Positions 1 through 64,000 of a stretch of DNA of 64,000 nucleotides are shown piece by piece. The stretch spans positions 62,001-126,000 of the forward strand of contig JAKACZ010000006.1 in the NCBI GenBank assembly GCA_021820965.1. Reading direction: 5' to 3'. Each line of letters starts with the position of its first letter. Position 1 is the stretch's first letter. Source of the stretch: Bacillota bacterium (GTDB lineage: Bacteria > Bacillota > Sulfobacillia > Sulfobacillales > Sulfobacillaceae). Made by a program: the position numbers and the translations under genes. The notes below the pieces were generated by a model. That model worked only from the letters and a program-made list of their open reading frames with translations, ran no database searches and had not been told where the DNA came from.

Positions 1-232
1 ATCCCGTGATGACGAGCAGGTAGGCCGTAATTACCCATTGCAATGTTTCGATGGATAGCGCGAACTGGTGTTGCAACACCGGCAACGCGACATTGACAAC
101 GCTGGAGTCCAGATTCACCATAAAGGTCCCCGTAGTGGCTGCAGCAAAGCTAAGCCACAGCGCCCGCCCCTCAAGAACGATGGCACGCTGAGGAGCGCGG
201 TGCGGCACCCGGTCGGCGGTTGAATAAGGCAT
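1..232 (-). CDS. MFS drug/H+ antiporter, DHA2 (EmrB/QacA) type, N-terminal part
   Basis: Only the first 77 codons lie in the window; the gene runs off the left edge. The N-terminus is a short hydrophilic stretch, then a first membrane segment containing LDSSVVNVALPVL. This is the motif at the start of TM1 in 14-TM DHA2 exporters such as EmrB and QacA (family knowledge). The second segment begins at WVITAYLL. The ATG at 230-232 is preceded by AGGAAGGAAC, which supports this start. Such proteins export drugs or organic compounds with the proton gradient at the cytoplasmic membrane. The substrate cannot be told from this fragment. It is transcribed away from the aldolase operon end. Confidence 0.8.
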   Translation of the reverse strand, partial: MPYSTADRVPHRAPQRAIVLEGRALWLSFAAATTGTFMVNLDSSVVNVALPVLQHQFALSIETLQWVITAYLLVITG

Positions 233-341
233 CACTCTGTTCCTTCCTGAGGCTTCAATCGATAAGGTTGCAGGGCGCAAAAGCCCGGTTGCTGGACCGC
301 TTTCTCTAGGTAACACCTGAGTGAGGGTCTGCGACTCATGC

Positions 342-347
342 ATTATA
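342..347 (-). promoter_or_regulatory. Possible -10 box (TATAAT) for the MFS gene
   Basis: On the minus strand a perfect TATAAT lies about 110 bp upstream of the MFS start codon, leaving a leader of roughly 100 nt. No clear -35 box is seen at 17 bp, so this is a weak call based on the hexamer and its position. Confidence 0.3.
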
Positions 348-371
348 GTGAGCTGTCGAAGATAGCGTTAA

Positions 372-399
372 ACCATCCGGGAGGTCCCTCCCGGATGGT
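372..399 (-). terminator. Hairpin at the 3' end of the aldolase gene
   Basis: A perfect inverted repeat with 13-nt arms (ACCATCCGGGAGG and its complement) starts 2 nt after the aldolase stop codon. The T-run on the minus strand is short (TTTAA), so termination may be only partly efficient. The position between two co-directional genes fits an intrinsic terminator. Confidence 0.6.
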
Positions 400-401
400 C
401 A

Positions 402-1067
402 TTAGCGATGGCTGCCAAAAGCCGCCATACGTTCCCGCACCGCACCAACCGCTTGCTCCGGAAGTTCTTTGGCGCCACCCAGCGCGATGGCCTGAATGCT
501 GAGCTCGGCAGCTTCATCCAAAGTGGCTAGCAAGCGCGCCGCGCTGATTGGGTCTTGATAGAATACTAGCGCTCCATGATTCGCCATCATTACCGCAGGC
601 AGGCCGGGATGGTTTTGAATCACGTCAATAATTGAGCCCACGGAGGCGTCTGAACCCCGCGGTGCCCATGGCACCACCGGGATGGGTTCGGTTACGCCGA
701 ACCGGAGAAGGGGCTCGTAGACTAGCGGAATCGGCTGATGAGCGACTGCAAAGACGCTAATGTGGGGAGCATGGGTGTGAATCACGGCACCCACGCTACC
801 GCGGGCCTGATAGACGCGGGTATGCATTTGGATAACTTCCTGCATCGTGGGGTCCATGGCGTCACCGTGAGCCAGCACCCCATTCAAATCCAGCACCGCC
901 AAATCATCGGTGCTGAGATGACCAATGGAGCCACCTCGCGTCATTACAATGTGCGTGTCATCGAGGCGCGCGGAGAGGTTGGCATGCTCGCCACGAAACA
1001 GCATCCCGGAATCGGCCAGTAGATGCGCAGCATCCACAATGTTTTGACGAACGAGTCGTTCTTGCAT
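402..1067 (-). CDS. Class II aldolase/adducin family protein
   Basis: 221 residues, the usual size of the class II aldolase family (L-fuculose-phosphate aldolase, L-ribulose-5-phosphate 4-epimerase, methylthioribulose-phosphate dehydratase). Visible hallmarks are a glycine-rich NLSAR segment near residue 30, the HTH pair in AVIHTHAPH near residue 100 that binds Zn2+, and a third metal ligand in MANHGALVF near residue 165. The enzymes cleave or epimerise sugar phosphates with a divalent metal in the cytoplasm. The exact substrate is not readable here. I chose the ATG at 1065-1067 because AAGGAGG lies 6 nt upstream; an in-frame upstream ATG at 1124 has no such site. No sugar kinase is adjacent. 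Confidence 0.85.
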   Translation of the reverse strand: MQERLVRQNIVDAAHLLADSGMLFRGEHANLSARLDDTHIVMTRGGSIGHLSTDDLAVLDLNGVLAHGDAMDPTMQEVIQMHTRVYQARGSVGAVIHTHAPHISVFAVAHQPIPLVYEPLLRFGVTEPIPVVPWAPRGSDASVGSIIDVIQNHPGLPAVMMANHGALVFYQDPISAARLLATLDEAAELSIQAIALGGAKELPEQAVGAVRERMAAFGSHR

Positions 1068-1421
1068 AGTTGTCCTCCTTGTGTGATTCCGGCGATTCAC
1101 GAACATCTCGGGTAGTATGCCCATGCGAAATCAGCTTCATCAGATCGCTTGAATCAGTATACTGCAACTATCAGTACTTGGCAAGTGCGCCAGCCTATAT
1201 GGCGACTTTATCCACCAGTGCCGGGAGACTAGATCTAGCAGAACTTTCCTTAGCCGGGAAACCCTTGTGAAAGAGAGCTGGCGGTTATTGGGGGAACCTG
1301 CGGGTTCTGTCCTATGGACGGCTTGGCCACCTCCGGCATATTCCCGTGGGCCGTCCTCCCTTGTTTCAACCGTGATGATTTCGTTCGAATCGACTACTGA
1401 CCCAATGTATGATATATAGTG

Positions 1422-1435
1422 AATGAGCGCTCATT
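1422..1435. promoter_or_regulatory. TetR-type operator palindrome
   Basis: AATGAGCGCTCATT is a perfect 14-bp palindrome, with TATGAT (possible -10) at 1408-1413 just upstream and the TetR start codon 18 bp downstream. Dyads containing ATGAGCGCTCAT-like cores are typical sites of QacR/FadR-type TetR repressors. Its position argues for autoregulation of the tetR-fabF pair. Confidence 0.7.
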
Positions 1436-1453
1436 TTTTAAGGAGGCCGATCG

Positions 1454-2068
1454 TTGCCAAAAGTCACGGAGACGCATAAGCGGCGACGGAGGCAAGCCAT
1501 CCTGGATGCTGCCGAACAGATCTTTCTAGGTAAGGGCTACCAGTCGACTACGGTTGATGATATTGCGGTGCGCAGTGGACTCAGTGTTGGGGCGCTTTAT
1601 CGATACTTTTCGGGAAAAAGCGATATCTTGCTGACTCTCATGGAAGATCGGCTGGGGCGGACACCGGATTTACTCGAACGCCTAACAGCCGATGCCCACG
1701 ACCCTTGGGAGCAGATTGGCCGCTGTGTTGACATCTTTGTTTTGGCGCTGCGCGTCCGCCACCCCAGCACCGGGCGGTTACTGATAGTCGCGTGGGGCGA
1801 AGCGCTGCAGGATAGCACCGTGCGTGACGGATTATTGCGGCGTTTCACGGGGCTCGTGGATTATATACGCACCGTGATACAACGGGGCATTGCGTCGGGC
1901 AAGTTTCGTCGCGATGCGGATGCCAAAGTCTTGGCCTCGCTACTGGTCTGCCTGGCGGACGGGGTCACCCTCTATTGGTCGGCAAACAGTTCCAGTCTCG
2001 AACTTCAGCGGATTCGCACGACGGTGATGTCGATGGTGCGTGCGTATCTTAGTCCCGAATTGGCGTGA
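1454..2068 (+). CDS. TetR/AcrR family transcriptional regulator
   Basis: 204 residues. The N-terminal helix-turn-helix lies at about residues 10-55, with the family pattern ILDAAEQIFLGKGYQSTTVDDIAVRSGLSVG split over the DNA-binding helices and ALYRYFSGKSDIL closing it. The C-terminal part is a variable all-helical ligand domain. The start is TTG with AAGGAGG upstream. The perfect palindrome AATGAGCGCTCATT lies between promoter and start, so the protein probably represses itself and the downstream beta-ketoacyl synthase gene, whose start follows the TetR stop by 14 nt. A fatty-acid or acyl-CoA ligand is a reasonable guess from the neighbour, not shown by the sequence. Confidence 0.9.
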   Translation: MPKVTETHKRRRRQAILDAAEQIFLGKGYQSTTVDDIAVRSGLSVGALYRYFSGKSDILLTLMEDRLGRTPDLLERLTADAHDPWEQIGRCVDIFVLALRVRHPSTGRLLIVAWGEALQDSTVRDGLLRRFTGLVDYIRTVIQRGIASGKFRRDADAKVLASLLVCLADGVTLYWSANSSSLELQRIRTTVMSMVRAYLSPELA

Positions 2069-2082
2069 GAGGAGAGTATTGT

Positions 2083-3321
2083 GTGACACGTCGGATTGTC
2101 ATCACGGGGATGGGTCTTATCACTCCGTTGGGAAATACACGAATTGCCAACTGGCAAGCGATTATGGCGGGCCGAACGGGCATTGGACCGATTACGCGGT
2201 TCGACGCATCACCACTGGCCGCGCAGATGGCCGGGGAAGTGCGGGATTTTGATCCCTACGCCATTCTCGAGCCCAAAGAGGTGCGTCATTATGACCGGTT
2301 CATCCACCTGGCTATGGCCGCAACTTCCGAAGCCTTGGCGGATGCGGGGCTCACCGTATTCGACCCCGGTGAGGCCGAACGTACCGGGGTCATTTACGGG
2401 AGCGCCATGGGAGGGCTTGCAACGATTTTGGAGGCGCAAGCGACCCTAAAAAGTCGGGGCGCGCGGCGGGTCTCGCCCTTTCTGTCCCCGGGCTCTGCCA
2501 TAAACATGGCAGCCGGTATTATCTCAATTCGGTGGGGGCTCAAGGGGCCCAATTTTGCCACCGTCTCCGCCTGCTCCACGTCTGCCCACGCCATTGCTGA
2601 CGGGTTTTATGCGATCCAACGTGGCGATGCCGACGTGATGGTGACGGGGGGCAGTGAGGCGGTCATTGCGGAGGTGACCGTAGCGGCGTTTGACAACGCG
2701 GGCGCCTTGTCGCGACAACGGACTGCTCTTGCGTCACGCCCATTTGACGCCAACCGGGACGGGTTTGTAATCGCCGAAGGGGGCGCTACCGTCATTCTGG
2801 AGGAATTGGCCCATGCCCGTGCGCGGGGGGCGACAATTTACGCGGAGCTAATCGGAGTGGGAATGGCCGGGGACGCCTATCATATTACCGCACCGGACCC
2901 GGCTGGCAGCGGTGCCGCGCGCGCGATGGCGCACTCGCTTCAAGCAGCCGGTGTTGCGCCCGAGGCGATATCGTATGTCAACGCACACGCCACCTCGACC
3001 AAGTCAGGCGATGCCAGCGAGACGGCCGCCATCAAATCGGTATTTGGGCCGCACGCGTATAACCTCGCCGTGAGTTCGACCAAGTCCATGACGGGGCATC
3101 TCTTGGGGGCGGCAGGTGCAGCCGAGGCGGCGTACACGGCTTTGGCTCTCTATCAACAAATACTGCCGCCGACGATTAACCTTCAGGCCTCCGATCCCGA
3201 CTGCGACTTGGATTATGTGGCTCAAGGGGCTCGTGCGGGCCAGATCGAGGTGGCCTTGTCCAACAGCAATGGTTTCGGCGGGGCCAACATCAGCCTGGCC
3301 TTTAAACGGTATGAAGGCTAG
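2083..3321 (+). CDS. fabF: Beta-ketoacyl-ACP synthase II (KAS II)
   Basis: 412 residues, matching FabF. It condenses malonyl-ACP with acyl-ACP in fatty acid elongation. The catalytic Cys is residue 164 in TVSACSTSAHA. The two histidines are in NAHATSTKSGD (residues near 305) and KSMTGHLLGAAG (near 340), giving the Cys-His-His triad of this thiolase-fold family. The GTG start is preceded by GAGAGGAGAG; an in-frame GTG at 2065 overlaps the TetR stop and has no better site. No acpP, fabD or fabG is nearby, so this is an isolated copy under TetR control. A specialised second KAS, for example for membrane lipid adjustment, is likely. NAHATST differs slightly from the usual NAHGTST. Confidence 0.9.
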   Translation: MTRRIVITGMGLITPLGNTRIANWQAIMAGRTGIGPITRFDASPLAAQMAGEVRDFDPYAILEPKEVRHYDRFIHLAMAATSEALADAGLTVFDPGEAERTGVIYGSAMGGLATILEAQATLKSRGARRVSPFLSPGSAINMAAGIISIRWGLKGPNFATVSACSTSAHAIADGFYAIQRGDADVMVTGGSEAVIAEVTVAAFDNAGALSRQRTALASRPFDANRDGFVIAEGGATVILEELAHARARGATIYAELIGVGMAGDAYHITAPDPAGSGAARAMAHSLQAAGVAPEAISYVNAHATSTKSGDASETAAIKSVFGPHAYNLAVSSTKSMTGHLLGAAGAAEAAYTALALYQQILPPTINLQASDPDCDLDYVAQGARAGQIEVALSNSNGFGGANISLAFKRYEG

Positions 3322-3859
3322 CAATGAGCCAAAGTCTGGCCTTGTGGCCTATTTCTTCTGGCTAAAGCGTTTCCGGGTTCACATGGACGTCTTGTGCCAA
3401 GATGCCATGGAAGAAAGCTAGCATTATTTTGCCACCACCGGGGCTTAAACGTGGCACGATGGAGTGACGGACGTCCCCACCCAGGTATGCTGGCGTCCGC
3501 GTGTTTCGCCATCGGAGGACAGTTGAGTGTACGTGGCGAACGACGGATAGTCGCTGTGAAAGGCCCACAGGCGTCTTGCGTGATGGGGACTCCGGCAAGG
3601 CCTCGGATAGCCGGGTCGGTCCTTCTGGCGCCGTGCGGACTGGAAATCCTGTCCTCCAGGCGAAAGCTTTCGCGGCCACTCGTCTTTGGATTCCGCAGGA
3701 TCAAGCTGAAGCGGCTGCGGGGCGTTGACGCGACTGAAAAGGCATCCAAGCGGAGGCTAACCGTGCGACGACTCCGCAGGAAATGGCCCATGATTGGAAG
3801 ACTAGCCAAGCCCCCGGTTTCGCGAAAACTCCTGCTCATTCCCGTTGCGCCGCTCCGAT
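3322..3859. other. No intact gene; probable decayed transposase sequence
   Basis: About 540 bp without a recognisable continuous gene. Open frames on both strands are short, proline/arginine-rich and resemble no family I know. The minus strand continues directly from the DUF4338 relic at 3860-4745, so this is probably the worn C-terminal transposase-like part of the same element. That is an inference from position only. Confidence 0.35.
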
Positions 3860-4745
3860 CACCAAAACTCTTCCTGTACGAAAATGTCTCTCGGCGGACG
3901 GTCCGGTCGCGTCGGCCATGGCTCTACCATGGCGTCTCGCCAGTTGCGGACCAGCGGATACATCCAGATTGACTTTCGTGGCAAATGGGCCGTATTGTAA
4001 CGATCTTGCCGGCCGTGGCCCACTGTATCACCGACTTGCACCCAGTTGGCTGGCCGCATAACAGGTGCCGCGATAGGGGCGTTCGACAAAGGTTTCCAAC
4101 AGGACGGGGGCGAACCCGTATCGTGCTTGCCAATCTTTCCGAATCTGGCAGGCGAGCAAGCCCAGCACGTGACTCGCCAGATGGGGAACGTGCACGCCGG
4201 GCAAAATGAGATAGCGGCTGTTGTTTACAATTCGCGAGCGGAACTGGCCGCGGGTGACGTTGTCCCACCCAATCCACTGGTCGCGGGCGGCAAGGGCCTT
4301 GGCCGAAGAACCGAAGAGGAGGCCCCCCAGGCGGACTGGGGTCGCACCTGCGTCCGACACGATCCGATAGTGCTGGCGGGCCCCGAAGGCTCGTTGTAAC
4401 CAAGCGGGTAGTATGCGGCGATGGTGGCGTTCCATATCAAACGTTCTCTCTCGTCGACGAAGGGCACCATCCGAATGGGCTAAACGTCGGACAGCGATGC
4501 CGATATCTGTAGTGGGGGCATCGGATCGCCTCGCTTTTCGGCTTGAACGGCTTGGGGGCTGCGACGCGACGGGGGCATAGCCTTCAGGCGGATCAAGCCA
4601 GATGCTCTTCGATGGCGTTCAGGAGATCGACGCAGGAGTCGACGCGCAAAGTTCCTGCCGGCGACTGCCACGCCAACCTCTCACAGATAATGGCGGCCAA
4701 ACGCGTCCGCACCACTCGTCGAAACTGCCATTGACTGAATTTCCG
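3860..4745 (-). pseudogene. DUF4338 (DruA-like / transposase-associated) protein, multiply frameshifted
   Basis: The minus strand encodes a DUF4338 protein scattered over all three frames. From N- to C-terminus I see ICERLAWQSPAG and SGLIRLKAMPPSRRS (N-terminal domain), IWNATIAAYYPLGY, then RDQWIGWDN with VNNSRYLILPGVHVPHLASH and RYGFAPVLLETF, then ANWVQVGDTVGHGRQDR and MYPLVRNWRD. These blocks come in the order of the family, whose best-known members are DruA of the Druantia defence system and N-terminal domains of transposases. At least four frameshifts separate them. The preserved order and spacing show a once complete gene that is now inactive. The strong conservation of the middle block suggests fairly recent decay. 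Confidence 0.75.
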
Positions 4746-4982
4746 CGATGTCGCCCAGGCTAAAAAACGGTCTCCAATCCAGAACGGGCTATCCCAACGG
4801 CTCTCTATATGACTCTCCTTTCGCGATGTGTATTCTACCTGTGGGGGTGCCTGCCGGGCAGAACGCCTCCGGGTTGAGTTAGGAGGCCCGCACTATTAAA
4901 AAGGTGACTGAGGATCTGGGTGAGCGCCGCGCCTTCAATACGGCCGTAAGCGCGCTAATGGAATTTACCAATGCGCTGTATC

Positions 4983-5309
4983 TTAGATTCGGCTAATGAG
5001 TTTTTGCCGCCGTTCCTCATATTCCGACGGAGAGATAATTCCGCTGTCCATCAGTTCTTTGAGTTTGATCAGCTGATTCATCACGTCGTCTCCCCTGCTG
5101 GAAAGCCCGTGATTGTATCGATCATCAAACATTTCGGGGGACATGACAAGATAGACAATACCGTCGATAAAGCCGACGATGGCGGGGATTCCCGTCCAAA
5201 AGAAGATGGCATATAACACGCCCTGCCCGATTTTTCCCAAATAGAATTTATGCACACCAAAACTGCCCAACAAGATGGCTAACAGTGCCGCTACCAGTCG
5301 GTTTCGCAC
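4983..5309 (-). CDS. TM2 domain protein with C-terminal SHOCT motif
   Basis: 108 residues. Residues 5-60 form a TM2 domain: two membrane helices around GSFGVHKFYLGKIGQG and IVGFIDGIVYLV, with the family's FGxHxFYLG signature. The last 30 residues, from LIKLKELMDSGIISPSEYEERRQKLI, are a SHOCT motif, a short helical hairpin found at the C-termini of many small bacterial proteins. Function is unknown; TM2 proteins are membrane proteins of uncertain role. The gene starts 4 nt after the stop of the upstream minus-strand gene, so the two are surely cotranscribed. Confidence 0.85.
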   Translation of the reverse strand: MRNRLVAALLAILLGSFGVHKFYLGKIGQGVLYAIFFWTGIPAIVGFIDGIVYLVMSPEMFDDRYNHGLSSRGDDVMNQLIKLKELMDSGIISPSEYEERRQKLISRI

Positions 5310-5313
5310 GGCG

Positions 5314-5787
5314 CTATGCTTTCCTTTCTCGGCGAGCGCTCGCGATTTTCGCCTCTGCTGGGGAGATGGCTGCTTGGTTGCCCAGCTCTAAAATTTCCGT
5401 TGCCCTATCAATGAGCCGGCTCATGTGCTGCGGGTTGGGATCCCTCAAGTTAAAGGGCTCCGGCGGCCGGTTGGGCAGGGCCAGCAGTAGGGCCGCGGGC
5501 CTGGAGGGAAGATAAAACTCCGCAACCCGGCTCTTTCCCCGGCCTATCCAGAGAGCGTGCCATCGTTGGCTCTCGTCGTGCCACTCGGCCCACGGCCCGG
5601 AAGACTGCGTCAAGTACACCCCAAGCGTCCAAGCACCGCTGGAGAATCTCCGGAAGTCGTTGGCCAAACGGTCGGCCAGTGGAGCCAAATGGTACTTTAC
5701 CATTAGCCACAAGGTTTCCGGATCGACGGCGCTCGAGGGGAGGACGCCGTCTTGCGCATCCAATAGCCGATAAAGGTTCTCATCCAT
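5314..5787 (-). CDS. Hypothetical protein, operon partner of the TM2-SHOCT gene
   Basis: 157 residues with no family I recognise. It is soluble, with no signal peptide or membrane segment, rich in Trp and Arg. A central segment (about residues 50-100) looks like a beta-rich core with GAWTLGVYL and WHALWIGRGKSRVAEFYLP. The ATG is preceded by GGAAAGGGGAG, and the reading frame is open and coherent up to the tightly coupled TM2-SHOCT gene. A cytosolic partner of that membrane protein is possible, but only the 4-nt spacing supports it. Confidence 0.6.
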   Translation of the reverse strand: MDENLYRLLDAQDGVLPSSAVDPETLWLMVKYHLAPLADRLANDFRRFSSGAWTLGVYLTQSSGPWAEWHDESQRWHALWIGRGKSRVAEFYLPSRPAALLLALPNRPPEPFNLRDPNPQHMSRLIDRATEILELGNQAAISPAEAKIASARRERKA

Positions 5788-6129
5788 GGTTCTCTCCCCT
5801 TTCCTAGCAAGCGTCCAATAAAGCGAAAAAGATCACCCGCCGCCCCGTCTTTCGCCTTTCAGCTGGTTTTGTGTCGAACGGCGGTTCGCTACTATACCAT
5901 TCTCCGACTGTCCGTCCCGCCAAGAGCGGGGATTGGCGGTCGCCACAGTAAATCTCCTGCCGATTCGTTCAATATTTCCTATGTTCATTATTATACCGTC
6001 GGTGATAGCGAAGGATCAGGCTGGGGAAAATCTTCTTCGGCGAACTCCGACACGTCGTCAATACCCTGGGGTCCTATAGGGGTTCACTTAGCGGACGGCC
6101 GTACCCGCTCCCGTCTGCGTGGCGGCGGC
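5788..6129. other. Intergenic stretch, nothing recognised
   Basis: No coding pattern or structured RNA that I can name; it lies between the start of the hypothetical gene and a transposon relic and is probably decayed accessory DNA. Confidence 0.3.
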
Positions 6130-6530
6130 TCAACGGTCGGCCATGAGCGCTATGTAGTTGGCGAACCGGATGGTTTTTGCGGCGGGTGACGCGAAGATCA
6201 AGAATTCGACGATGGGTTCACAACCGATAGGCCGGCGGTCCGGGAAATCGTGCCGCCCGCGACTTTGCCCACAAACTGCAATGGTTCGCGTCATCCCATT
6301 CAGCCCCGCGTCGGCATATCCGCTTTTGAGATGGTGAAGTGGTCGTGGGTGAATACACTTCGGATGTGTCGGCCCTTTTGCGTACAAGTGGGGTATTTCG
6401 TAGTGCCCGCAAGGAAGTTCTTAAAACGCTTGGCCCAGGTGGATCATCGCCCATGTGGGGCGCCGCGTATTGGCGACCTCCGGCATAAACGGAAACGGTT
6501 CGGCCTAGATGGCGTTCAATGGGCGCTCGT
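6130..6530 (-). pseudogene. TnpB (IS605 OrfB) relic
   Basis: The minus strand carries scrambled pieces of a TnpB nuclease in family order. LNAI, a stop, then EPFPFMPEVANTRRP and MIHLGQAF match the N-terminal helical region. FKNFLAGTTKYPTC follows, and REPLQFVGKVAGGTISRTAG matches the beta-barrel block usually seen as REPLRFxGKIxxATVSRTA. Stop codons and frameshifts interrupt it and the RuvC catalytic half is not found. It is therefore a dead remnant of an IS200/IS605-type element. Confidence 0.6.
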
Positions 6531-6802
6531 CGTGGCGTCAGACGGCTTCGGCTAGACGAGGTCGGCGGCCCATGCGTTATATGGCGTTCTCCTCAGGCCC
6601 AGCTGTACGCAAACCAGGCGACGCTCGCGGCCTAACTACCTCTTTTCGGTTTCGCGCATTCCCGGATGGCGGAGAGCTAACCACTCCTTAACTGCACGCC
6701 TCGCCCTGCCTAGGTGTATGCTTGCGTGTCTCGGAACGTTGCCGAACGTTGACAAGCTAGAGCGTCTCTCATACCATGAACTAGAGAAGCATCGCATACC
6801 GT

Positions 6803-6929
6803 CCAAGGTGTTCGCCTCAGGCCCATCCGGCCGGGGATCACGAGAGAATAGGGAAACCGGTGCAAAGCCGGTGCGGTCCCGCCACTGTAATCGGACTCAG
6901 GGGTTCGAGAGCCAGGAGACCTGCCTTGG
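6803..6929 (+). ncRNA. Cobalamin (AdoCbl) riboswitch 1
   Basis: Contains the conserved core GGTGCAAAGCCGGTGCGG, then GTCCCGCCACTGTAAT, and the closing element GAGCCAGGAGACCTGCC. The outer P1 stem pairs CCAAGG (6803-6808) with CCTTGG (6924-6929). This class binds adenosylcobalamin and shuts down downstream biosynthesis or transport genes. Here it precedes the cbiB remnant and cobS-cobD-cobQ, so it once controlled, and may still control, the whole B12 assembly operon. The peripheral P6 region is shorter than usual. Confidence 0.92.
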
Positions 6930-6984
6930 ATGGCGCAATCCGCCTTCGAGGAAAGGTCATGGAGATTCTGTTCCTATCCATTTG

Positions 6985-7463
6985 GCCGTCGTCGAGACGG
7001 TCTTCTTACGTATATCGGACGCCGTCACGAGGATTGTTGGCGGCGCTCCACTGGCGATGGCGTACCGAGCGGTGAATACGCTGGATTCCATGGTAGGATA
7101 GCGCAATGCGCGACGCCGGTATTACGGATGGGCCTCCGCCAAGTTGGATTAGGCAATGAATTGTGTTTCGGCCCGGTTAACGGCGATACTGTTTGGCTGG
7201 TTCTAACCTTGCTTGGCGGAGCAACCCTGCGTCGACAAGTTCATCGCCATCCCAGCCTAAACGCGGGAATACCCGAGGCGAGGATGGCTGGAGTTCTTGG
7301 GGTGCGGTTGGGCGGTCGGGATTTCTGCGGAGGTGTGTCGTTGCTCAGAGCCGAGTTGGGAGAGTCGACGCGTCCATTAAACGCGGAAGGCATTGTCCGT
7401 GCTGTAGGAGTGGTCCGATGGTGCGGTGTTCTGGTTGTCCTGGCAGCTTTGGCCTTAAGATGA
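6985..7463 (+). pseudogene. cbiB: Adenosylcobinamide-phosphate synthase CbiB, truncated and interrupted
   Basis: CbiB is a membrane enzyme of about 320 residues that attaches the aminopropanol arm to cobyric acid. Only its C-terminal half remains. GGAPLAMAYRAVNTLDSMVG is followed in the same frame by a TAG (7099-7101), then RNARRRYYGWASAKLD, another TAG (7150-7152), and SARLTAILFGWF. The sequence then shifts frame into TLLGGATLRRQVHRHPS and MAGVLGVRLGG near the C-terminus. Two in-frame stops plus a frameshift and a missing N-terminal half mean true decay rather than one sequencing slip. The remnant ends in an ATGA overlap with cobS, the fossil of tight operon coupling. Confidence 0.85.
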
Positions 7464-8218
7464 GGAGCGGGTATAAGGGCTTCATCCTGGCGTTGGGGTT
7501 TGCTACGATCGTGCCCATGCCGCGTCTTGCGAGCGTCGATCAGGATGCGCTCCGCCGCAGTATGGGATTCTTCCCGGTGGCTGGACTGGTCTTAGGATTA
7601 TTTCTCTGGGCCTTGATCTGGACAGGGGCGCAACTGGTGCCGCGTAGCGTGGCGGCATTGCTGGCACTGGCACTGTATGTGCTGGTGACGGGAGCCCTTC
7701 ATCTCGATGGGTTGGCCGATACGTTTGACGCGCTCGGCAGCCGTAAGCCCCCCGTGAAGGCATTAGAGGTGATGAAGGATAGTCGAATCGGAACCATGGG
7801 TGCCGTAGCCGTCATCCTGATTCTTCTGGGGAAAGCGCTTGCTTTTACCCGGATTCCTGTCAACGGGCCGGGTCCCTGGATGGTTGTGCCGGTCTTAGCC
7901 AGGACCTCCGTGGTCTGGTCGATGAAGTGGGCTCCTGCGGCACGGCCCGAGGGTCTGGGCGCACTGTACGCGGGGCGTCTTACGCCATCCACGGTTGTCG
8001 CGGCGACCGTCGTGGGCGTCTTGGCCGCGGCCACATTACTCTCCTGGCCGCACGCGCTGTTGCTCGTGCTCCTCTCCTTAGGGATGACGCTCGTCTGGGT
8101 TCTGGTGGTTCGGCGGCGATTTGGCGGGGCGACCGGCGACACCTATGGGGCGTTGTTGGAAGTTGTTGAGTGGGTAGGATTTCTCAGCTTAACGGGAGGC
8201 TGGGGCGATGGACGTTAA
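7460..8218 (+). CDS. cobS: Adenosylcobinamide-GDP ribazoletransferase (cobalamin synthase)
   Basis: 252 residues, full length for CobS. It joins alpha-ribazole to adenosylcobinamide-GDP, the last step of the nucleotide-loop assembly, in the cytoplasmic membrane. The family signature LTGALHLDGLADTFDALGS (about residues 75-93) with its acidic Mg2+ ligands is complete, as are TIVPMPR near the N-terminus and the RxGxxG-like DSRIGTMGAVAV segment near residue 110. Six to seven hydrophobic helices follow. ATG overlaps the cbiB stop as ATGA, and the stop overlaps the cobD start. It is intact although both neighbours are broken. Confidence 0.93.
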   Translation: MRSGYKGFILALGFATIVPMPRLASVDQDALRRSMGFFPVAGLVLGLFLWALIWTGAQLVPRSVAALLALALYVLVTGALHLDGLADTFDALGSRKPPVKALEVMKDSRIGTMGAVAVILILLGKALAFTRIPVNGPGPWMVVPVLARTSVVWSMKWAPAARPEGLGALYAGRLTPSTVVAATVVGVLAAATLLSWPHALLLVLLSLGMTLVWVLVVRRRFGGATGDTYGALLEVVEWVGFLSLTGGWGDGR

Positions 8219-9298
8219 ACCGGTCGAACACGGGGGCCAAGTGCATCGCGTCGCCCGCCAGTTGGGCCTTAGTCCGTCAGATATTCTTGATTTTCGTGCA
8301 AAGAGTCATCTCTTGGGGACGCCGGAATCGGTGCGCCAGCTGTTGGATAATGCACTGGATGACATCCGGTTTTGCCCGGATGCGTCCACTGGCGCCGTTG
8401 AGCGTGCTCTTGCCGATCGGTACGGAGCGCCCGCCGCGAGCGTCCTCGTGAGCAATGGCGCGACCGCGGCCATCGATCTGGCCCAGCGCGCAATGGCCCC
8501 CAGCCGTGTTTGGATCATGGAGCCAGCCTTTAATAAGGCGGCCTGGAGCGGCCGTCTTGCCGTCGTCTCGCCACTCTTGCAACGCCTGGACTGTACACCC
8601 GCTGGGATTGTGGGCGCGAGCGCGCCTGGACGGGCGATCCGATGATATGGAACAATCCGTATAATCCCAGTTGCCGGCACGTTCTGCAAGGCAACTTCGG
8701 CACGTCTCGACTTAGGCTGTCAAACCTTGGCATGGCTGTTTTGGTGGGCGCATCCTTTATCGACTTTCTTCCCGATGAGCGACCAAATACCGCTTTGACG
8801 GCTGCTTTTGAGACGGGTTCGGGGGCTGTGTTGGTACGGTTCGTGACTAAGTTTATGGCAACACCCAGCCTTCGATTTAGGTACGCGATTGGTACCCCTG
8901 TTGAGTCACGGGCATCGCGAGGTTGCGGGTTCGGCAGAGTGTCAGCCATCTGGTGCAACAAGCGGCCTGGGTGGGTCTCAAGGATGAGGTATTTGGATCA
9001 ATACCCGAAGGTCGCGCTGCGAGGGGCAGCAGCTCACGGCTCTCGGTCTTCCGGGCAGTCTGTATCAATGTCACTCGACGTGGGCCAACTTTTTTGACGC
9101 ATTGGGCCCGTGAAGACTTGTTTCGCCGCCGACTGCGCATCTCTTGCGTCGCGGGGCATCTTAGTCCGAGTGTGCCAGGACGTTAAGGGGCCGGCCAACT
9201 GGCGGGTAGCGATTCGCAGCGGGGCAGAAAACGATCGGCTATACTCTTTAGTCCAGCAAATTTTGCAAAAGGTGGAAGACAGATGGTCAAGAGTGTGA
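8208..9298 (+). pseudogene. cobD: Threonine-phosphate decarboxylase CobD, frameshifted
   Basis: CobD is a PLP enzyme of the aminotransferase fold that makes (R)-1-amino-2-propanol phosphate for the cobalamin linker. The first 140 codons read well (HGGQVHRVARQLGLSPSDILDF, then SVLVSNGATAAIDL) and stop at 8645. The next frame continues with MIWNNPYNPS, LVGASFIDFLPDE and RFVTKFMATPSLRFRYAIG, which includes the PLP-lysine region. The C-terminus ILVRVCQDVKGPANWRVAIR is in yet another frame ending at 9298. At least three frame changes and an internal stop make it inactive. It lies between cobS and cobQ with its original overlaps preserved. Confidence 0.85.
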
Positions 9299-10839
9299 TG
9301 GTGATGGGCACCTCGTCTCATGTCGGCAAAAGTGTGCTCGCAACCGCGTTATGTCGCATCCTTCGCCAGGACGGATACCGGGTGGCGCCCTTCAAGGTTC
9401 AGAATATGTCGCGCAACTCGGCCGTCACGCCGAAAGGGTTGGAGATAAGCCGGGCGCAGGCCGTTCAGGCGGAAGCGGCAGGGGTTCAACCCAATGAGCA
9501 TATGAATCCCATTTTACTAAAGCCAACCGATGGGCAATCGTTGCAGATTGTGGTACAGGGGCGGGTGTATAGCCATGATTCGGCGGGGTCCTATATGCGG
9601 TCTGATAAAGAGGCGTTGTGGCGCGCGGCCAAAGAAAGTTTTCATTATCTAGCCGAGCGATTTTCAGTAATTGTCATGGAAGGTGCCGGAAGTCCGGTGG
9701 AGATGAACCTTAAAGCCCACGACTTGGCCAACATGCGTGCGGCTGAAATGGCTAACGCGACGGTGGTGCTGGTTGCCGATATCGAACGAGGTGGTGTTTT
9801 TGCCTCTATAATCGGGACACTGGCCTTATTGGCGCCCCAAGAGCGGGCACGGGTTGCGGGGGTCATTGTCAACAAATTCCATGGAGACCCTACGCTTTTT
9901 GATGACGGGGTGCAATTTCTCCAACAACGCACCGGGATTCCTGTACTGGGAGTGATCCCCTATTTGCCCGACTTAGGCATAGACGAAGAAGATTCGCTGG
10001 GTCTTGCTGCTCCGCGCTACCAGCGACGACGCGACACTGGGGGAATTCGGGTTGGTATTGTTCCACTCCCGCATCTCGCCAATTTTACGGATGTCGATGC
10101 GTTGTTTTGGGAGACCGATGTGGACCCATTCTTTTGCCGAGTTCCTGGAGATCTGCTGGCGGCCGAAGCGGTTATCATCCCGGGAACCAAGAACACTATG
10201 GAAGACTTGGCGTGGCTTCACGCGGTCGGCTGGACCGAGGCGCTGGAGCGCGTACGAGAACAAGGGCGGCCCATCCTCGGTATCTGTGGAGGATATCAGA
10301 TGCTGGGGCGGGTGGTGCGCGATCCGGACGCTCTCGAGTCGTCTCGTCGCGAAGTGGCAGGCTTGGGCTGGCTACCCATAGAGACCACTCTGGCATCGCC
10401 TAAACGTACCGCCTGGGTGCAAGGGCATCTCGCCGGACCCTGGGCCGGGGTTCCTGTCAAGGGCTATGAAATTCACATGGGGCGAACGGATTCCATCGGC
10501 AATGTCGCTCCACTTGCGTCTGTTCGAGCGGCCGGCGAGGAGGAGTGGCGCTCGGACGGCGTCGTGACTGACGACATGAAGGTCATTGGGACCTACCTGC
10601 ATGGTATTTTGGATAACCAGGGGTTTCGCGAGCTCTGGCTCAATCACGTGCGCCAACGGGCCGGAGTTGGCCCGGCGAGCGCGGTGCTGTCCATCACCGC
10701 GCTTCGTAACCATGCCTACAATCGCTTGGCAACAGCCATACGGGGACATCTGCGGTTGGATCTGCTCTATGCCTCTATGGGGCTTGATGAAACGATTGCG
10801 GGGAATTTGGAGGAGGGTGGCCATGTCTCGTTATCCTGA
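9283..10839 (+). CDS. cobQ: Cobyric acid synthase
   Basis: 518 residues, normal for CobQ/CbiP. It amidates four carboxylates of adenosylcobyrinic a,c-diamide using glutamine and ATP. The N-terminal dethiobiotin-synthetase-like domain starts with the P-loop MGTSSHVGKSVLATAL and contains KVQNMSRNSAVT and MNPILLKPT. The C-terminal class I glutamine amidotransferase domain has the nucleophile Cys335 in ILGICGGYQMLG, YEIHMGRT, and His440 in GTYLHGIL. The start codon lies inside the 3' end of the cobD remnant and is preceded by GGTGGAAGAC. It overlaps the next gene by 17 nt. Confidence 0.95.
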   Translation: MVKSVMVMGTSSHVGKSVLATALCRILRQDGYRVAPFKVQNMSRNSAVTPKGLEISRAQAVQAEAAGVQPNEHMNPILLKPTDGQSLQIVVQGRVYSHDSAGSYMRSDKEALWRAAKESFHYLAERFSVIVMEGAGSPVEMNLKAHDLANMRAAEMANATVVLVADIERGGVFASIIGTLALLAPQERARVAGVIVNKFHGDPTLFDDGVQFLQQRTGIPVLGVIPYLPDLGIDEEDSLGLAAPRYQRRRDTGGIRVGIVPLPHLANFTDVDALFWETDVDPFFCRVPGDLLAAEAVIIPGTKNTMEDLAWLHAVGWTEALERVREQGRPILGICGGYQMLGRVVRDPDALESSRREVAGLGWLPIETTLASPKRTAWVQGHLAGPWAGVPVKGYEIHMGRTDSIGNVAPLASVRAAGEEEWRSDGVVTDDMKVIGTYLHGILDNQGFRELWLNHVRQRAGVGPASAVLSITALRNHAYNRLATAIRGHLRLDLLYASMGLDETIAGNLEEGGHVSLS

Positions 10840-11602
10840 ACGAATTGTCTGTTTGGCCGCGGAAATTCCAGGAATCTTATCGGAGCTCGACGCGCTCGAC
10901 CGCGTCGTGGGTATTTCCGCCTATACCACGTATCCGACAGAAGCACTGACGATTGCCAAGGTGAGCGGATTTGAGCACGGCAGTATCGATCGGATTCTGG
11001 CTCAACAACCAGACCTGGTGATCCTTACGTCGACCGTCCAGCAAAAGCTGGCGGCGGGCTTGGCGGAGCGGGGCGCCTCGCTCCTTCATCTTAACCCGCA
11101 TCGTCTGGAGGATTTATATCGCAACGTGCGGCTGCTGGGTGCGGTGGTTGGCGAGCACACCAGGGCCGATGCGCTGGCGCGCCGACTGGAGGGTGAAGTG
11201 GAAGCGGTGCGTCAAGCATCACAAAACCTTAAACGCCGCCCGCGAGTGTATTTCGAGGAATGGATGGATCCGTTGATTACCGGTGTCGCCTGGGTAAGCG
11301 ATCTGATCCACACCGCGGGAGGGACCGACATCTTTCGGGAGCGTTCGCTCAAGGGGCGGCTGGCACGGGATCGGGTTGTGCAACCGCAGGAGTGGGTTAC
11401 CGCCGAGCCCGACATCATCTTCGCATCGTGGTGCGGAAAACCCTTTCAAATTGACCAGGTGCGGCGACGTCAGCAAGTTGAACAAGTGCCTGCGCTTCAG
11501 GCGGGGCGTGTCTACGAAGTGGACGGCACGGTACTGGAGTGCGGCATCCGACTGATCGACCGTCTCCATGATATGGCGGAGGTCATCCGAAATGCCCAGT
11601 GA
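10823..11602 (+). CDS. Cobalamin-binding (BtuF/TroA-fold) protein without signal peptide
   Basis: 259 residues with the two-lobe fold of class III periplasmic binding proteins (COG0614). RIVCLAAEIPGILSELDALDRVVGIS forms the first lobe, IDRILAQQPDLVILTST the usual 'ivalkPDLVi' segment, and VYEVDGTVLECGIRLIDRLHDMAEVI the end of the second lobe. Unlike transport BtuF proteins it has neither signal peptide nor lipobox, so it should stay in the cytoplasm. It is translated from GGAGGAGGG with its start inside the cobQ end, so it belongs to the B12 operon. A cytosolic corrinoid-binding or trafficking role is an inference; a substrate-binding protein that lost its leader is the alternative. Confidence 0.8.
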   Translation: MSRYPERIVCLAAEIPGILSELDALDRVVGISAYTTYPTEALTIAKVSGFEHGSIDRILAQQPDLVILTSTVQQKLAAGLAERGASLLHLNPHRLEDLYRNVRLLGAVVGEHTRADALARRLEGEVEAVRQASQNLKRRPRVYFEEWMDPLITGVAWVSDLIHTAGGTDIFRERSLKGRLARDRVVQPQEWVTAEPDIIFASWCGKPFQIDQVRRRQQVEQVPALQAGRVYEVDGTVLECGIRLIDRLHDMAEVIRNAQ

Positions 11603-11772
11603 TTTCCGCTTGCGCAACGTGAGACGCGTACTGCCCACGATAGGGATCTGGTCAGGGGCTCCGCCCAACTGGGTCGTAGTATGTGGCTACGTACGAAACC
11701 TGCAGCAAATGTCGGATTTCCAACTCTTCCTTGTCGCGCGATGCCGTTCGCGGTACACTCAGGGTATCCGAA

Positions 11773-11910
11773 TTGCAGGTGTATAACAGGGAATTCAGGT
11801 GAAAATCCTGAGCGGCACCCGCCACTGTTTACGGGGAGCAGACCCGCCACAACATCCGTTGGAAGGCCGGTCGGGCGCGATGATCCGAGAGCCAGGAGAC
11901 CTACCTGCAA
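11773..11910 (+). ncRNA. Cobalamin riboswitch 2
   Basis: Contains AGGGAATTCAGGTGAAAATCC, GGCACCCGCCACTGT and GAGCCAGGAGACCTACCTGC, the conserved core of the AdoCbl riboswitch, with the longer P7-P12 region usual in this class. The P1 stem pairs TTGCAGGT (11773-11780) with ACCTGCAA (11903-11910). It precedes the BtuF lipoprotein gene. Confidence 0.93.
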
Positions 11911-11916
11911 ACATTC

Positions 11917-11955
11917 GGGCGAGCCTGCGGGTTGTCAGGCGCCGCCTCGTTTTTA
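11917..11955 (+). terminator. Riboswitch expression-platform terminator
   Basis: Directly after the riboswitch P1 stem lies a G/C-rich hairpin (CGAG-CCTG paired with CAGG-CTCG, with a bulge) followed by GTTTTT. This looks like the transcription terminator that forms when cobalamin is bound. Confidence 0.5.
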
Positions 11956-12004
11956 TGCGGCCCTTCTCGCCTGAGGTTCAACTGACAATGAGAGAAGGAT
12001 GGCC

Positions 12005-12943
12005 ATGTCACGCAAGTGGCTCACGACGATAATTAGCCTAATCATTGGAACCGGCCTGTTATCCGGATGCGGAACGACATCAAGTACGACATCGACTCAA
12101 CCAACACCGATTCGCATTACCGATGATCTCCATCACACCATTACGCTAAAACATCCCGCTACGCGGATTATCACCTTGGAGCCTAGCAATGCTGAAATTG
12201 CGTTGGACTTGGGCCTAAAGCGGGAAATGGTGGGGACCGACCAAGCGACATTTCAGTATACACCAGTTCCCTGGAAACATGATCTCCACGGGATTGCCAA
12301 TATCGGCCCCTCATATCCGGGCATTAGCGTTGAAAAAATTGTGGCGGCAAAGCCTGATCTGGTGATTGCCACCACGGGCATCAAAGGACTCACATCGTTG
12401 GCTCACTTCCACATTCCCGTTTTGGTGCTGGAGCCTACCTCGGTTCAGGGTATCTACCACGATATCATGTTGGTGGGTCGAGCCACCGGGAAAACTGCTC
12501 AAGCTCATACCGTGATTGCTCATATGAAACACCAGATTGCGCATATTGAGCAGGCAGTACGCCAGGTGAAGACCCGACCGACGGTCTTTTACGATTTAGG
12601 CGGACTTTTCACCGCCGGTCCCCACACGTTTCTTAACTCCCTCATCGATATGGCGGGTGCGGTAAACGTGGGAGCCCAACTGTCAACGCAGTCGTATCCT
12701 CAGGTTACCGCCGAACAGGTCGTGAAGGCCAATCCGGACGACATCCTCATCGACCCCGCATCCGGAACCACCGTGGCAAAGGAAGAGCACCTTGCGGGGT
12801 TTTCCGCCATTACCGCGGTGAAAACTGGACACGTTGACGCCATCCCCAACTCGTCTTATGTCAACGAGCCCTCTCCGGCCCTGGTGATGGGATTGAAGGA
12901 ATTGGTGAAACTGCTCCATCCTCAACTGAAGTTTAGCAGCTGA
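12005..12943 (+). CDS. btuF: Vitamin B12 ABC transporter substrate-binding lipoprotein
   Basis: 312 residues. A lipoprotein signal peptide ends in the lipobox LLSGC, with Cys22 as the lipidated residue, so the protein sits on the outer face of the membrane. A Thr/Ser-rich linker follows, then the BtuF/TroA-fold binding domain, with TRIITLEPSNAEIALDLGL, VEKIVAAKPDLVIATTGI and the C-terminal lobe NPDDILIDP. The ATG at 12005 has GAGAAGG at 6 nt; the in-frame ATG at 11999 touches that site and is less likely. Control by the upstream cobalamin riboswitch supports corrinoid uptake. The permease and ATPase (btuC, btuD) are not next to it. Confidence 0.88.
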   Translation: MSRKWLTTIISLIIGTGLLSGCGTTSSTTSTQPTPIRITDDLHHTITLKHPATRIITLEPSNAEIALDLGLKREMVGTDQATFQYTPVPWKHDLHGIANIGPSYPGISVEKIVAAKPDLVIATTGIKGLTSLAHFHIPVLVLEPTSVQGIYHDIMLVGRATGKTAQAHTVIAHMKHQIAHIEQAVRQVKTRPTVFYDLGGLFTAGPHTFLNSLIDMAGAVNVGAQLSTQSYPQVTAEQVVKANPDDILIDPASGTTVAKEEHLAGFSAITAVKTGHVDAIPNSSYVNEPSPALVMGLKELVKLLHPQLKFSS

Positions 12944-13067
12944 CAGCAACGTACCAATGTTGTCAAGATGCCACGTGCCATGATTTCTCCCCCTGGGCGC
13001 CTCTGCGTGGAGGACGTCCATCCAAGCAGAGGGACGTGGGTGAGAACAACAACCGCGGGTGGTTATC

Positions 13068-13165
13068 ACCAGCCGATTTCGGCACGAGGGCCACCAGCGA
13101 AACGGCGGCGACCGCAAAGCTAAGATTTTTCGGGTGGCAAAAGATGGGAAGCGAGGTGATGGGAA
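13068..13165 (+). ncRNA. Possible cyclic-di-GMP-I (GEMM)-like riboswitch
   Basis: In the leader of the permease gene, a segment reads GCACGAGGGCCACC, stem, GAAA tetraloop, stem, then ACCGCAAAGC and later GGGAAGCGAGG. The order AGGGC..CC, GAAA loop, GCAAAGC and GGxAGC resembles the GEMM/c-di-GMP-I aptamer, but several conserved positions differ. I report it as a weak candidate for a structured leader RNA. Confidence 0.25.
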
Positions 13166-13213
13166 ATTTCCACTAATCGACCCTGGCGAGTAGAAATAAA
13201 TGGGATTAATCGT

Positions 13214-14593
13214 GTGCCCGAGTCAGAGCGTACCGGACATGCCCGCCAGTTGTTTAGTATTTGGTTTGCGGCCAATATCGGTGTGTTAGGTATCGTATAC
13301 GGTGCCATCATTGTCTCCTTTGGCATGAACGCGGCGCAGTCTTTATTGGCGATCCTGGTGGGCTCAGCCTCATTTCTGCTTGTCGGCGCATTGTCACTCG
13401 CTGGCCGTGATGGCGGGGCACCTATGATGACGTTGTCTCGGAAAGTCTTTGGCATCTATGGCAATCTCTTGCCTAATGTGGTCGGCTGGTTTTCCCTGGT
13501 CGGATGGGAAACCATAACCGTGATTACCGGCACCTTGGCGCTGCAGGCCCTATTCACCCTGTTTTGGCCCGGGGCGCCGGTGACCACGATGGTAGTGGCG
13601 ATGGTACTCATGATGGGATGCATCATCGCCGCCAGCCTCTTGGGCCAAGCCACGCTCGTGGTAATTCAAACCGGAGCCAGCTTCATTTTTGGTTTCTTGA
13701 CCCTGGTCGTGGCGGCCTTATTGATTTCACATACCCATTGGCGGGCTGAGTGGGTGCGACCGACCGGTTCCTGGTTGCGCGGGTTTGTGCCGGCCACCAG
13801 TATTGTGGTCGCGGGAACGGGTCTCAGCTGGGCCAATGCCGCGGCTGACTACAGCCGATATCTGAGGCGAGATGTCTCTAGCTGGTCCATCGTGGCAGCG
13901 ACGACCCTGGGTGGGGCCATCCCCACGATTGGACTTATGGTGGTTGGAGTACTTTTGGCCAGCCAAGTGCCCAGCCTCGCCTCGGCAGCGAATCCGATTC
14001 AAGTCATCCGGGCAGTATTGCCCCGCTGGGCGGCCGTGCCTTATCTTCTCACGGCAGCAGGCGGACTCGTGGTGGAAGGCGACTTGAGCCTCTATTCCTC
14101 CGGGCTGAATCTTCTGACCATGTTTGTGCCCTTGGCACGGTATAAAACGGTGATTATCGACGCGGTAATCATGGCGGCCGGTACCGTATACGTTGTCCTT
14201 GTGCGGCGAGCTTTTCTCGGACCTTTTGAGTCCTTCATCGTCCTGCTGGGCGTGGGACTCGCATCCTGGGCGGGTGTGTTTGGGGCCGACCAGTTGGCTC
14301 ACCGGCACGATCATCCCCGATATCCGACGTTCATGCTCGTTCCGAGTCCGAGCGCGCGTACCGTTTATTGGCCCGCCGTCGGGTGTTGGATCCTGGGCAC
14401 GGCTGTCGGCCTGCTTTTCACGTCCTCCCCCTGGTTTACGGGGCCGCTCGCGCGTGGGGTCTTCGCCGGTTCCGGTTTAGAATTGGTTGGCGCCTTTGGG
14501 TCTGCCGGAATCGGATATTGGCTCATCGAACGGCGCCACGCCGCCCGCGCCCACGGCAAAATGAAAAGACCAATAGGGGTGAGCGGTCAATGA
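13214..14593 (+). CDS. NCS1 family purine/cytosine permease-like transporter
   Basis: 459 residues with about twelve hydrophobic segments. Family features are the N-terminal FSIWFAANIGVLGIVYGAIIVSFGM (TM1, the CodB-like region) and GRDGGAPMMTLSRKVFGIYGN, which matches the conserved G-R-x-G-x-P-x-M-x-x-S-R loop of NCS1 nucleobase/cation symporters. GLSWANAAADYSRYL is the TM6 motif. These proteins import cytosine, purines, allantoin, hydantoins or thiamine precursors. The GTG start is the first in frame; the ribosome site is poor and an ATG lies 112 nt further on. The stop overlaps the start of a PfkB kinase, suggesting uptake followed by phosphorylation of the same compound. Confidence 0.85.
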   Translation: MPESERTGHARQLFSIWFAANIGVLGIVYGAIIVSFGMNAAQSLLAILVGSASFLLVGALSLAGRDGGAPMMTLSRKVFGIYGNLLPNVVGWFSLVGWETITVITGTLALQALFTLFWPGAPVTTMVVAMVLMMGCIIAASLLGQATLVVIQTGASFIFGFLTLVVAALLISHTHWRAEWVRPTGSWLRGFVPATSIVVAGTGLSWANAAADYSRYLRRDVSSWSIVAATTLGGAIPTIGLMVVGVLLASQVPSLASAANPIQVIRAVLPRWAAVPYLLTAAGGLVVEGDLSLYSSGLNLLTMFVPLARYKTVIIDAVIMAAGTVYVVLVRRAFLGPFESFIVLLGVGLASWAGVFGADQLAHRHDHPRYPTFMLVPSPSARTVYWPAVGCWILGTAVGLLFTSSPWFTGPLARGVFAGSGLELVGAFGSAGIGYWLIERRHAARAHGKMKRPIGVSGQ

Positions 14594-15552
14594 AGACTCC
14601 GTCCCGATTGTGGGTGGTATCCAGCATCATGATGGATGTCGGGGTTACTGTGGACAGCTGGCCCCCGCGTGGTGGAGATATTCTTGCACGACACGGGCGA
14701 GCGGTGCCGGGCGGAGCGTTTAATGTTATCGCCGCTGCTCATCGGCTTGGCCTGGAGACCATCTACGGGGGACTGGTGGGCAGTGGTCCGTTTGGCACGG
14801 CCATCCAACAGGAGCTAGCAGCGCTGCCGGTACCTTGGCCCATTCCCCCGATATCCGGCCAAGATACCGGGTTTGACGTTGTGATAGTAGAACCGGACGG
14901 CGAGCGGACGTTTATCACGGCGAGCGGTTGCGAGGTGGGGCTGGATTGGCCACATTTGAGGATGCTCTCTGTCCGGTCCCACGAGGCAGTCTATCTGTCC
15001 GGGTATAGCCTTTTGTCTGAACCTTCCGCGTCGGCGCTTCGCCGGTGGCTGACAGAGCTACCTAATGTGTGGGTGATCCTCGATCCGGGGCCGCTGGCGG
15101 CCGACATTCCCGTTGCGGTGTTAAAGACTCTATTGCCAACTGTGACCATCTTCACCATGAACCAGCGGGAAGCACGCGACTTGTCGGGGTGCGATGATCC
15201 TGGCCAGGCGCTACAGATACTTACCGGATGGTTGGGCGGTGGGCGTGTTGTTATCCGTGTCGGTGAGGCAGGGGCGTGGGCTCTCGATGATTCTGGAAAA
15301 CCTCTGCGCATACCGTCGCGAGCTGCCCAGGTTGTGGACACGACCGGTGCGGGCGACGTGCATACGGGCGCTCTCATTGCGCGGATGGGGCGGAACAACT
15401 GGGTTCGTACGGTCTTTGAAGCGAACATTGCCGCCTCACTCGCGGTTGAGCGGCAGGGTCCTTCCGAGAGCCCGACTTCGGATGAACTGGATCGCTGCCT
15501 TTCAAGCCTGGATCATGCGGTTGGGCCGCCTGGCTCTACGCCTATCGGCTAG
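14590..15552 (+). CDS. PfkB family carbohydrate/nucleoside kinase
   Basis: 320 residues, normal for ribokinase-like PfkB enzymes. Near the N-terminus GGAFNVIAAAHRLGLETIYGGLVGSGPFG is the substrate-side GG motif. Near residue 250, VVDTTGAGDVHTGALIARM is the second PfkB signature, with the catalytic Asp and anion hole. MNQREARDLSG is the usual ADP-site 'NxxEa' motif. It transfers phosphate from ATP to a sugar or nucleoside hydroxyl. The start codon overlaps the permease stop as ATGA, so transporter and kinase act together, perhaps on a nucleoside or pyrimidine derivative. The substrate is not readable from sequence. Confidence 0.88.
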   Translation: MKTPSRLWVVSSIMMDVGVTVDSWPPRGGDILARHGRAVPGGAFNVIAAAHRLGLETIYGGLVGSGPFGTAIQQELAALPVPWPIPPISGQDTGFDVVIVEPDGERTFITASGCEVGLDWPHLRMLSVRSHEAVYLSGYSLLSEPSASALRRWLTELPNVWVILDPGPLAADIPVAVLKTLLPTVTIFTMNQREARDLSGCDDPGQALQILTGWLGGGRVVIRVGEAGAWALDDSGKPLRIPSRAAQVVDTTGAGDVHTGALIARMGRNNWVRTVFEANIAASLAVERQGPSESPTSDELDRCLSSLDHAVGPPGSTPIG

Positions 15553-15805
15553 ACTGCGGAGTGGTGTGATGGGTCCGGGTGATGGCGCGAGAACACGCAG
15601 TCGTCTCAAGAGGCCGCCGCCGACGTGCGGTTGCGTTCCGCGCAGACGCATCATCATCAATCAGCGCTGGTTATGGTTTGGAGGTAACCGCGGGCGCCTT
15701 AAGTTGTGAGACTTTCATGGCAACACTGCGGCTACCCGAGTGTGGCCCTCGCACATTGGGCGTGCAGCTACGAACCACCGCCAACTATCGGGTAGGGAAG
15801 TCAGA

Positions 15806-15832
15806 AGGGACCAATCCGACGGATGGGTCCCT
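15806..15832 (-). terminator. Intrinsic terminator after the hemerythrin-like gene
   Basis: An inverted repeat (AGGGACC paired with GGTCCCT, and inner ATCC with GGAT) lies 12 bp past the stop codon of the minus-strand gene. It also faces the end of the PfkB operon and may serve both directions. The T-tract is weak. Confidence 0.45.
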
Positions 15833-15843
15833 CTGCGAGTTAA

Positions 15844-16356
15844 TTAGCGACAGAGTGTCTCTTCTTCTGCCTCGCTGTGGGTGCGGATTAATACCAGGAC
15901 GGCGTCGACAAGGAGACGGGCTTGGTTAAGAGGTTGATGGGTATCCAATAAGTGCCGAATCTCATCAACCCACTGACGCATCAAGTGATGGTCGTGGATG
16001 AGCCCGGTAATGAGATCCTGAAGTTCCGGTTTTTCGGTGATCCAGGGCGGGTAAAACAGCTCTTCTTCTAAAGCTCCATGGTGCAGAGTCGTGCTTTGCC
16101 AATGGTCAACCACGGCCGCCAGGCTTTTTTGAGCCCGGTCTGGATCGCGGCTCAGGTCGTCTTCCCATTGGCGTACCAGCGCGGTGGAGGTCTGGTAGGC
16201 TTGCTCGTGAAAGCCATGGTGTACCGTACGATCGCGCAAATCCGGCATAGCCATACTCAAATTTCCCCCGATCCCAACCAATTGTCGGTCCTCGTCCACG
16301 AAACCAACGTGTTGACCATAGTGCTTGGTCCCATGATGTGCGGTGATAACAGTCAC
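15844..16356 (-). CDS. Hemerythrin HHE-like domain protein
   Basis: 170 residues, almost entirely helical and histidine-rich. HHGFHEQAYQ, TTLHHGALEEELFYPPW, HDHHLMRQW and IRTHSEAEEETL carry the H, HxxxE and HxxxH metal-ligand pattern of the four-helix HHE/hemerythrin-like fold with a di-iron site. Relatives sense or detoxify O2 and NO or repair Fe-S centres (family knowledge). It is divergently transcribed from a radical SAM gene. The intergenic region holds an FNR-like dyad (16423-16436), which fits a response to oxygen or nitrogen oxides. The N-terminus MTVITAHHGTKHYG suggests extra metal ligands. Confidence 0.7.
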   Translation of the reverse strand: MTVITAHHGTKHYGQHVGFVDEDRQLVGIGGNLSMAMPDLRDRTVHHGFHEQAYQTSTALVRQWEDDLSRDPDRAQKSLAAVVDHWQSTTLHHGALEEELFYPPWITEKPELQDLITGLIHDHHLMRQWVDEIRHLLDTHQPLNQARLLVDAVLVLIRTHSEAEEETLCR

Positions 16357-16422
16357 AATTTATAACCAGGGGATTATGTGCCTCAGCGCGTGCCCCATGC
16401 GAGGTTCATGCCCGTTACAGGC

Positions 16423-16436
16423 GTGATCTGGATCAC
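16423..16436. promoter_or_regulatory. FNR/CRP-type dyad, GTGAT-N4-ATCAC
   Basis: Perfect palindrome GTGATCTGGATCAC between the divergent hemerythrin-like and radical SAM genes. The core TGAT-N4-ATCA equals the FNR half-site arrangement. A second copy with the same GTGAT-N4-ATCAC form lies at 17717-17730. Confidence 0.6.
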
Positions 16437-16553
16437 TGCGCGCCGATTGCCGCCGTTGTATGATGCCTTAAGCCCGGGATAAGAGAACAGATAGCGGCCA
16501 GGATTAGGCGATCGGCCGGGTCCCGAGAGTGGCAGGGAAGGAGTGAGAATAAG

Positions 16554-17642
16554 ATGGCCTTGGGGAACTGGGCCGAAAATCCGTTCATCGTCATTTGGGA
16601 AACGACCCGCGCATGCCAATTGGCCTGTCGGCACTGCCGTGCGTCGGCCATCCGACACCGAAACCCGGGTGAGCTGAACCTGGAAGAGGTCTCCCGGCTC
16701 ATCATTGACCAATTGGTAACGATGGATTATCCGCTGTTTGTGTTGACCGGGGGCGATCCCATGGAACGCGACGACCTCGTGGAAATCGTGCGCCGTGCCC
16801 GGCAAGCCGGGTTGCGCCCGTCGATTACCCCCAGTGCCACGCCCAAGGTGACGTTTGAGGTCATGCGCGGACTTAAGGAGGCAGGGCTGGAAAACTGGGC
16901 GTTTAGTATCGATGGCTCCCGCGCAGAGATTCACGATCGGTTCCGCGGCATTCCGGGCACCTTCGATCTCACCATGGAAAAGATTGGGTACCTCCACCAG
17001 TTGGGCATCCCGCTGCAAATTAATACCACGGTCAGCCAGTATAACCTTGCCGACCTTCCGGCATTGGCCGATCTGATGCGCCGATTGGCTATCTTTCGCT
17101 GGAGTGTCTTTTTTCTGATTCCCACAGGCCGGGCACGACTCAAGGATTTATTAAGCCCGCAAGACCAGGAGTCGGTGCTGCAGTGGTTGGCATCCTTGCA
17201 ACAGGACGTGCCATTTGAGATCAAGACGACCGAAGGCCCGCAATATTACCGTATCCGAGCACAACAGCGGGAGGCCGCCGCGCTCCCGGACACTAAGGTG
17301 CGCCCACGGATGCCAGTGTGGGACGGTAACGGGTTTTTGTTCGTGTCACACACCGGTGACGTTTACCCGAGCGGATTTCTCCCGGTCAGTGTCGGCAATG
17401 TGCGCGCTACGCCTTTGGGACAGATTTACCGCGAAAGTCCCGTGCTGAAGGCCCTGCGCAACCCTGACAGTTTTAAGGGCAAATGCGGCTACTGTGAATT
17501 CAATAAAATCTGTGCCGGTTCGCGTGCTCGCGCCTACACCGTCACGGGCGACTACCTGGAAAGCGATCCATTTTGTCCTTATATTCCCGACCCGCGACGC
17601 AAGGAGTTGGTGGCTACATCGGGTCAGCGGGTCAAAGTCTAG
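16554..17642 (+). CDS. Radical SAM/SPASM protein (TIGR04053-like)
   Basis: 362 residues. FIVIWETTRACQLACRHCRA holds the radical SAM CxxxCxxC cluster (Cys21, Cys25, Cys28). TGGDPMERDDL is the SAM-binding GGD/E motif and SIDGSRAEIHDRFRG the conserved beta-4 loop. The C-terminal SPASM segment (GKCGYCEFNKICAGSRARAY and DPFCPY) binds additional Fe-S clusters. It belongs to the group that includes heme biosynthesis proteins AhbC/AhbD/NirJ and the sporadic TIGR04053 family. I favour the latter because of the WETTRAC and FFLIPTGRA segments. The substrate is unknown. The FNR-like dyad upstream and the hemerythrin neighbour suggest induction under low oxygen or nitrosative stress. Confidence 0.85.
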   Translation: MALGNWAENPFIVIWETTRACQLACRHCRASAIRHRNPGELNLEEVSRLIIDQLVTMDYPLFVLTGGDPMERDDLVEIVRRARQAGLRPSITPSATPKVTFEVMRGLKEAGLENWAFSIDGSRAEIHDRFRGIPGTFDLTMEKIGYLHQLGIPLQINTTVSQYNLADLPALADLMRRLAIFRWSVFFLIPTGRARLKDLLSPQDQESVLQWLASLQQDVPFEIKTTEGPQYYRIRAQQREAAALPDTKVRPRMPVWDGNGFLFVSHTGDVYPSGFLPVSVGNVRATPLGQIYRESPVLKALRNPDSFKGKCGYCEFNKICAGSRARAYTVTGDYLESDPFCPYIPDPRRKELVATSGQRVKV

Positions 17643-17716
17643 GGCCCGCACGGATCGCCATCAGGAGTGTTCCAACCTGTCTTCCGCAATAGGTGAGGGT
17701 ATTTTCGAGGGCCGAT

Positions 17717-17730
17717 GTGATGGGCATCAC
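17717..17730. promoter_or_regulatory. Second FNR/CRP-type dyad, GTGAT-N4-ATCAC
   Basis: GTGATGGGCATCAC, perfect arms with a 4-nt spacer, lies about 185 bp upstream of the transglutaminase-like gene. It matches the dyad at 16423-16436 in arm sequence and spacing, so the same regulator probably binds both. Confidence 0.55.
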
Positions 17731-17913
17731 CGTGCCGAGAGACTGATAACGCTAAACTTTTTGTAGTGGGCGTCTTAGCCGTGCGTTTTAGCGGGCGAGA
17801 GGTCTTTTAACGATTTGTACCCGGCGGATGCTGGAACCGACATCCGGGAGACGTACCGCCAGGCGGAATCGCTGACATACGGGGGACTTTCAAATAATGG
17901 GAGGGATAGGGCG

Positions 17914-18567
17914 ATGGAGCTTATCATGGAGAGCGATCATATCGAGGACTACTTGGAAAAGAGTTCAGTGATTGACTATGACCATCCGCTAATTGCCGAG
18001 AAAGTCTCGGAAATCCGGGGTCGAGCCAGCGCCGTTGAAGAGCAAGCGACCCTCGCATTCAATTTTGCGCGGGATGCAATTCGCCATTCATTCGACGCGA
18101 AGGATCGGATGGTCACAATTTCGGCGTCAGAAGCCGTGGCAATGGGCACGGGGATCTGCTTTGCCAAATCCCACCTCTTAGCGGCTCTCCTTCGTGGGCT
18201 TGGAATTCCTGCCGGATTTTGCTATCAGCGGGTCATGCGCCAAGGCACACCAGAGTCGGGCTACGCGCTACACGGGCTCAATGCCGCCTATTTCTACGGG
18301 GTGGGCTGGGTGCGCTTGGATCCGCGCGGGGATCGTCCTGGCGTTCATTCGGAATTCCATCTGCATGAGGAGCGGCTGGCGTACACACTGGACACATCTC
18401 GGGGGGAATATGACTACCCTTATGTTTATCGCCGACCTTTGCCGTCCGTTATTCAAGCAATGCGAGACTCGGCCGACTGCGACACCTTGTTTTATCGAAG
18501 GCCGGAAGCAATCACCAAAGAGGAAGCCTTCGGCCAAGACACGGCCACGACCGGTACGCGTGGTTAG
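17914..18567 (+). CDS. Transglutaminase-like cysteine protease-fold protein
   Basis: 217 residues. The transglutaminase-like core (PF01841 type) runs from about residue 55 to 150. Its Cys82 is in MGTGICFAKSHLLAALLRGLGIPAGFCY, the His in YALHGLNAAYF and the Asp in WVRLDPRGD, the Cys-His-Asp triad in order. Bacterial members are mostly cysteine proteases or amidases, rarely cross-linkers. I took the ATG at 17914 because GGGAGGG precedes it. An upstream in-frame start at 17815 would add 33 residues without family character. No signal peptide. An FNR-like dyad upstream links it to the radical SAM gene, perhaps for peptide maturation, which is speculative. Confidence 0.82.
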   Translation: MELIMESDHIEDYLEKSSVIDYDHPLIAEKVSEIRGRASAVEEQATLAFNFARDAIRHSFDAKDRMVTISASEAVAMGTGICFAKSHLLAALLRGLGIPAGFCYQRVMRQGTPESGYALHGLNAAYFYGVGWVRLDPRGDRPGVHSEFHLHEERLAYTLDTSRGEYDYPYVYRRPLPSVIQAMRDSADCDTLFYRRPEAITKEEAFGQDTATTGTRG

Positions 18568-18607
18568 GTCTTACCAAAGTTCGGCTGTACTGATCTGGGA
18601 TTGGGGA

Positions 18608-18680
18608 TCGGTCATCCTAGCGAGGGGATACCTCCTGCTGTCGGATCAGTCTGGGGATTCCCTCCGGCCATCAGGCTGGA
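18608..18680. repeat. Degenerate copies of a dispersed GGGGATTNCCTCC repeat
   Basis: Two similar units follow each other: TCGGTCATCCTAGCG with GGGGATACCTCC, then TCGGATCAGTCT with GGGGATTCCCTCC. The same words recur at 28320 and, as an exact 46-bp tandem, at 30881-30990. They belong to an intergenic repeat family of this genome. Confidence 0.5.
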
Positions 18681-18849
18681 GGGCTGCCGGTTAGGGCCAA
18701 CAAATAAATCGTCCGGCGGAAACTCGGCGTTTTCGGCCGGGGAAGAGCCTCCATCCCCCACTATCTATGACAGAATCCATATCAGGAGACAACCGTTGAC
18801 TACTCCTCGCTGACCTTTGACAACTGTATCTTAGGGGTTGCAGGAAGAA

Positions 18850-19058
18850 TGCTTTCCTGCGTAAAAGATACCAGCCATCCACGCACGCTGCGAATCCCAG
18901 CAGCTCAGCGGGGATCGCAGTGGTTACCCCGGCAGGTCCGGGGTGGTGAGGGCGTTGTCAACCGGACTACGATGCGACCCCACCTTAAGGAAGGAGATTC
19001 TCCTGATTCGTTTGACTTCCGGGAGGCGCAAGCTCCGGCCTTGAGGCCGGGTAGTTGA
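18850..19058 (+). pseudogene. TnpB C-terminal tail and transposon right end
   Basis: The last roughly 60 codons, with RGGEGVVNRTTMRP, KEGDSPDSFDF and REAQAPALRPGS before the stop, match the C-terminal tail of IS200/IS605 TnpB proteins. In those elements this stretch also forms the guide-RNA (omega-RNA) end. The hairpin CTCCGGCC-TTGA-GGCCGGG followed by TAGTTGAC is the usual right-end structure. The rest of the gene is missing. Confidence 0.5.
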
Positions 19059-19357
19059 CGATTGACCCTGTTCTGTAGCGCCGCGAGTCTTGTGGGACAG
19101 TTTAACCCGAGCGCCTTCGGAAACCACGGATTGTCGCCTCTTTGGAGAGCACGTAGAGTAGATTCGAGATCTTTGATGATCTTGAGCAGGGCCGACGTAT
19201 TCCGGGATTTGGCTTGTGGGAGGGCGATGGACGCGCGGACGGTCGCGATAGTCGAACCAAAAGGTGGTCATCCCGCGATCTGTGTTTATGTTTGCCCGCC
19301 TTTCAGCACTCCTCCATATATCGTATCAAGGCGGCTCGCGCTCTGATATTTCGTAAT

Positions 19358-20269
19358 TCAAAGAGACCATTGTTTGATACCAGATGCAACAAGAGACACA
19401 CCAGCTTCCCAATCATAGACCGCATTGTTTCTGAGCCAGCGGAAGCGCGTATCGGTTAGCGTAATGGCTTCAGCAAGCTTTTCATTGCTGATCCTGGTTT
19501 GGTAAGAATTTTGCAGCTCCTCTAGCGAACGCCTTTGTAACCGATATGCTGCTTTCCTCCATTGCTCGCGTTCCGCTGTGCTCACTCGTTCATCGTCGGG
19601 TGCCGATGCGTATCCCCAAGCATTAAGGCGTATCCTTGTTACACCAAGCGTGCCCAGCAAACCAAACATGGACGGGGGAGACCAGCGTTGACTCCCGACG
19701 TCGGATATCGGAGTGGTGTTGATTGCGGCTTGGATATCCTGCATCAGTTCATGGTATCGTTGCGCGCCTGGGAAGGGCTCCTCACCTAAAACCGAATCGA
19801 TGCCGAAAAAGTGGATTCCACGTGGTCCGGTTACGGCCTCGGCGATACTAATAGCTCCCCCTGGGCGGCAAACCCGAAGCATTTCTTGGACTGCCACTAC
19901 AGGATCCGTCAACACACCGATCCCCGTGTAACTGATTGCAGCATCGAAGTGCGAGTCGCCGAAAGGTAAGTGATATGCATTTCCCACAACAAACGAGACA
20001 TTTGAGATCCCTCTTTGTTTGGCTTTGGCCGTGGCTCTGTGTATGAATTCTTCATCCAAATCTAAACCGGTGACTGTTCCAGGAGCGATGCCCTCCGCCA
20101 GATAGGATGCCATCGTGTCAGGTCCACAGCCAACCTCCAGCACGTCCATTCCAGGAGCGAGCCCAAAGTAGTTCAACAAAATAGGGCGCATTTCAGGACG
20201 AAACCGCATCAATCGAGATTGTTCCAATAACTCCGCAGGTTGAATCCAGCGAAACCTATCTGTACCCAT
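19358..20269 (-). CDS. Class I SAM-dependent methyltransferase
   Basis: 303 residues. The Rossmann core begins at about residue 35 with MDVLEVGCGPDTMASYLAEG (motif I, SAM glycine loop). It continues with VTGLDLDEEFI (acidic ribose-binding residue), NAYHLPFGDSHFDAAIS (motif II/III) and MLRVCRPGGAISIAEAV (motif IV/V). This is the Methyltransf_11/UbiE-like small-molecule group. The C-terminal 100 residues are a less conserved helical cap. The acceptor substrate cannot be inferred. The ATG has GGAGGG at 5 nt. It stands alone, flanked by transposon debris on both sides. Confidence 0.87.
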   Translation of the reverse strand: MGTDRFRWIQPAELLEQSRLMRFRPEMRPILLNYFGLAPGMDVLEVGCGPDTMASYLAEGIAPGTVTGLDLDEEFIHRATAKAKQRGISNVSFVVGNAYHLPFGDSHFDAAISYTGIGVLTDPVVAVQEMLRVCRPGGAISIAEAVTGPRGIHFFGIDSVLGEEPFPGAQRYHELMQDIQAAINTTPISDVGSQRWSPPSMFGLLGTLGVTRIRLNAWGYASAPDDERVSTAEREQWRKAAYRLQRRSLEELQNSYQTRISNEKLAEAITLTDTRFRWLRNNAVYDWEAGVSLVASGIKQWSL

Positions 20270-20760
20270 GCTATCCCTCCATAATGATTTTGGCTGGCTT
20301 CATAACCATACCAGTTTGGTTGGACCGGGTGTCGTATCGTACGTATTTTCGCCTCCGTTCGACCTAACAATCCTGTCAGTACACCCATGTCGTGTAAGCT
20401 ATCCAAGCAATGCGTTTTCAGAATCTGGCACCCGCGCTTGAATGTCTGCCGCCGTCATTTGGCGGACCCGGCGCAAGGTCAGCGGCAGCAGTGGATTATC
20501 CACGCCAAGCCCCCAGCGGTCTCCACGGTCGTGAATCCCCGCCGATCGGTGGCGGGTACATCTTCCCGTTTCATCGCGACACGGCTTGCTGGTGTCATTG
20601 GCCGGTCGTGGGCTGGGAACTCCCTCGCGCCGGCCTAAAAGACTACGGGCTTACGGCCGAAGGACATCCCTGAACTGACGTAGACGGGCCCTACCGGAAG
20701 GGATGTCTCTCAGCGTGAACGCTGGGATCTTACGCCCGAATTTGATAAGCGGATGGGTGG
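20270..20760. other. Intergenic stretch without recognisable gene
   Basis: No coherent protein family is visible in any frame. An inverted repeat, GACATCCCT near 20662 and AGGGATGTC near 20700, could be an RNA hairpin or a mobile-element end. Short runs on the minus strand vaguely recall transposase C-termini but are not convincing. Confidence 0.3.
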
Positions 20761-21501
20761 CTAAGTAGGGCGTTTAATAAGATGCGCACTGATGGTAAGG
20801 GCCAACGCGCTGTATAAGATCAGTCCCAGCCAATGAGTCCAGGTATTGAAGGGTCCGAAAAAGATCAGCCCCTTTAGAATCCCTAGCGCGCCGGTAGACG
20901 GAAGAATCCACAGTACCAGTGCCCACGACCCCAGAGAGCGGACCGGAACCATGCTTAAAAAGAGCACTCCCATCATGACCAAATTACCAAATAGACCCGC
21001 CAGCCCTTCGTCGGGCGCCAAAAGGCCAATAATCGCTCCAATCGACCCCATGGCTAACCCTGTGAGAAGTAGCAGTACAACAATCCACGGGGAAAAATGC
21101 ATGGGAACGTGGTCCAAAAATTTTCCCTCAAGGGCGATGAGGAAGACCCCGGGCCATGCGAACAGGCTGTACACGGTCGTTAGAGAAACGACCAAGGCTT
21201 CGAGTGAAATCGGCATGACACGGTAATGGTCCAATGCCCGGCTGACCTTAAGCCATGCCATATACTGGGACAACATGACGATGGTGGCAATCGATTCGGA
21301 GAGCAGCATGGCGCCGGAAATAATGTCGAGCCGTTCACTTCCCGCCATTTCAGGATTTGTCAAATGAAGCAACATAACAATGCCGGCGGGCATTACCGCA
21401 CTCACCACAATATACGGCCGCCAACTCCGCCGAAGCCTGGCAAGCTGCATCGTCAACAGCACCCGAAACATAGTGGAAAACGATGCGCTAAAAGTATTCA
21501 T
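20761..21501 (-). CDS. ABC-2 type transporter permease
   Basis: 246 residues with six hydrophobic segments, the pattern of ABC-2 permeases. Segments include VVSAVMPAGIVMLLHL, LLSESIATIVMLSQYMAWL, LFAWPGVFLIALEG, WIVVLLLLTGLAMGSIGAIIGLLAPDE and the typical LPSTGALGILKG just before the last helices. It forms a membrane channel with the ATPase encoded immediately upstream, whose 3' end it overlaps by 14 nt. ATG at 21499-21501 has GGAAGGGG upstream. Substrate unknown; drug, peptide or lipid export is typical of this type. Confidence 0.85.
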   Translation of the reverse strand: MNTFSASFSTMFRVLLTMQLARLRRSWRPYIVVSAVMPAGIVMLLHLTNPEMAGSERLDIISGAMLLSESIATIVMLSQYMAWLKVSRALDHYRVMPISLEALVVSLTTVYSLFAWPGVFLIALEGKFLDHVPMHFSPWIVVLLLLTGLAMGSIGAIIGLLAPDEGLAGLFGNLVMMGVLFLSMVPVRSLGSWALVLWILPSTGALGILKGLIFFGPFNTWTHWLGLILYSALALTISAHLIKRPT

Positions 21502-22444
21502 TGTTGTCGGCCCCTTCCGCAATATCGTTGTTCCAGCGCTTGCGAAGAGCCAAATAGGCGTCTTCTAAGCTGGGTTCATTGACCGCCACGCTGTCCACCA
21601 GCCCGGGATCGGCTAGCCAACGAGCCAGAAGTCTTAGAGCGTGCCCCCGCGAAGCTGTAAATTCGACCCACAGGCCATGCGATCGAATTTCGACCGCCGC
21701 GCCCGCCAGGTCGGCCTTCAGGCGGCTCGGGTCCTTGCCAATGGTAACCGCGACGCGGAGGAAATCGCCTGCCTTTTCTCTGAGGGACTTTGGGCTTCCG
21801 TCGTGGCGGATTTCCCCGTGGCCCATGATCAACACGCGGTCCAGCACTCGCTCCGCTTCCAATACGTTGTGGGATACCAACAAAATGACCCGGTCCGGAT
21901 GCCTGAGGTTCTCAATGAAATCCCATACGCGATGGCGCATCAGCGGATCCAACTCATTGGTCGGTTCGTCCAGCGCGATAATCGGAGTGGGTGCCACGAG
22001 GACGCTGGCGATGCCAACCAGGCGGTGCTCTCCACCGGACAGGCTGGCGACCTGTCGGTGCCTCAGTGAGGTGAGATCGAGCAGTTCTAAGAGCGTCTGG
22101 GTATGTTCATCCGCCTTGGCCCGCGTTTGGCCCCGGAGGAGGGCGCTCGAGCGAATAGCTTCTTCAACTGTTAAGTCGCCTAGGGCCAGCGGGTGCTGCG
22201 GCAGGTAAGCGATGCGTTCTTTCACCCAGCGTTGTCCAGGAACAACTACCCGGCCGCCGATTCGGACCTCCCCGCCAGTCGGCCGAGTAAGCCCGACCAG
22301 TTGGCGAAGCAGGGTGGTTTTCCCGGCGCCGTTGGGTCCGAGCAGGCCGACAATTGTGCCAGACTCCATGCGAGTGGTGATATTGCGGTTGGCCCAAGTA
22401 TCACGGAAGCGCTTGGATAACTGAGCAAACTCTATATCAATCAT
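21488..22444 (-). CDS. ABC transporter ATP-binding protein
   Basis: 318 residues. Walker A GLLGPNGAGKTTLLRQL, Q-loop region AYLPQHPLALGDLT, signature SLSGGEHRLVGIASVL, Walker B TPIIALDEPTNELD and the H-loop VSHNVLEAERV are all present. The C-terminal 90 residues are an accessory domain common in DrrA/BcrA/CcmA-type export ATPases. I place the start at the second ATG of an ATGATG pair with GGAG 5 nt before it. A longer in-frame extension upstream lacks family similarity. It pairs with the ABC-2 permease gene that overlaps its end. Confidence 0.9.
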   Translation of the reverse strand: MIDIEFAQLSKRFRDTWANRNITTRMESGTIVGLLGPNGAGKTTLLRQLVGLTRPTGGEVRIGGRVVVPGQRWVKERIAYLPQHPLALGDLTVEEAIRSSALLRGQTRAKADEHTQTLLELLDLTSLRHRQVASLSGGEHRLVGIASVLVAPTPIIALDEPTNELDPLMRHRVWDFIENLRHPDRVILLVSHNVLEAERVLDRVLIMGHGEIRHDGSPKSLREKAGDFLRVAVTIGKDPSRLKADLAGAAVEIRSHGLWVEFTASRGHALRLLARWLADPGLVDSVAVNEPSLEDAYLALRKRWNNDIAEGADNNEYF

Positions 22445-22793
22445 CATGTCTCCATCGAAATTCCTCAGGTTAAGCTTACCCAAATGCAAGCCAGAGCAGA
22501 GATCACACACCATCTCAGCGTGCATCCCATAGATATGGTAGTGTGGCGATTGAGTTCCGCCGTGATCCAGGTCACCTTCGCGGGTACGCGGGAAGCTTGC
22601 AGGCGTAGAACGGGCCACTACTAGTACACGATGGCGTTAATGCATAATCACCGTGTCGAAACACACGTTCCCTGGACAGTCGGCGGTTCATGGTTAACCA
22701 GAACGAGTACTGGTTTCGTATCCTCGTCCGCTAGACCCTCAATAAACGGGCCAGTGTTGCCTCGGTCGCCGCGCCCGAAGCGCGCATTCGTAA

Positions 22794-22868
22794 TTCATTG
22801 AAGACTATAACGAACCTTTGGCCAAGACCTTCCGATGGACGTTTGATGGCAAATTAGTGAAAGCGTGA
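22794..22868 (+). pseudogene. C-terminal scrap of an IS630-type transposase
   Basis: The frame FIEDYNEPLAKTFRWTFDGK followed by LVKA and a stop matches the C-terminal tail of IS630 transposases (pattern F-I-x-x-Y-N-x-x-x-A-K-P-F-R-W-T). Nothing else of the gene is left. It belongs to a subgroup different from the intact element at 23484-24924, whose C-terminus is unlike it. Confidence 0.5.
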
Positions 22869-23160
22869 TTGCTTAGGTGGTGCGGGAATAACGCCATGGT
22901 GTACTAGTAGCAGGAGTTTCCGAGTTAGTGAGTGCAAAACGTCTGGAACCCTGGTAGAATCACGGTTTTGAGCATTTCGCGCATATTGTTCAACTCAGGG
23001 CCGTTGTTGGCGGCATCGGGCGGCCCAGTGAAGACTTGACGAAGGCCCCAAACTACCGTCTCACGTGGGATTCGGGAATTTCACCAATAGGTGGCGGAAC
23101 TCAAATATGGTCAACGGGACCCATAACTCCTGCTAGCGTACGGTTTCCCCACAAGAGGGA
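22869..23160. other. Intergenic stretch between transposase relics
   Basis: No gene or RNA recognised; stop codons occur in all frames. It is flanked by two transposase scraps and is probably decayed insertion-sequence DNA. Confidence 0.3.
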
Positions 23161-23451
23161 TTGAGACAATTTGCCCAACACTTGTCTGTTTGTTATGAGG
23201 CCTCGCTGTTTCTGATCAGTGAAGATCACGAGCGGCTCGGCATGACGTTGCCCTATCCCAATGGGGCATTGCAGCCGGCACCCACGACCAAACGCCTCAC
23301 CGAAATCGTCACCCCCATTCAAATCATTTATTGGCGGGCAGCTGACGGAATCCGGCGGCGGAGCCGGAGTGCCCTCACGCTCGTCCAACGCCAAGCCCTC
23401 CTGTTGGTCGGCATGGATTCCCGGCGGTTTATCCATGTTCCTTCTAGATGA
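23161..23451 (+). pseudogene. Probable transposase C-terminal fragment
   Basis: A 96-codon open frame (FAQHLSVCYEASLFLI, KRLTEIVTPIQIIYW, ALTLVQRQALLLVGMD, RRFIHVPS). It recalls the C-terminal end of IS1634/IS4-group transposases, where a similar 'LTPxQRxALxLLG' precedes the stop. The catalytic part is missing and it ends 32 bp before the left terminal repeat of the intact IS630-type element. The family assignment is tentative. Confidence 0.35.
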
Positions 23452-23483
23452 ACCATAGGGACGTCTCATCATTCAGGCTAGGC

Positions 23484-23510
23484 TATATACCCGGTCAAAA
23501 AGATTTTGAA
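23484..23510 (+). repeat. IS630-type left terminal inverted repeat
   Basis: 27-bp repeat beginning TATATACCCGGTCAAAAAGA. Its inverted partner at 24898-24924 differs at four positions. Confidence 0.7.
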
Positions 23511-23595
23511 TCGGATTTGGAAGATTTTGTCTGGACGTGGCCGGTCGGATTCGCTATCGTACACTCATCCTTTGTTGACGTAGGAGGAGTGTATC

Positions 23596-24693
23596 ATGCG
23601 CAGACCCGTTCTCGCGCCCGTGAATCCGCCCCAGCCTCGAGCATCATCTCCCCTCGATAACTCCCATTCGCAAGACCTGCTAGTCATCCAAGCCACGATG
23701 AAAAGCATCCGGGACCGCCGGTTGTTCGAACGGTACCAAACGGTCTTCCTGGTCCTGCAAGGCTACCCGTATCGGCAGGTGAGTCAGATCATTGGACGGT
23801 CGGTGACGACCGTTGTCAATTATATGAAGGCCTATCGCCGGGGCGGCTTGGGTGCCCTAAACCTACGCCATTCACCCGGCCGTCCGCGCCACCTTACCCC
23901 GGACCAGGAGCGCCAGACCATCGATGTGATCACGCATCATGTCCCCCAAGAGGTCGGCTTTCCGGCCGAGATGAATTGGACCGCGCCACTGGTGGCGCGG
24001 TATATCGCAAAGACGTTTCAGGTCGAGTTTTCCGAACGCGGAGCCCGGAGTCTGCTGTATCGCTGGAACTTCAGTTGCACGCGCCCGACCTATACGCTGG
24101 CGAAGGCGGACCCCGTGAAGCAACGCCAATTTAACCGCTGGTTCCGGCGGGAAAGGCGCCGCTTGCGGCGCGGTGAAATTGACCGACTGCTGTTCGAAGA
24201 CGAGTCGATGATTCGGGATTATCAGGCCATCGGGCGCACGTGGTTTCCCAAGGGTCAACAAAAACAAATCCCCACCTATGGAAAACATTGGGGCGCCAAA
24301 TTATTAGGAACGCTGGATTATGGCACCGGGGAAGTGCTGTGGCATCACGCCGATCACTATGACGCTGCCGTGTTTCTCACATTTCTGAAGCAGGTCGTCG
24401 ACCACTACCAAGGCGAGCGCATCGTGATGATTTTGGATAACGCGCGGATCCACCATGCCAAGCTCATTCAACCATTTCTCGACGCGCATCGCGAGACGCT
24501 CACCCTGCTCTTCCTCCCGCCCTACAGCCCGCAGCTGAACCGGATTGAGGGGCTATGGGGATGGTTGAAGCGCTCGGTCATCTACAACGTCTTCTTCAAG
24601 ACGGCCTCCGCCAGCGTGGATGCAGTCACCGGGTTCATGAAGCGGGTGAACGCAGACCCGGAACAAACCCTCAAGCGTCTCTGTTGGAATTAG
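23596..24693 (+). CDS. IS630 family transposase
   Basis: 365 residues, intact. The N-terminal third is a winged helix-turn-helix (YRQVSQIIGRSVTTVVNYMKAYRRGG) that binds the element ends, followed by a linker with LRHSPGRPRHLT. The DDE domain has Asp202 in LLFEDESMI, Asp281 in VMILDNARIHH and Glu318 in FLPPYSPQLNRIEGLWGWLK. The D-to-E spacing of 36 is typical of Tc1/mariner-IS630 enzymes. ATG is preceded by GTAGGAGGAGTG. With both terminal repeats present the element could still be mobile. Confidence 0.93.
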   Translation: MRRPVLAPVNPPQPRASSPLDNSHSQDLLVIQATMKSIRDRRLFERYQTVFLVLQGYPYRQVSQIIGRSVTTVVNYMKAYRRGGLGALNLRHSPGRPRHLTPDQERQTIDVITHHVPQEVGFPAEMNWTAPLVARYIAKTFQVEFSERGARSLLYRWNFSCTRPTYTLAKADPVKQRQFNRWFRRERRRLRRGEIDRLLFEDESMIRDYQAIGRTWFPKGQQKQIPTYGKHWGAKLLGTLDYGTGEVLWHHADHYDAAVFLTFLKQVVDHYQGERIVMILDNARIHHAKLIQPFLDAHRETLTLLFLPPYSPQLNRIEGLWGWLKRSVIYNVFFKTASASVDAVTGFMKRVNADPEQTLKRLCWN

Positions 24694-24897
24694 GCCGCGC
24701 GAACGCGCGGCACCACGAAGCGGTCCTCATCAACGCCCCGGTGTAGGCGGGGCGGCTTGGCGTGCCCGCCGCCAAGCGTCTCCTCTCGGGCCGCCAGGCC
24801 TCCGGCATGATTCCCTACGGTGGCAGTCGGCATTCCCGTCGCGAATGCTCCACCAAAGGTCTCATCACGCATTAAATCGCAAACAGTTGTGCCCTTT

Positions 24898-24924
24898 TTC
24901 AACTTCTTTTTCACCGAGTATATA
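24898..24924 (-). repeat. IS630-type right terminal inverted repeat
   Basis: Inverted partner of 23484-23510; read on the minus strand it starts TATATACTCGGTGAAAAAGA. Confidence 0.7.
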
Positions 24925-25176
24925 GGCAAGGGTGCGAAATGCAAGTCGATACATCGCTGCGGAGCGGCGGAAAACTTGCGTCGACGCCAACCATGTATAC
25001 ATCGAGGACACGTATTTCGATAAGCTGCAGGTATCACCAGGATTAGGTGCGACTGGGCGGTGGCGATAGTGGGATGGGGTGCCCGTTGCTTTTTTCTACT
25101 GGTGGGTCCCGAGTTGTGATACTTTTACAGATGAAAAAATAAATGCGCGGAGAGCCGTTCTGCGCAGAGGTGATGG

Positions 25177-25968
25177 ATGATGTCGGCCCCGCGAGAATTG
25201 GATAGCCAACTACGGGTGCAGTCGGTGGAACGAGCGGTTTCGTTGCTGGAAAAGCTGGTGATCAACACCGAGATGTCGTTGGGGCAACTGGCCGAGGCAG
25301 TTGGCGTGCACAAGAGCACAGCTTATCGCCTGTTGCATACCTTAATGCAATTGGGATACGTCGAACAGGACAAAGATCAAGGATACTATCGTGTAGGGAT
25401 TCGTATGGTGGAAATGGGAGGTATCGCCACTCACTCTTGGCCCGTGCACCGTGCCGCCGAACCTGTCATGGATGACTTGGCGGAAAATTTGGGCGAAGCC
25501 GTGAACTTGGCGGTGGATGACGGACTCGATATGGTTTATTTGGCCACGGTGGACACACACAATCCCTTACGCATGCAGCTAAATGTTGGCCGGCGGGCAC
25601 CCGTCCACTGTACCGCTGTCGGCAAGTCCATGCTGGCTTACCGTCCAGAACTATTAGACCGCCTTCGCAATCAAAAACAAGAGTTGGAACGATTTACCGG
25701 CCACACCATTACCGATTGGGAGCTTCTGGAGGCGGAACTGGTATCCATTCGTGAACGCGGCTTTGCCATTGATGATGAGGAGCAGGTTGCCGGAGCCCGC
25801 TGCGTCGCGGCGCCAATCGTGGATCACCGCAATCGTATTGTTGCATCCATTGGCATTTCGGCACCAAGCGCTCGGTTATCCCGGGAGAGAGCCGAGGAAT
25901 TGGGGTCGCGTATTCTTGAGGCGGCACACCAAATATCGGAGCGTTTAGGGTACTTGGGACGAAAATAA
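25177..25968 (+). CDS. IclR family transcriptional regulator
   Basis: 263 residues. The N-terminal winged HTH spans residues 8-70, with RAVSLLEKLV, LGQLAEAVGVHKSTAYRLLHTLMQLGYVEQ and the wing YYRVGIRMVEMG. The C-terminal effector domain (residues 80-255) has PVHCTAVGKSMLAY and EEQVAGARCVAAPIVD, both typical of IclR ligand pockets. Members control glyoxylate, allantoin and aromatic degradation. It precedes hyi and glxR by about 500 bp, so a role as AllR/IclR-like sensor of glyoxylate or a related acid is likely. The strong dyad at 29629-29651 before the saccharopine-dehydrogenase-like gene could be one of its sites. Confidence 0.9.
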   Translation: MMSAPRELDSQLRVQSVERAVSLLEKLVINTEMSLGQLAEAVGVHKSTAYRLLHTLMQLGYVEQDKDQGYYRVGIRMVEMGGIATHSWPVHRAAEPVMDDLAENLGEAVNLAVDDGLDMVYLATVDTHNPLRMQLNVGRRAPVHCTAVGKSMLAYRPELLDRLRNQKQELERFTGHTITDWELLEAELVSIRERGFAIDDEEQVAGARCVAAPIVDHRNRIVASIGISAPSARLSRERAEELGSRILEAAHQISERLGYLGRK

Positions 25969-26099
25969 TCGTTGAGTCCGTCGTCTCGCGTTGGCGAGCA
26001 ATGAGGAACGGCATCAATGGGAACGCCTGTTTCTCCTAGTCAACGCCTTTGACCAGTAGTGGGCCAACCACACATATGCCCCACGCATGCTTGGACTAA

Positions 26100-26445
26100 A
26101 GCGGTCTTTGCTAAAGCAGGAAGAAGGCGGCGGAAACTGGCTGCCGAAGTTCTTGCAGGGAGAGGTTCGACACCCGCCATTTAAGAAAAAGCGGCAGCAA
26201 TCGGCAAGCTTTTACGGGGGATTGGTTTGTCGAGCGTCAGCGCATTAAGATTCCGACCTTGGGGTCGGTTTAGGAATAAAGGCGTTGCGGTCACCAGTGG
26301 TGGGCGAGTGTTGCCAAACAGCTAAGGCCCCCAAGGTCCAATAGCTTGAACAACGTCTGCGACAAGCACAGCGGGCACTGACCCGTAAATACGAACACCG
26401 AAAGCGAGGTGAACACTCTGCTACAAGCGGACGGGACATCGACAA
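26100..26445 (+). pseudogene. TnpB (IS605 OrfB) relic
   Basis: Pieces in several frames resemble TnpB. LPKFLQGEVRHPPFKKKRQQ corresponds to the 'GRPRFKKK' region. FVERQRIKIPTLGSV corresponds to the 'kIRLPKLGWV' strand. LRQAQRALTRKYEHRKR corresponds to the 'LKRLQRRLSRKxKGSKNR' helix that precedes the RuvC core. Order and spacing match the family but stops and frameshifts separate the pieces. It is a dead fragment between the IclR gene and hyi. Confidence 0.6.
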
Positions 26446-26491
26446 AGATATTCGCCGTGTTGTCGATGTTTGTAGTAAGTAGCAGGATATC

Positions 26492-27286
26492 ATGCTAAGA
26501 TTCTCTGCCAACTTGTCCATGTTGTATCCTGACGCATCATTTCTCGAGCGGTTTTGGTACGCACACCAATCAGGATTTGACGCGGTGGAATTCCTTTTCC
26601 CGTATGCTGCGGGGTTGGAGGCCATCGGGCAAGCGGCTCGTGCCAATGAATTATCAATAGTCCTATTTAACCTGCCGGCGGGGGATTGGGAACATGGTGA
26701 ACGGGGTATTGCGCTTTTACCTGACCGGCGTCAGGAGTTTCGTGAGGGAGTCGGGGAAGCCATCCGTTATGCGCAGGCGTTGGCGGTGCCACGATTAAAC
26801 TGTTTAGCCGGGAAGCGTCCCGATGACCTTCCTCGTGACGATGCCTGGAGTGTCCTGGTGGAAAATGTCCGTTATGCCGCCGATACACTCGGTCGAGCGG
26901 GCCTAACGTTAATGGTGGAACCCATCAACCCCTTTGACATTCCCGGATTTTTTATTAACACCACGCGCCAAGTGGTGGAACTGCTGAACGAGGTGGACCG
27001 CCCGAATGTAATGATTCAATATGATATCTATCATATGCAACGAACTCAGGGGGAGATTATCAACACATTCAATGTCTTAAAGCCGCGCATTGGTCATGTT
27101 CAAATCGCGGACAATCCCGGACGCCATCAGCCGGGGACCGGCGAGCTCAACTATGGACAGATTTTCCGAGGCCTGGAGGAGGCTGGGTATTCGGGATGCA
27201 TCGGCCTCGAGTACATACCGTTGGGTAACACGGAAGAAAGCCTGGAATGGTGGCGACAGTACAGGAATAACCAAGCCATTGATTAA
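26492..27286 (+). CDS. hyi: Hydroxypyruvate isomerase
   Basis: 264 residues, close in length and sequence to E. coli Hyi. It interconverts hydroxypyruvate and tartronate semialdehyde in glyoxylate and allantoin metabolism. The xylose-isomerase-like TIM barrel shows MLRFSANLSMLYPD at the start, FNLPAGDWEHGERGIA, LMVEPINPFDIPGFFI with the metal-binding Glu, IQYDIYHMQRTQGE, HVQIADNPGRHQPGTGE and GLEYIP with the second catalytic Glu. It is followed 33 nt later by a tartronate semialdehyde reductase gene, so the two form a glycerate-producing pair. No glyoxylate carboligase (gcl) is in the window. Confidence 0.92.
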   Translation: MLRFSANLSMLYPDASFLERFWYAHQSGFDAVEFLFPYAAGLEAIGQAARANELSIVLFNLPAGDWEHGERGIALLPDRRQEFREGVGEAIRYAQALAVPRLNCLAGKRPDDLPRDDAWSVLVENVRYAADTLGRAGLTLMVEPINPFDIPGFFINTTRQVVELLNEVDRPNVMIQYDIYHMQRTQGEIINTFNVLKPRIGHVQIADNPGRHQPGTGELNYGQIFRGLEEAGYSGCIGLEYIPLGNTEESLEWWRQYRNNQAID

Positions 27287-27319
27287 ACAAAGGCATTACA
27301 CGAAAAAGGGGCGAGGCGG

Positions 27320-28216
27320 ATGACAGAGGTAAAACCCCGCATTGGGTTCATTGGACTTGGGATTATGGGGCGGCCCATGGCGGAAAACTTGTTGCGTGCC
27401 GGTTATCCCTTGGTGGCCTATAATCGCAGTTCAGATAAGGTCGCCGCATTGGTTGAGGAAGGAGCCCAGGCGGCTGAGAATCCGGCTCAGGTGGCCGAAC
27501 GATCAGATGTCGTGATCACCATGCTGCCGGATACGCCTGACGTGGGCGAAGTGTATTTCGGTTCCCAAGGCATCATGACGCGGATCCGCCCGGACCATCT
27601 CTTAATTGATATGTCGACCGTGAGTCCCGCAATGGCCCGGAGGATTTTTGCGAACGCGGAGGCTCACGGCGCTGAAAGTTTGGATGCTCCCGTGTCGGGT
27701 GGAGATGTGGGGGCTAAAGCTGGGACGCTATCGATTATGGTTGGAGGCTCTCAACCCGCCTTCGCACGAGCTGAGCCGATTTTTCAAGTGCTCGGCAAAA
27801 GCATTCTCCACATGGGGGCAAGCGGAGCGGGGCAAGTCACCAAAGCCTGCAATCAAATAGTGGTGGCGCTGACCATCGAGGCCGTCGGCGAGGCCCTGGT
27901 ACTAGCTCAAAGGTCTGGAGTTGACCCGGCCAAAGTTCGCGAGGCGTTGTTAGGAGGCTTTGCCCAGAGCCGGGTGCTGGAGGTTCATGGCCAACGCGCT
28001 TTGGAAGGTCGATTTGAGCCGGGGTTTCGTATTCGGCTACATCGCAAGGACCTACATATCGCCTTGGATACCGCCCAGTCACAGGGGGTCTCGACGCCGG
28101 TGACAGCGCTGGTACACGATATGATGAACAGTCTTGTCGCCCATGGGTATGGCGATGAGGACCATTCCTACCTCATAGCCGAATTGGCCGGAAGGGCCAA
28201 TATTGAGTTGAGCTAA
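27320..28216 (+). CDS. glxR: 2-hydroxy-3-oxopropionate (tartronate semialdehyde) reductase
   Basis: 298 residues, member of the beta-hydroxyacid dehydrogenase family. The N-terminal NAD(P) site is IGFIGLGIMGRPMAENLLRAG. The substrate loop LDAPVSGGDVGAKAGTLSIMVGG matches the family DAPVSGG signature, and the catalytic Lys is in GAGQVTKACNQ. The C-terminal helical domain ends with HSYLIAELAG. It reduces tartronate semialdehyde to D-glycerate. Pairing with hyi supports this activity over 3-hydroxyisobutyrate dehydrogenase, which has the same fold. GGGGCGAGG precedes the ATG. Confidence 0.88.
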   Translation: MTEVKPRIGFIGLGIMGRPMAENLLRAGYPLVAYNRSSDKVAALVEEGAQAAENPAQVAERSDVVITMLPDTPDVGEVYFGSQGIMTRIRPDHLLIDMSTVSPAMARRIFANAEAHGAESLDAPVSGGDVGAKAGTLSIMVGGSQPAFARAEPIFQVLGKSILHMGASGAGQVTKACNQIVVALTIEAVGEALVLAQRSGVDPAKVREALLGGFAQSRVLEVHGQRALEGRFEPGFRIRLHRKDLHIALDTAQSQGVSTPVTALVHDMMNSLVAHGYGDEDHSYLIAELAGRANIELS

Positions 28217-28317
28217 CCGGAAAGGCAGGTTGGTTGTGAAGCCCACAGCCGACATGCTGGCACAAGAACGGCAAATCCGGATGCACCGTAAAACTTCGAC
28301 ATCCCCTCTTTTTGCGC

Positions 28318-28352
28318 AAGTGTGGGGATTTCCTCCGACCGTCGCTTGGCAA
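28318..28352. repeat. Single copy of the dispersed TGGGGATTTCCTCCG repeat
   Basis: TGGGGATTTCCTCCGACCGTCG matches the core of the 46-bp tandem units at 30881-30990 and the degenerate units at 18608-18680. All lie between genes. Confidence 0.45.
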
Positions 28353-28415
28353 CTTTTCAGCGCTGACGCCGAGTGGTCGTGGTATGGTCCGGTGCATATC
28401 GTATCCCGTGCGTCA

Positions 28416-28700
28416 TCAGCAGGATCCGCCCGGCTCGCAGATCCGACGGAAACCAGTCTGAGAAGTGTCTTGGGGAACGCGCCGCCGTGCGTTGCCGTCA
28501 GCCCACCACGGCGTTTCCTGCGGCGTTCCCAACAACACCCCCGTCCAAAATCGTTCCATCGGTGGGGGGAGCATTTGCGTGTGCTCTGCTACTGTGATCC
28601 AGTCACGAAGGAATTCCCAGCCATACTCGTCCCAGTCATCTAACGTTCCATCGGACAAAACCGTGGGAATGATCATTGCCGCGTCGCGATTGGTGTCCAA
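28416..28700 (-). CDS. Doubtful small open frame downstream of the nucleotidyltransferase relic
   Basis: 94 codons from a TTG, with DGTLDDWDEYGWEFLRDWI and LPPPMERFWTGVLLGTP. It resembles no family I know. It begins only 4 nt after the end of the AbiEii-like relic on the same strand, as an operon partner would, but has no good ribosome site, and its C-terminal half is Arg/Gly-rich. It may be a decayed part of the same locus. Confidence 0.25.
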   Translation of the reverse strand: MDTNRDAAMIIPTVLSDGTLDDWDEYGWEFLRDWITVAEHTQMLPPPMERFWTGVLLGTPQETPWWADGNARRRVPQDTSQTGFRRICEPGGSC

Positions 28701-28704
28701 AAGT

Positions 28705-29328
28705 TTAGCGTGGTAACGGTTGAACGATGATCGGCAAGATCATCGCCGAGGACCTCGCTTCGGGGCCGTCGACGGCCGAAATCGGTGCTGCGCCCAGACT
28801 TGTACTCGCTGCGAGATCAGCCGCGATGATATCGAACGGTTGTGGAGTGACTAAAAGACTCAACGCGCTGTCGCGGTCCGGCAGGTCCTTTGTATAGGTT
28901 AATTGCTGAAGAAACAGCCGAGCAGAGAACGCATCATGGTAGGTGTCTGGAGCGAGCTGGATGAGGTCATCCAACGACAAGATGCCGCGGGTCAACACTG
29001 CATGCAGATCGATATGATCGCGGGCCTGCGCGCGGCGACCCACCGTGTAAGCTTTTTGCACTGCCACGTCATGGGCGTCCGCGATCGCAAGCCCCCGCCA
29101 GGGGTGGTAGCTAAACCGGTGAGGAAACGGATAAGCCAGAAGCGTAATCGACACGTCACCGACCCGTCATTGAATTTGTTCCCGCGTGACGAGATCCCGT
29201 GACTGCCGATGACCTAGATGTAGTGCAAGCGCCGTGCCGCCCGCCAAATAGAATTGGTCCATGACCGGCCATTGCGCCAATGTGGACGCCACCGCAGCCG
29301 TTCCCTCGGGAAGCACATGCTCATGCAC
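28705..29328 (-). pseudogene. AbiEii-like nucleotidyltransferase, inactivated
   Basis: The frame opens at a GTG behind GGGGAGGAGG and reads HEHVLPEGTAAVASTLAQW and FYLAGGTALALHLGHRQSRDL. This is the GGTALAL-H-x-S-x-D motif of AbiEii/AbiGii toxin nucleotidyltransferases. It then meets an in-frame TGA at 29167-29169. After the stop the same frame continues with SITLLAYPF, IADAHDVAVQKAYTVGRRAQARDHIDLHAVL and the helical C-terminus, all in family order. The expected D-F/D-F motif and about 30 residues between the halves are missing, so an internal deletion accompanies the stop. No intact antitoxin partner is next to it. Confidence 0.7.
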
Positions 29329-29628
29329 GAAATCCACCTCCTCCCCTTATTATATCCTTGCGACATCACTGCTCGTCAGCGCAATCGTTCAGCCGGCCCT
29401 ATCGGCGGCCACACCTAGAAAGTCTCTACGACGAAGTTTGCGTCGTGGCCCTGGTTAGGACCATCACGTGACCGATGGAGAACAATCCGCACACCTTTGA
29501 TGTCCGTCAGGTTGTAAAGGGGCCTGCGTCCAACTCACTCATGTGCCATCAATTCGACCCTCATTCTTCGCTTACACAAGATTGTGCACAAAACTTTCGT
29601 AATGAAAATTTTGACTTTGGGCAGGAGA

Positions 29629-29651
29629 TGTTTCGTTAACAACGAAACATT
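29629..29651. promoter_or_regulatory. Strong operator-like palindrome
   Basis: ATGTTTCGTT and AACGAAACAT are perfect 10-bp arms around AAC, 31 bp before the downstream start codon. A TTGACT (29612-29617) lies just upstream as a possible -35 box, so a bound protein would block the promoter. TTTCGTT-type dyads are common for IclR-family regulators. Confidence 0.65.
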
Positions 29652-29681
29652 ACTCATGAAAAGAGGGGAAGAGGGAGCTGC

Positions 29682-30779
29682 ATGCATGAAGTACTGGTGA
29701 TTGGCGGTGCCGGAGACATGGGCCGCCGCATGGTGGAGGAACTGGCGACTCAAGGCATCACGGTGACGATAGCCGACCGTCGCTATGATGCGGCCCGGCA
29801 AATCGCACTGCGGCTGCCAAATACGGACGCCGCGGCATTAGATGTGGATAACTTTGCAAGCCTTCGACAAGCCATTAGAGGGCGGCGCCTCGTGATGAAT
29901 GCTGTAGGACCTGCCTACCGCTATGCCGAAAAAATTGCTTGGGCCGCCATATTGGAGAAGGTCGGTTACGTTGACATAACCGATGATGACGACGCGACTG
30001 TCCGGCTCTTGTCTTTAGACCCGGTAGCCCGCAAGCAGGGCGTGGCGGTGCTGGTGGGAATGGGATGGACTCCGGGGCTGGCCAATTTGCTGGCTGCTAA
30101 AGGAATCAAGCAAGTGGGGGAAAAGGGAAGCCATGTTGACATAACTTGGGGCGGCAGCGCCAATGATGCTGTGGGGCAAGCCGTGGTTGAGCATGTTATT
30201 CACGCCGTGAACCGCCAGGTTCCGATGTGGCTCGATTTTAGCCCTACGCTAGTTCCCGCCCTAGCTGGAATTACACCCATCGCGTTGCCTGAGCCGTTTG
30301 GTGAAGTCGCGGCCTATTATGTGGGACATCCCGAGCCCATTACGATCCCGCGAGCGTTCCCGGAACTCGCGTCCGTAACCTGTCGCGGCTACTTGCTGCC
30401 GGACGAGCTTCAGTCTCTGGTTCGGGCTGTGCTGGATCTGGGCTGGGCCCGGGAACCCTTGCAAGTGCATGGAATGGCGGAACTGTTGGGGCTGTTTACC
30501 GCCGTTCTCGGTCACATCGGGCAAAAAACAGCTCCCGCTCTATCGGCCCTACGTGTCGACGTGGAAGGGACTAACGGAAATAAAGTTACCTACCGAACGG
30601 TCGATACGATGGCCCGAATGACCGCTCTTCCAGCCGCACTGGCGGCAATAGCCATCATCGGGGGAACGCCGCTTCCGGCAGGTGTCATCACCCCGGAGTC
30701 GTGGCCGGATCGTGAAGGGATTTTGGCGTCGCTGGCGACACGCGAGATGGATATTGAAGAGTCGCGCACCCAGGCTTGA
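29682..30779 (+). CDS. Saccharopine dehydrogenase-like NAD(P) oxidoreductase
   Basis: 365 residues. The N-terminal Rossmann domain begins at once with HEVLVIGGAGDMGRRMVEEL and continues with VTIADRRYDAA and LDVDNFASLRQAIRGRRLVMNAVGPAYRYAE. This is the pattern of the saccharopine dehydrogenase NADP family (PF03435), together with GYVDITDDDD. The C-terminal half holds a GMGWTPGLANLLAAKGI segment, typical of the group, and a less conserved substrate domain. It may act on an amino acid or opine-like compound, or another carbonyl substrate; the true substrate is unknown. GAAGAGGGAG precedes the ATG. The palindrome directly upstream suggests tight regulation. Confidence 0.82.
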   Translation: MHEVLVIGGAGDMGRRMVEELATQGITVTIADRRYDAARQIALRLPNTDAAALDVDNFASLRQAIRGRRLVMNAVGPAYRYAEKIAWAAILEKVGYVDITDDDDATVRLLSLDPVARKQGVAVLVGMGWTPGLANLLAAKGIKQVGEKGSHVDITWGGSANDAVGQAVVEHVIHAVNRQVPMWLDFSPTLVPALAGITPIALPEPFGEVAAYYVGHPEPITIPRAFPELASVTCRGYLLPDELQSLVRAVLDLGWAREPLQVHGMAELLGLFTAVLGHIGQKTAPALSALRVDVEGTNGNKVTYRTVDTMARMTALPAALAAIAIIGGTPLPAGVITPESWPDREGILASLATREMDIEESRTQA

Positions 30780-30880
30780 AGGCCGGAGCTTGAGAAATCC
30801 CGCTGGCTCTATCGGTTGATCAAGTTTAACTCCGGCCTGAGGGATTCGTTCGCTAGGTGTAGATTCGGGAATGCTCCTTG

Positions 30881-30990
30881 GTCCCCTGCTGTTGGGATGA
30901 GCTGGGGATTTCCTCCGAGTGTCGGTCTCCCCTGCTGTTGGGATGAGCTGGGGATTTCCTCCGAGTGTCGGTCATCCCTGCTGTTGGGAT
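30881..30990. repeat. 46-bp tandem repeat, about 2.4 units
   Basis: The unit starting CCCCTGCTGTTGGGATGAGC and containing TGGGGATTTCCTCCGAGTG repeats exactly with period 46 (30883, 30929), and a third partial unit starts at 30975. Unit-to-unit identity is nearly complete, so the duplication is recent. Related single units lie at 18608-18680 and 28318-28352. Units have no spacers, so it is not a CRISPR array. Confidence 0.75.
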
Positions 30991-31739
30991 TGTGCTTGGC
31001 ACGTCAAAGTTCAGATGCAGAAGGATCCAGAATCCCGGGATGGAATGGCGAAGGGCACGCTCCTGAACCATGAGGTGCGGTGCCTGCTATGGACCGACGA
31101 ACATTCCGCCGGAAATCGAATATCTTGTAAAGCCGCAGCGCAACGAACCGGATAGAAATGTGAAGCTCGCCTACAATGCCTGCACTCTATTTCAGGGAAA
31201 CGACACCACGACGGAGTTTGGCTACACCCGTACCTCATCGATCAAGCGTAACAGCCGATGCAGGATACGGCGATGACGACCCTCGAAAGTTTCCGAAGGG
31301 AGATGGATGGACCTGTTCGCGGCTCTGTGCCAGCAGAATATCACGAGGTTCGCGGTGGAAAAGATCCGGCGGAAACAGCGGATGGGCCACGGATTGAACC
31401 AAGAGTCCTACGACGACGCGCTGTGCGTGGCGTGCAGATTTGGTGAGTCCCAGGTGGTCTACGGCAAATGTGCCCCATGGGTAGACGCGGATTTCCGATC
31501 CGATTGACATCACCCAACTAGGCGTTCTACACAGGGGGATCTGGTCTTGGCGCGAGAGTCCCGTGGGAAACGCACCAGCGCGAGGGTGGGAAGCCCGAGC
31601 CGATTGTATCCCCATTGACATTTCCGACGGCACAACAGGTGTGCCATGCACAAAACATGGCGTGCGTGCTTAACAAAAGGAAGGAAACGGGGTCCTCCGC
31701 GGAGGCTTCAGCGCCAATTTGAGATGGAGGTAATTAGCT
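30991..31739. other. Intergenic stretch without a recognised gene
   Basis: Short frames on both strands are open but share no motif with families I know. The plus-strand codon pattern suggests worn coding DNA: pieces such as IPPEIEYLVKPQRNEP and QESYDDALCVACRFG look protein-like and lie in different frames upstream of the SCP2 gene. This could be one decayed gene. Confidence 0.3.
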
Positions 31740-32081
31740 GTGGACGATCTTGGGCGCGCACTCGCCAATTTTCAGGTGCGAGTCGATGGCAACCCGATGG
31801 TGCGAAAGATGCTCAAAGATTGGAATCGTCATATCGTGGTGAAGCCTACCACTGGCCCGCCCTATTCACTGGTGATATCGAAGGCCCGGCTAGAGCAGAT
31901 TGTTGAGGAGGAACTTTCCGATGCGGAGGTGATGTTGACAGCACGTGACGAAGTTCTTGTGGGTATTTTCGACGGAAGCATTAATCCTGCCGATGCATAT
32001 GCCAGTGGTGATCTCTTGTTCCATGGAACCATTCAGGACGAAATGAGGTTGGACGCGGTCGTGCAATATGTCTGGGACTGA
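31740..32081 (+). CDS. SCP2 sterol-carrier/lipid-binding domain protein
   Basis: 113 residues, a stand-alone SCP2 domain (PF02036). The central KARLEQIVEEELSDAEVMLTARDEVLVGIFDGSINPADAYASGDLLFHG carries the family's 'D-x-x-L-x-x-i-x-x-G-x-l-x-P-x-x-A-f-x-x-G-k-l-x-v-x-G' pattern, broken here for readability. These domains bind hydrophobic ligands such as fatty acyl chains or coenzyme A esters. The GTG start has TGGAGG at 9 nt. No operon partner is seen, and the sequence upstream appears decayed. A cytosolic lipid-binding role is likely; the specific ligand is unknown. Confidence 0.75.
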   Translation: MDDLGRALANFQVRVDGNPMVRKMLKDWNRHIVVKPTTGPPYSLVISKARLEQIVEEELSDAEVMLTARDEVLVGIFDGSINPADAYASGDLLFHGTIQDEMRLDAVVQYVWD

Positions 32082-32729
32082 CTAGGGTGGGGTGTCACTC
32101 GCTGCCTAAGGCGATTACCATGCCCCCGAGTTTTCACACGGGGCCGGATCCGTGCTCTCAACGGCCGATTATTTTCCGGCGGGGCCGGTCGGGCTCCCTA
32201 AGAAAAAATGGGTATCCGGATTTTGCTGTGCTGCGGCGGCGCACAATTTGGGAACAGGCCGTCGGCGAACTATGCGAGAGATGAGGGACGGCCCCTCGAA
32301 ATCGCCCGGCAGGAGGAGATTTCTACCACCGTCAGCGCGGGGGGTCAAAAGCCCCGGTCGTGAGCGTGACGGGAAAAGCCCCGCGAGACAGGTGAGGGGC
32401 GTGCTCGGGAGCCGAACGTCAGTGAACCCCTGACTAGGCGTCGAAACGATAGCATGTTATCAAAACCGGGGTCTCGGAATTATCTCGGGATGAGGGGGGA
32501 GGCAACCTGTCTACTAGCCCCTCGGTGACCGGCATGAAGGGGGCAAAACCCGAACGCAGGCTCGCGCAGGGAACGTAGGAACCTTCGCTGCGATACCAAG
32601 GGAAAACGTCGAGTGGTGGCCCCGCGAGGCGGGTCTTCTATATAGTCCAAGCCAATTAGCAGGAGTCAAATTGTACGCGCTGCCCAAGTCGGGAGACGAA
32701 GTTAATGACCAGTTTAGGCCATATCCGCC
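32082..32729. other. 650-bp gene-free region, possible structured RNA or intron relic
   Basis: No protein family in any frame. The plus strand is full of short G/C-rich hairpin-forming words and A-rich linkers such as GAGCCGAACGTCAGTGAACC, GCGTCGAAACGATAGC, GGGAACGTAGGAACCTTCGC and GCGATACCAAGGGAAAA. These recall domain I of bacterial group II introns. No domain V hairpin or reverse transcriptase is found, so at most a 5' fragment is present. Confidence 0.25.
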
Positions 32730-33065
32730 TTAGGCTTTGAGACGGGTGGCCCGCGATGCGGCCATCTCCGCCAACCCCACGGCCACCACCATGATCGCAA
32801 CATGAAAAATGCGGACGCTGAGAGGGTCACCCTTGGAATACAACGGCAGGATGCCGCCGGCCAACACCAGCAAGGCGCCCACCCAGGCCCCCGTCTGCTT
32901 GGTGTCGATAGCGAGCCACACGGCGGCAACCAGCATAATCAGGCCTGCCACGATGTGCACGTCGCGAAGAGTGGTGGACATGGGATAGACATGAAATAGC
33001 CCGCCCAGACCGACCAGCAGCGCGATTAAGAAGGCCAGCCGATAAATCATCATGGTGCTTTTCAT
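32730..33065 (-). CDS. Small integral membrane protein (4 TM), unknown
   Basis: 111 residues with four hydrophobic helices: FLIALLVGLGGLFHVY, VHIVAGLIMLVAAVWLAI, WVGALLVLAGGILPLY and IFHVAIMVVAVGLAEMAA. Histidines in helices 1, 2 and 4 (LFHVYP, RDVHIVAGL, RIFHVAIM) could bind haem, as in small cytochrome b-like or COX15/DUF proteins, but I cannot assign a family. It follows menA by 64 nt on the same strand with AGGAGCGAGGTG before its ATG, so it may be the last gene of the menaquinone operon and act in the quinone-linked membrane electron chain. Confidence 0.65.
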   Translation of the reverse strand: MKSTMMIYRLAFLIALLVGLGGLFHVYPMSTTLRDVHIVAGLIMLVAAVWLAIDTKQTGAWVGALLVLAGGILPLYSKGDPLSVRIFHVAIMVVAVGLAEMAASRATRLKA

Positions 33066-33129
33066 GGGTTCACCTCGCTCCTAGTATGGCCTATGGTGTG
33101 ATATTCCAGTCTTGGAAGCGCCCCCGGCT

Positions 33130-33999
33130 TTAGACGATAATGCCAATCGCCAGTAGCAGGCCCATCACGATATGAAGCCGCCCCATAAGTGGAACCGCCT
33201 GGCTGAGTCCGTCGGGACGGGCCATGCGCCGGAGCGTCACCGCCGCCAGGGGTGTGGCCATCCATACCAGCAGCGTGGCTGGGGGTAAGCGGTGGGTGAT
33301 GACGGCGATGAGCACTGTGGCAAAGGCGGCTGAAACCACCGCGGTGATGACGGCGAACCCTTTATTGTGGCCCAAAATCACGGGAATCGTGTGCCGGCCA
33401 TGCTCACCGTCTTTCACCCGATCGCGCAAATTATTGCCTAAGAGGATTGAGGCCACCAGAAACCCAACGGGAATCGACGCCATCCAGGCCATGGGCGTAA
33501 TGTGGCCCCCGGCGGTGAGCTCCGTGGCGGTGATTTCCAAGGGCCCCATAACCATGAACACAAAAAATTCACCAAAGGGGGTGGCGGAAATGGGGAACGG
33601 CCCGCCTGCATAGAAAAACCCGGCACCGATGGCTAGGATCCCCATTAATAGAAGCCATGGGTCGCGAAAGATGACAAGTAAGAGTCCCAGGACCAGGGCG
33701 GTGAGGTAAAGGCCGATAGCCCAATGCCAGACGTCCCTGGCCGGCACCTCGCCCGAAACGATGATGCCGCCAATCCCCAGACTCTCTCGGGTGTCGAGTC
33801 CCTGCACATAGTCATGGTATTCATTGAGCATGTTGGCGCCGATCTGCATGAGAAAGCCTATGACAATAATGTCAAGCCAGGCCCACCAGTTCAGCACATG
33901 GAGTGTACGCCAGGCTAAGGCCCCCCCGACCAGCATGGGAACGACGGTGGCCGCCAGCGTCGGCGGCCGGCTGACTTTCAAAAAGGCCCTAAAGCTCAC
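33130..33999 (-). CDS. menA: 1,4-dihydroxy-2-naphthoate polyprenyltransferase
   Basis: 289 residues with about nine membrane helices. It attaches the isoprenoid tail to dihydroxynaphthoate at the cytoplasmic membrane, giving demethylmenaquinone. The first aspartate-rich motif is NMLNEYHDYVQGLDT (UbiA-family NxxxDxxxD type) and the second is NNLRDRVKDGEHGRHTIPV. GGPFPISATPFGEFFVFMVMG is typical of MenA. The GTG start overlaps the menE stop by 4 nt, so translation is coupled. Confidence 0.93.
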   Translation of the reverse strand: MSFRAFLKVSRPPTLAATVVPMLVGGALAWRTLHVLNWWAWLDIIVIGFLMQIGANMLNEYHDYVQGLDTRESLGIGGIIVSGEVPARDVWHWAIGLYLTALVLGLLLVIFRDPWLLLMGILAIGAGFFYAGGPFPISATPFGEFFVFMVMGPLEITATELTAGGHITPMAWMASIPVGFLVASILLGNNLRDRVKDGEHGRHTIPVILGHNKGFAVITAVVSAAFATVLIAVITHRLPPATLLVWMATPLAAVTLRRMARPDGLSQAVPLMGRLHIVMGLLLAIGIIV

Positions 34000-35462
34000 G
34001 GACTATCCACCCATCGCGGCATTGTCTGGGCCAGCTGGAGAAGCTCGGTACGCAATATCTTGCCGCCGGCGTTGCGCGGAATCTCCTCCAGCCGAAAATA
34101 TACCGAAGGCATTTTATATGATGCTAGATGATTCGACAAGAATAATCTCAAGGGACCCAGGGTGACGTCGGTGCCGGTGACCAGCGCTGCCGCGACTATC
34201 TGTCCCCATTCCGGGTGGGAAAGACCAAACACCGCGGCATCGCGCACACCGGGATAGCTGAGGATGAGATCTTCCACCTCACGGGGGGACACATTTTCGC
34301 CTCCGCGGACGATAAGATCTTTCAGGCGGTCGGTCACCGTGAGATAGCCATCGGCGTCCACGAATCCGATGTCGCCGGTCTTAAGCCAGCCATCGGCAAA
34401 AGCTTGAGCGGTCGCCTGGGGATTTCTCCAGTAGCCGCGGGCCACCGACGGGCTCTTAACCCAAATTTCGCCCAACTCCTCGGGAGCACAGTCCGTGCCG
34501 TCGCGGACAATGCGAATTTCTGTGGGGAGATTGGGGTGCCCGGATGAGGCTTTTCGCTCGGATACCTGGTCCAAATCGAGGGTGACAACTTGTGAGCAGG
34601 TTTCAGTCATGCCATAGGTTGGCACCACCGGATAGCCCTGCCGACGAGCACGCTGCAACAACTCGATAGAAGCCGGAGCGCCACCCAAGAGTGCCAATCG
34701 CAGGGAGGAAGGCGCCTTTTTGTTCAACGCCAAGAGGCGGTGAACCATGGTTGGGACCACAGAGACAAGCGTGATCTCTTCCTGGACCATTAATTCGTAG
34801 GTGCGGCCCGCATCAAAGCGCGGTTCTAGCACCACGGTGGATCCATGAATCACGCTGCGAAACAAAATGGTTAGTCCGCCGACATGAAACAGCGGCATGA
34901 CGTGCAGCCAACGGTCCTGGGCCTGTAGTCCCCCGTTGAGGGCAAACCCGACGGCGCTCCACCACTGGTTGGCAATGGTGAGTTCCACCCCCTTGGGACG
35001 CCCGGTAGTGCCCGAGGTGTACACCAAGGCATGGAGAGCGTCAAATCGAAGCCGGCCACCGGTCGGCCTGCGTCCTGCTCCGCCGCCGAGGACCTCGCGC
35101 ACCGACAGCGATAGCACACCGGGCGGTGCCGGCAGCGGGGATTGGTCATGAATTACTAGTCGGGGATCGGCATCGATCAGGATGGGGGCCAGTTCGTCAG
35201 GCGTGAGCCGGGTGTTGAGCGGTACCAGCACTGCGCCCATGCGCGTCAGTGCATGAACCAGCATGACCTGTTCCGCCGTCGCTGGCAGTAGATAGGCGAC
35301 GCGGTTGCCGCCAGTGACGCCCAACTCAGATAATGACGCGGCTACTGTGCCCACACGGGCGTCCAACTCGGCAAAAGACCAGCGGCCCGCCGGAGTGATC
35401 AAGGCGGGCCGATCGGGGTGAACGTCGGCTTGATGGCGAAGCCAGTCGGGACTGGAGGTCAT
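33996..35462 (-). CDS. menE: O-succinylbenzoate-CoA ligase
   Basis: 488 residues, ANL superfamily. It activates o-succinylbenzoate with ATP and CoA before ring closure by MenB. ALVYTSGTTGRPKGVELT is the P-loop-like A3 motif, VPTYGMTETCSQVVTL the A5 motif, and GWLKTGDIGFVDADGYLTVTDRLKDLIVRGGENVSPREVE the A7-A8 hinge. The catalytic Lys is near the C-terminus in NAGGKILRTEL. I took the ATG 4 nt after the menB stop, with CTAGGAAG before it; an earlier in-frame start at 35513 would overlap menB. Operon position between menB and menA fixes the function. Confidence 0.92.
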   Translation of the reverse strand: MTSSPDWLRHQADVHPDRPALITPAGRWSFAELDARVGTVAASLSELGVTGGNRVAYLLPATAEQVMLVHALTRMGAVLVPLNTRLTPDELAPILIDADPRLVIHDQSPLPAPPGVLSLSVREVLGGGAGRRPTGGRLRFDALHALVYTSGTTGRPKGVELTIANQWWSAVGFALNGGLQAQDRWLHVMPLFHVGGLTILFRSVIHGSTVVLEPRFDAGRTYELMVQEEITLVSVVPTMVHRLLALNKKAPSSLRLALLGGAPASIELLQRARRQGYPVVPTYGMTETCSQVVTLDLDQVSERKASSGHPNLPTEIRIVRDGTDCAPEELGEIWVKSPSVARGYWRNPQATAQAFADGWLKTGDIGFVDADGYLTVTDRLKDLIVRGGENVSPREVEDLILSYPGVRDAAVFGLSHPEWGQIVAAALVTGTDVTLGPLRLFLSNHLASYKMPSVYFRLEEIPRNAGGKILRTELLQLAQTMPRWVDSP

Positions 35463-35466
35463 CTTC

Positions 35467-36285
35467 CTAGGGCAACCGCGAAAACTGGTCGAAGTTCGGC
35501 TTGCGGTGTTCAAGATAGGCGTTCCGGCCTTCCTGTCCTTCGGCAGTCATGTAAAACAGCATCGTGGCGTCCCCGGCCAACTGCTGAAGACCCGCCAATC
35601 CGTCTGTGTCCGCGTTGAAGGCGGCTTTGAGAAATCGCAGCGCAATCGGACTTTTTTCCAAGATTTCTCGGCACCATTGCACCGTTTCCTCTTCCAATCG
35701 CTCAAGCGGTACCACTGTGTTCACCAAGCCCATTTCGAGCGCCTGCTGGGCGTCATACTGTCGGCACAGGTACCATATTTCGCGAGCCTTTTTATGCCCG
35801 ACAACGCGGGCCAATAGTGCCGAACCGTAGCCGGCGTCAAAGCTTCCCACTTTAGGCCCGGTTTGGCCGAAGCGCGCGTTATCGGCGGCTATGGTGAGAT
35901 CGCACACAAGATGGAGGACATGGCCGCCGCCGATGGCATACCCGGCCACCATCGCAATCACCGGTTTGGGCAGATAACGAATCTGCTTTTGCAAGTCAAG
36001 CACGTTTAACCGCGGCACGCCGTCGCTGCCCACATAGCCGGCATCGCCGCGGATCCGCTGGTCTCCGCCCGAACAAAAGGCTTGGTCGCCCGCGCCGGTT
36101 AGAATCGCTACTCCAATACTGGGGTCATCCCGGATGATATTAAAGGCGTCTTCCAATTGAAAGAGCGTGTCCGGCCGGAATGCGTTGCGCACCTCCGGGC
36201 GGTTGATAGTAACCTTGGCGATGCCGTCTAACTGATGCAATAGAACATCCGAGTATTCCTTTCTGAGCTGCCAGTCAAATCCCAC
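35467..36285 (-). CDS. menB: 1,4-dihydroxy-2-naphthoyl-CoA synthase
   Basis: 272 residues, crotonase fold. It closes the second naphthoquinone ring from succinylbenzoyl-CoA. [21 protein letters not shown] is the MenB oxyanion-hole region, [41 protein letters not shown] the long conserved core (here named only by its ends), and [12 protein letters not shown] the characteristic C-terminus. GTG start with GGGGAGGGG 7 nt before it. It lies 27 nt after menH and 4 nt before menE. Confidence 0.95.
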
Positions 36286-36312
36286 CGATACCCCTCCCCA
36301 CCCTGTTTTTTG

Positions 36313-37125
36313 TTATAGATGCTCTTTAAGAAACCTTTCGACAATGTCCTTGAAGATTGCCGGTTGTTCTCCGTGCACAGTATGTCCCGCCTTATCAACG
36401 CTAAGCCAGGTCGCGTGAGCGATATGTCGCGCCATGCGTTCGGCAATGGCGGCAAATTTTCTGTCGCGCTGGCCGGTCACCAACAGGACCGGCATGGTCA
36501 GACTGGGCAACATGTCCCAGAGCGAATCCTGCTCTCCGGTTCCACAACCCCTAAGGCTTTGTGCCAGCCCGAACGGGGTGTGAGACAACCGAATGCGATT
36601 TTCCTCGTCGACCAGCCATTGCGGCTGATCCCGAAATAGGGGCCGCTGCGACCAATAGGGGACAAACCAATCCAATCCCTTTTGCATAATATCGTCCGCC
36701 AACGCCCGATCCTGCGCACGGCGCACCTGGCGCTCGCTGGGACTGTCGAGGCCAGGCGACGCGCTTTCCAAGACAAGCCGGGACAGCCGCCAGCCATGTT
36801 GTACGGCAAAGTGTAGAGCCAGCCGCCCGCCCATGGAATAGCCTAACACAGCCGCACTGCGAATGGAAAGCTGGTCCAGTAATGTCGCCAGCCGGTCGGC
36901 GGTGCCGGCCATGGTTAGATCTTGAGCATTGAGGGGCGCGGGGGTCCGGCCATGGCCGGGCAAATCCGGCGCGATGGTCCAGAACGTTTGAGACCAATGA
37001 CTTAGCAGCGCGTCCCAGCTGGCGTGCGATCCGGTGAATCCGTGCAGCAGCAATAAGGCGGGGAAATCCGGTCGACCCTTGGTTTGCACATACCAGGATT
37101 GGTCGTTCAGCAATATGCTGCTCAT
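36313..37125 (-). CDS. menH: SHCHC synthase-like alpha/beta hydrolase
   Basis: 270 residues. In menaquinone synthesis MenH eliminates pyruvate from SEPHCHC. The fold shows LLLHGFTGSHASWDAL (oxyanion region), LPGHGRTPAP, nucleophile Ser in VLGYSMGGRLALHFA, Asp in LVTGQRDRKFAAIA and His in DKAGHTVHGEQP, a complete triad. The ATG overlaps the menD stop as ATGA; a longer in-frame start would run into menD. Identity as MenH rather than a generic hydrolase rests on its place between menD and menB plus the LPGHG and SMGGR motifs. Confidence 0.9.
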   Translation of the reverse strand: MSSILLNDQSWYVQTKGRPDFPALLLLHGFTGSHASWDALLSHWSQTFWTIAPDLPGHGRTPAPLNAQDLTMAGTADRLATLLDQLSIRSAAVLGYSMGGRLALHFAVQHGWRLSRLVLESASPGLDSPSERQVRRAQDRALADDIMQKGLDWFVPYWSQRPLFRDQPQWLVDEENRIRLSHTPFGLAQSLRGCGTGEQDSLWDMLPSLTMPVLLVTGQRDRKFAAIAERMARHIAHATWLSVDKAGHTVHGEQPAIFKDIVERFLKEHL

Positions 37126-38789
37126 TGGCTGAGAGCCCCCGATTGATAAAGCTGTCGGTGAATCGCGGCCGAATGGCGCCGCGGACTGGTGCGCCATTCC
37201 AATACTCTAAGGCCGGGGCGATCGCGAAGTTCAAGGAACTGGCTGCGAAAGGCATCGTAACCGTACGCGCGGCGAAAGTCCGCACCGTATAAGGCCGCCA
37301 CGCCGGAAAAATCCACTTGGTGTGGCGTTCCGAACAGTTCTTCGAACAAGTCCTCATCCAACTGGCCTTGCGCCAGGTAGGAAAAGATGGCGCCTCCATC
37401 ATTGTTGATAACAACAATCAAGGCATTAATCCCCAACCGCTGCCCGTAAATTAGTCCGGTTAAATCGTGGTGAAAAGCCAAGTCGCCCACGACCGCCAAT
37501 ACGTCCCCGGTGTGGCGGGCGATACCCATTGCGGTTGAGATTAATCCATCAATGCCGTTGGCGCCGCGGTTAGCCATCAGCCTTAATCCGCCGTGACTGT
37601 AGAAGGTGTCAAAGTCCCGCACCGGCATGCTGGAAGCGGCCAAGGCCGGTGAGGCCCGCGATCCCCAAAGTTGAGCCGCTTCACGGTAAAACCGGCCTTC
37701 AAAGTCTTGGGGGCTCTTTTCCAGTACGAAATCGACTCGCGCTTGCGCTTCTTGCTCAACTTGGGCCAGCCGATTGACAAAATCGGGTGCGGTCGGCGGC
37801 AGGCGGTCGAGCAGGGACGACAGAGCATCGGCGGGGTCGCCTTCAACTACGACACTCTCGAGCAGGGCGGGATCACGAAATCCCAGAGGCCAGTCCAGCA
37901 GGACCAATCGCGCGCCGTCACACCATTGATTGAAAGCCTTCGAGGTGAGCGGGGCGCCCAGCCGGATTACCGCGTCCGGGCGAGAAAACCCGGGATGGCT
38001 GCGCAAAAAGGTGTCATAGGCGGTCAGAACGCCGGCCGGCCGGCCGTTGTGGCAGAGCGGATCGGCAAACACGGGAAGGTGTAGATTCCGCGCTTTATCG
38101 AGCACTGCGTCCGAAACCCAGGGTGCCTCCGGTCCCAGGGCCACAATGGGGAAGCGGGCGTTCCAAATCCATTTCGACGCCGCCTCGATTCCGTCGGACG
38201 AGGGAAGCAGTACCGGCGCATAGTGTCCTGCCATCAGTGCCTGGCCGATCGGGCCCTCCTCGGGCAGCAGGGGTTCCCGCAGGGGAAAGTTGAGGTGCAC
38301 GGGTCCTCGCGGTTGGCTCATGGCCCGGTGTACGGCGCGGGCGGCCGTCACGGCGGCATGATGCTCGAGGTCGGGTCCGGGCGTGGGCATGTCCACGAAC
38401 CATTTGACGTGAGACCCGTACAAATTGACTTGATTAATGGTCTGTGCGGCCCCCACGTCGCGCAGCTCCCGCGGGCGATCGGCGGTCAATACGACCAAGG
38501 GCACCCGACTTAACCCGGCTTCCGCCACCGCCGGCATAAAATTGGCGGCCGCGGTACCCGATGTGCACACCAATACTACCGGGCAGCTCGAGGCCTTTGC
38601 CAGGCCCAGCGCAAAATAAGCGCCCGACCGCTCGTCGAGCGCCATCATGACGTCGATATCCGGCCGCTCTTTGAGCAAGAGGGCCAGAGGAGTTGATCGG
38701 GATCCGGGAGCGATGACCGCATGCTTGACCCCGGCCGCGGCCAACTGGGCGATAAATTGGCCCAGATACGGCCTAAGCCACGCCGTCAA
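37122..38789 (-). CDS. menD: SEPHCHC synthase (2-succinyl-5-enolpyruvyl-6-hydroxy-3-cyclohexene-1-carboxylate synthase)
   Basis: 555 residues, thiamine diphosphate enzyme. It condenses isochorismate with 2-oxoglutarate. The N-terminus has HAVIAPGSRSTPLALLL and ALDERSGAYFALGLAKAS with the ThDP-activating Glu. CTSGTAAANFMPAVAEA and VVLTADRPRELRDVGAAQTINQ are MenD signatures. The C-terminal cofactor site GDLAFHHDLTGL leads to the Mg2+-binding NNDGGAIF. The TTG start is embedded in the menF stop (TATTGA) with AGAAGGTGA upstream, giving translational coupling. Confidence 0.95.
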   Translation of the reverse strand: MTAWLRPYLGQFIAQLAAAGVKHAVIAPGSRSTPLALLLKERPDIDVMMALDERSGAYFALGLAKASSCPVVLVCTSGTAAANFMPAVAEAGLSRVPLVVLTADRPRELRDVGAAQTINQVNLYGSHVKWFVDMPTPGPDLEHHAAVTAARAVHRAMSQPRGPVHLNFPLREPLLPEEGPIGQALMAGHYAPVLLPSSDGIEAASKWIWNARFPIVALGPEAPWVSDAVLDKARNLHLPVFADPLCHNGRPAGVLTAYDTFLRSHPGFSRPDAVIRLGAPLTSKAFNQWCDGARLVLLDWPLGFRDPALLESVVVEGDPADALSSLLDRLPPTAPDFVNRLAQVEQEAQARVDFVLEKSPQDFEGRFYREAAQLWGSRASPALAASSMPVRDFDTFYSHGGLRLMANRGANGIDGLISTAMGIARHTGDVLAVVGDLAFHHDLTGLIYGQRLGINALIVVINNDGGAIFSYLAQGQLDEDLFEELFGTPHQVDFSGVAALYGADFRRAYGYDAFRSQFLELRDRPGLRVLEWRTSPRRHSAAIHRQLYQSGALSQ

Positions 38790-40162
38790 TACGGTTCACC
38801 TTCTATCTCCAGCGCACTTAGCATGGTATTGAATTTCCAATCCGATTCCGAGAGCTCGGATGCCGGGTCAGAGTCCCCCATAATGCCGCAGCCGGCATAC
38901 AAATCCACTTGGTTCCGGTGAATAAGCCCGGAGCGCAGAGCTACCATCCACTGAGCGTCGCCGGACAGGCGCGTCCAGCCGATGGCGCCGGCATACCATC
39001 CTCGCGCGAACGGCTCGCCCCCGCTCATGATGTAGTCGGTAGCGGCTTCAACCGGATAGCCGGAAACCGCCGGCGTAGGATGGAGCTTGTTGACGACCGA
39101 CCAGATGCCGGCGCCCGGCTTGAGATGACCATGTATTGGGGTCAGTAAATGCTGTACGCTGGGGAGCTTTTTCAAATCGGGCGTGTCGGGCATGATTAGC
39201 GTATCCGTCAACCCGCTTAGGGCTTCCTGCACGTGGCGCCGCACCACGGCATGTTCCCGCGCGATTTTGGGATCATGTTTCATCGCCTCGGCCAGACGGC
39301 GGTCCTCTTCGGGGGTGAGTCCGCGCGGCGCGGATCCCGCCAGCGACATGGTTTCGACGAGATCCTGCTGCACGCGCGCTAAAATTTCCGGCGTTGCGCC
39401 GAGAAACGTGGCGCCATCCCGCCTCAGCGCGAACACGGCCGCGTCGGGATTTTGCACCCGAAGATTTTCAAGAACCGCGCCTACGTTGACCGCCCGGGAG
39501 TAGGAAATCCTCAACGTTCGGGCTAGCACGACCTTTTCCAAGCGTCCCCGACGAATGTCCTGGGCGGCTTCGGCGATACGCGCCATCCACTCTTGGCGGC
39601 TTGGCCGCGACTGGATCAGGGTCGGCGTTTGCGCCGGGCCGGAATGGCCAATCTGTGACGATAGAGCCCGCCAAATCGGTTCCAGCCTTCTAAGGTACAT
39701 CTCTACCGGCTGTTGCTGTTCGCCGTCAAGCCACAGCGTCACGGTCAGCAACGTACCATCCGGCGTTTGGATGACCTGCGCCATCGGCAGGGCCAGGTAC
39801 ACGCCGGGCCAGCCGTCCCACTGCGAGGCAGGCGAAAATCCAGTCCCGCCCACCAACAGCACCTCGGGCGGAAGGCCGTCTGTCAGGCGCTGAGCATGCT
39901 TTTCCATGCGCTCCAAGCCATTGCCGTCGTTCCACTGCCAGTCGCGCACCAGTCCTAGCCCCAACTGCGACACTCCATCAGGCTGAGAAAGAAACCAGCC
40001 AAATCCTTGATACTTGGAAAATGCATCAATCAGAGCAACGGGAGGAATCACCAAAGATTTAGCGAACCACTCTCTGTGGCCCGCCTGGCGGGCGTGTTCG
40101 AGGGCCTGTCGAAGATGCTCGTCGAACTGTGTTCGAGTAAGGTTTAAGGCGCTCGTATCCAT
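38786..40162 (-). CDS. menF: Isochorismate synthase
   Basis: 458 residues, chorismate-binding family. It turns chorismate into isochorismate, the entry step of menaquinone synthesis. The C-terminal catalytic domain has LEKVVLARTLRISY, FLGATPEILARVQQDLVETMSLAGSAPRG, SAVRRHV-like VVRRHVQEAL, LHPTPAVSGYPVEAA with the His-Pro-Thr-Pro signature, and GWYAGAIGW followed by YAGCGIMGDSDPASEL near the end. It heads the operon; menD starts inside its stop codon. There is no ribosome-binding site before the ATG, while a good promoter ends 6 nt upstream, suggesting a leaderless transcript. Confidence 0.95.
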   Translation of the reverse strand: MDTSALNLTRTQFDEHLRQALEHARQAGHREWFAKSLVIPPVALIDAFSKYQGFGWFLSQPDGVSQLGLGLVRDWQWNDGNGLERMEKHAQRLTDGLPPEVLLVGGTGFSPASQWDGWPGVYLALPMAQVIQTPDGTLLTVTLWLDGEQQQPVEMYLRRLEPIWRALSSQIGHSGPAQTPTLIQSRPSRQEWMARIAEAAQDIRRGRLEKVVLARTLRISYSRAVNVGAVLENLRVQNPDAAVFALRRDGATFLGATPEILARVQQDLVETMSLAGSAPRGLTPEEDRRLAEAMKHDPKIAREHAVVRRHVQEALSGLTDTLIMPDTPDLKKLPSVQHLLTPIHGHLKPGAGIWSVVNKLHPTPAVSGYPVEAATDYIMSGGEPFARGWYAGAIGWTRLSGDAQWMVALRSGLIHRNQVDLYAGCGIMGDSDPASELSESDWKFNTMLSALEIEGEPY

Positions 40163-40168
40163 ACTGCT

Positions 40169-40197
40169 ACTATAGGCTCAGTAGGGTGCGAAAGCAA
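40169..40197 (-). promoter_or_regulatory. Sigma-A-type promoter of the men operon, probably leaderless
   Basis: On the minus strand TTGCTT (40192-40197) and TATAGT (40169-40174) are separated by 17 bp. The -10 box ends 6 nt before the menF ATG, so transcription should start at or within 1-2 nt of the start codon. Confidence 0.6.
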
Positions 40198-40228
40198 TAC
40201 AGGACAGGCAGCGAGGGGGGAACCATGG

Positions 40229-41065
40229 GTGACGAAGCCTTGGCGGCTGTCAAGCCATCAATGCGAACAGGCCATTTTCACCATGTGGCCAGAACTTGCC
40301 ACAGCGCCTCCTCGTTGGGTCGAGGACGGGTGGGATTTTCGCGTAGCCATCGTGGACAACCGATGGGTGGTGCGGGTGGCCCGAAACCACGCAGCAGCGC
40401 TGCGCCTGGCTCGCGAAGTGCATTTTTTACAACAGCTGGTCGATTCCCCGGTGCCGCTTCCACGGTATCGTAGAGTCGCGCTGGGAATGGCGGTATACCC
40501 TTTTATCGCGGGTACGGCGGTTTCCGCCGTTCATCCGCCTACGTTGGCGCTCCGTCGGGAGCTTGGTGCATTTATTGAATGGCTGCATGCCCGCAGCCAG
40601 CCGCAGCGGGCGGGAGACGTGCGGCGGCGATGGGCGTACCGCCGGAGAGCTCTGTATCGGCAGGTAAAGATGCGCGCCCTGGACCTCTTTTCGGTCAAAG
40701 AGGCACGGCGTATCAAAGGGCGGTTCGAACCAGCGCTGACGCTATTGGCCGAGAGCGACTGGTGCCCGGCTCTTTTGCACGGCGACTTGACAGCGGAAAA
40801 CATTCTTCAGGACGGGGGACAGCTTGTGGGAATTTTGGATTTTGGGGATTGGCGGTGGGGCGATGAGGCGTTTGATTGGTCCGCGGTTCCCGGCCTGGAA
40901 ATGGTCCTCCCGGATCGGCTGGCCGGAAATGCGGAGGCACGCGCGCGCATGCAGTTTTACCGGTTCGCGGCGCCCTTTTACGGGATTTTGCACGGACTGA
41001 AGTTAGGCCAAGTCGAAGTGGTTGAGCACGGCGTGCGCCGGGTCCGCCGACTTTTGTCCGAGTGA
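40229..41065 (+). CDS. APH-family phosphotransferase
   Basis: 278 residues, protein-kinase-like fold of the aminoglycoside phosphotransferase/choline kinase group. The catalytic loop is LLHGDLTAENILQ, with the base Asp, and the metal-binding Asp is in VGILDFGDWRWGDEAFDWS. The N-lobe shows WVVRVARN, with the ATP-anchoring region, and LAREVHFLQQL. Such enzymes phosphorylate small hydroxylated molecules such as homoserine, choline, fructosamine or drugs; the substrate here is unknown. The GTG start has GAGGGGGG upstream; the gene overlaps pheA by 4 nt. Its link to pheA suggests a metabolic rather than a resistance role. Confidence 0.85.
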   Translation: MTKPWRLSSHQCEQAIFTMWPELATAPPRWVEDGWDFRVAIVDNRWVVRVARNHAAALRLAREVHFLQQLVDSPVPLPRYRRVALGMAVYPFIAGTAVSAVHPPTLALRRELGAFIEWLHARSQPQRAGDVRRRWAYRRRALYRQVKMRALDLFSVKEARRIKGRFEPALTLLAESDWCPALLHGDLTAENILQDGGQLVGILDFGDWRWGDEAFDWSAVPGLEMVLPDRLAGNAEARARMQFYRFAAPFYGILHGLKLGQVEVVEHGVRRVRRLLSE

Positions 41066-41910
41066 GCTGGCCTATGTACTATCAAGGAGAGCCGGGAGCC
41101 TTTAGCGAGTCGGCCATACTTCATTATTTTCCCGGGCAGGAGGCGCGTGGCCTGCCATCATTTGAAGCGGCGTACGACCGTCTCTTGAATGATTCGCACG
41201 CCCTGGCGCTTTTGCCGATTGAAAACGCCTATCGGGGTCCGGTGACGGAGGTGTGGGATCGCTTAGTGGGCGATGATCGCCTCACTATTTGGGCCGAAGT
41301 CGTCGAGCCGGTGCACTTGGCGCTGATGGCGCTTCCGGGCGAAACACTAAAAAGCATCACCCGGGTGCGGTCGCATCCGCAGGCGTTAATGCAAAGCCGC
41401 GGATTTTGGCAGCCGCGCCGCTATGTGGCCGAACCGTCGCTGGACACCGCGGGTAGTGCGCGGGAACTGGCCGAAAATCGTTGGCCTGGCGTGGCAGCGA
41501 TTGCCAGCCCAGGGGCGGCTCGGCGTTACGGACTGAACCTATTGGCGGAGCCCTTGGAAGACTATCCCGATAACCGCACCCGCTTCTGGCTCATCGCCCA
41601 ACGGCAGCCGCCGGTGCTGCCTGAGACGTCGGTTTTGACGATGAAGGCGACCTTGGCGTTTGATGTTGCGAACCGGCCGGGGTCACTGGCACAGGTGTTA
41701 AATATTTTTGCTGGCCGCGGTCTGGATTTGATGAAAATTGAATCGCGGCCGCGCCCCGGGTTTCCGTTCGAATTTCGCTTCTGGATCGATGTCGCGTTGA
41801 GGGATGCGGAGGCAGCGACGCTGTTCCAGGCCCTGGCTGACGTACAGGCGTCCGTTCTCTTCTACCGCTTCTTGGGGTATTATCCGGCGTTTGCAATGGA
41901 GGGAGAATAA
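41062..41910 (+). CDS. pheA: Prephenate dehydratase
   Basis: 282 residues, the size of monofunctional PheA. It decarboxylates and dehydrates prephenate to phenylpyruvate for phenylalanine synthesis. YYQGEPGAFSESAILHYFPG is the N-terminal catalytic-lobe motif, ALLPIENAYRGPV the conserved 'PIENS' region, and DNRTRFWLIA the T-R-F signature with the catalytic Thr. Residues from 195 on (DVANRPGSLAQVLNIFAGRGLDLMKIESRP) are an ACT domain that binds Phe for feedback inhibition. In this protein the usual Ser of PIENS is Ala. GTG start overlaps the previous stop; an in-frame ATG lies 12 nt later. Confidence 0.93.
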   Translation: MSWPMYYQGEPGAFSESAILHYFPGQEARGLPSFEAAYDRLLNDSHALALLPIENAYRGPVTEVWDRLVGDDRLTIWAEVVEPVHLALMALPGETLKSITRVRSHPQALMQSRGFWQPRRYVAEPSLDTAGSARELAENRWPGVAAIASPGAARRYGLNLLAEPLEDYPDNRTRFWLIAQRQPPVLPETSVLTMKATLAFDVANRPGSLAQVLNIFAGRGLDLMKIESRPRPGFPFEFRFWIDVALRDAEAATLFQALADVQASVLFYRFLGYYPAFAMEGE

Positions 41911-41911
41911 C

Positions 41912-42637
41912 ATGGCGCGGGTTTTAACCATTGGCGGCCACGACTGGTCGGGGCGCCGCGGCATTGAAGCCGATTTACGCGTGTTTCAGGCTTATGGCAT
42001 CTGGGCTTTTTCCGCGCTCGCGGGAACCGGAACACTGACCGAAGACATCACCCGATCGCTTAAGGAGGGTGTCGATGCCGTCAAAATCGGACGCTTGGAG
42101 AGTGCAGAGGAGGCTTTTGCCACGGCCGAATGTCTGAAGGCGGTGCCCGCCCCGGTCGTGTTGCATCCTCGGGTGCCGGATGCGGGGAAACGCGGTGCCG
42201 ACGCTCTTAACGCGTCTGTGCGCCAACATATTCTTCCGCTCACGACGGTGTTGGTGTTGAACACCGTTTCCGCAGAACGTTTGGTGGGCTTTCCGGTCAG
42301 GGACTCGGTTGATATGCGTCGCGCGGCGCGAACTTTAGGCCATCTTGGCGCCAAGGCGGTGTTGGTGACGGGAGGAAGCCGTGACCAAGAAGAATCGGCC
42401 CGGGATTGCCTTTGGGAACAAGGACGGGAGCGGTGGCTGGAGGCGCCCTGGAGTCGACGGCGCGCTGCCACCGGAAAGGGGGCCGCGTTGAGTGCGGCCG
42501 CGACAGCAGGGTTGGCGTTGGGCCTTTCAAGTGCTCAAGCTCTGGATCAGGCGAAAAAAGCCGTGTTGGAGGTTCTCGGAAACGGTCCAGACATTGGATG
42601 GGAGGCATCGGTCATCCGCCTTGGCCAACCTCAGTGA
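41912..42637 (+). CDS. ThiD-like (HMP-phosphate/pyridoxine) kinase, degenerate active site
   Basis: 241 residues of the ribokinase-like ThiD/PdxK group. VLTIGGHDWSGRRGIEADLRVFQAYGIW aligns with the ThiD N-terminus, but the substrate loop reads GRRG instead of GGAG. ATGKGAALSAAATAGLALG aligns with the catalytic 'HGTGCTLSAA' anion hole, with the essential Cys replaced by Ala and the Thr by Lys. KIGRLESAEEA takes the place of KxGMLxxxEi. These changes suggest altered substrate or loss of kinase activity. It follows pheA by 1 nt (GGAGGGAG before ATG) and no other thiamine gene is near. Confidence 0.7.
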   Translation: MARVLTIGGHDWSGRRGIEADLRVFQAYGIWAFSALAGTGTLTEDITRSLKEGVDAVKIGRLESAEEAFATAECLKAVPAPVVLHPRVPDAGKRGADALNASVRQHILPLTTVLVLNTVSAERLVGFPVRDSVDMRRAARTLGHLGAKAVLVTGGSRDQEESARDCLWEQGRERWLEAPWSRRRAATGKGAALSAAATAGLALGLSSAQALDQAKKAVLEVLGNGPDIGWEASVIRLGQPQ

Positions 42638-42647
42638 CGACTATGGC

Positions 42648-42676
42648 TTGCCGGGCCGCGCAAGCCGTTCTATAAT
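42648..42676 (+). promoter_or_regulatory. Sigma-A-type promoter before the acyl-CoA synthetase gene
   Basis: TTGCCG (42648-42653) and a perfect TATAAT (42671-42676) are separated by 17 bp, about 70 bp upstream of the start codon. Confidence 0.65.
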
Positions 42677-42745
42677 GAATTAAAACTTGCCTTACGAAAA
42701 ATTTACCTCCAGGAAATGTTCTCCTACGGTGGAGGGGGCGACGCA

Positions 42746-44593
42746 ATGCTTAACCTCACTGAAATTCTTCGCCGAAGCGCGGCCACCTGGCCCGCGCAAA
42801 CTGCGCAGCGCTATTGGGACGGCACCCAGTGGCGGGATCGCTCCTACCGACAGTTGTGGGAACTTGTGCAGGACACCGCTCGGGGACTCAAGGCGTTGGG
42901 CGTTCAACCCGGCGACTGCGTGGGGCTCATGGCTCACACGCGCCCCGAATGGGTTGTTGCCGATTATGCCATCCTGTGTCTAGATGCAGTAACGGTGCCC
43001 ATCTACCCGTCGGCAACGCCTGGCCAGGTGGCGCACATCATGGAGGACGCCGGCTTAGAATGGGTGATTGTGGAAACCCCATCTCTAGCCGAAAAGACAG
43101 GCCATCTGAACCGGTGCATTGTGATGGATTCCCGCTTTGAGGGTCGCACGTTCGCCTCTCTGAGATCGGCGGGCCCGGAGCTTACGCCTCAAAATGGCCG
43201 GGATGATTTGGCGACGTTGGTTTATACCTCAGGAACCACCGGACTACCCAAAGGCGCCATGCTCACGCATGGAAACCTCTTGTCCAACGTCGAGTCGGTT
43301 GTTCGGATTTCGGACGGGGAGCCCGCCATGCGAATCGCGACCGATGACCTGGCCTTGTCATTCTTGCCGCTGTCCCACATTTTGGAGAGGACCGGACACA
43401 ACGTGCTGCTCCACCAGGGCGCGACCATCGCCTACGCCCGGTCGACCGATACGCTGGCGGAGGACTTGGCGGAATTAAAACCGACCTTAATGATTGCGGT
43501 GCCGCGGGTTTTTGAAAAGATTTATGCCCGCATCGTGTCGCAGGTAAACGGGTACTCTGCGGCTAAGCGCTACCTGTTCCAACGCGCCGTGGAGGCGGGG
43601 CAAAAGCGATACCAGTTTCTCAGCCGGGGAGAGCCGGTTCCGATGGTGTTGGAAAGAGGCGCCGACTGGTACGACCGACTGGTCTTTAAGAAAGTTCGTC
43701 AGGCGGTAGGGGGGCGGCTCAGGTACGTGATCGCTGGCGGCGCCCCCTTAGTGCCTGAAATTGGCCGATTCTTCTTCGCTGCCGGCATTCCGGTACTGGA
43801 AGGCTACGGGCTGACTGAAACGGCGCCGGTTCTGTCCGTCAATCTGCCGCCGGTTCCGCGTTACGGAACAGTGGGGCGCCCGCTGCCGGGCGTGGACGTG
43901 GCCATCGCCGACGACGGCGAAATATTAGCCCATGGACCAAACGTATCCGCGGGATATTGGAATCTTCCCGAAGCAACGGCCGAGTCGTTCCAAGACGGCT
44001 GGTTTCACACTGGTGATGTGGGGGAACTCACGACCGACGGGTTTCTTCGCGTGACCGGCCGCAAGAAGTATATCATCGTGTTGTCCACAGGAAAAAATGT
44101 GGCGCCGGAGGCGGTTGAGCAAAAACTTATTTTGAGCCCGCTGATAGAGCAAGCGGTGGTGCTGGGCAACGGCCGTAAATTTGTGTCGGCGCTCCTTTAT
44201 CTGGACCCCGCGCAGCTCCAGCAGTGGATCGAACGAAACGGAAAACAAGCGCTCGGCACCCCCATTTTGCTAAAGGACCCCGATCTGATTGCGTATGTGA
44301 TGGGGGAAGTTGAGCGGGCAACCCGAGATCTGGCCCCGTTTGAGCGTCCCAAACGCATTGGTTTACTACCGCGGGCGTTGTCTGAGGAGGCAGGGGAACT
44401 GACCCCGTCTTTGAAAGTCAAACTGGCAGTGGTCGAACACCGCTACCGTGGTCTCATCGACTCCATGTATGAAGGGGGGCAGGTTCCGGTCGGAAAGGAC
44501 CTAGCGGGTGGCATGTCGGCGGTGATGCGAACCCTGCTGGCAGTAATTGCTGGTGTTGCCCTCGCCATCATTGTTCGCCTGGTGACGCGCTGA
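42746..44593 (+). CDS. Long-chain fatty acyl-CoA synthetase, C-terminally membrane-anchored
   Basis: 615 residues, ANL superfamily, FadD/FAA type. It activates long-chain fatty acids with ATP and CoA. ATLVYTSGTTGLPKGAMLTH is the P-loop motif and LPLSHILERTGHNVLLHQGATIAYA is typical of long-chain synthetases of this 600-residue class. YGLTETAPVLSVN is the A5 motif, and GWFHTGDVGELTTDGFLRVTGRKKYIIVLSTGKNVAPE forms A7-A8. ELTPSLKVKL near the C-terminus holds the lysine region. The last 25 residues (MRTLLAVIAGVALAIIVRLVTR) form a membrane helix, an unusual C-terminal tail anchor. ATG at 42746 has GGAGGGGG upstream. Confidence 0.9.
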   Translation: MLNLTEILRRSAATWPAQTAQRYWDGTQWRDRSYRQLWELVQDTARGLKALGVQPGDCVGLMAHTRPEWVVADYAILCLDAVTVPIYPSATPGQVAHIMEDAGLEWVIVETPSLAEKTGHLNRCIVMDSRFEGRTFASLRSAGPELTPQNGRDDLATLVYTSGTTGLPKGAMLTHGNLLSNVESVVRISDGEPAMRIATDDLALSFLPLSHILERTGHNVLLHQGATIAYARSTDTLAEDLAELKPTLMIAVPRVFEKIYARIVSQVNGYSAAKRYLFQRAVEAGQKRYQFLSRGEPVPMVLERGADWYDRLVFKKVRQAVGGRLRYVIAGGAPLVPEIGRFFFAAGIPVLEGYGLTETAPVLSVNLPPVPRYGTVGRPLPGVDVAIADDGEILAHGPNVSAGYWNLPEATAESFQDGWFHTGDVGELTTDGFLRVTGRKKYIIVLSTGKNVAPEAVEQKLILSPLIEQAVVLGNGRKFVSALLYLDPAQLQQWIERNGKQALGTPILLKDPDLIAYVMGEVERATRDLAPFERPKRIGLLPRALSEEAGELTPSLKVKLAVVEHRYRGLIDSMYEGGQVPVGKDLAGGMSAVMRTLLAVIAGVALAIIVRLVTR

Positions 44594-45233
44594 GCGGCAG
44601 AACCTTCAATCCCTCTTGCGAGTCCTGCAGATGCCAGTGGTGCAACGCTTGTTGGTTCAATATGGCTTGGATTGCAGGCCAGGCGTTCTGTGTCATGAGG
44701 AGGCTTAAGGTGACGTTAGCCCCGTAATCCGCCGACTCAGCGATGGCGTGGGCCGCGATGCTGCGATTGATCCGTTCGTACAGGGAGTAATCCAGGTCAA
44801 GACGAATCTTCACGACCGGGGTCAGGACCCCGGGCACGGTGGCATTAAGGGCGGCCTGTGCTCCGCGCTGGTAGGCGCGCACCAGACCGCCGCGTCCCAG
44901 TTTAATACCGCCGAAATAGCGTGCAACCACAACGAGCGTCTCGAACCAGCCCTGCCGGGATAGAATATTTAGCATGGGGAGACCCGCGCTGCCGTGCGGT
45001 TCACCATCGTCGTTGGCCCTGACCTGGGCCTGGTCTATCCGATAAGCCCAGGTATAGTGGTTAGCGCCGGGATATTGGTGCTCGATGTCGGCGAGACAGG
45101 CCGGCAACTGGTCGGGGTCGGTCAATCGATACGTTTTCCCGATGAAGCGGGAACGCTCCACCGCATGCTCGGCGGGCCACGACTGGTAGACGGTTGGCAG
45201 GGACGATTCCTCCTTGGAGCAGAATGTTTGCAT
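44568..45233 (-). CDS. YigZ/IMPACT family protein (UPF0029)
   Basis: 221 residues. The N-terminal UPF0029 domain has RSRFIGKTYRL, YPGANHYTWAYRI, ANDDGEPHGSAGLPMLNIL and the signature VVVARYFGGIKLGRGGLVRAYQRGAQAAL. The C-terminal DUF1949-like domain has an EF-G domain IV-like fold (YSLYERINRSI). Role unknown; eukaryotic IMPACT regulates translation stress, and E. coli YigZ structure suggests nucleic-acid or ribosome contact. The start is uncertain: ATG at 45233 or two in-frame starts up to 45266, none with a strong ribosome site. Its 3' end overlaps the convergent acyl-CoA synthetase gene by 26 bp. Confidence 0.88.
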   Translation of the reverse strand: MQTFCSKEESSLPTVYQSWPAEHAVERSRFIGKTYRLTDPDQLPACLADIEHQYPGANHYTWAYRIDQAQVRANDDGEPHGSAGLPMLNILSRQGWFETLVVVARYFGGIKLGRGGLVRAYQRGAQAALNATVPGVLTPVVKIRLDLDYSLYERINRSIAAHAIAESADYGANVTLSLLMTQNAWPAIQAILNQQALHHWHLQDSQEGLKVLPLSASPGEQ

Positions 45234-45342
45234 GTCTTTCGCGTACAATAGCATAGCGCCTTGCACCCGATTTCACTAGTCACGAAGAGTAGTCGATATG
45301 GTATGGTGAGGGTGATTGGGGGACTGGAGAGGAGGGACAGAT

Positions 45343-46575
45343 TTGGCAAATGGTTCCGCACCTGAGCTAGAAGCCCGAAGCGACCCGGCGCGATGGCTGG
45401 AGTGGGCGGCCTCCCATCACCGGGAAACGCTGGCGACCCGCCCGGACGTCATGGTATTGGCGGCCCGTTACGGAGACGGGCATCTTCGCGCCGCCAAGGC
45501 TATAGGCCTTAAGCTACTATTGTCACAGCCATCGCTCAAAGTTGGACTGCTTGACTATTATAAGTTTGTCAATCCTTTTCTGGACAATGCCATCCGGTGG
45601 GCCTATTTGAGTTCGGTGCGCTTCGTTCCAAGCCTGTGGAAACGGTTTTATACGGCCACGCAGCGGATCGACCCGGAATCCACGACACAGCAATTTCTCA
45701 ACCGCATCGGGATGGAGTCGTTTTATGAGGCCATCCGACCTGATCCCCCTAAAGTCATCGTTTCCACCTATCCCACTGCAGCAGGGGTTGTCTCCACTTT
45801 GAAGCGGCAGGGTCGGCTGAAGGTGCTCAACTATGTGGTGATGACCGACTACAGTATCCATTCGCAGTGGATCCACCAATATGTGGATCGTTATTTTGTT
45901 GGTGGGGAGGATATGAAAGAAGCCTTAATAGCGCGGGGTGTGCCCGGTGACCGGGTGGTAGTGTCCGGAATTCCGGTAGATAGTCGATTTCAAGCAATGG
46001 TCAACGAGGATCAAGTTCGCCGAGCTTTGGGACTCGGATTCGAGCCCGTCATCTTATTCATGGGCGGATCTTACATGCCGATCACCGAGTTCGCTCAGAT
46101 TTTGCCGGAGTTGGATAAAGTGGAGGTTCCGCATGCCACCATTGTGGTGGCGGGGCGGGAGGAAAATCGGCGCCGGGCCGCCCTGGAGTATCAAAAGCAT
46201 GCTAACAACCCAATGGTGGTGTTGGGCTACGTTGATAATGTCCACGAACTCATGGGGATTAGTTCTATTTTAGTTAGCAAGGCCGGGGGACTGACGACGA
46301 CTGAGGCGCTCTGTCGCGGGGTGCCAATGCTCATCTACCGACCCATTCCGGGACAGGAAGATGCCAACGCCAATTATGTGGTGCGGCATAAAGCCGGCTT
46401 TCTGGCCAAGGACCACCGCGATGTCTCCGAGATGCTGGCTCACCTTTTGACCCACCCCTGGGAGCTCAAGGCGATGATGCGCCAGGCGCGCGAACTCGGG
46501 CACCCGGATGCGGCCGACGTCATTGCCGGACAAATTCTGGAGGCGCTTTCGGACCAGAAGGCGCACGCCAGATAG
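45343..46575 (+). CDS. Diacylglycerol glucosyltransferase / MGDG synthase-type glycosyltransferase
   Basis: 410 residues, GT28 family, UgtP/MGD type. It transfers glucose or galactose from a UDP-sugar to diacylglycerol at the inner membrane face, giving glycolipids and lipoteichoic acid anchors. The N-terminal MGDG-synthase domain starts with VMVLAARYGDGHLRAAKAI, the glycine-His acceptor loop, and includes DYYKFVNPFLDNAIRWAY. The C-terminal nucleotide-sugar domain has VILFMGGSYMPI, LGYVDNVHELMGISSILVSKAGGLTTTEALCRGVPMLIYRPIPGQE with the GGLT-E UDP-binding motif (only ends quoted as one unit). TTG start preceded by GAGAGGAGGG. Confidence 0.85.
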   Translation: MANGSAPELEARSDPARWLEWAASHHRETLATRPDVMVLAARYGDGHLRAAKAIGLKLLLSQPSLKVGLLDYYKFVNPFLDNAIRWAYLSSVRFVPSLWKRFYTATQRIDPESTTQQFLNRIGMESFYEAIRPDPPKVIVSTYPTAAGVVSTLKRQGRLKVLNYVVMTDYSIHSQWIHQYVDRYFVGGEDMKEALIARGVPGDRVVVSGIPVDSRFQAMVNEDQVRRALGLGFEPVILFMGGSYMPITEFAQILPELDKVEVPHATIVVAGREENRRRAALEYQKHANNPMVVLGYVDNVHELMGISSILVSKAGGLTTTEALCRGVPMLIYRPIPGQEDANANYVVRHKAGFLAKDHRDVSEMLAHLLTHPWELKAMMRQARELGHPDAADVIAGQILEALSDQKAHAR

Positions 46576-46626
46576 TGGCCATGGTGGCACGGCTGATTTC
46601 GGGAGAATCGTGCATGATGTGCGCGT

Positions 46627-46651
46627 GTTCACTGCGTTCACTGCGTTCACA
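46627..46651. repeat. 9-bp tandem repeat, 2.7 copies
   Basis: GTTCACTGC occurs twice in a row followed by GTTCACAGG in the short gap between the glucosyltransferase and the deacetylase gene. Possibly a slippage product in the leader. Confidence 0.5.
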
Positions 46652-46709
46652 GGGCTAATGCATCGGAGGGATTGTTATTCTGTGGTGGATCGCCGGGGCG
46701 ATCGTTTTT

Positions 46710-47957
46710 TTGTGGCTGATCGTCTATCTTATTCCTGACGCGTTGTTTCATCATCTGCAAGTCGGGGCGTTTTCGGGATCGCGTGACATGCCGGGTGTGG
46801 CGTTAACCTTTGATGACGGCCCCGGATCTGATACCGAGGCGGTGTTGGACACACTAAAGGCGCTCGGTGTCCGGGCAACGTTCTTTGTCGTATCTGAGCG
46901 CGCCCTGGCCCACCCAGCCACCATCCGTCGTATGGTGGCAGAGGGTCATGAAATTGGGATTCATATGCGCCAGCATATATCCGCCTTTCTTCTTTTACCT
47001 TGGCAAAGTTATCGGCGCATCGGGCAATCCCTCAAAGAGCTGAACCGCTTGACGGGTCGGAGGCCGGAGCTCTTTCGCCCGCCCTGGGGGCACGTGAATC
47101 TGGGGACTTGGCTGGCGGCCAGGCGCTTTGGCTTGACGCCGGTGTTTTGGAACATTGCGCCGGACGACTGGCGTCGGGACCGCGCGCCTGAATGGATAAG
47201 TCATTACGTGGCACAATTGGCACAGCCGGGCACGGTGGTGGTGTTGCACGACGGCGGAGGTACCCGTACGCGGACTGTCCAGTCGCTGCCAGCCATGGTG
47301 GCCGGACTGCGCGATGCCGGTCTTAACCCCACTACAGTGGGGGAACTTACGCGCGACCCCTCCTTTCTGCGCCGCGTGTGGACTTGGTGGGAAATTCGCT
47401 TTACGCGGGGATGGAATATCGAGACGATACCCAATTCTGCAGGCGGGGGACCCTTCTTGCGCATTGGCCGCATCGCCTATCGCGGACGGCAGGTAACACT
47501 TTTAGATGGGACCGAGTTGCGACGGGGTGCTCCGATGGGCGAAATTCATTTCGGGAATCCTGCACTATCCCAGCTGAGCGGGCGGGCGGCGTCGGGCCTC
47601 AGAGCTCTTCACGGGGTTATGGCGGCGTTGGCGGACCTGGCGCAGTGGCTGAAAACCCATCCGGCGTACCAGGACATCGCGGCGGTGGGCGGCGTGACCC
47701 TGCTCGATGCCACGCGCACTATTGAGAAGCTGGGGTTTATTCGCGTGCGCGTACGGGGATGGACAAAGTGGTCGATGTGGGTATATCTCATGATTCTGCT
47801 GGCGGTGTACCATCACGACGGATGGAAGACGCTCCGCCGCTTTCGGCGTCTCGAGCCGGTTATGGTGCTGATGGATGTTGGAACTTTGGAAGCGCGGTAT
47901 GGGAAAGGACGCCGATCAGTCCCGAGACTACCTAAGTGCCCTCCCAGTGCGGATTGA
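46710..47957 (+). CDS. Polysaccharide deacetylase (NodB/CE4) family protein
   Basis: 415 residues. The CE4 domain covers residues 25-210. ALTFDDGPGSDTEAVLD holds the catalytic Asp and metal-binding Asp, HEIGIHMRQHISAFLL the metal-binding H-x3-H region, ELFRPPWGHVN the R-P-P-x-G motif, PVFWNIAPDDW the W-D region, and TVVVLHDGGGTRTRTVQSLP the L-H-D motif. It removes acetyl groups from peptidoglycan or another polysaccharide, likely outside the membrane. The C-terminal 200 residues are an extra domain I do not recognise. The listed TTG start lies inside a membrane helix. The frame continues upstream to a GGAGGG at 46665 with only CTG (46680) or ATT codons as start, so the true N-terminus is uncertain. 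Confidence 0.82.
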   Translation: MWLIVYLIPDALFHHLQVGAFSGSRDMPGVALTFDDGPGSDTEAVLDTLKALGVRATFFVVSERALAHPATIRRMVAEGHEIGIHMRQHISAFLLLPWQSYRRIGQSLKELNRLTGRRPELFRPPWGHVNLGTWLAARRFGLTPVFWNIAPDDWRRDRAPEWISHYVAQLAQPGTVVVLHDGGGTRTRTVQSLPAMVAGLRDAGLNPTTVGELTRDPSFLRRVWTWWEIRFTRGWNIETIPNSAGGGPFLRIGRIAYRGRQVTLLDGTELRRGAPMGEIHFGNPALSQLSGRAASGLRALHGVMAALADLAQWLKTHPAYQDIAAVGGVTLLDATRTIEKLGFIRVRVRGWTKWSMWVYLMILLAVYHHDGWKTLRRFRRLEPVMVLMDVGTLEARYGKGRRSVPRLPKCPPSAD

Positions 47958-48216
47958 GCGCGGCGATGACCTTTTCGCGAAATTGGGGGTCATTTCGGGA
48001 TAGCTGGCTTATCACTTCGAGCAACGTTTTTTGAAAGTAACTGCCTTTGGCGTCGTCGGGCCGAAGCCACGACAATAAGAAATCGGCGGTCACCTCGGCG
48101 ATGAGAGCTTCTCCTTTCTCAGTCCGAAAAAAGCGATGCAGCCACTCCTCAATCCGCGGCTCCAAGACCGCCTCCATGCGCTTTTCGATGCGGTGATCAA
48201 TGCGTTCCCGGATCAT
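47932..48216 (-). CDS. Hypothetical small helical protein
   Basis: 94 residues, not recognised. It is highly charged and helical, with an N-terminal amphipathic segment (IDHRIEKRMEAVLEPRIEEWLHRFF) and no membrane segment. ATG is preceded by GGGGAGG at 6 nt, which makes it a credible gene. Its 3' end overlaps the convergent deacetylase gene by 26 bp, and it is divergent from the cox operon. The size and helix pattern would suit a small regulator or spore-type protein, but nothing specific supports this. Confidence 0.6.
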   Translation of the reverse strand: MIRERIDHRIEKRMEAVLEPRIEEWLHRFFRTEKGEALIAEVTADFLLSWLRPDDAKGSYFQKTLLEVISQLSRNDPQFREKVIAALNPHWEGT

Positions 48217-48336
48217 GACGACCTCCCCAAGACGGGTGATTGTTTTCCTAACCTATGATACCATGGACGGGTAGTATACTGAATATTCGACGTAGTTCGA
48301 CCGGATATTGAGACACGGCTGAAGGAGGTACTCTTC

Positions 48337-48861
48337 ATGGAGGACGAACAGTTGACCGTCGCGTTGACGGTTAATGGACGTACGATCCACGACCGCGTGG
48401 AACCCCGGACCCTGCTCTCTCACTTTTTGCGCGATACGCTCGGTTTGACGGGTACGCATATTGGGTGTGACACTTCGCAGTGCGGTGCTTGCACGGTCCT
48501 GATGGACGGCGCACCGGTTAAGTCCTGTACCGTCCTGGCCGTACAGGCTGACGGTGCGGTTGTGACAACCGTTGAGGGTCTGGCGGACGGAGCGGAGTTG
48601 CATCCTGTTCAGAGGGCCTTTCGCGAGGAGCACGGGCTGCAGTGCGGATTCTGCACGCCTGGCGCGATGATGTTGTCCGCCTGGCTGATTCGCCATGAGC
48701 CTCAGGCTGAGGCGACGGAGATTCGCGAGGCGCTTGATGGATTGGTCTGCCGCTGTACGGGTTACGAGAACATTGTGCACGCCGTGCAACGCGCCCAGAG
48801 TCTAACGCGCGAGTCGCGTGAGGCGGTGGCTAGCGGAGCCGAAGGGGGGATGTCGTCATGA
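48337..48861 (+). CDS. coxS: Molybdenum hydroxylase, [2Fe-2S] small subunit (CoxS)
   Basis: 174 residues. Two [2Fe-2S] clusters. The plant-ferredoxin-like N-terminal domain has [20 protein letters not shown], with the last ligand in VKSCTVLAV. The C-terminal helical domain has [18 protein letters not shown] and [13 protein letters not shown]. It passes electrons from the Mo centre of CoxL to the flavin of CoxM. A short acidic-Ser C-terminal extension follows residue 155. Start has GAAGGAGG upstream. ATGA overlap with coxL. The order S-L-M (small, large, medium) is typical of form II operons. Confidence 0.93.
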
Positions 48862-51212
48862 CTCAGGCTGTATTTGGCGCCCATCTCGAGCGCATCGAGG
48901 ATGCGCGTTTGACCAGCGGCTTGGGGCAGTATACCGATGACATTAAGCTCCCCGGCATGCTCTATGCCGCAATGCTACGAAGCCCGTACGCGCACGCACG
49001 CATTAAGCGCGTAGACACATCAGCTGCACAGAAGCTGCCCGGCGTGGTAAAGGTGTACACTGGTGCGGCACTGAAGGGAAATATCGGAACGATTCCGACG
49101 GCCTGGATTCCGCCCGAATCCGACTTGAAGGCGGTGGCGCACCCTGCCCTGGCTTATGAGCGGGTGCGTTATGCGGGTGACGCGGTGGCTATGGTTGTGG
49201 CCCGTGATCGCGGCTTGGCCGAAGACGCGCTGGAAGCCATTCGTGTCGAGTACGAGCCGCTCCCTGCCGTCTTTGAACAAACGGATGCCATTAACGAATC
49301 GGCGCCCTTGTTACACGACGACGCTCCTCACAATATCGCGCTGCACTGGAAGGTCGGGACTGACACTGACGAGGCGTTTCACCGGGCGGACGTGGTTGTG
49401 CGGCAGACCTTTCGCCAGCAGCGGCTTATTCCCAATCCGATGGAGCCGCGCTCGGCTGTGGCGAGCTACAATGCCGCCACGGGCGATCTGACCGTGTGGG
49501 TGACGTCGCAGAACCCGCATATTCACCGCTTCCTGATGTCGGGTATTTTAGGCATTCCGGAGCACAAACTTCGCGTGGTGTCCATTGACGTTGGCGGCGG
49601 GTTTGGTAGCAAAATCGCCTGTTACGGCGACGAAGTGCTGGTGGCCTACGCGGCCCGGGACTTGCATGCGCCGGTCAAATGGACGGAGACCCGGTCCGAA
49701 CATTTCGTGGCGACGAGCCACGGCCGCGACCATGTTGATGAGGTGGAGCTGGCGGGTACCCGCGACGGCCGGGTGCTGGCTGTTCGGGTTAAAACCTATG
49801 CCAACCTGGGCGCTTATTTATCCACTGCCGGTCCGGGCGTGCCCACCATTCTTTTTGGGCTCATCGTCAATGGCGCCTACGACATCCCGGCGGCCTCGTC
49901 CGAGGTGTACGGAGTCTTTACCAACACAACGCCGGTTGACGCCTACCGCGGCGCCGGACGCCCGGAAGCCACGTACCTGATCGAGCGCATTATGGATCGC
50001 TTTGCCCAAGAAATTGGGCGAGATCCGGTCGAGGTGCGCCGCATTAATTTTGTAAAGAAGGAGCAGTTCCCCTTCACCAACCCGTTCGGGATTACTTACG
50101 ACAGTGGAGATTACCACCAAGCGCTCGACCGCGCTCTGACCATGCTGGATTATCCTACCCTTCGACAGGAGCAGGAATCACTTCGCAAACAAAACAAATA
50201 TATCGGGATTGGTTTCAGCACTTACGTTGAGATGTGCGGTCTGGGGCCGTCGCAGGTCGCTGGGGCGGTGGGATTTCAAGGGGGACTTTGGGAAAGCGCC
50301 ACCATCAGGCTGCACCCCAGCGGAAAGGCCACGGTGTTAACCGGCATTTCTCCCCATGGTCAGGGTGAGGAAACAACCTTCGCCCAAATTGTGGCCCACC
50401 GACTGGGGATTCCCGTCGAAGACATCGAAGTGTTACACGGCGACACGCAGCAAATCTCGATGGGCTGGGGCACTTACGGCTCGCGCAGCACCGCCGTTGG
50501 CGGCGGCGCGCTGGCCCAGGCCGCCGATCGCATTATCGCCAAAGCGAAGAAGGTCGCGGCTCACATGCTTGAGGTTCCGGAAGAATCGGTGCAATTTGAC
50601 GCGGGCACGTTTCATCCCCAGGGCCAGGACGCCAGAACTATTTCGATCCAAGAGGCGACGCTACAGGCGCACTTGGCCTGGAACCTGCCGGAAGGGGTGG
50701 AGCCGGGCATGGAAGCCAGCGCATTCTACGACCCTACCAACTTTACCTATCCGTTTGGCACCCACGTGGCCGTCGTTTCCGTTGACGCCGACACCGGCGA
50801 GGTCCGGCTAATGCGCTACATTGCCGTGGATGATTGCGGCCCCGTCATCAATCCCATGATTGTCGAGGGCCAGGTGCGCGGCGGCATTGTACAAGGTGTC
50901 GGCCAGGCGCTATACGAAGGGGCGTTGTATGATAATGACGGCCAGTTACTGACCGGCTCATTTATGGATTACGCCATGCCCAAGGCCCGGTTTTTCCCGG
51001 GTTTTGAACTGGACCGTACGGTCACACCCTCGCCGCATAATCCTCTGGGCGTCAAGGGTGTGGGAGAGACCGGCACCATTGCCTCGACGCCGGCAGTCGT
51101 CAATGCGGTGATGGACGCATTGGCGCCCTTCGGGGTCGTTGATTTGCCGATGCCATTGACGCCGCCCAAGGTGTGGAACGCCATGCACTCGGGCAAGAAG
51201 GGAGGACGGTGA
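48858..51212 (+). CDS. coxL: Molybdenum hydroxylase large subunit, form II CoxL-like
   Basis: 784 residues, xanthine-oxidase family catalytic subunit with Mo-molybdopterin cytosine dinucleotide. The Moco region shows [27 protein letters not shown] (residues 361-374), [19 protein letters not shown] and [10 protein letters not shown], with the catalytic Glu. True CO dehydrogenases (form I) carry AYxCSFR with the Cu-binding Cys; here the loop reads AYRGAGR, the form II signature, and there is no Cys. Oxidation of CO is therefore doubtful, and a carbonyl, N-heterocycle or aromatic substrate is more likely. The medium subunit, maturation factors and a CoA ligase follow in the same operon. Confidence 0.92.
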
Positions 51213-52066
51213 TGATACCTGCACCTTTTCGATACCGCCGCGTCTCTACCGTGGATGAGGCGATAAAGGCGCTTGGACACGACACTGAAGCCAAATTGCT
51301 GTTGGGTGGTCACAGCTTATTGCCATTGATGAAGCTTCGACTCGCCAGGCCTAGCACACTCATCGATGTGGCGCATGTTTCCGAGCTTCGGACCGTCGAC
51401 ATCGAACAGGACAACCTGGCTATTGGTGCGGGCGTGCGTTATGCGGAGATACTGGGCGACACGCGTTTGACTGAGGTGATGCCGGTTCTCAGGCAGTCGG
51501 TCTCGGTTATCGCCGATCCCCAGGTGCGCCATCGCGGCACCATCGGCGGCAGCGCTGCCCACGCGGACCCTGCCGCCGATCTGCCTGCCGTATTCTTGGC
51601 GGCGGAGGCCCGGTTTCAAGTGCGCGGGCCAGCCGGTGCGCGGCAAGTGCCGGCGGACCAGTGGTTTGTGGCGCCGTTGGTTTCGGCGCTAGGGCCGGAG
51701 GACGTATTGATCTCCGTACACTTTTCCCGGCCGCTGCCTGCCCTGCAGGCGTACGTCAAATTCCCGCATCCAGCTTCTGGATATGCGCTGGCCGGTGTCG
51801 CTGCCCTCCTCGATTTGGCCGCCAATGGGCGCGTCGGCAAGGCCCGTATCGCCGTAACGGGGGCCGGGGTGATGCCTTTTCGAGCCGAAGCGGCCGAATC
51901 GGCGCTCGAAGGCCGACCGCTTGACCGGGACAGTATCGCGGCCGCGGCGCGTGCCGGGGCCGAGGCGGGTGAGTATGCCGACGACATGCACTATTCCGCC
52001 GACTACCGCAAGAATCTGGCGGAAGTGATGATTCGCCGCGCACTAGAAAAGGCACTCCAGGCATAG
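51212..52066 (+). CDS. coxM: Molybdenum hydroxylase, FAD-binding medium subunit (CoxM)
   Basis: 284 residues. PCMH-type FAD domain: KLLLGGHSLLPLMKLRLARPSTLIDVAHV covers the first FAD loop (G-G-x-S-L), with VRHRGTIGGSAAHADPAADLPAV the second (T-I-G-G-x-x-A-x-x-d-P). The C-terminal CO_deh_flav_C domain starts near residue 175 with AYVKFPHPASGYALAGVAAL. It receives electrons from CoxS and hands them to the respiratory chain. The ATG shares its first base with the coxL stop (TGATG) and has GGAGGACGG upstream. Confidence 0.93.
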   Translation: MIPAPFRYRRVSTVDEAIKALGHDTEAKLLLGGHSLLPLMKLRLARPSTLIDVAHVSELRTVDIEQDNLAIGAGVRYAEILGDTRLTEVMPVLRQSVSVIADPQVRHRGTIGGSAAHADPAADLPAVFLAAEARFQVRGPAGARQVPADQWFVAPLVSALGPEDVLISVHFSRPLPALQAYVKFPHPASGYALAGVAALLDLAANGRVGKARIAVTGAGVMPFRAEAAESALEGRPLDRDSIAAAARAGAEAGEYADDMHYSADYRKNLAEVMIRRALEKALQA

Positions 52067-52126
52067 ACTTGCACAGGCGGCGCCGGCTCGCGGGGTCGGC
52101 GTCGCTCCGTTTAGGGAGGCGTATTG

Positions 52127-53041
52127 GTGAAAAATCCCTTCGCCGCCGTGGATGAGCTTGCGGCTAAATTGGCATCCGAGGGATATCTGGCAGAACCCGG
52201 ACTGGCGACTGCCGCCTTCTTGGCGCTGTCGCTACAACGCCCGTTAATGCTGGAGGGAGAGCCAGGCGTGGGCAAAACCGAATTAGCCAAGATGATGAGC
52301 CGGGCGCTCACGCGGCCTCTCATCCGCTTGCAGTGCTATTACGGGATTGATGTCCGGGCTGCGGTCTACGATTGGAATTATGCCCGGCAGATGCTGCATA
52401 TCCGTCTGGCGGAAGAGTTTGAACGCGATCGAGTGACCCCCGACGCCTTGGAACGGGACATTTATGCCCGGGACTACTTGGTCCCGCGCCCGCTGTTGGC
52501 GGCACTTGAGACTCGGCCGGCCCCGGTGTTGCTAGTCGACGAGGTCGACCGCACCGATGAGGCGTTTGAGGCGCTTTTACTCGAGTTTCTGGGGGAGTTT
52601 CAAATTACCATTCCCGAAATTGGCACGGTCACAACCGATGAAGTGCCGCTGGTTATCTTGACCTCAAACCGGACCCGCGATATACACGATGCGCTTCGGA
52701 GGCGCTGTCTCTATTATTGGATTGACTATCCCGAGGCCGATCGCGAGTTGGAAATTTTGCGTCGGCGCTTTCCAACCTTGGGACAGGCGCTTTTGCAGGA
52801 GGTTGTCTCTTTTGTTGGAGGTCTTCGCCGCCAGCCTCTGGTCAAGCGCCCGGGCCTGGCGGAAAGTCTGGAGTGGGTTGAAGCGCTGGATTCGTTGGGT
52901 ACGCGTCATTTGTCTAGCGAGGTGGTTGAACGCACTCTCGGCCTCTTGATTAAGTATTACGACGACATAGATCTTCTGCGCCGTCCGGCGACATCTGGAA
53001 CCACAGCCCTGGAACAGGTGCTGAATGAGGCAAAAGGTTAG
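52127..53041 (+). CDS. coxD: MoxR-type AAA+ ATPase (CoxD)
   Basis: 304 residues. Walker A LMLEGEPGVGKTELAKMM, Walker B APVLLVDEVDRTDEAFEA, sensor 1 VILTSNRTRDIHDALRRRC and the MoxR feature LIRLQCYYGIDVRAAVYDWNY. In Oligotropha carboxidovorans CoxD, together with CoxE, matures the Mo-Cu-S cluster by ATP-driven partial unfolding of apo-CoxL; here it presumably acts on the form II enzyme. GTG at 52127 is favoured over the adjacent TTG because GGGAGG then lies at 7 nt. It overlaps coxE by 17 nt. Confidence 0.9.
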   Translation: MKNPFAAVDELAAKLASEGYLAEPGLATAAFLALSLQRPLMLEGEPGVGKTELAKMMSRALTRPLIRLQCYYGIDVRAAVYDWNYARQMLHIRLAEEFERDRVTPDALERDIYARDYLVPRPLLAALETRPAPVLLVDEVDRTDEAFEALLLEFLGEFQITIPEIGTVTTDEVPLVILTSNRTRDIHDALRRRCLYYWIDYPEADRELEILRRRFPTLGQALLQEVVSFVGGLRRQPLVKRPGLAESLEWVEALDSLGTRHLSSEVVERTLGLLIKYYDDIDLLRRPATSGTTALEQVLNEAKG

Positions 53042-54191
53042 TCCCGTGAGTGAAAATCCTGTCGTGGCCAATCTGTGGAGTCTGATGCGGGGCCTAAGGC
53101 GCCTGAACTTTGATCTCGGTCTGGATGATCTCCAGACAGCAGTCATTGCCCTGGAAGCGGTCGGATCCACACGTGAAAGCACCGTGCGCGACGTCCTTCG
53201 GGCGGTGTGGTGCAATAAAGAGAGCGATTTCCACCTGTTTGACCTGGCGTTTTTGGAGTGGCTGATGCTTCTGCGCCACCCTGAGCCCGGCGTCGCCGTT
53301 CAAGAAACCTATTTGGCCAACATCGCTCGGCGGCGGCGCCAGCAAGGTGGCGTTTTTCATCCCACCTGGTATCAGCATCAGACAACATCCGCGGGAGATT
53401 CTGAGGCATCCATTACTGTGGCCCAGGGCGCGACGGAGCGCGAAATCTTCCAGAGCCGCCGTCTGGACCGACTTTCCGACCAGGAAATGCAGTATCTGCT
53501 GTGGCTGTACCGGCCGAAACGTCCGCTCACCCGCCCGTCCTATCTGCCTCGGGCCGCAGACCGTGGCCGCGAGTGGAGTCCGGGCGAGACGATGCGGCGA
53601 GGCCGGGAGGGGTCGGAGTGGGTGCGGCTGTACTATTACCGAACCCAAAGCCAGCCGATGGAACTGACCTTGCTGCTGGACATGAGCGGCTCAACGGTTG
53701 GCTACCACCGGGCGCTCTTGCAGTTTGCCCACGCCATGATGCGCCACGAGCGGGGACTCAAGGTGTATGCATTCAGCACGCGGATTGCCGTGCTGACCCG
53801 CGCACTCCGGCACTTTCACATCGACCGCGCTTTGGCTGAAGCGTCAGATCTGACGCCCTACCGCGGCGGTGGCACGCGCATCGCCCAGAGTCTTCAGGAA
53901 CTGTGGGAGCGCGAACGCGGACGGGGTGTGTCCGTGCGCTCGACGTTAGTACTCATTTCCGATGGCCTCGAAGACGGCACGGGGGAGTCGGTCGATCGGT
54001 GGATGGAGCGCTGGGAGCGATATCTTAACGGTCGGGTGCACTGGTGGAATCCCTTTGCGGTGAGGGATCCACAGAATCTTCGCACTCCCTCCGCGGCCGC
54101 ATTGGCTCGCCACACCCATTATCGGTGCGTGCCGAATTTTCAGGCACTGACTGAAGCCTGGAGCGCGCTGGATATGGCGCGCGCGTTATAA
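53025..54191 (+). CDS. coxE: VWA domain protein (CoxE)
   Basis: 388 residues. The C-terminal von Willebrand A domain begins near residue 215 with LTLLLDMSGSTVGYHRALLQFAHAMMR. The MIDAS D-x-S-x-S is present, with the later Thr in PYRGGGTRIAQSLQEL and the Asp in STLVLISDGLEDG. The N-terminal part (residues 15-190) is the DUF58-unlike helical region typical of CoxE/YehP-type partners of MoxR ATPases. It binds CoxD and takes part in maturation of CoxL. ATG lies inside coxD; a GTG 21 nt later is an alternative start. Confidence 0.9.
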   Translation: MRQKVSPVSENPVVANLWSLMRGLRRLNFDLGLDDLQTAVIALEAVGSTRESTVRDVLRAVWCNKESDFHLFDLAFLEWLMLLRHPEPGVAVQETYLANIARRRRQQGGVFHPTWYQHQTTSAGDSEASITVAQGATEREIFQSRRLDRLSDQEMQYLLWLYRPKRPLTRPSYLPRAADRGREWSPGETMRRGREGSEWVRLYYYRTQSQPMELTLLLDMSGSTVGYHRALLQFAHAMMRHERGLKVYAFSTRIAVLTRALRHFHIDRALAEASDLTPYRGGGTRIAQSLQELWERERGRGVSVRSTLVLISDGLEDGTGESVDRWMERWERYLNGRVHWWNPFAVRDPQNLRTPSAAALARHTHYRCVPNFQALTEAWSALDMARAL

Positions 54192-54216
54192 TGGCAAAAG
54201 AAAGGCAGGGAAAGCC

Positions 54217-54663
54217 ATGCAGTTGAATGGCCAGAAGTTAATTGAAGCCAGTCCTGAAGTTTGCTTTCGTTTATTCATCGATCCCGAGGTGTTGGTGCGG
54301 ACCATGCCCGGTCTCAAGCACTTGGAGCCAGCGGGGCAAGGAACATATGCGGCTGAGATGGAGATGGGGGTGGCGGCCATCCGCGGCCACTATTCGGGCA
54401 CGATGACCATCAAGGATGTGGTTGAGGACAAATCCTATCGGCTGGCTATGGACGGCCAAGGACCCGGAGGGTTTGTCAATGTCGACATCGCTGTGCATTT
54501 CGAACCGGACGAGAAGGGGTGCCAAGTGGTCTACGACGGTGAGGCCAAAGTCGGCGGCACGGTGGCCGGCGTCGGGCAGCGGATGCTCTCGGGTGTCGCG
54601 GGATTTATTATGAATCAGTTTTTCGGTAACGTGGCCAAGGAAGCCAGAAAAGTCAGAGAATAA
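54217..54663 (+). CDS. coxG: CoxG, SRPBCC superfamily
   Basis: 148 residues, a single CoxG (PF06240) domain. It has EASPEVCFRLFIDPEVLVRTMPGLKHLE at the start and YSGTMTIKDV with YRLAMDGQGPGGFV in the middle. VVYDGEAKVGGTVAGVGQRMLSGVAGFIMNQFF is the conserved C-terminal helix. CoxG proteins recruit or anchor CO dehydrogenase-type enzymes to the membrane and have recently been tied to quinone handling in mycobacterial CODH (family knowledge). This one lacks the C-terminal membrane tail seen in several homologues. AAAGGCAGGG precedes the ATG. Confidence 0.9.
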   Translation: MQLNGQKLIEASPEVCFRLFIDPEVLVRTMPGLKHLEPAGQGTYAAEMEMGVAAIRGHYSGTMTIKDVVEDKSYRLAMDGQGPGGFVNVDIAVHFEPDEKGCQVVYDGEAKVGGTVAGVGQRMLSGVAGFIMNQFFGNVAKEARKVRE

Positions 54664-54679
54664 AAAGGAGGACAGCCTG

Positions 54680-55705
54680 ATGTCCCTGATCCGGGAGGCA
54701 CGCGAGCTATTTGAAACCGCACGGGGATGGCATCGTGAGGGGCAGCCAGTGGCACTGTTGACGCTGGTAGGGGTCAAAGGCTCCGCCTATCGGCGGCCCG
54801 GCGCCAAGATGGTGATGGCGAAAAGTGGCCGTATGAAGGGAACGCTGAGCGGCGGGTGCCTCGAGGGAGACCTGTTCGGGCACGCCGAGCGCGTGATGGA
54901 GACCGGCATACCCTCGATCCAGCATTATGATCTCACCGAAGACGAAATGTGGGGGTTGGGCATCGGGTGCAAGGGTCAGATCGACATCTGGATTGAGCCG
55001 CTCAATCTGGAAGAACCATTTTGGCAGGACTATGCGTCCGCTTTGGCGGCCGAGCGACCGGTCCTGTGGGGCGGGCGCCTGCCCGAAGGCCTGCGCTATT
55101 TCGCGCTTGAGGGCGAGCCGCTTCGGGTTAAGGGGAGCAGTGAAGCACCGATTACTTGGGAAGAGGCCGAAACGCACGGCTCGACCGGCATGCGGGACGG
55201 TTATTGGTGGGATATCATGCGTCCCCCTGAACGCCTGATATTGGCCGGCGCGGGCCACGACGCCCGTCCGGTGGCGGCACTGGCGCAAAAGGCCGGTTTT
55301 GAAGTGGTCGTGCTAGACCCGCGCGAGCACGTGAACAATGAACGTCAGTTCCCCCGGACGGAACACTGGGTAAAGAGTGCCAGCGACGTCAATCCGGATG
55401 ACGTAACGGGAAGCTTTTGGGTGATTATGAATCATCACCAGCGCCGCGACGAAGAAGCACTGAAGCTGGCGGCGGCCAGCCGGCCAAAGTTCCTCGGGGT
55501 TTTGGGACCGCGTGCGCGCACCCGGGAAATGATTGAGAACACGGGCATTCGGCCGGCCGAGCTTCCACTTCACAGCCCGGTGGGGCTGGACTTGGCGGCG
55601 GAAAGTCCCGATGAGGTGGCGGTTAGTATTGTCTCGGAACTGATGGCGGCACGCAGCCATTCTAGCGGAAGGTCCTTGGATGGACAAGACCGCATCCATC
55701 GATAG
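54680..55705 (+). CDS. coxF: XdhC/CoxF-type molybdenum cofactor insertion protein
   Basis: 341 residues. The N-terminal XdhC/CoxI domain shows VALLTLVGVKGSAYRRPGAKMVMAKSGRMKGTLSGGCLEGDL, and the linker GLGIGCKGQIDIWIEPL is a family hallmark. The C-terminal Rossmann domain starts at ERLILAGAGHDARPVAALAQKAGFEVVVLDPR. It ends with PKFLGVLGPRARTREM and SPVGLDLAAESPDEVAVSIVSELMA. XdhC proteins bind Moco, protect it and help sulfuration before insertion into xanthine-oxidase family enzymes. AAAAGGAGG precedes the ATG. The downstream mocA-like gene begins inside its 3' end. Confidence 0.9.
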   Translation: MSLIREARELFETARGWHREGQPVALLTLVGVKGSAYRRPGAKMVMAKSGRMKGTLSGGCLEGDLFGHAERVMETGIPSIQHYDLTEDEMWGLGIGCKGQIDIWIEPLNLEEPFWQDYASALAAERPVLWGGRLPEGLRYFALEGEPLRVKGSSEAPITWEEAETHGSTGMRDGYWWDIMRPPERLILAGAGHDARPVAALAQKAGFEVVVLDPREHVNNERQFPRTEHWVKSASDVNPDDVTGSFWVIMNHHQRRDEEALKLAAASRPKFLGVLGPRARTREMIENTGIRPAELPLHSPVGLDLAAESPDEVAVSIVSELMAARSHSSGRSLDGQDRIHR

Positions 55706-56285
55706 GCCGGTGCTGATTATTCTCGCCGCTGGCTTGGCGACGCGGATGCGGGGAGTGGACAAACCAACGCTGTTATGGACGGACGGGCGCACGCTCTTGG
55801 AGCATCAGACCAAGACCGTGGAGTCGCTCGGACTATTGACAGTGGCGGTTACGCGGCATGATACGGGTCCCGGCTTCAAAGTGGTTAACCCCCACCCCGA
55901 ACTCGGCGTCGCGGAGTCATTAAAGTGCGGCCTGAGGGAAGTGCGGGGCCGCTATGGGCCCTGTTTGACAGGGGTGCTTTTGGCCGATCAGCCATTTGTC
56001 ACCGAAAACGACATCGAGACGGTGTTGAGGCACTTTCTCCAGCGGCCACTCGGGGTGCATGCCCTCAGAGCCCGTTACAATGGTGTTCCCGGCCACCCGG
56101 TATTTTTTGACGCGGAGTGGGACCCGGTGGTCTGGGGGCTTTCGGGGGATGCCGGACTTGGGTCGGCATGGCGCATGCGCGCCGACGCGGCCTGGGTCGA
56201 TATTGCCGTGCAGGGCCGGCCGGATCCGAGTTTCGACATCGACACAGACGAAGAATACCACAAAGCGCTTAGCTGGGCGCGCTAG
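55680..56285 (+). CDS. mocA: MocA-like molybdenum cofactor cytidylyltransferase
   Basis: 201 residues, MobA-like NTP transferase. The nucleotide loop LIILAAGLATRMRGVDKPTLLW is present, but the usual LAAGxGxRMGxxK reads LAAGLATRMRGVDK. ESLKCGLREV and VLLADQPFVTENDIETV are the acidic Mg2+/Mo-binding motifs, and GVPGHPVFFDAEWDP the conserved C-terminal loop. It makes molybdopterin cytosine dinucleotide, the cofactor form used by the cox-type hydroxylases, which explains its place after coxF. Start overlaps coxF by 26 nt with GGAAGGTCC before it. Confidence 0.88.
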   Translation: MDKTASIDRPVLIILAAGLATRMRGVDKPTLLWTDGRTLLEHQTKTVESLGLLTVAVTRHDTGPGFKVVNPHPELGVAESLKCGLREVRGRYGPCLTGVLLADQPFVTENDIETVLRHFLQRPLGVHALRARYNGVPGHPVFFDAEWDPVVWGLSGDAGLGSAWRMRADAAWVDIAVQGRPDPSFDIDTDEEYHKALSWAR

Positions 56286-56296
56286 GGGGAGACACG

Positions 56297-58240
56297 GTGG
56301 AATATCGGAACGAACCAGTGGTTTGGAGGCCAACGGAGGAGATCATCCGTCAGAGCCGCTTGGGGCAGTTTCTTCACGAACATGGGCTGGCGGATTTGGA
56401 CGCGCTGAGAGCACGAGCCGGATCCGATCCGAGCTGGTTCTGGGATGCGGTCATACGCATGCTGGACTGGCCTTTTATTACACCGTATCATACCGTGCTG
56501 GACACCAGCCGGGGTCCGGAGTGGTCCCAATGGTTTGTCGGAGGCACCTCCAATTTGGCGCTGGCGGCGCTGGACCGCCATGTTGAGGACGGGCTGAGGG
56601 ACCGCACCGCCTTGATTGAGGAAACCGAGTCCGGCAGGGTCTCGACCTGGACCTACGGTCAATTGAAAGCAGCAGCTGACCGGCTGGCCTACGGGTTCGA
56701 AAACATGGGCATCAGGATGGGTGATCGGATTGCCATTTACCTTCCCATGGGAGCGGAAGCGGTCATTGCCATGATGGCAGCCGCGAAAATCGCAGCCGTG
56801 GTGGTGCCGATATTTTCCGGGTACGGTGCACCGGCAATGGCCACTCGGCTTAACGACTGTGGGGCCAAGGCGGTCGTGACGGCAGACGCCTTTCATCGGC
56901 GGGGCCGGGTGGTGGCGATGAAGGTGGAGGCGGACAGTGCTGTGGCACAGGCGCCCAGCGTGACCGTGCAAGTCGTGGTGAGGCGGCTGGGAGTTGAGGT
57001 TCCCATGCAGAAAGGCCGCGATTGGTGGTGGGACGACGTACTGGCGGACTCTCCCGACTCTCCCTATCCCACCCGGATTGTGCCGGCGGAGACCCCGCTC
57101 ATGGTAATTTATACGTCCGGCACTACCGGGAAGCCCAAAGGGGCGATGCACCCCCATCTGGGATTTCCGGTCAAGGCGGTGCAGGATCTTTGGCATGCGT
57201 TTGATTTACGCCAGGATGATGTCTTTTTCTGGTACACCGACATGGGTTGGATGATGGGCCCGTGGATGGTGTACGGCGGCCTGGTCACCGGGTGTACGCT
57301 GATGCTATACGACGGCACGCCCGATTATCCCGATGCGGCTCGGCTTTGGGACATCATTGATCGCCACCGGGTCAGCCTCTTTGGCATTTCACCCACGGCC
57401 ATTCGAGGCCTGATGGCGCATGGCGACGAGCCCTTGAAAGATAAAAGCCTTCAGTCGTTACGGGTGTTGGGCTCGTCTGGCGAGCCGTGGAACCCCGATC
57501 CCTGGAATTGGTTCTTTGAACGGGTCGGCCATAAGCGCTGCCCCATTATTAACTACAGCGGTGGTACAGAGATTTCCGGGGGCATTTTAACCGCGTTCGC
57601 CACCGAGCCCCAAAAGCCCTGCGCGTTCAACGGACCGGTTCCCGGAATGGTGGCGGAAGTGGTTGACGAGGAAGGTCATCCCACCGAGAATCAGGTGGGG
57701 GAACTGGTGTTGAAAGCACCCTGGCCGGGAATGACACGGGGATTTTGGCAGAACTCCGACCGCTATCTTGATACGTACTGGCGACGGTGGCCGGGAACCT
57801 GGGTTCACGGAGATTTTGCTTATGTGGACCCCGACGGATTCTGGTATATCCTCGGACGCAGCGACGACACCATTAAGGTGGCGGGAAAGCGGCTGGGACC
57901 GGCTGAGGTGGAATCGATATTGGTATCGCACCCTGAGGTGGTGGAAGCGGCCGCTATCGGCGTTCCGGACGACGTCAAGGGCGAGAGGCTGATCTGCTTT
58001 GTGGTGACGAAGGGCGGCAATGATTTGGGTGTCGAGCTAAGAGAATATGTGGCCCAACATATGGGCCGGGCCCTCAGGCCCGCGGCCGTTCATGTCGTCG
58101 ACGAATTGCCGAAAACGCGAAACGGCAAGGTCGTGCGCCGTGCCATCAAAGCCAGCTATCTAGGCATCGCTACCGGGGACCTGTCTTCGGTGGAAAATGT
58201 GGGGGCGCTCGAGAGAGTCCGCCAGGCCAACAAAACCTGA
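56297..58240 (+). CDS. Acetyl-CoA synthetase-like acyl-CoA ligase
   Basis: 647 residues, ACS type with the N-terminal cap (WFVGGTSNLALAALDRHV). PLMVIYTSGTTGKPKGAMHPH is the P-loop motif, NYSGGTEISGGILTAF the A5 motif, and HGDFAYVDPDGFWYILGRSDDTIKVAGKRLGPAEVE the hinge. PKTRNGKVVRRAIK holds the catalytic/acetylatable Lys. It differs from canonical AcsA in the substrate pocket (YTDMGWMMGPWMVYG), as in propionyl- or other short-chain and hydroxyacyl ligases. It is encoded 11 nt after mocA with GGGGGAGACACG before its GTG. It may activate the acid formed by the Mo hydroxylase. Confidence 0.88.
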   Translation: MEYRNEPVVWRPTEEIIRQSRLGQFLHEHGLADLDALRARAGSDPSWFWDAVIRMLDWPFITPYHTVLDTSRGPEWSQWFVGGTSNLALAALDRHVEDGLRDRTALIEETESGRVSTWTYGQLKAAADRLAYGFENMGIRMGDRIAIYLPMGAEAVIAMMAAAKIAAVVVPIFSGYGAPAMATRLNDCGAKAVVTADAFHRRGRVVAMKVEADSAVAQAPSVTVQVVVRRLGVEVPMQKGRDWWWDDVLADSPDSPYPTRIVPAETPLMVIYTSGTTGKPKGAMHPHLGFPVKAVQDLWHAFDLRQDDVFFWYTDMGWMMGPWMVYGGLVTGCTLMLYDGTPDYPDAARLWDIIDRHRVSLFGISPTAIRGLMAHGDEPLKDKSLQSLRVLGSSGEPWNPDPWNWFFERVGHKRCPIINYSGGTEISGGILTAFATEPQKPCAFNGPVPGMVAEVVDEEGHPTENQVGELVLKAPWPGMTRGFWQNSDRYLDTYWRRWPGTWVHGDFAYVDPDGFWYILGRSDDTIKVAGKRLGPAEVESILVSHPEVVEAAAIGVPDDVKGERLICFVVTKGGNDLGVELREYVAQHMGRALRPAAVHVVDELPKTRNGKVVRRAIKASYLGIATGDLSSVENVGALERVRQANKT

Positions 58241-58274
58241 GCCCGCTGCAAGCGGTGGTCATGGAGGTATCAGC

Positions 58275-59045
58275 ATGTTACGAACTAAACGGGGTTTTAA
58301 GTATTTTGCTATCGGGGACGGTGCGGAGGCGGTCATCTGCCATCCCAGCTTGGGACTCGGCCGATTTTTGTTTTATCGTGCCGTGCCGCCGCTTTCACGG
58401 CGCTATGAAGTCGTGACCTATGACCCGCGCGGCGTGGGCGAAAACCAGGCCCTGGAGCCCGATCTGGAAGCCTGGGTCGACGATGTCGGCGATCTCATGG
58501 TGCAATTGGGGAAGCCGTGCCATTTGATTGGAGTCTCACTGGGCACCTGGGTGATGGCTAGGGCCGCGGCGCGCTGGCCCGAACGCACCGGGCGGGTCAT
58601 CTTGATGAGCACGACCCTGGGATTTCCCGATGGTGGGGAGTCGGTGCAGGCGCGGCGGCACGAGTTCGAATCGGTGACCATGAGTGAATTTGCCCGGCAG
58701 TATGCCGACAGCACTCTCACGTCTTTTTGCGAGCCTGAAGTCAAGGAACAGCTCATCGCTGATCTAAAAACTTGCGATGTGGCTCAGTATCTCAAGGCCA
58801 TGGAGGCCATATATTTAGTGGACAACGTTGCCGCGTTTCAAGGCATTCAGGCCGAGACACTGGTGGTGGCCGGAGCCCAGGACCGGCGCACACCGCCGGC
58901 GATGGCTGATCGCGTCGGCGAATTGATTCAAAAGAGCCTGGTGAAAGTGTTGCCGGACGCGGGCCACCTGGCGTTGTTGGATCAGCCCGAACGGGTGCAG
59001 CAACTGTTCCTTGAATTCTTATCCACCGGGTCGATTGACGACTAG
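58275..59045 (+). CDS. Alpha/beta hydrolase (enol-lactonase/esterase type)
   Basis: 256 residues. AVICHPSLGLGRFLF is the oxyanion region and VTYDPRGVGENQ the conserved beta-4 turn. The nucleophile Ser is in LIGVSLGTWVMARAAARWPERTGRVIL, with Asp in VVAGAQDRRTPPAMA and His in LPDAGHLALLDQPERV. The triad is complete. The build resembles beta-ketoadipate enol-lactone hydrolase (PcaD) and related thioester or lactone hydrolases; substrate not assignable. ATG has TGGAGG at 6 nt, 34 nt after the ligase stop. It probably completes the cox-linked catabolic operon. Confidence 0.85.
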   Translation: MLRTKRGFKYFAIGDGAEAVICHPSLGLGRFLFYRAVPPLSRRYEVVTYDPRGVGENQALEPDLEAWVDDVGDLMVQLGKPCHLIGVSLGTWVMARAAARWPERTGRVILMSTTLGFPDGGESVQARRHEFESVTMSEFARQYADSTLTSFCEPEVKEQLIADLKTCDVAQYLKAMEAIYLVDNVAAFQGIQAETLVVAGAQDRRTPPAMADRVGELIQKSLVKVLPDAGHLALLDQPERVQQLFLEFLSTGSIDD

Positions 59046-59141
59046 CCGGTGCCTGCCCCGTCGGGTGGTGCGGCCGGGGCTGGCGAAGGAGGGAGAGAGG
59101 CGGCCGGGCCTGCTCGCTAAATTGTCTACCGCCGTCAAATC

Positions 59142-60002
59142 ATGGAGGACCGCAGACGCTATCTTTGGCTGAAGTTATTGACAATACTCGGTCCGACGTT
59201 GTTTGTGGCCGGCGCTGAATCGTTCCGGTTGGCTTACCTCCGACATCATTTCTCGCCGCCGGTTGTGAGTGCCATCGCCGTTGCTACCACGCTGGTCGCG
59301 GCGGTCGTATTTTCGTGGTACGTATTCCGAGCCGTGGAGCGCGTGGAGACCGAACGCCGGGAATATAAGGAAGCGCTGTTGTCATTGAAGGAGCGGGAAC
59401 GCATCGCGCGGGAGATGCATGATGGCGTAGCCCAGAATTTAGCGGTGTTAAAGCTTGAGACGTATAAACTGAAGGGTATGGCCGAGACCGGCGATGTTCC
59501 GCTTGCGGGCGAGTTGGACGTGATTGACAAGCTCATCAATCAAACCTATCTGGAAGTGCGACAAACACTCTACGATTTACGGGTCAGCCAGCGATTGGAA
59601 GAAGGGTTTTGGCCCACCGTCGAGCAGCAGGTGTCGGAGTTTCAGCGGCAAACTGGCGTTGCGGTGGGACTCACTTTACCCGATCCGCCGGAAGAACCCT
59701 GGAGTCAACTTGCGTCCGTTCAAATTTTGCGGATAATACAAGAAGCACTGACCAATGTTCGTAAGCATTCGGCGGCACGGCGGGTTGACATCGCTTGCGC
59801 GCGGCGGGGACACTTGATGGAACTGACGATTCGTGATGACGGCTGCGGTTTTTCGACGTCCCCCGATGGAACCCCGAGCGGCCATTATGGGCTGCAAGTG
59901 ATGCTGGAAAGAGCCGAAACCATCGGCGGCCGACTGCGAGTCGAAAGCGAACCCGGCGAAGGCACCACCGTAGTCCTGTCAATTCCCGTTGAGGGGAGGT
60001 AA
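59142..60002 (+). CDS. Two-component sensor histidine kinase, NarL-type (HisKA_3)
   Basis: 286 residues. Two N-terminal membrane helices (LTILGPTLFVAGAES and VVSAIAVATTLVAAVVFSWYVF) enclose only about 15 external residues, so sensing is probably within the membrane. HisKA_3 domain: RERIAREMHDGVAQNLAVLKLE with phospho-acceptor His93. HATPase_c: RIIQEALTNVRKHSAAR (N box), IRDDGCGF (G1) and GHYGLQVMLERAETIGGRLRVESEPGEGTTV (G2). It is followed 4 nt later by its LuxR-type regulator. The two could respond to envelope or redox state and control the downstream tatC and Fe-S genes or the preceding cox operon. Confidence 0.92.
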   Translation: MEDRRRYLWLKLLTILGPTLFVAGAESFRLAYLRHHFSPPVVSAIAVATTLVAAVVFSWYVFRAVERVETERREYKEALLSLKERERIAREMHDGVAQNLAVLKLETYKLKGMAETGDVPLAGELDVIDKLINQTYLEVRQTLYDLRVSQRLEEGFWPTVEQQVSEFQRQTGVAVGLTLPDPPEEPWSQLASVQILRIIQEALTNVRKHSAARRVDIACARRGHLMELTIRDDGCGFSTSPDGTPSGHYGLQVMLERAETIGGRLRVESEPGEGTTVVLSIPVEGR

Positions 60003-60006
60003 GACG

Positions 60007-60660
60007 ATGGAGAAAGCGCGCTTAATGGTGGTGGACGACCACGCGTTGTTTCGATCGGCGCTAGCCTCGCTGTTGTCGCGCCAGCCAGACATGGAAATTG
60101 TGGCCGAAGCGGACAGCGGTGGCGATGCGCTCAAAATTGCTGAAGAGCACATGCCGGACTTAATTTTAATGGACATTAACATGACTGGTGGAGATGGGCT
60201 AGAGGCTACGCGTGCCATTAAAAGCCACCTGCCCTATGCAAAGATTTGCATGTTGACCGCTAGCGATGACGACGATTTGTTATTTGAGGCGGTGCGCGCC
60301 GGGGCGCAAGGCTATTTGCTGAAACACATGGATCCGGGAGCTTTTGTGGACGAGGTTCGACGCCAAATTCAGGGAGATCCGGTCATTTCCGAGGAGATTG
60401 CCGCGAAAATCGTGAAAGCGGCGGCGGCCCGAGCCAAGTCGTCGGAAAGCCAGGGCGGAGATACGGAATTTACCGGCCGAGAGATGGAGGTCCTCAAACT
60501 GGTGGGCCAAGGATTGACCAACCGGGAAATCGCCCAACAGTTGGACATTGCCGAGAATACGGTGAAAAATCATCTCCGCAACATTTTGCAGAAACTGCAT
60601 TTCGAAAACCGGGTGCAGGCGGCTGCTTACGCCATTCGTCATGGACTGGTGGAAGAGTAG
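60007..60660 (+). CDS. NarL/LuxR-family response regulator
   Basis: 217 residues. Receiver domain with VVDDHALFRSALASLL (acidic pocket), phospho-Asp near residue 56 in DLILMDINMTGGDGLEA, the Thr in CMLTASDDDDLLFEAV and Lys in GYLLKHMDPGAF. The C-terminal LuxR helix-turn-helix is TGREMEVLKLVGQGLTNREIAQQLDIAENTVKNHLRNILQKLHFENRVQAAAYA. Start ATG has GGGAGGTAAG upstream; an in-frame GTG/ATG at 59989 lies inside the kinase gene. Its stop is 18 nt before tatC. Confidence 0.93.
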   Translation: MEKARLMVVDDHALFRSALASLLSRQPDMEIVAEADSGGDALKIAEEHMPDLILMDINMTGGDGLEATRAIKSHLPYAKICMLTASDDDDLLFEAVRAGAQGYLLKHMDPGAFVDEVRRQIQGDPVISEEIAAKIVKAAAARAKSSESQGGDTEFTGREMEVLKLVGQGLTNREIAQQLDIAENTVKNHLRNILQKLHFENRVQAAAYAIRHGLVEE

Positions 60661-60678
60661 CGGGAGGAGGTACCGACG

Positions 60679-61434
60679 GTGGATGATCGCGAAATGAGCA
60701 TCACCGAACACCTCACCGAACTGAGGCGACGTATTACCATCGTTATCGTGACGGTGGGCGTGCTCTTTTTAGGCGGATTCTTTGTGTCTCGACCGATATT
60801 GCATTGGCTGGTCGCCAGGGCCCACGTCAAGCATATTATTGTCATTGGCGTACCCGAAGCCTTCTTTGCCCTCATCAAGGTGGACTTGATGCTGTCGCTG
60901 GTGGTCGCCTCCCCGGTGGTTTTGTACCAGGTGGCCGCCTTTGTACTGCCGGGATTGACGGACAGGGAACGACGCGTGGTGGGCGCGGTTGTGGGACCCG
61001 GATTGATTTTGTTTTTGGCGGGTATGGCGGGCGGTTTTTTTATCTTTGTCCCCTTGGTGCTGCATGTGATGCTAACTTTTGTGGGACAAGGGGTTGCGGA
61101 ATACTGGAGTCTATCCAATTACCTCAATTTTATCACCTATCTCACCGTGCCGTTCGGATTTTTGGCCGAACTTCCGCTGCTGTCTGGGATTTTGGCTCAT
61201 TTAGGGATTATCGAGCCCTCTATGTTTCGCCGCTACCGCCGCTACGCTGTGGTCATGGCGTTTTTGATTGCGGCCATCGTAGCACCGCCGGACGCTCTGT
61301 CCATGCTGATTATCGGATCGGCCATTTATTTAGTATATGAAGTCAGCCATGGCGTTGCCCGCGTTGTCTATCGAAAGCGGCAGCGGCCGGCCAGATCCTC
61401 GGTTCCCGAACCTTGGGGAGGGAATAACGGATGA
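60679..61434 (+). CDS. tatC: Twin-arginine translocase subunit TatC
   Basis: 251 residues, six membrane helices. SITEHLTELRRRITI is the conserved N-terminal substrate-binding H-L-x-E-L-R-x-R motif. GVPEAFFALIKVDLMLSLVVASPVVLYQVAAFVLPGL contains the second conserved block (E-x-F-x-x-x-k), and FGFLAELPLLSGIL the Phe/Glu site in TM4. APPDALSMLIIG lies in the last helices. It recognises the twin-arginine signal of folded cofactor-containing exports. No tatA/tatB lies next to it. GTG start with GGGAGGAGG upstream; overlaps the FeoA-domain gene by 4 nt. Confidence 0.93.
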   Translation: MDDREMSITEHLTELRRRITIVIVTVGVLFLGGFFVSRPILHWLVARAHVKHIIVIGVPEAFFALIKVDLMLSLVVASPVVLYQVAAFVLPGLTDRERRVVGAVVGPGLILFLAGMAGGFFIFVPLVLHVMLTFVGQGVAEYWSLSNYLNFITYLTVPFGFLAELPLLSGILAHLGIIEPSMFRRYRRYAVVMAFLIAAIVAPPDALSMLIIGSAIYLVYEVSHGVARVVYRKRQRPARSSVPEPWGGNNG

Positions 61435-61652
61435 CTCTGGCTGAGGCCAAAGTGGGAGAACGGGTGCGGGTGGATGGGTTACGCGGCGCCAGCCAGGCAG
61501 ACGAGGCGATTCGTCTCGGCATTGCGCCGGGTAGCGAATTCACCGTGCTCTCTAAGGTGAATCAAGGTCCGGTAGTGGTGCAAGGCAGGGTCAGCCAAAT
61601 TGCCATAGGCCACCAGCTGGCCCGTCGTATCGCCGTCAGCCGACTGGCCTAA
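61431..61652 (+). CDS. FeoA-domain protein
   Basis: 73 residues, a single SH3-like FeoA domain. It has TLAEAKVGERVRVDGLRG at the start, IRLGIAPGSEFTVLSKV (family pattern l-x-x-l-G-i-x-P-G) and GPVVVQGRVSQIAIGHQLARRIAV at the end. FeoA binds FeoB and supports ferrous iron uptake, but no feoB is here. Coupled with tatC by ATGA overlap and placed before an Fe-S oxidoreductase gene, it may have another protein-contact role. Confidence 0.85.
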   Translation: MTLAEAKVGERVRVDGLRGASQADEAIRLGIAPGSEFTVLSKVNQGPVVVQGRVSQIAIGHQLARRIAVSRLA

Positions 61653-61744
61653 CAATTCTTTCCGTCCAATCCGAATACTTGCACTTGGCAAGGAATTTCC
61701 CGGCGTATACACTGAAGGTGACACGGACGGAAGGAGGACCCGGT

Positions 61745-63736
61745 GTGGGCATCAACCATGTGCTATTTATTGTTGTCTTTATTTTTGCCCTATTGTGGTT
61801 CGGATTATTAGTCGAGGAAAAGTGGAGTTTCGTGCAGTTGGGCCAGCCCGCCGATCGTAGCCGCAATCCCGGCGCCCGGCTAATGAGTGTGGCCACCTAC
61901 GTATTTGGTCAAAAGCGGTTGTTTAAAGACAAATATTCCGGCCCCATGCATTTCGCCATTTTTTGGGGATTCCTGGTGCTGACAGTCGGTTCGATGATTT
62001 TCTTGATTCGCGGCCTTCTCCCAGCGGTGGGTGCCCCCCAAGGAACCCCCGCAGTCATGCTTAACGTGGCCACCGACATTATGGCGGTAGCGGTCATGAT
62101 CGCGCTCTTCATGGCCTTCTATAAGCGCTATGTGATGCGGGCCAAGCGCCTGGAGCGAAACTTCGACGCGCTTGCCGTATTGATTTTGATCGCGATTGTG
62201 GTGTTAGCTGATTTGTCCATTGAATCCTTTGGCATTGCGCTGGCCCCGCATGCGGCCTGGGCGCCTTTGGGCTCGGTTTTGGGCCATTGGCTCCGTGGGT
62301 ATGGATCGGTGGTGGACCAGCGCGGCCTTTTGGTCTCCGACTGGGTGAAGCTTTTGTCGCTGATGGGATTTTTGGTGTATCTCCCGTATTCGAAGCACTT
62401 TCACCTGTTTGTCGCACCGCTTAACATTTATCACCGCAATCTAGAGCCGCTTGGACGCCTCCCCGGTTTGGATCTGGAGGATGAAACCGCCGAGTCGTTT
62501 GGCGTAGGCCAGGTGACTGACATGACCTGGGCCGACCTGATGGACGCATACGCCTGCGTACAGTGCGGGCGCTGCACTGAGCAATGCCCGGCCAACTATA
62601 CCCAAAAACACCTGTCGCCTAAGCAAATTATGGTGGATCTTCGGCACCAGCTGGAGGCGGTAGGCCCGATTTTGAAGAAACCGGAAGCCAGGCGGACCCC
62701 TGACGAGCAGGCGCTGCTGGAACTTCCCCTGGCCGGCGGCGTGATTCCGGCTGAAGACCTTTGGGCCTGTACGACTTGCGGGGCGTGTGTGGAAGCCTGC
62801 CCGGTGTTTGACGAGCATGTGGTTAAAATTGTCGGCATGCGACGGCACCTAGTGCTGACGCAGGGAGAAATGCCCGACGAAGCGCAACTGTTCTTTAAGA
62901 ACGTGGAGAATGCCGGCAACCCCTGGGGACTGGGGTTGGATAAGCGGCAGCAATTCGCCCAGGCGATGGGGATTAAAGACTTGTCGCGGGGCGACACCGC
63001 CGAGGTGCTGTATTGGATGGGCTGTGCCGCCACTTACGACGACCGCGCTCGCAGGGTCGCCGAAGCTACGGTGCAGTTGATGAAGCAGGCCGGCATTGAC
63101 GTCGGTGTACTGGGTGAGCGGGAGACCTGCAATGGCGAGGCGGCCCGGCGCATGGGCAACGAGTACCTATTCCAGATGATGGCGCAGCAAAATATCGAAA
63201 CCCTAAACGACCTGGGTGTCAAGACTATCGTGACCACCTGTCCGCACTGCTTCAATACCCTAAAGAACGAGTATCCTGCGTTTGGCGGGGAGTACGAGGT
63301 CATTCACCACAGCGAATTTCTATCGCAGCTGGTGAGTGAGGGACGGCTGACGCCGCAGGGCGGCGAGGCGGTGAGCGTCACCTATCACGACTCCTGTTAT
63401 TTAGGCCGTTACAACAATATTTTCGACCAGCCCCGCGACGTCCTGAAATCGGTGCCCGGTATTACGCTGCGCGAAATGGAGAAGAGTCGCGAGAAGAGCT
63501 TTTGTTGTGGTGCTGGAGGCGGCCGGATGTGGATGGAGGAAAAGGCGGGCACCAAGATTAATCAGGCACGCACTGAGCAGGCACTGGCCACCGGGGCCGA
63601 AACGATTGCCACAGCCTGTCCGTTCTGTTTGACCATGATGCGTGATGGGGTGCAGGCCTTGGGCGCCGAAGATAACGTGCGGGTCAAGGACTTTTCCGAA
63701 ATCCTGGCGGAAAATATGCTTCCCCTGGTCGACTAA
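61745..63736 (+). CDS. Membrane-bound Fe-S oxidoreductase, HdrD/glycolate oxidase (CCG) type
   Basis: 663 residues. Residues 1-235 hold five or six membrane helices like the haem b subunit NarI/HdrE (HFAIFWGFLVLTVGSMIFL, ADLSIESFGIALAPH). Residues 270-380 hold two [4Fe-4S] motifs, CVQCGRCTEQCP and CTTCGACVEACP. Two CCG domains follow: ETCNGEAARR with TTCPHCFNTLKNEY, and YHDSCYLGRYNNI with SFCCGAGGGRMWMEEKAG and TACPFCLTMM. This matches the fused HdrDE-like/YwjF group that feeds electrons, often from EtfAB or glycolate/lactate dehydrogenases, into menaquinone. GTG start has GGAAGGAGG at 7 nt. Confidence 0.9.
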   Translation: MGINHVLFIVVFIFALLWFGLLVEEKWSFVQLGQPADRSRNPGARLMSVATYVFGQKRLFKDKYSGPMHFAIFWGFLVLTVGSMIFLIRGLLPAVGAPQGTPAVMLNVATDIMAVAVMIALFMAFYKRYVMRAKRLERNFDALAVLILIAIVVLADLSIESFGIALAPHAAWAPLGSVLGHWLRGYGSVVDQRGLLVSDWVKLLSLMGFLVYLPYSKHFHLFVAPLNIYHRNLEPLGRLPGLDLEDETAESFGVGQVTDMTWADLMDAYACVQCGRCTEQCPANYTQKHLSPKQIMVDLRHQLEAVGPILKKPEARRTPDEQALLELPLAGGVIPAEDLWACTTCGACVEACPVFDEHVVKIVGMRRHLVLTQGEMPDEAQLFFKNVENAGNPWGLGLDKRQQFAQAMGIKDLSRGDTAEVLYWMGCAATYDDRARRVAEATVQLMKQAGIDVGVLGERETCNGEAARRMGNEYLFQMMAQQNIETLNDLGVKTIVTTCPHCFNTLKNEYPAFGGEYEVIHHSEFLSQLVSEGRLTPQGGEAVSVTYHDSCYLGRYNNIFDQPRDVLKSVPGITLREMEKSREKSFCCGAGGGRMWMEEKAGTKINQARTEQALATGAETIATACPFCLTMMRDGVQALGAEDNVRVKDFSEILAENMLPLVD

Positions 63737-64000
63737 GGGAGTGGCGCGGACGGTTTCCGTCAGCATAAGTTCTACGCATCGATCATGTTGATGACGCGCC
63801 GGGCAGACGCGAAACGGCAAGCATCCAACAACGACTAATGGCTCGACGGACCGTCAGCGCCGATAGGGTGTGCCAGGGCGGCTGGCCGCTCGGGGGCTGC
63901 GTGCCGCGGATCCTCGCGAAGGCATTCAGAAGTAGGTGTCGCTCTTTGTGACCGGATGGGCAACAATGCGACTGGTTAAACACCCGCCGCCAAAACATGA
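63737..64000. other. Right-edge non-coding stretch
   Basis: No gene recognised in the last 264 bp; frames are short on both strands. The next gene of the array, if any, begins beyond the window. Confidence 0.4.

Follow-up and report, generated by a model that had tools for sequence, protein, structure and literature searches.

The ThiD-like gene and its neighbors

The window, a 64,000-nucleotide stretch of contig JAKACZ010000006.1 from a Bacillota bacterium of the family Sulfobacillaceae, carries a gene whose 241-residue product resembles ThiD, the hydroxymethylpyrimidine (HMP) phosphate kinase, and has a degenerate active site (Table 1). The earlier note had this gene tightly linked to pheA and an APH-type kinase gene, and both indeed lie directly upstream on the same strand; a gene for an AMP-binding acyl-CoA ligase (FadD-like) follows. 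The ThiD-like open reading frame (ORF) runs from an ATG to a TGA, a single base separates that ATG from the pheA stop codon, and a purine-rich GGAGGGAGAA at the end of pheA is a possible ribosome-binding site for it. A promoter-like site before the fadD-like gene (42648-42676) is a consensus match only, and such matches are no more frequent than in shuffled sequence.

Table 1. Features of the pheA locus in the window
Feature	Positions	Strand	Basis or remark
APH-family phosphotransferase gene	40229..41065	+	4-bp overlap with the listed pheA start
pheA, prephenate dehydratase with ACT domain	41062..41910	+	ORF list, domain matches
ThiD-like gene, catalytically degenerate, 241 aa	41912..42637	+	PF08543, 112 bits; AF2 model, pLDDT 82.6, with ThiD/PdxK fold
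GRRG replacing the GGAG substrate loop, residues 14-17	41951..41962	+	sequence read, alignment
Segment of residues 122-148, including conserved helix 132-145 (VDMRRAARTLGHLG)	42275..42355	+	alignment, model
GKGAALSAA replacing the GTGC anion-hole/catalytic Cys motif, residues 188-196	42473..42499	+	sequence read, alignment
AMP-binding acyl-CoA ligase gene (FadD-like), downstream of the ThiD-like gene	42716..44593	+	ORF list, domain matches

The window protein scores 112.3 bits against PF08543 (gathering score, 27; E = 3.3e-32), which places it in the Pfam ThiD family, and 116 bits against TIGR00097, the HMP-P kinase equivalog model, whose cut-off is 204.95. It lacks both the GTGC anion hole with the catalytic Cys (GKGA instead) and the GGAG substrate loop (GRRG instead). 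These two motif readings had been made earlier and are correct, since the active ThiDs aligned show GTGC and GGAG; the extent of the damage was understated, however. A stretch of ∼16 residues, in which active ThiD has Gln43 and Thr45 (G005 numbering), is deleted; also gone are Met79, Lys173, His176, and, at the C terminus, Pro253 (of GHGP). Gln43 and Met79 are presumably HMP contacts, as in the Salmonella typhimurium enzyme. The window copy retains two anion-loop glycines (G188 and G190) and Asn117.

Distribution of the gene at pheA loci

In what follows, G000 is the window genome, G001 to G007 belong to the same genus, and G013 and G021 to another genus; we call a ThiD-like gene or protein "dead" when the catalytic Cys is absent. 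pheA was detected in 31 of 34 family genomes. All 31 loci were screened by tblastn, and the ORFs that follow pheA were read in 12 loci and then in seven more. A dead gene directly follows pheA in six of the 31 (G000, G001, G004, and G006; G013 and G021), that is, in two genera. Fifteen genomes, including G005 (same genus), G011, and G008, have an active-type thiD near pheA; thus, the pheA-thiD linkage is old. In three congeners (G002, G003, and G007), pheA is followed by fadD with no thiD-like gene between them; the dead gene is thus dispensable. One of these, G002, is the closest relative of the window genome at this locus. The remaining seven loci have other genes after pheA and no thiD nearby; no overlooked dead gene was seen there, the next gene resembling, by eye, an ABC ATPase or an aldo/keto reductase.

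A profile of the six dead proteins found matches in 113 of 151 class genomes. The six score 237 to 320 bits on their own profile, and an active ThiD follows at 208 bits. Among the best 30 of these class matches (L152 to L181), the six dead proteins are without intact motifs and all 24 others have GTGC and the GG loop; there is no seventh dead member among these best 30 loci from the 151 genomes. A search of genome contigs for further dead members gave only an Alcaligenes ThiD, and a search of viral contigs found none with one profile and eight active-type ThiDs with a second.

The loss of the active site is common to the dead orthologues: Cys210, Thr208, Gln43, Met79, Lys173, His176, and Pro253 are missing from all six. 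The lesions themselves differ. The Cys position is occupied by A, A, a gap, a gap, G, and P; the anion-hole loop is missing altogether from G006 and G001 and largely missing from G013; and the six proteins keep 39, 37, 21, 20, 29, and 21 of the 81 sites that do not vary among nine canonical ThiDs. All are short (191 to 243 aa versus 262 to 266 aa for pheA-linked active ThiDs), and the five from genomes other than G000 score 35 to 116 bits against PF08543. Normal GTGC motifs in close relatives had been proposed as the sign of a strain-specific mutation. One congener, G005, has such a motif, but three other congeners and both genomes of the second genus are dead as well, and we rejected strain-specific mutation or sequencing error because the locus is dead in six genomes, whose lesions differ and whose frames are open.

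A conserved helix and the predicted structure

The dead proteins share 178 ungapped alignment columns, 22 of which are invariant, and 12 of these 22 fall within the 27 columns of residues 122 to 148 (Fisher P = 3e-6). This segment (consensus LxGxPxxxxVDxRRxxRTLxHxG) includes the helix region RRxxRTLxH[LQ]G, the most conserved part of the proteins, with Arg136, Arg137, Arg140, and His144 as conserved helix residues. Helix codons vary synonymously between genomes, and on that ground we rejected a conserved DNA or RNA element in place of a protein.

The signature RRxxR[TA]LxH[LQ]G is found in all six dead proteins. Among ThiDs with GTGC, it occurs in three of 50 distinct segments (G011, G005, and G008), all of them pheA-linked; the other 12 of the 15 pheA-linked active ThiDs of the family have no such signature, so pheA linkage alone does not predict it. 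In G013 and G021, the relocated active ThiDs are without the signature and the dead pheA-linked copies keep it. In these few lineages, two functions seem to have parted ways.

An AF2 model of the window protein (pTM, 0.85) has mean pLDDT values of 94 to 96 in the blocks of helix 132-145. Its best structural matches include 4c5j, 8g1h, 2i5b, and the ThiD structure 1ub0 (TM 0.82). As modeled, the window protein keeps the ThiD/PdxK-like fold; the alignment behind the model contains active ThiDs, including eight viral-contig rows, and is biased toward that fold.

Selection and divergence

Two sister pairs of dead genes were close enough for codon analysis. The G006/G001 pair gives a maximum likelihood ω of 0.148 (ω = 1 rejected, P = 4e-18), with proteins 63% identical and PheA 92% identical. 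For G021/G013, ω is 0.076 (ω = 1 rejected, P = 1e-24), with the dead proteins 50 to 52% and PheA 92% identical. Decay in these pairs is therefore not neutral, and ω = 1 is still rejected in both outside the helix segment; on these grounds we set aside a neutral pseudogene. Selection came after loss of the active site, because the loss is common to the two genes of each pair, on the assumption that it predates each split. The active ThiDs of G013 and G021 (79% identical; ω = 0.025) are more conserved than the dead copies. Some subsegment ω values of about 0.002 sit at a fitting bound, dS is saturated in several pairs, and dS for one active control pair, G005c/G011c, is meaningless; for this reason, we rely on the likelihood ratio tests and the two close pairs. 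In a neutral simulation (no indels, one sequence, 0.5 to 1.2 substitutions per site), the frame stayed open in 0 to 5% of runs; it is open in all six dead genes.

Between lineages, the dead proteins are 26 to 39% identical, compared with 69 to 77% for PheA. The nearest dead relative of the window gene, that of G004, is 38% identical (ω = 0.15, with dS saturated). Since this relative is distant and saturated, and since G002 has no copy to compare, selection at the protein level on the window gene's own branch rests on the G000/G004 comparison and is something we infer.

Thiamine genes elsewhere in the genomes

A canonical ThiD (310 bits) is encoded at another site in the window genome, in an operon that reads tenA, thiD, a ThiM-like gene (ThiM by eye), and thiE and has a thiamine pyrophosphate (TPP) riboswitch upstream. 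Like G000, G004 encodes an active ThiD in a salvage operon of its own; in G013 and G021, the active thiD has a relocated AIRS-like gene as its neighbor. Searches of G001, G006, and G007 found no canonical ThiD, TenA, or ThiC, nor any ThiE above the cut-off; because these genomes are 87%, 90%, and 86% complete, respectively, the absences are likely rather than certain. The other five members of the genus likewise lack ThiC. The dead gene is kept in G001 and G006 despite the lack of a detectable HMP pathway, and G007 has no dead gene. Of 11 genomes tested, all have ThiL and none has TPK. From this gene content, G001, G006, and G007 are probably thiamine auxotrophs, though ThiL is present.

An APH gene was detected between menF and pheA in G000, G001, G004, G005, G006, G007, G013, G021, and G011 (for example, the window gene and L122:4275-5117); in G002 and G003, none was detected. 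Given the distribution of ThiL and TPK, a thiamine kinase role for the APH product is conceivable. The thiK model is not among 15 NCBIfam rows for the window APH protein.

Origin of the locus

The earlier note held that the gene is not linked to thiamine genes. This is true of the window genome, but the same locus in G005 and G011 has thiamine neighbors and a riboswitch: in G005, pheA is followed by a TPP riboswitch, an AIRS-like gene, thiD, and tenA, and G011 has the same order with thiE between thiD and tenA. A TPP riboswitch (Rfam RF00059) was found in all five active clusters scanned (L119, L122, L143, L145, and L146) and in none of the six dead loci. Judged by gene order, this synteny shows the window gene to be the last remnant of a TPP riboswitch-controlled thiamine (HMP) salvage cluster that once lay between pheA and fadD. 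The six dead loci have neither the riboswitch nor the AIRS-like gene, thiE, or tenA any longer, and the thiD copy, having lost its HMP and ATP sites, has become a cistron adjoining pheA. With the start codons chosen here, the dead genes begin at −4 to +33 bp relative to the pheA stop codon, and they may be translationally coupled to pheA.

In the locus tree, the active G005 groups with the dead G004 (support, 81/79), so that several changes are needed. A single clade of all rows of the genus and of G013/G021 except G005, a group picked after the tree had been seen, is not rejected (p-AU = 0.347), and because that grouping stands a single decay event is possible. The ThiD tree places the six dead rows together (93/90), a result to be read with caution as long branches meet there.

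Interpretation

Our preferred reading is that the window gene encodes a ThiD-derived pseudoenzyme restricted to certain lineages; the finding is real and not peculiar to one strain. The earlier note had offered a pseudoenzyme as one of two readings, and the loss of the active site in all six pheA-linked orthologues, together with purifying selection in the two close pairs, supports it. That the dead ThiD-fold protein is kept for a noncatalytic, probably binding, role seems to us a likely explanation. The main points against it are that three close relatives do without the gene and that the dead proteins diverge fast. The protein is still selected as protein in the two sister pairs and presumably also in the window genome; it would do its work by binding a partner through the basic face of the helix and would be made together with PheA. 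As a guess, this partner may be PheA, some different protein, or an anionic ligand. A role as partner of the active ThiD is unlikely in general, since G001 and G006 show no active ThiD. More tentatively, the ThiD of this clade may already have had a second, noncatalytic function on the basic helix RRxxRxLxHxG, tied to pheA, that outlived catalysis, so that the dead copy is now a PheA-coupled partner or regulator; we regard this fuller scheme as possible but doubtful.

The gene could instead be a relic in decay, made redundant by the second salvage operon (tenA-thiD-thiM-thiE) or by a relocated thiD, drifting to loss and without function in the window genome. The canonical ThiD elsewhere in G000 and G004, its relocation in G013 and G021, the disappearance of the thiD-like gene from the locus in G002, G003, and G007, and the fast divergence and shortening of the dead proteins would all fit. 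Decay of this kind is nevertheless hard to square with ω far below 1 in both testable pairs, with frames open in six of six genes, or with the retention of the gene in G001 and G006, where no HMP pathway was found that could make it redundant, and we think it rather unlikely. The other reading in the earlier note, a kinase moved to a new substrate, is far less probable still: the model retains the fold and the window copy has G188, G190, and Asn117, yet the anion-hole loop is gone in two of the six proteins and mostly gone in a third, Lys173 and His176 are lost throughout, and no common residue takes the place of the Cys. A functioning HMP-P kinase with unusual residues would account for the PF08543 match above the cut-off; it is hardly credible given the loss of Gln43, Met79, and Cys210 in all six, a score far under the TIGR00097 cut-off, and the canonical ThiD elsewhere in the window genome.

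Relation to known systems

With ThiD (TIGR00097/PF08543), the window protein shares ancestry, fold, and locus, as the pheA-linked active ThiDs of G005, G011, and G008 illustrate; it differs in having lost the catalytic Cys, the GGAG loop, the lid segment, and the GHGP tail, and its gene has no TPP riboswitch or thiamine neighbors. Linkage to thiamine genes or a TPP riboswitch is typical of thiD, not strictly defining. The ThiD-like pyridoxal kinases 4c5j and 2i5b, among the best matches of the model (TM 0.81 to 0.87, normalized by query; 25 to 29% identity), differ in that they retain GTGC and the ATP-site residues. Pseudoenzymes of vitamin metabolism such as plant PDX1.2 likewise kept the fold and the gene and lost the active site; PDX1.2 is a homologue of vitamin B6 synthase, unlike the ThiD-derived window protein. 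It is the sole such pseudoenzyme named in the reference lists of PMC11619246 and PMC6522883, and the part of PMC1079889 that we consulted holds nothing that bears on a ThiD pseudoenzyme or on single-residue roles. No ThiD-derived pseudoenzyme was found in the literature searched, and papers beyond the scope of that search may hold one.

One vitamin kinase gene at one locus in one family thus forms a natural series: active and riboswitch controlled, dead and pheA coupled, or gone. Some genomes have an active copy alongside a dead one, and in two others the dead gene persists although no pathway was found. Such a series allows tests of which part of an enzyme persists once catalysis is unneeded, and it cautions that not every PF08543 match is a thiamine enzyme.

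Two further features of these loci deserve mention. The ThiDs of the tenA-thiD operons (G000, G002, G003, and G004; L145:5013-5909, L146, L147, and L148) share a C-terminal extension past GHGP or GNGP that ends near ...Y..G.W and was not seen in the pheA-linked ThiDs aligned. At the G013 locus (L115:6115-6789), where no fadD was detected, the dead thiD directly precedes a YigZ-like gene on the opposite strand.
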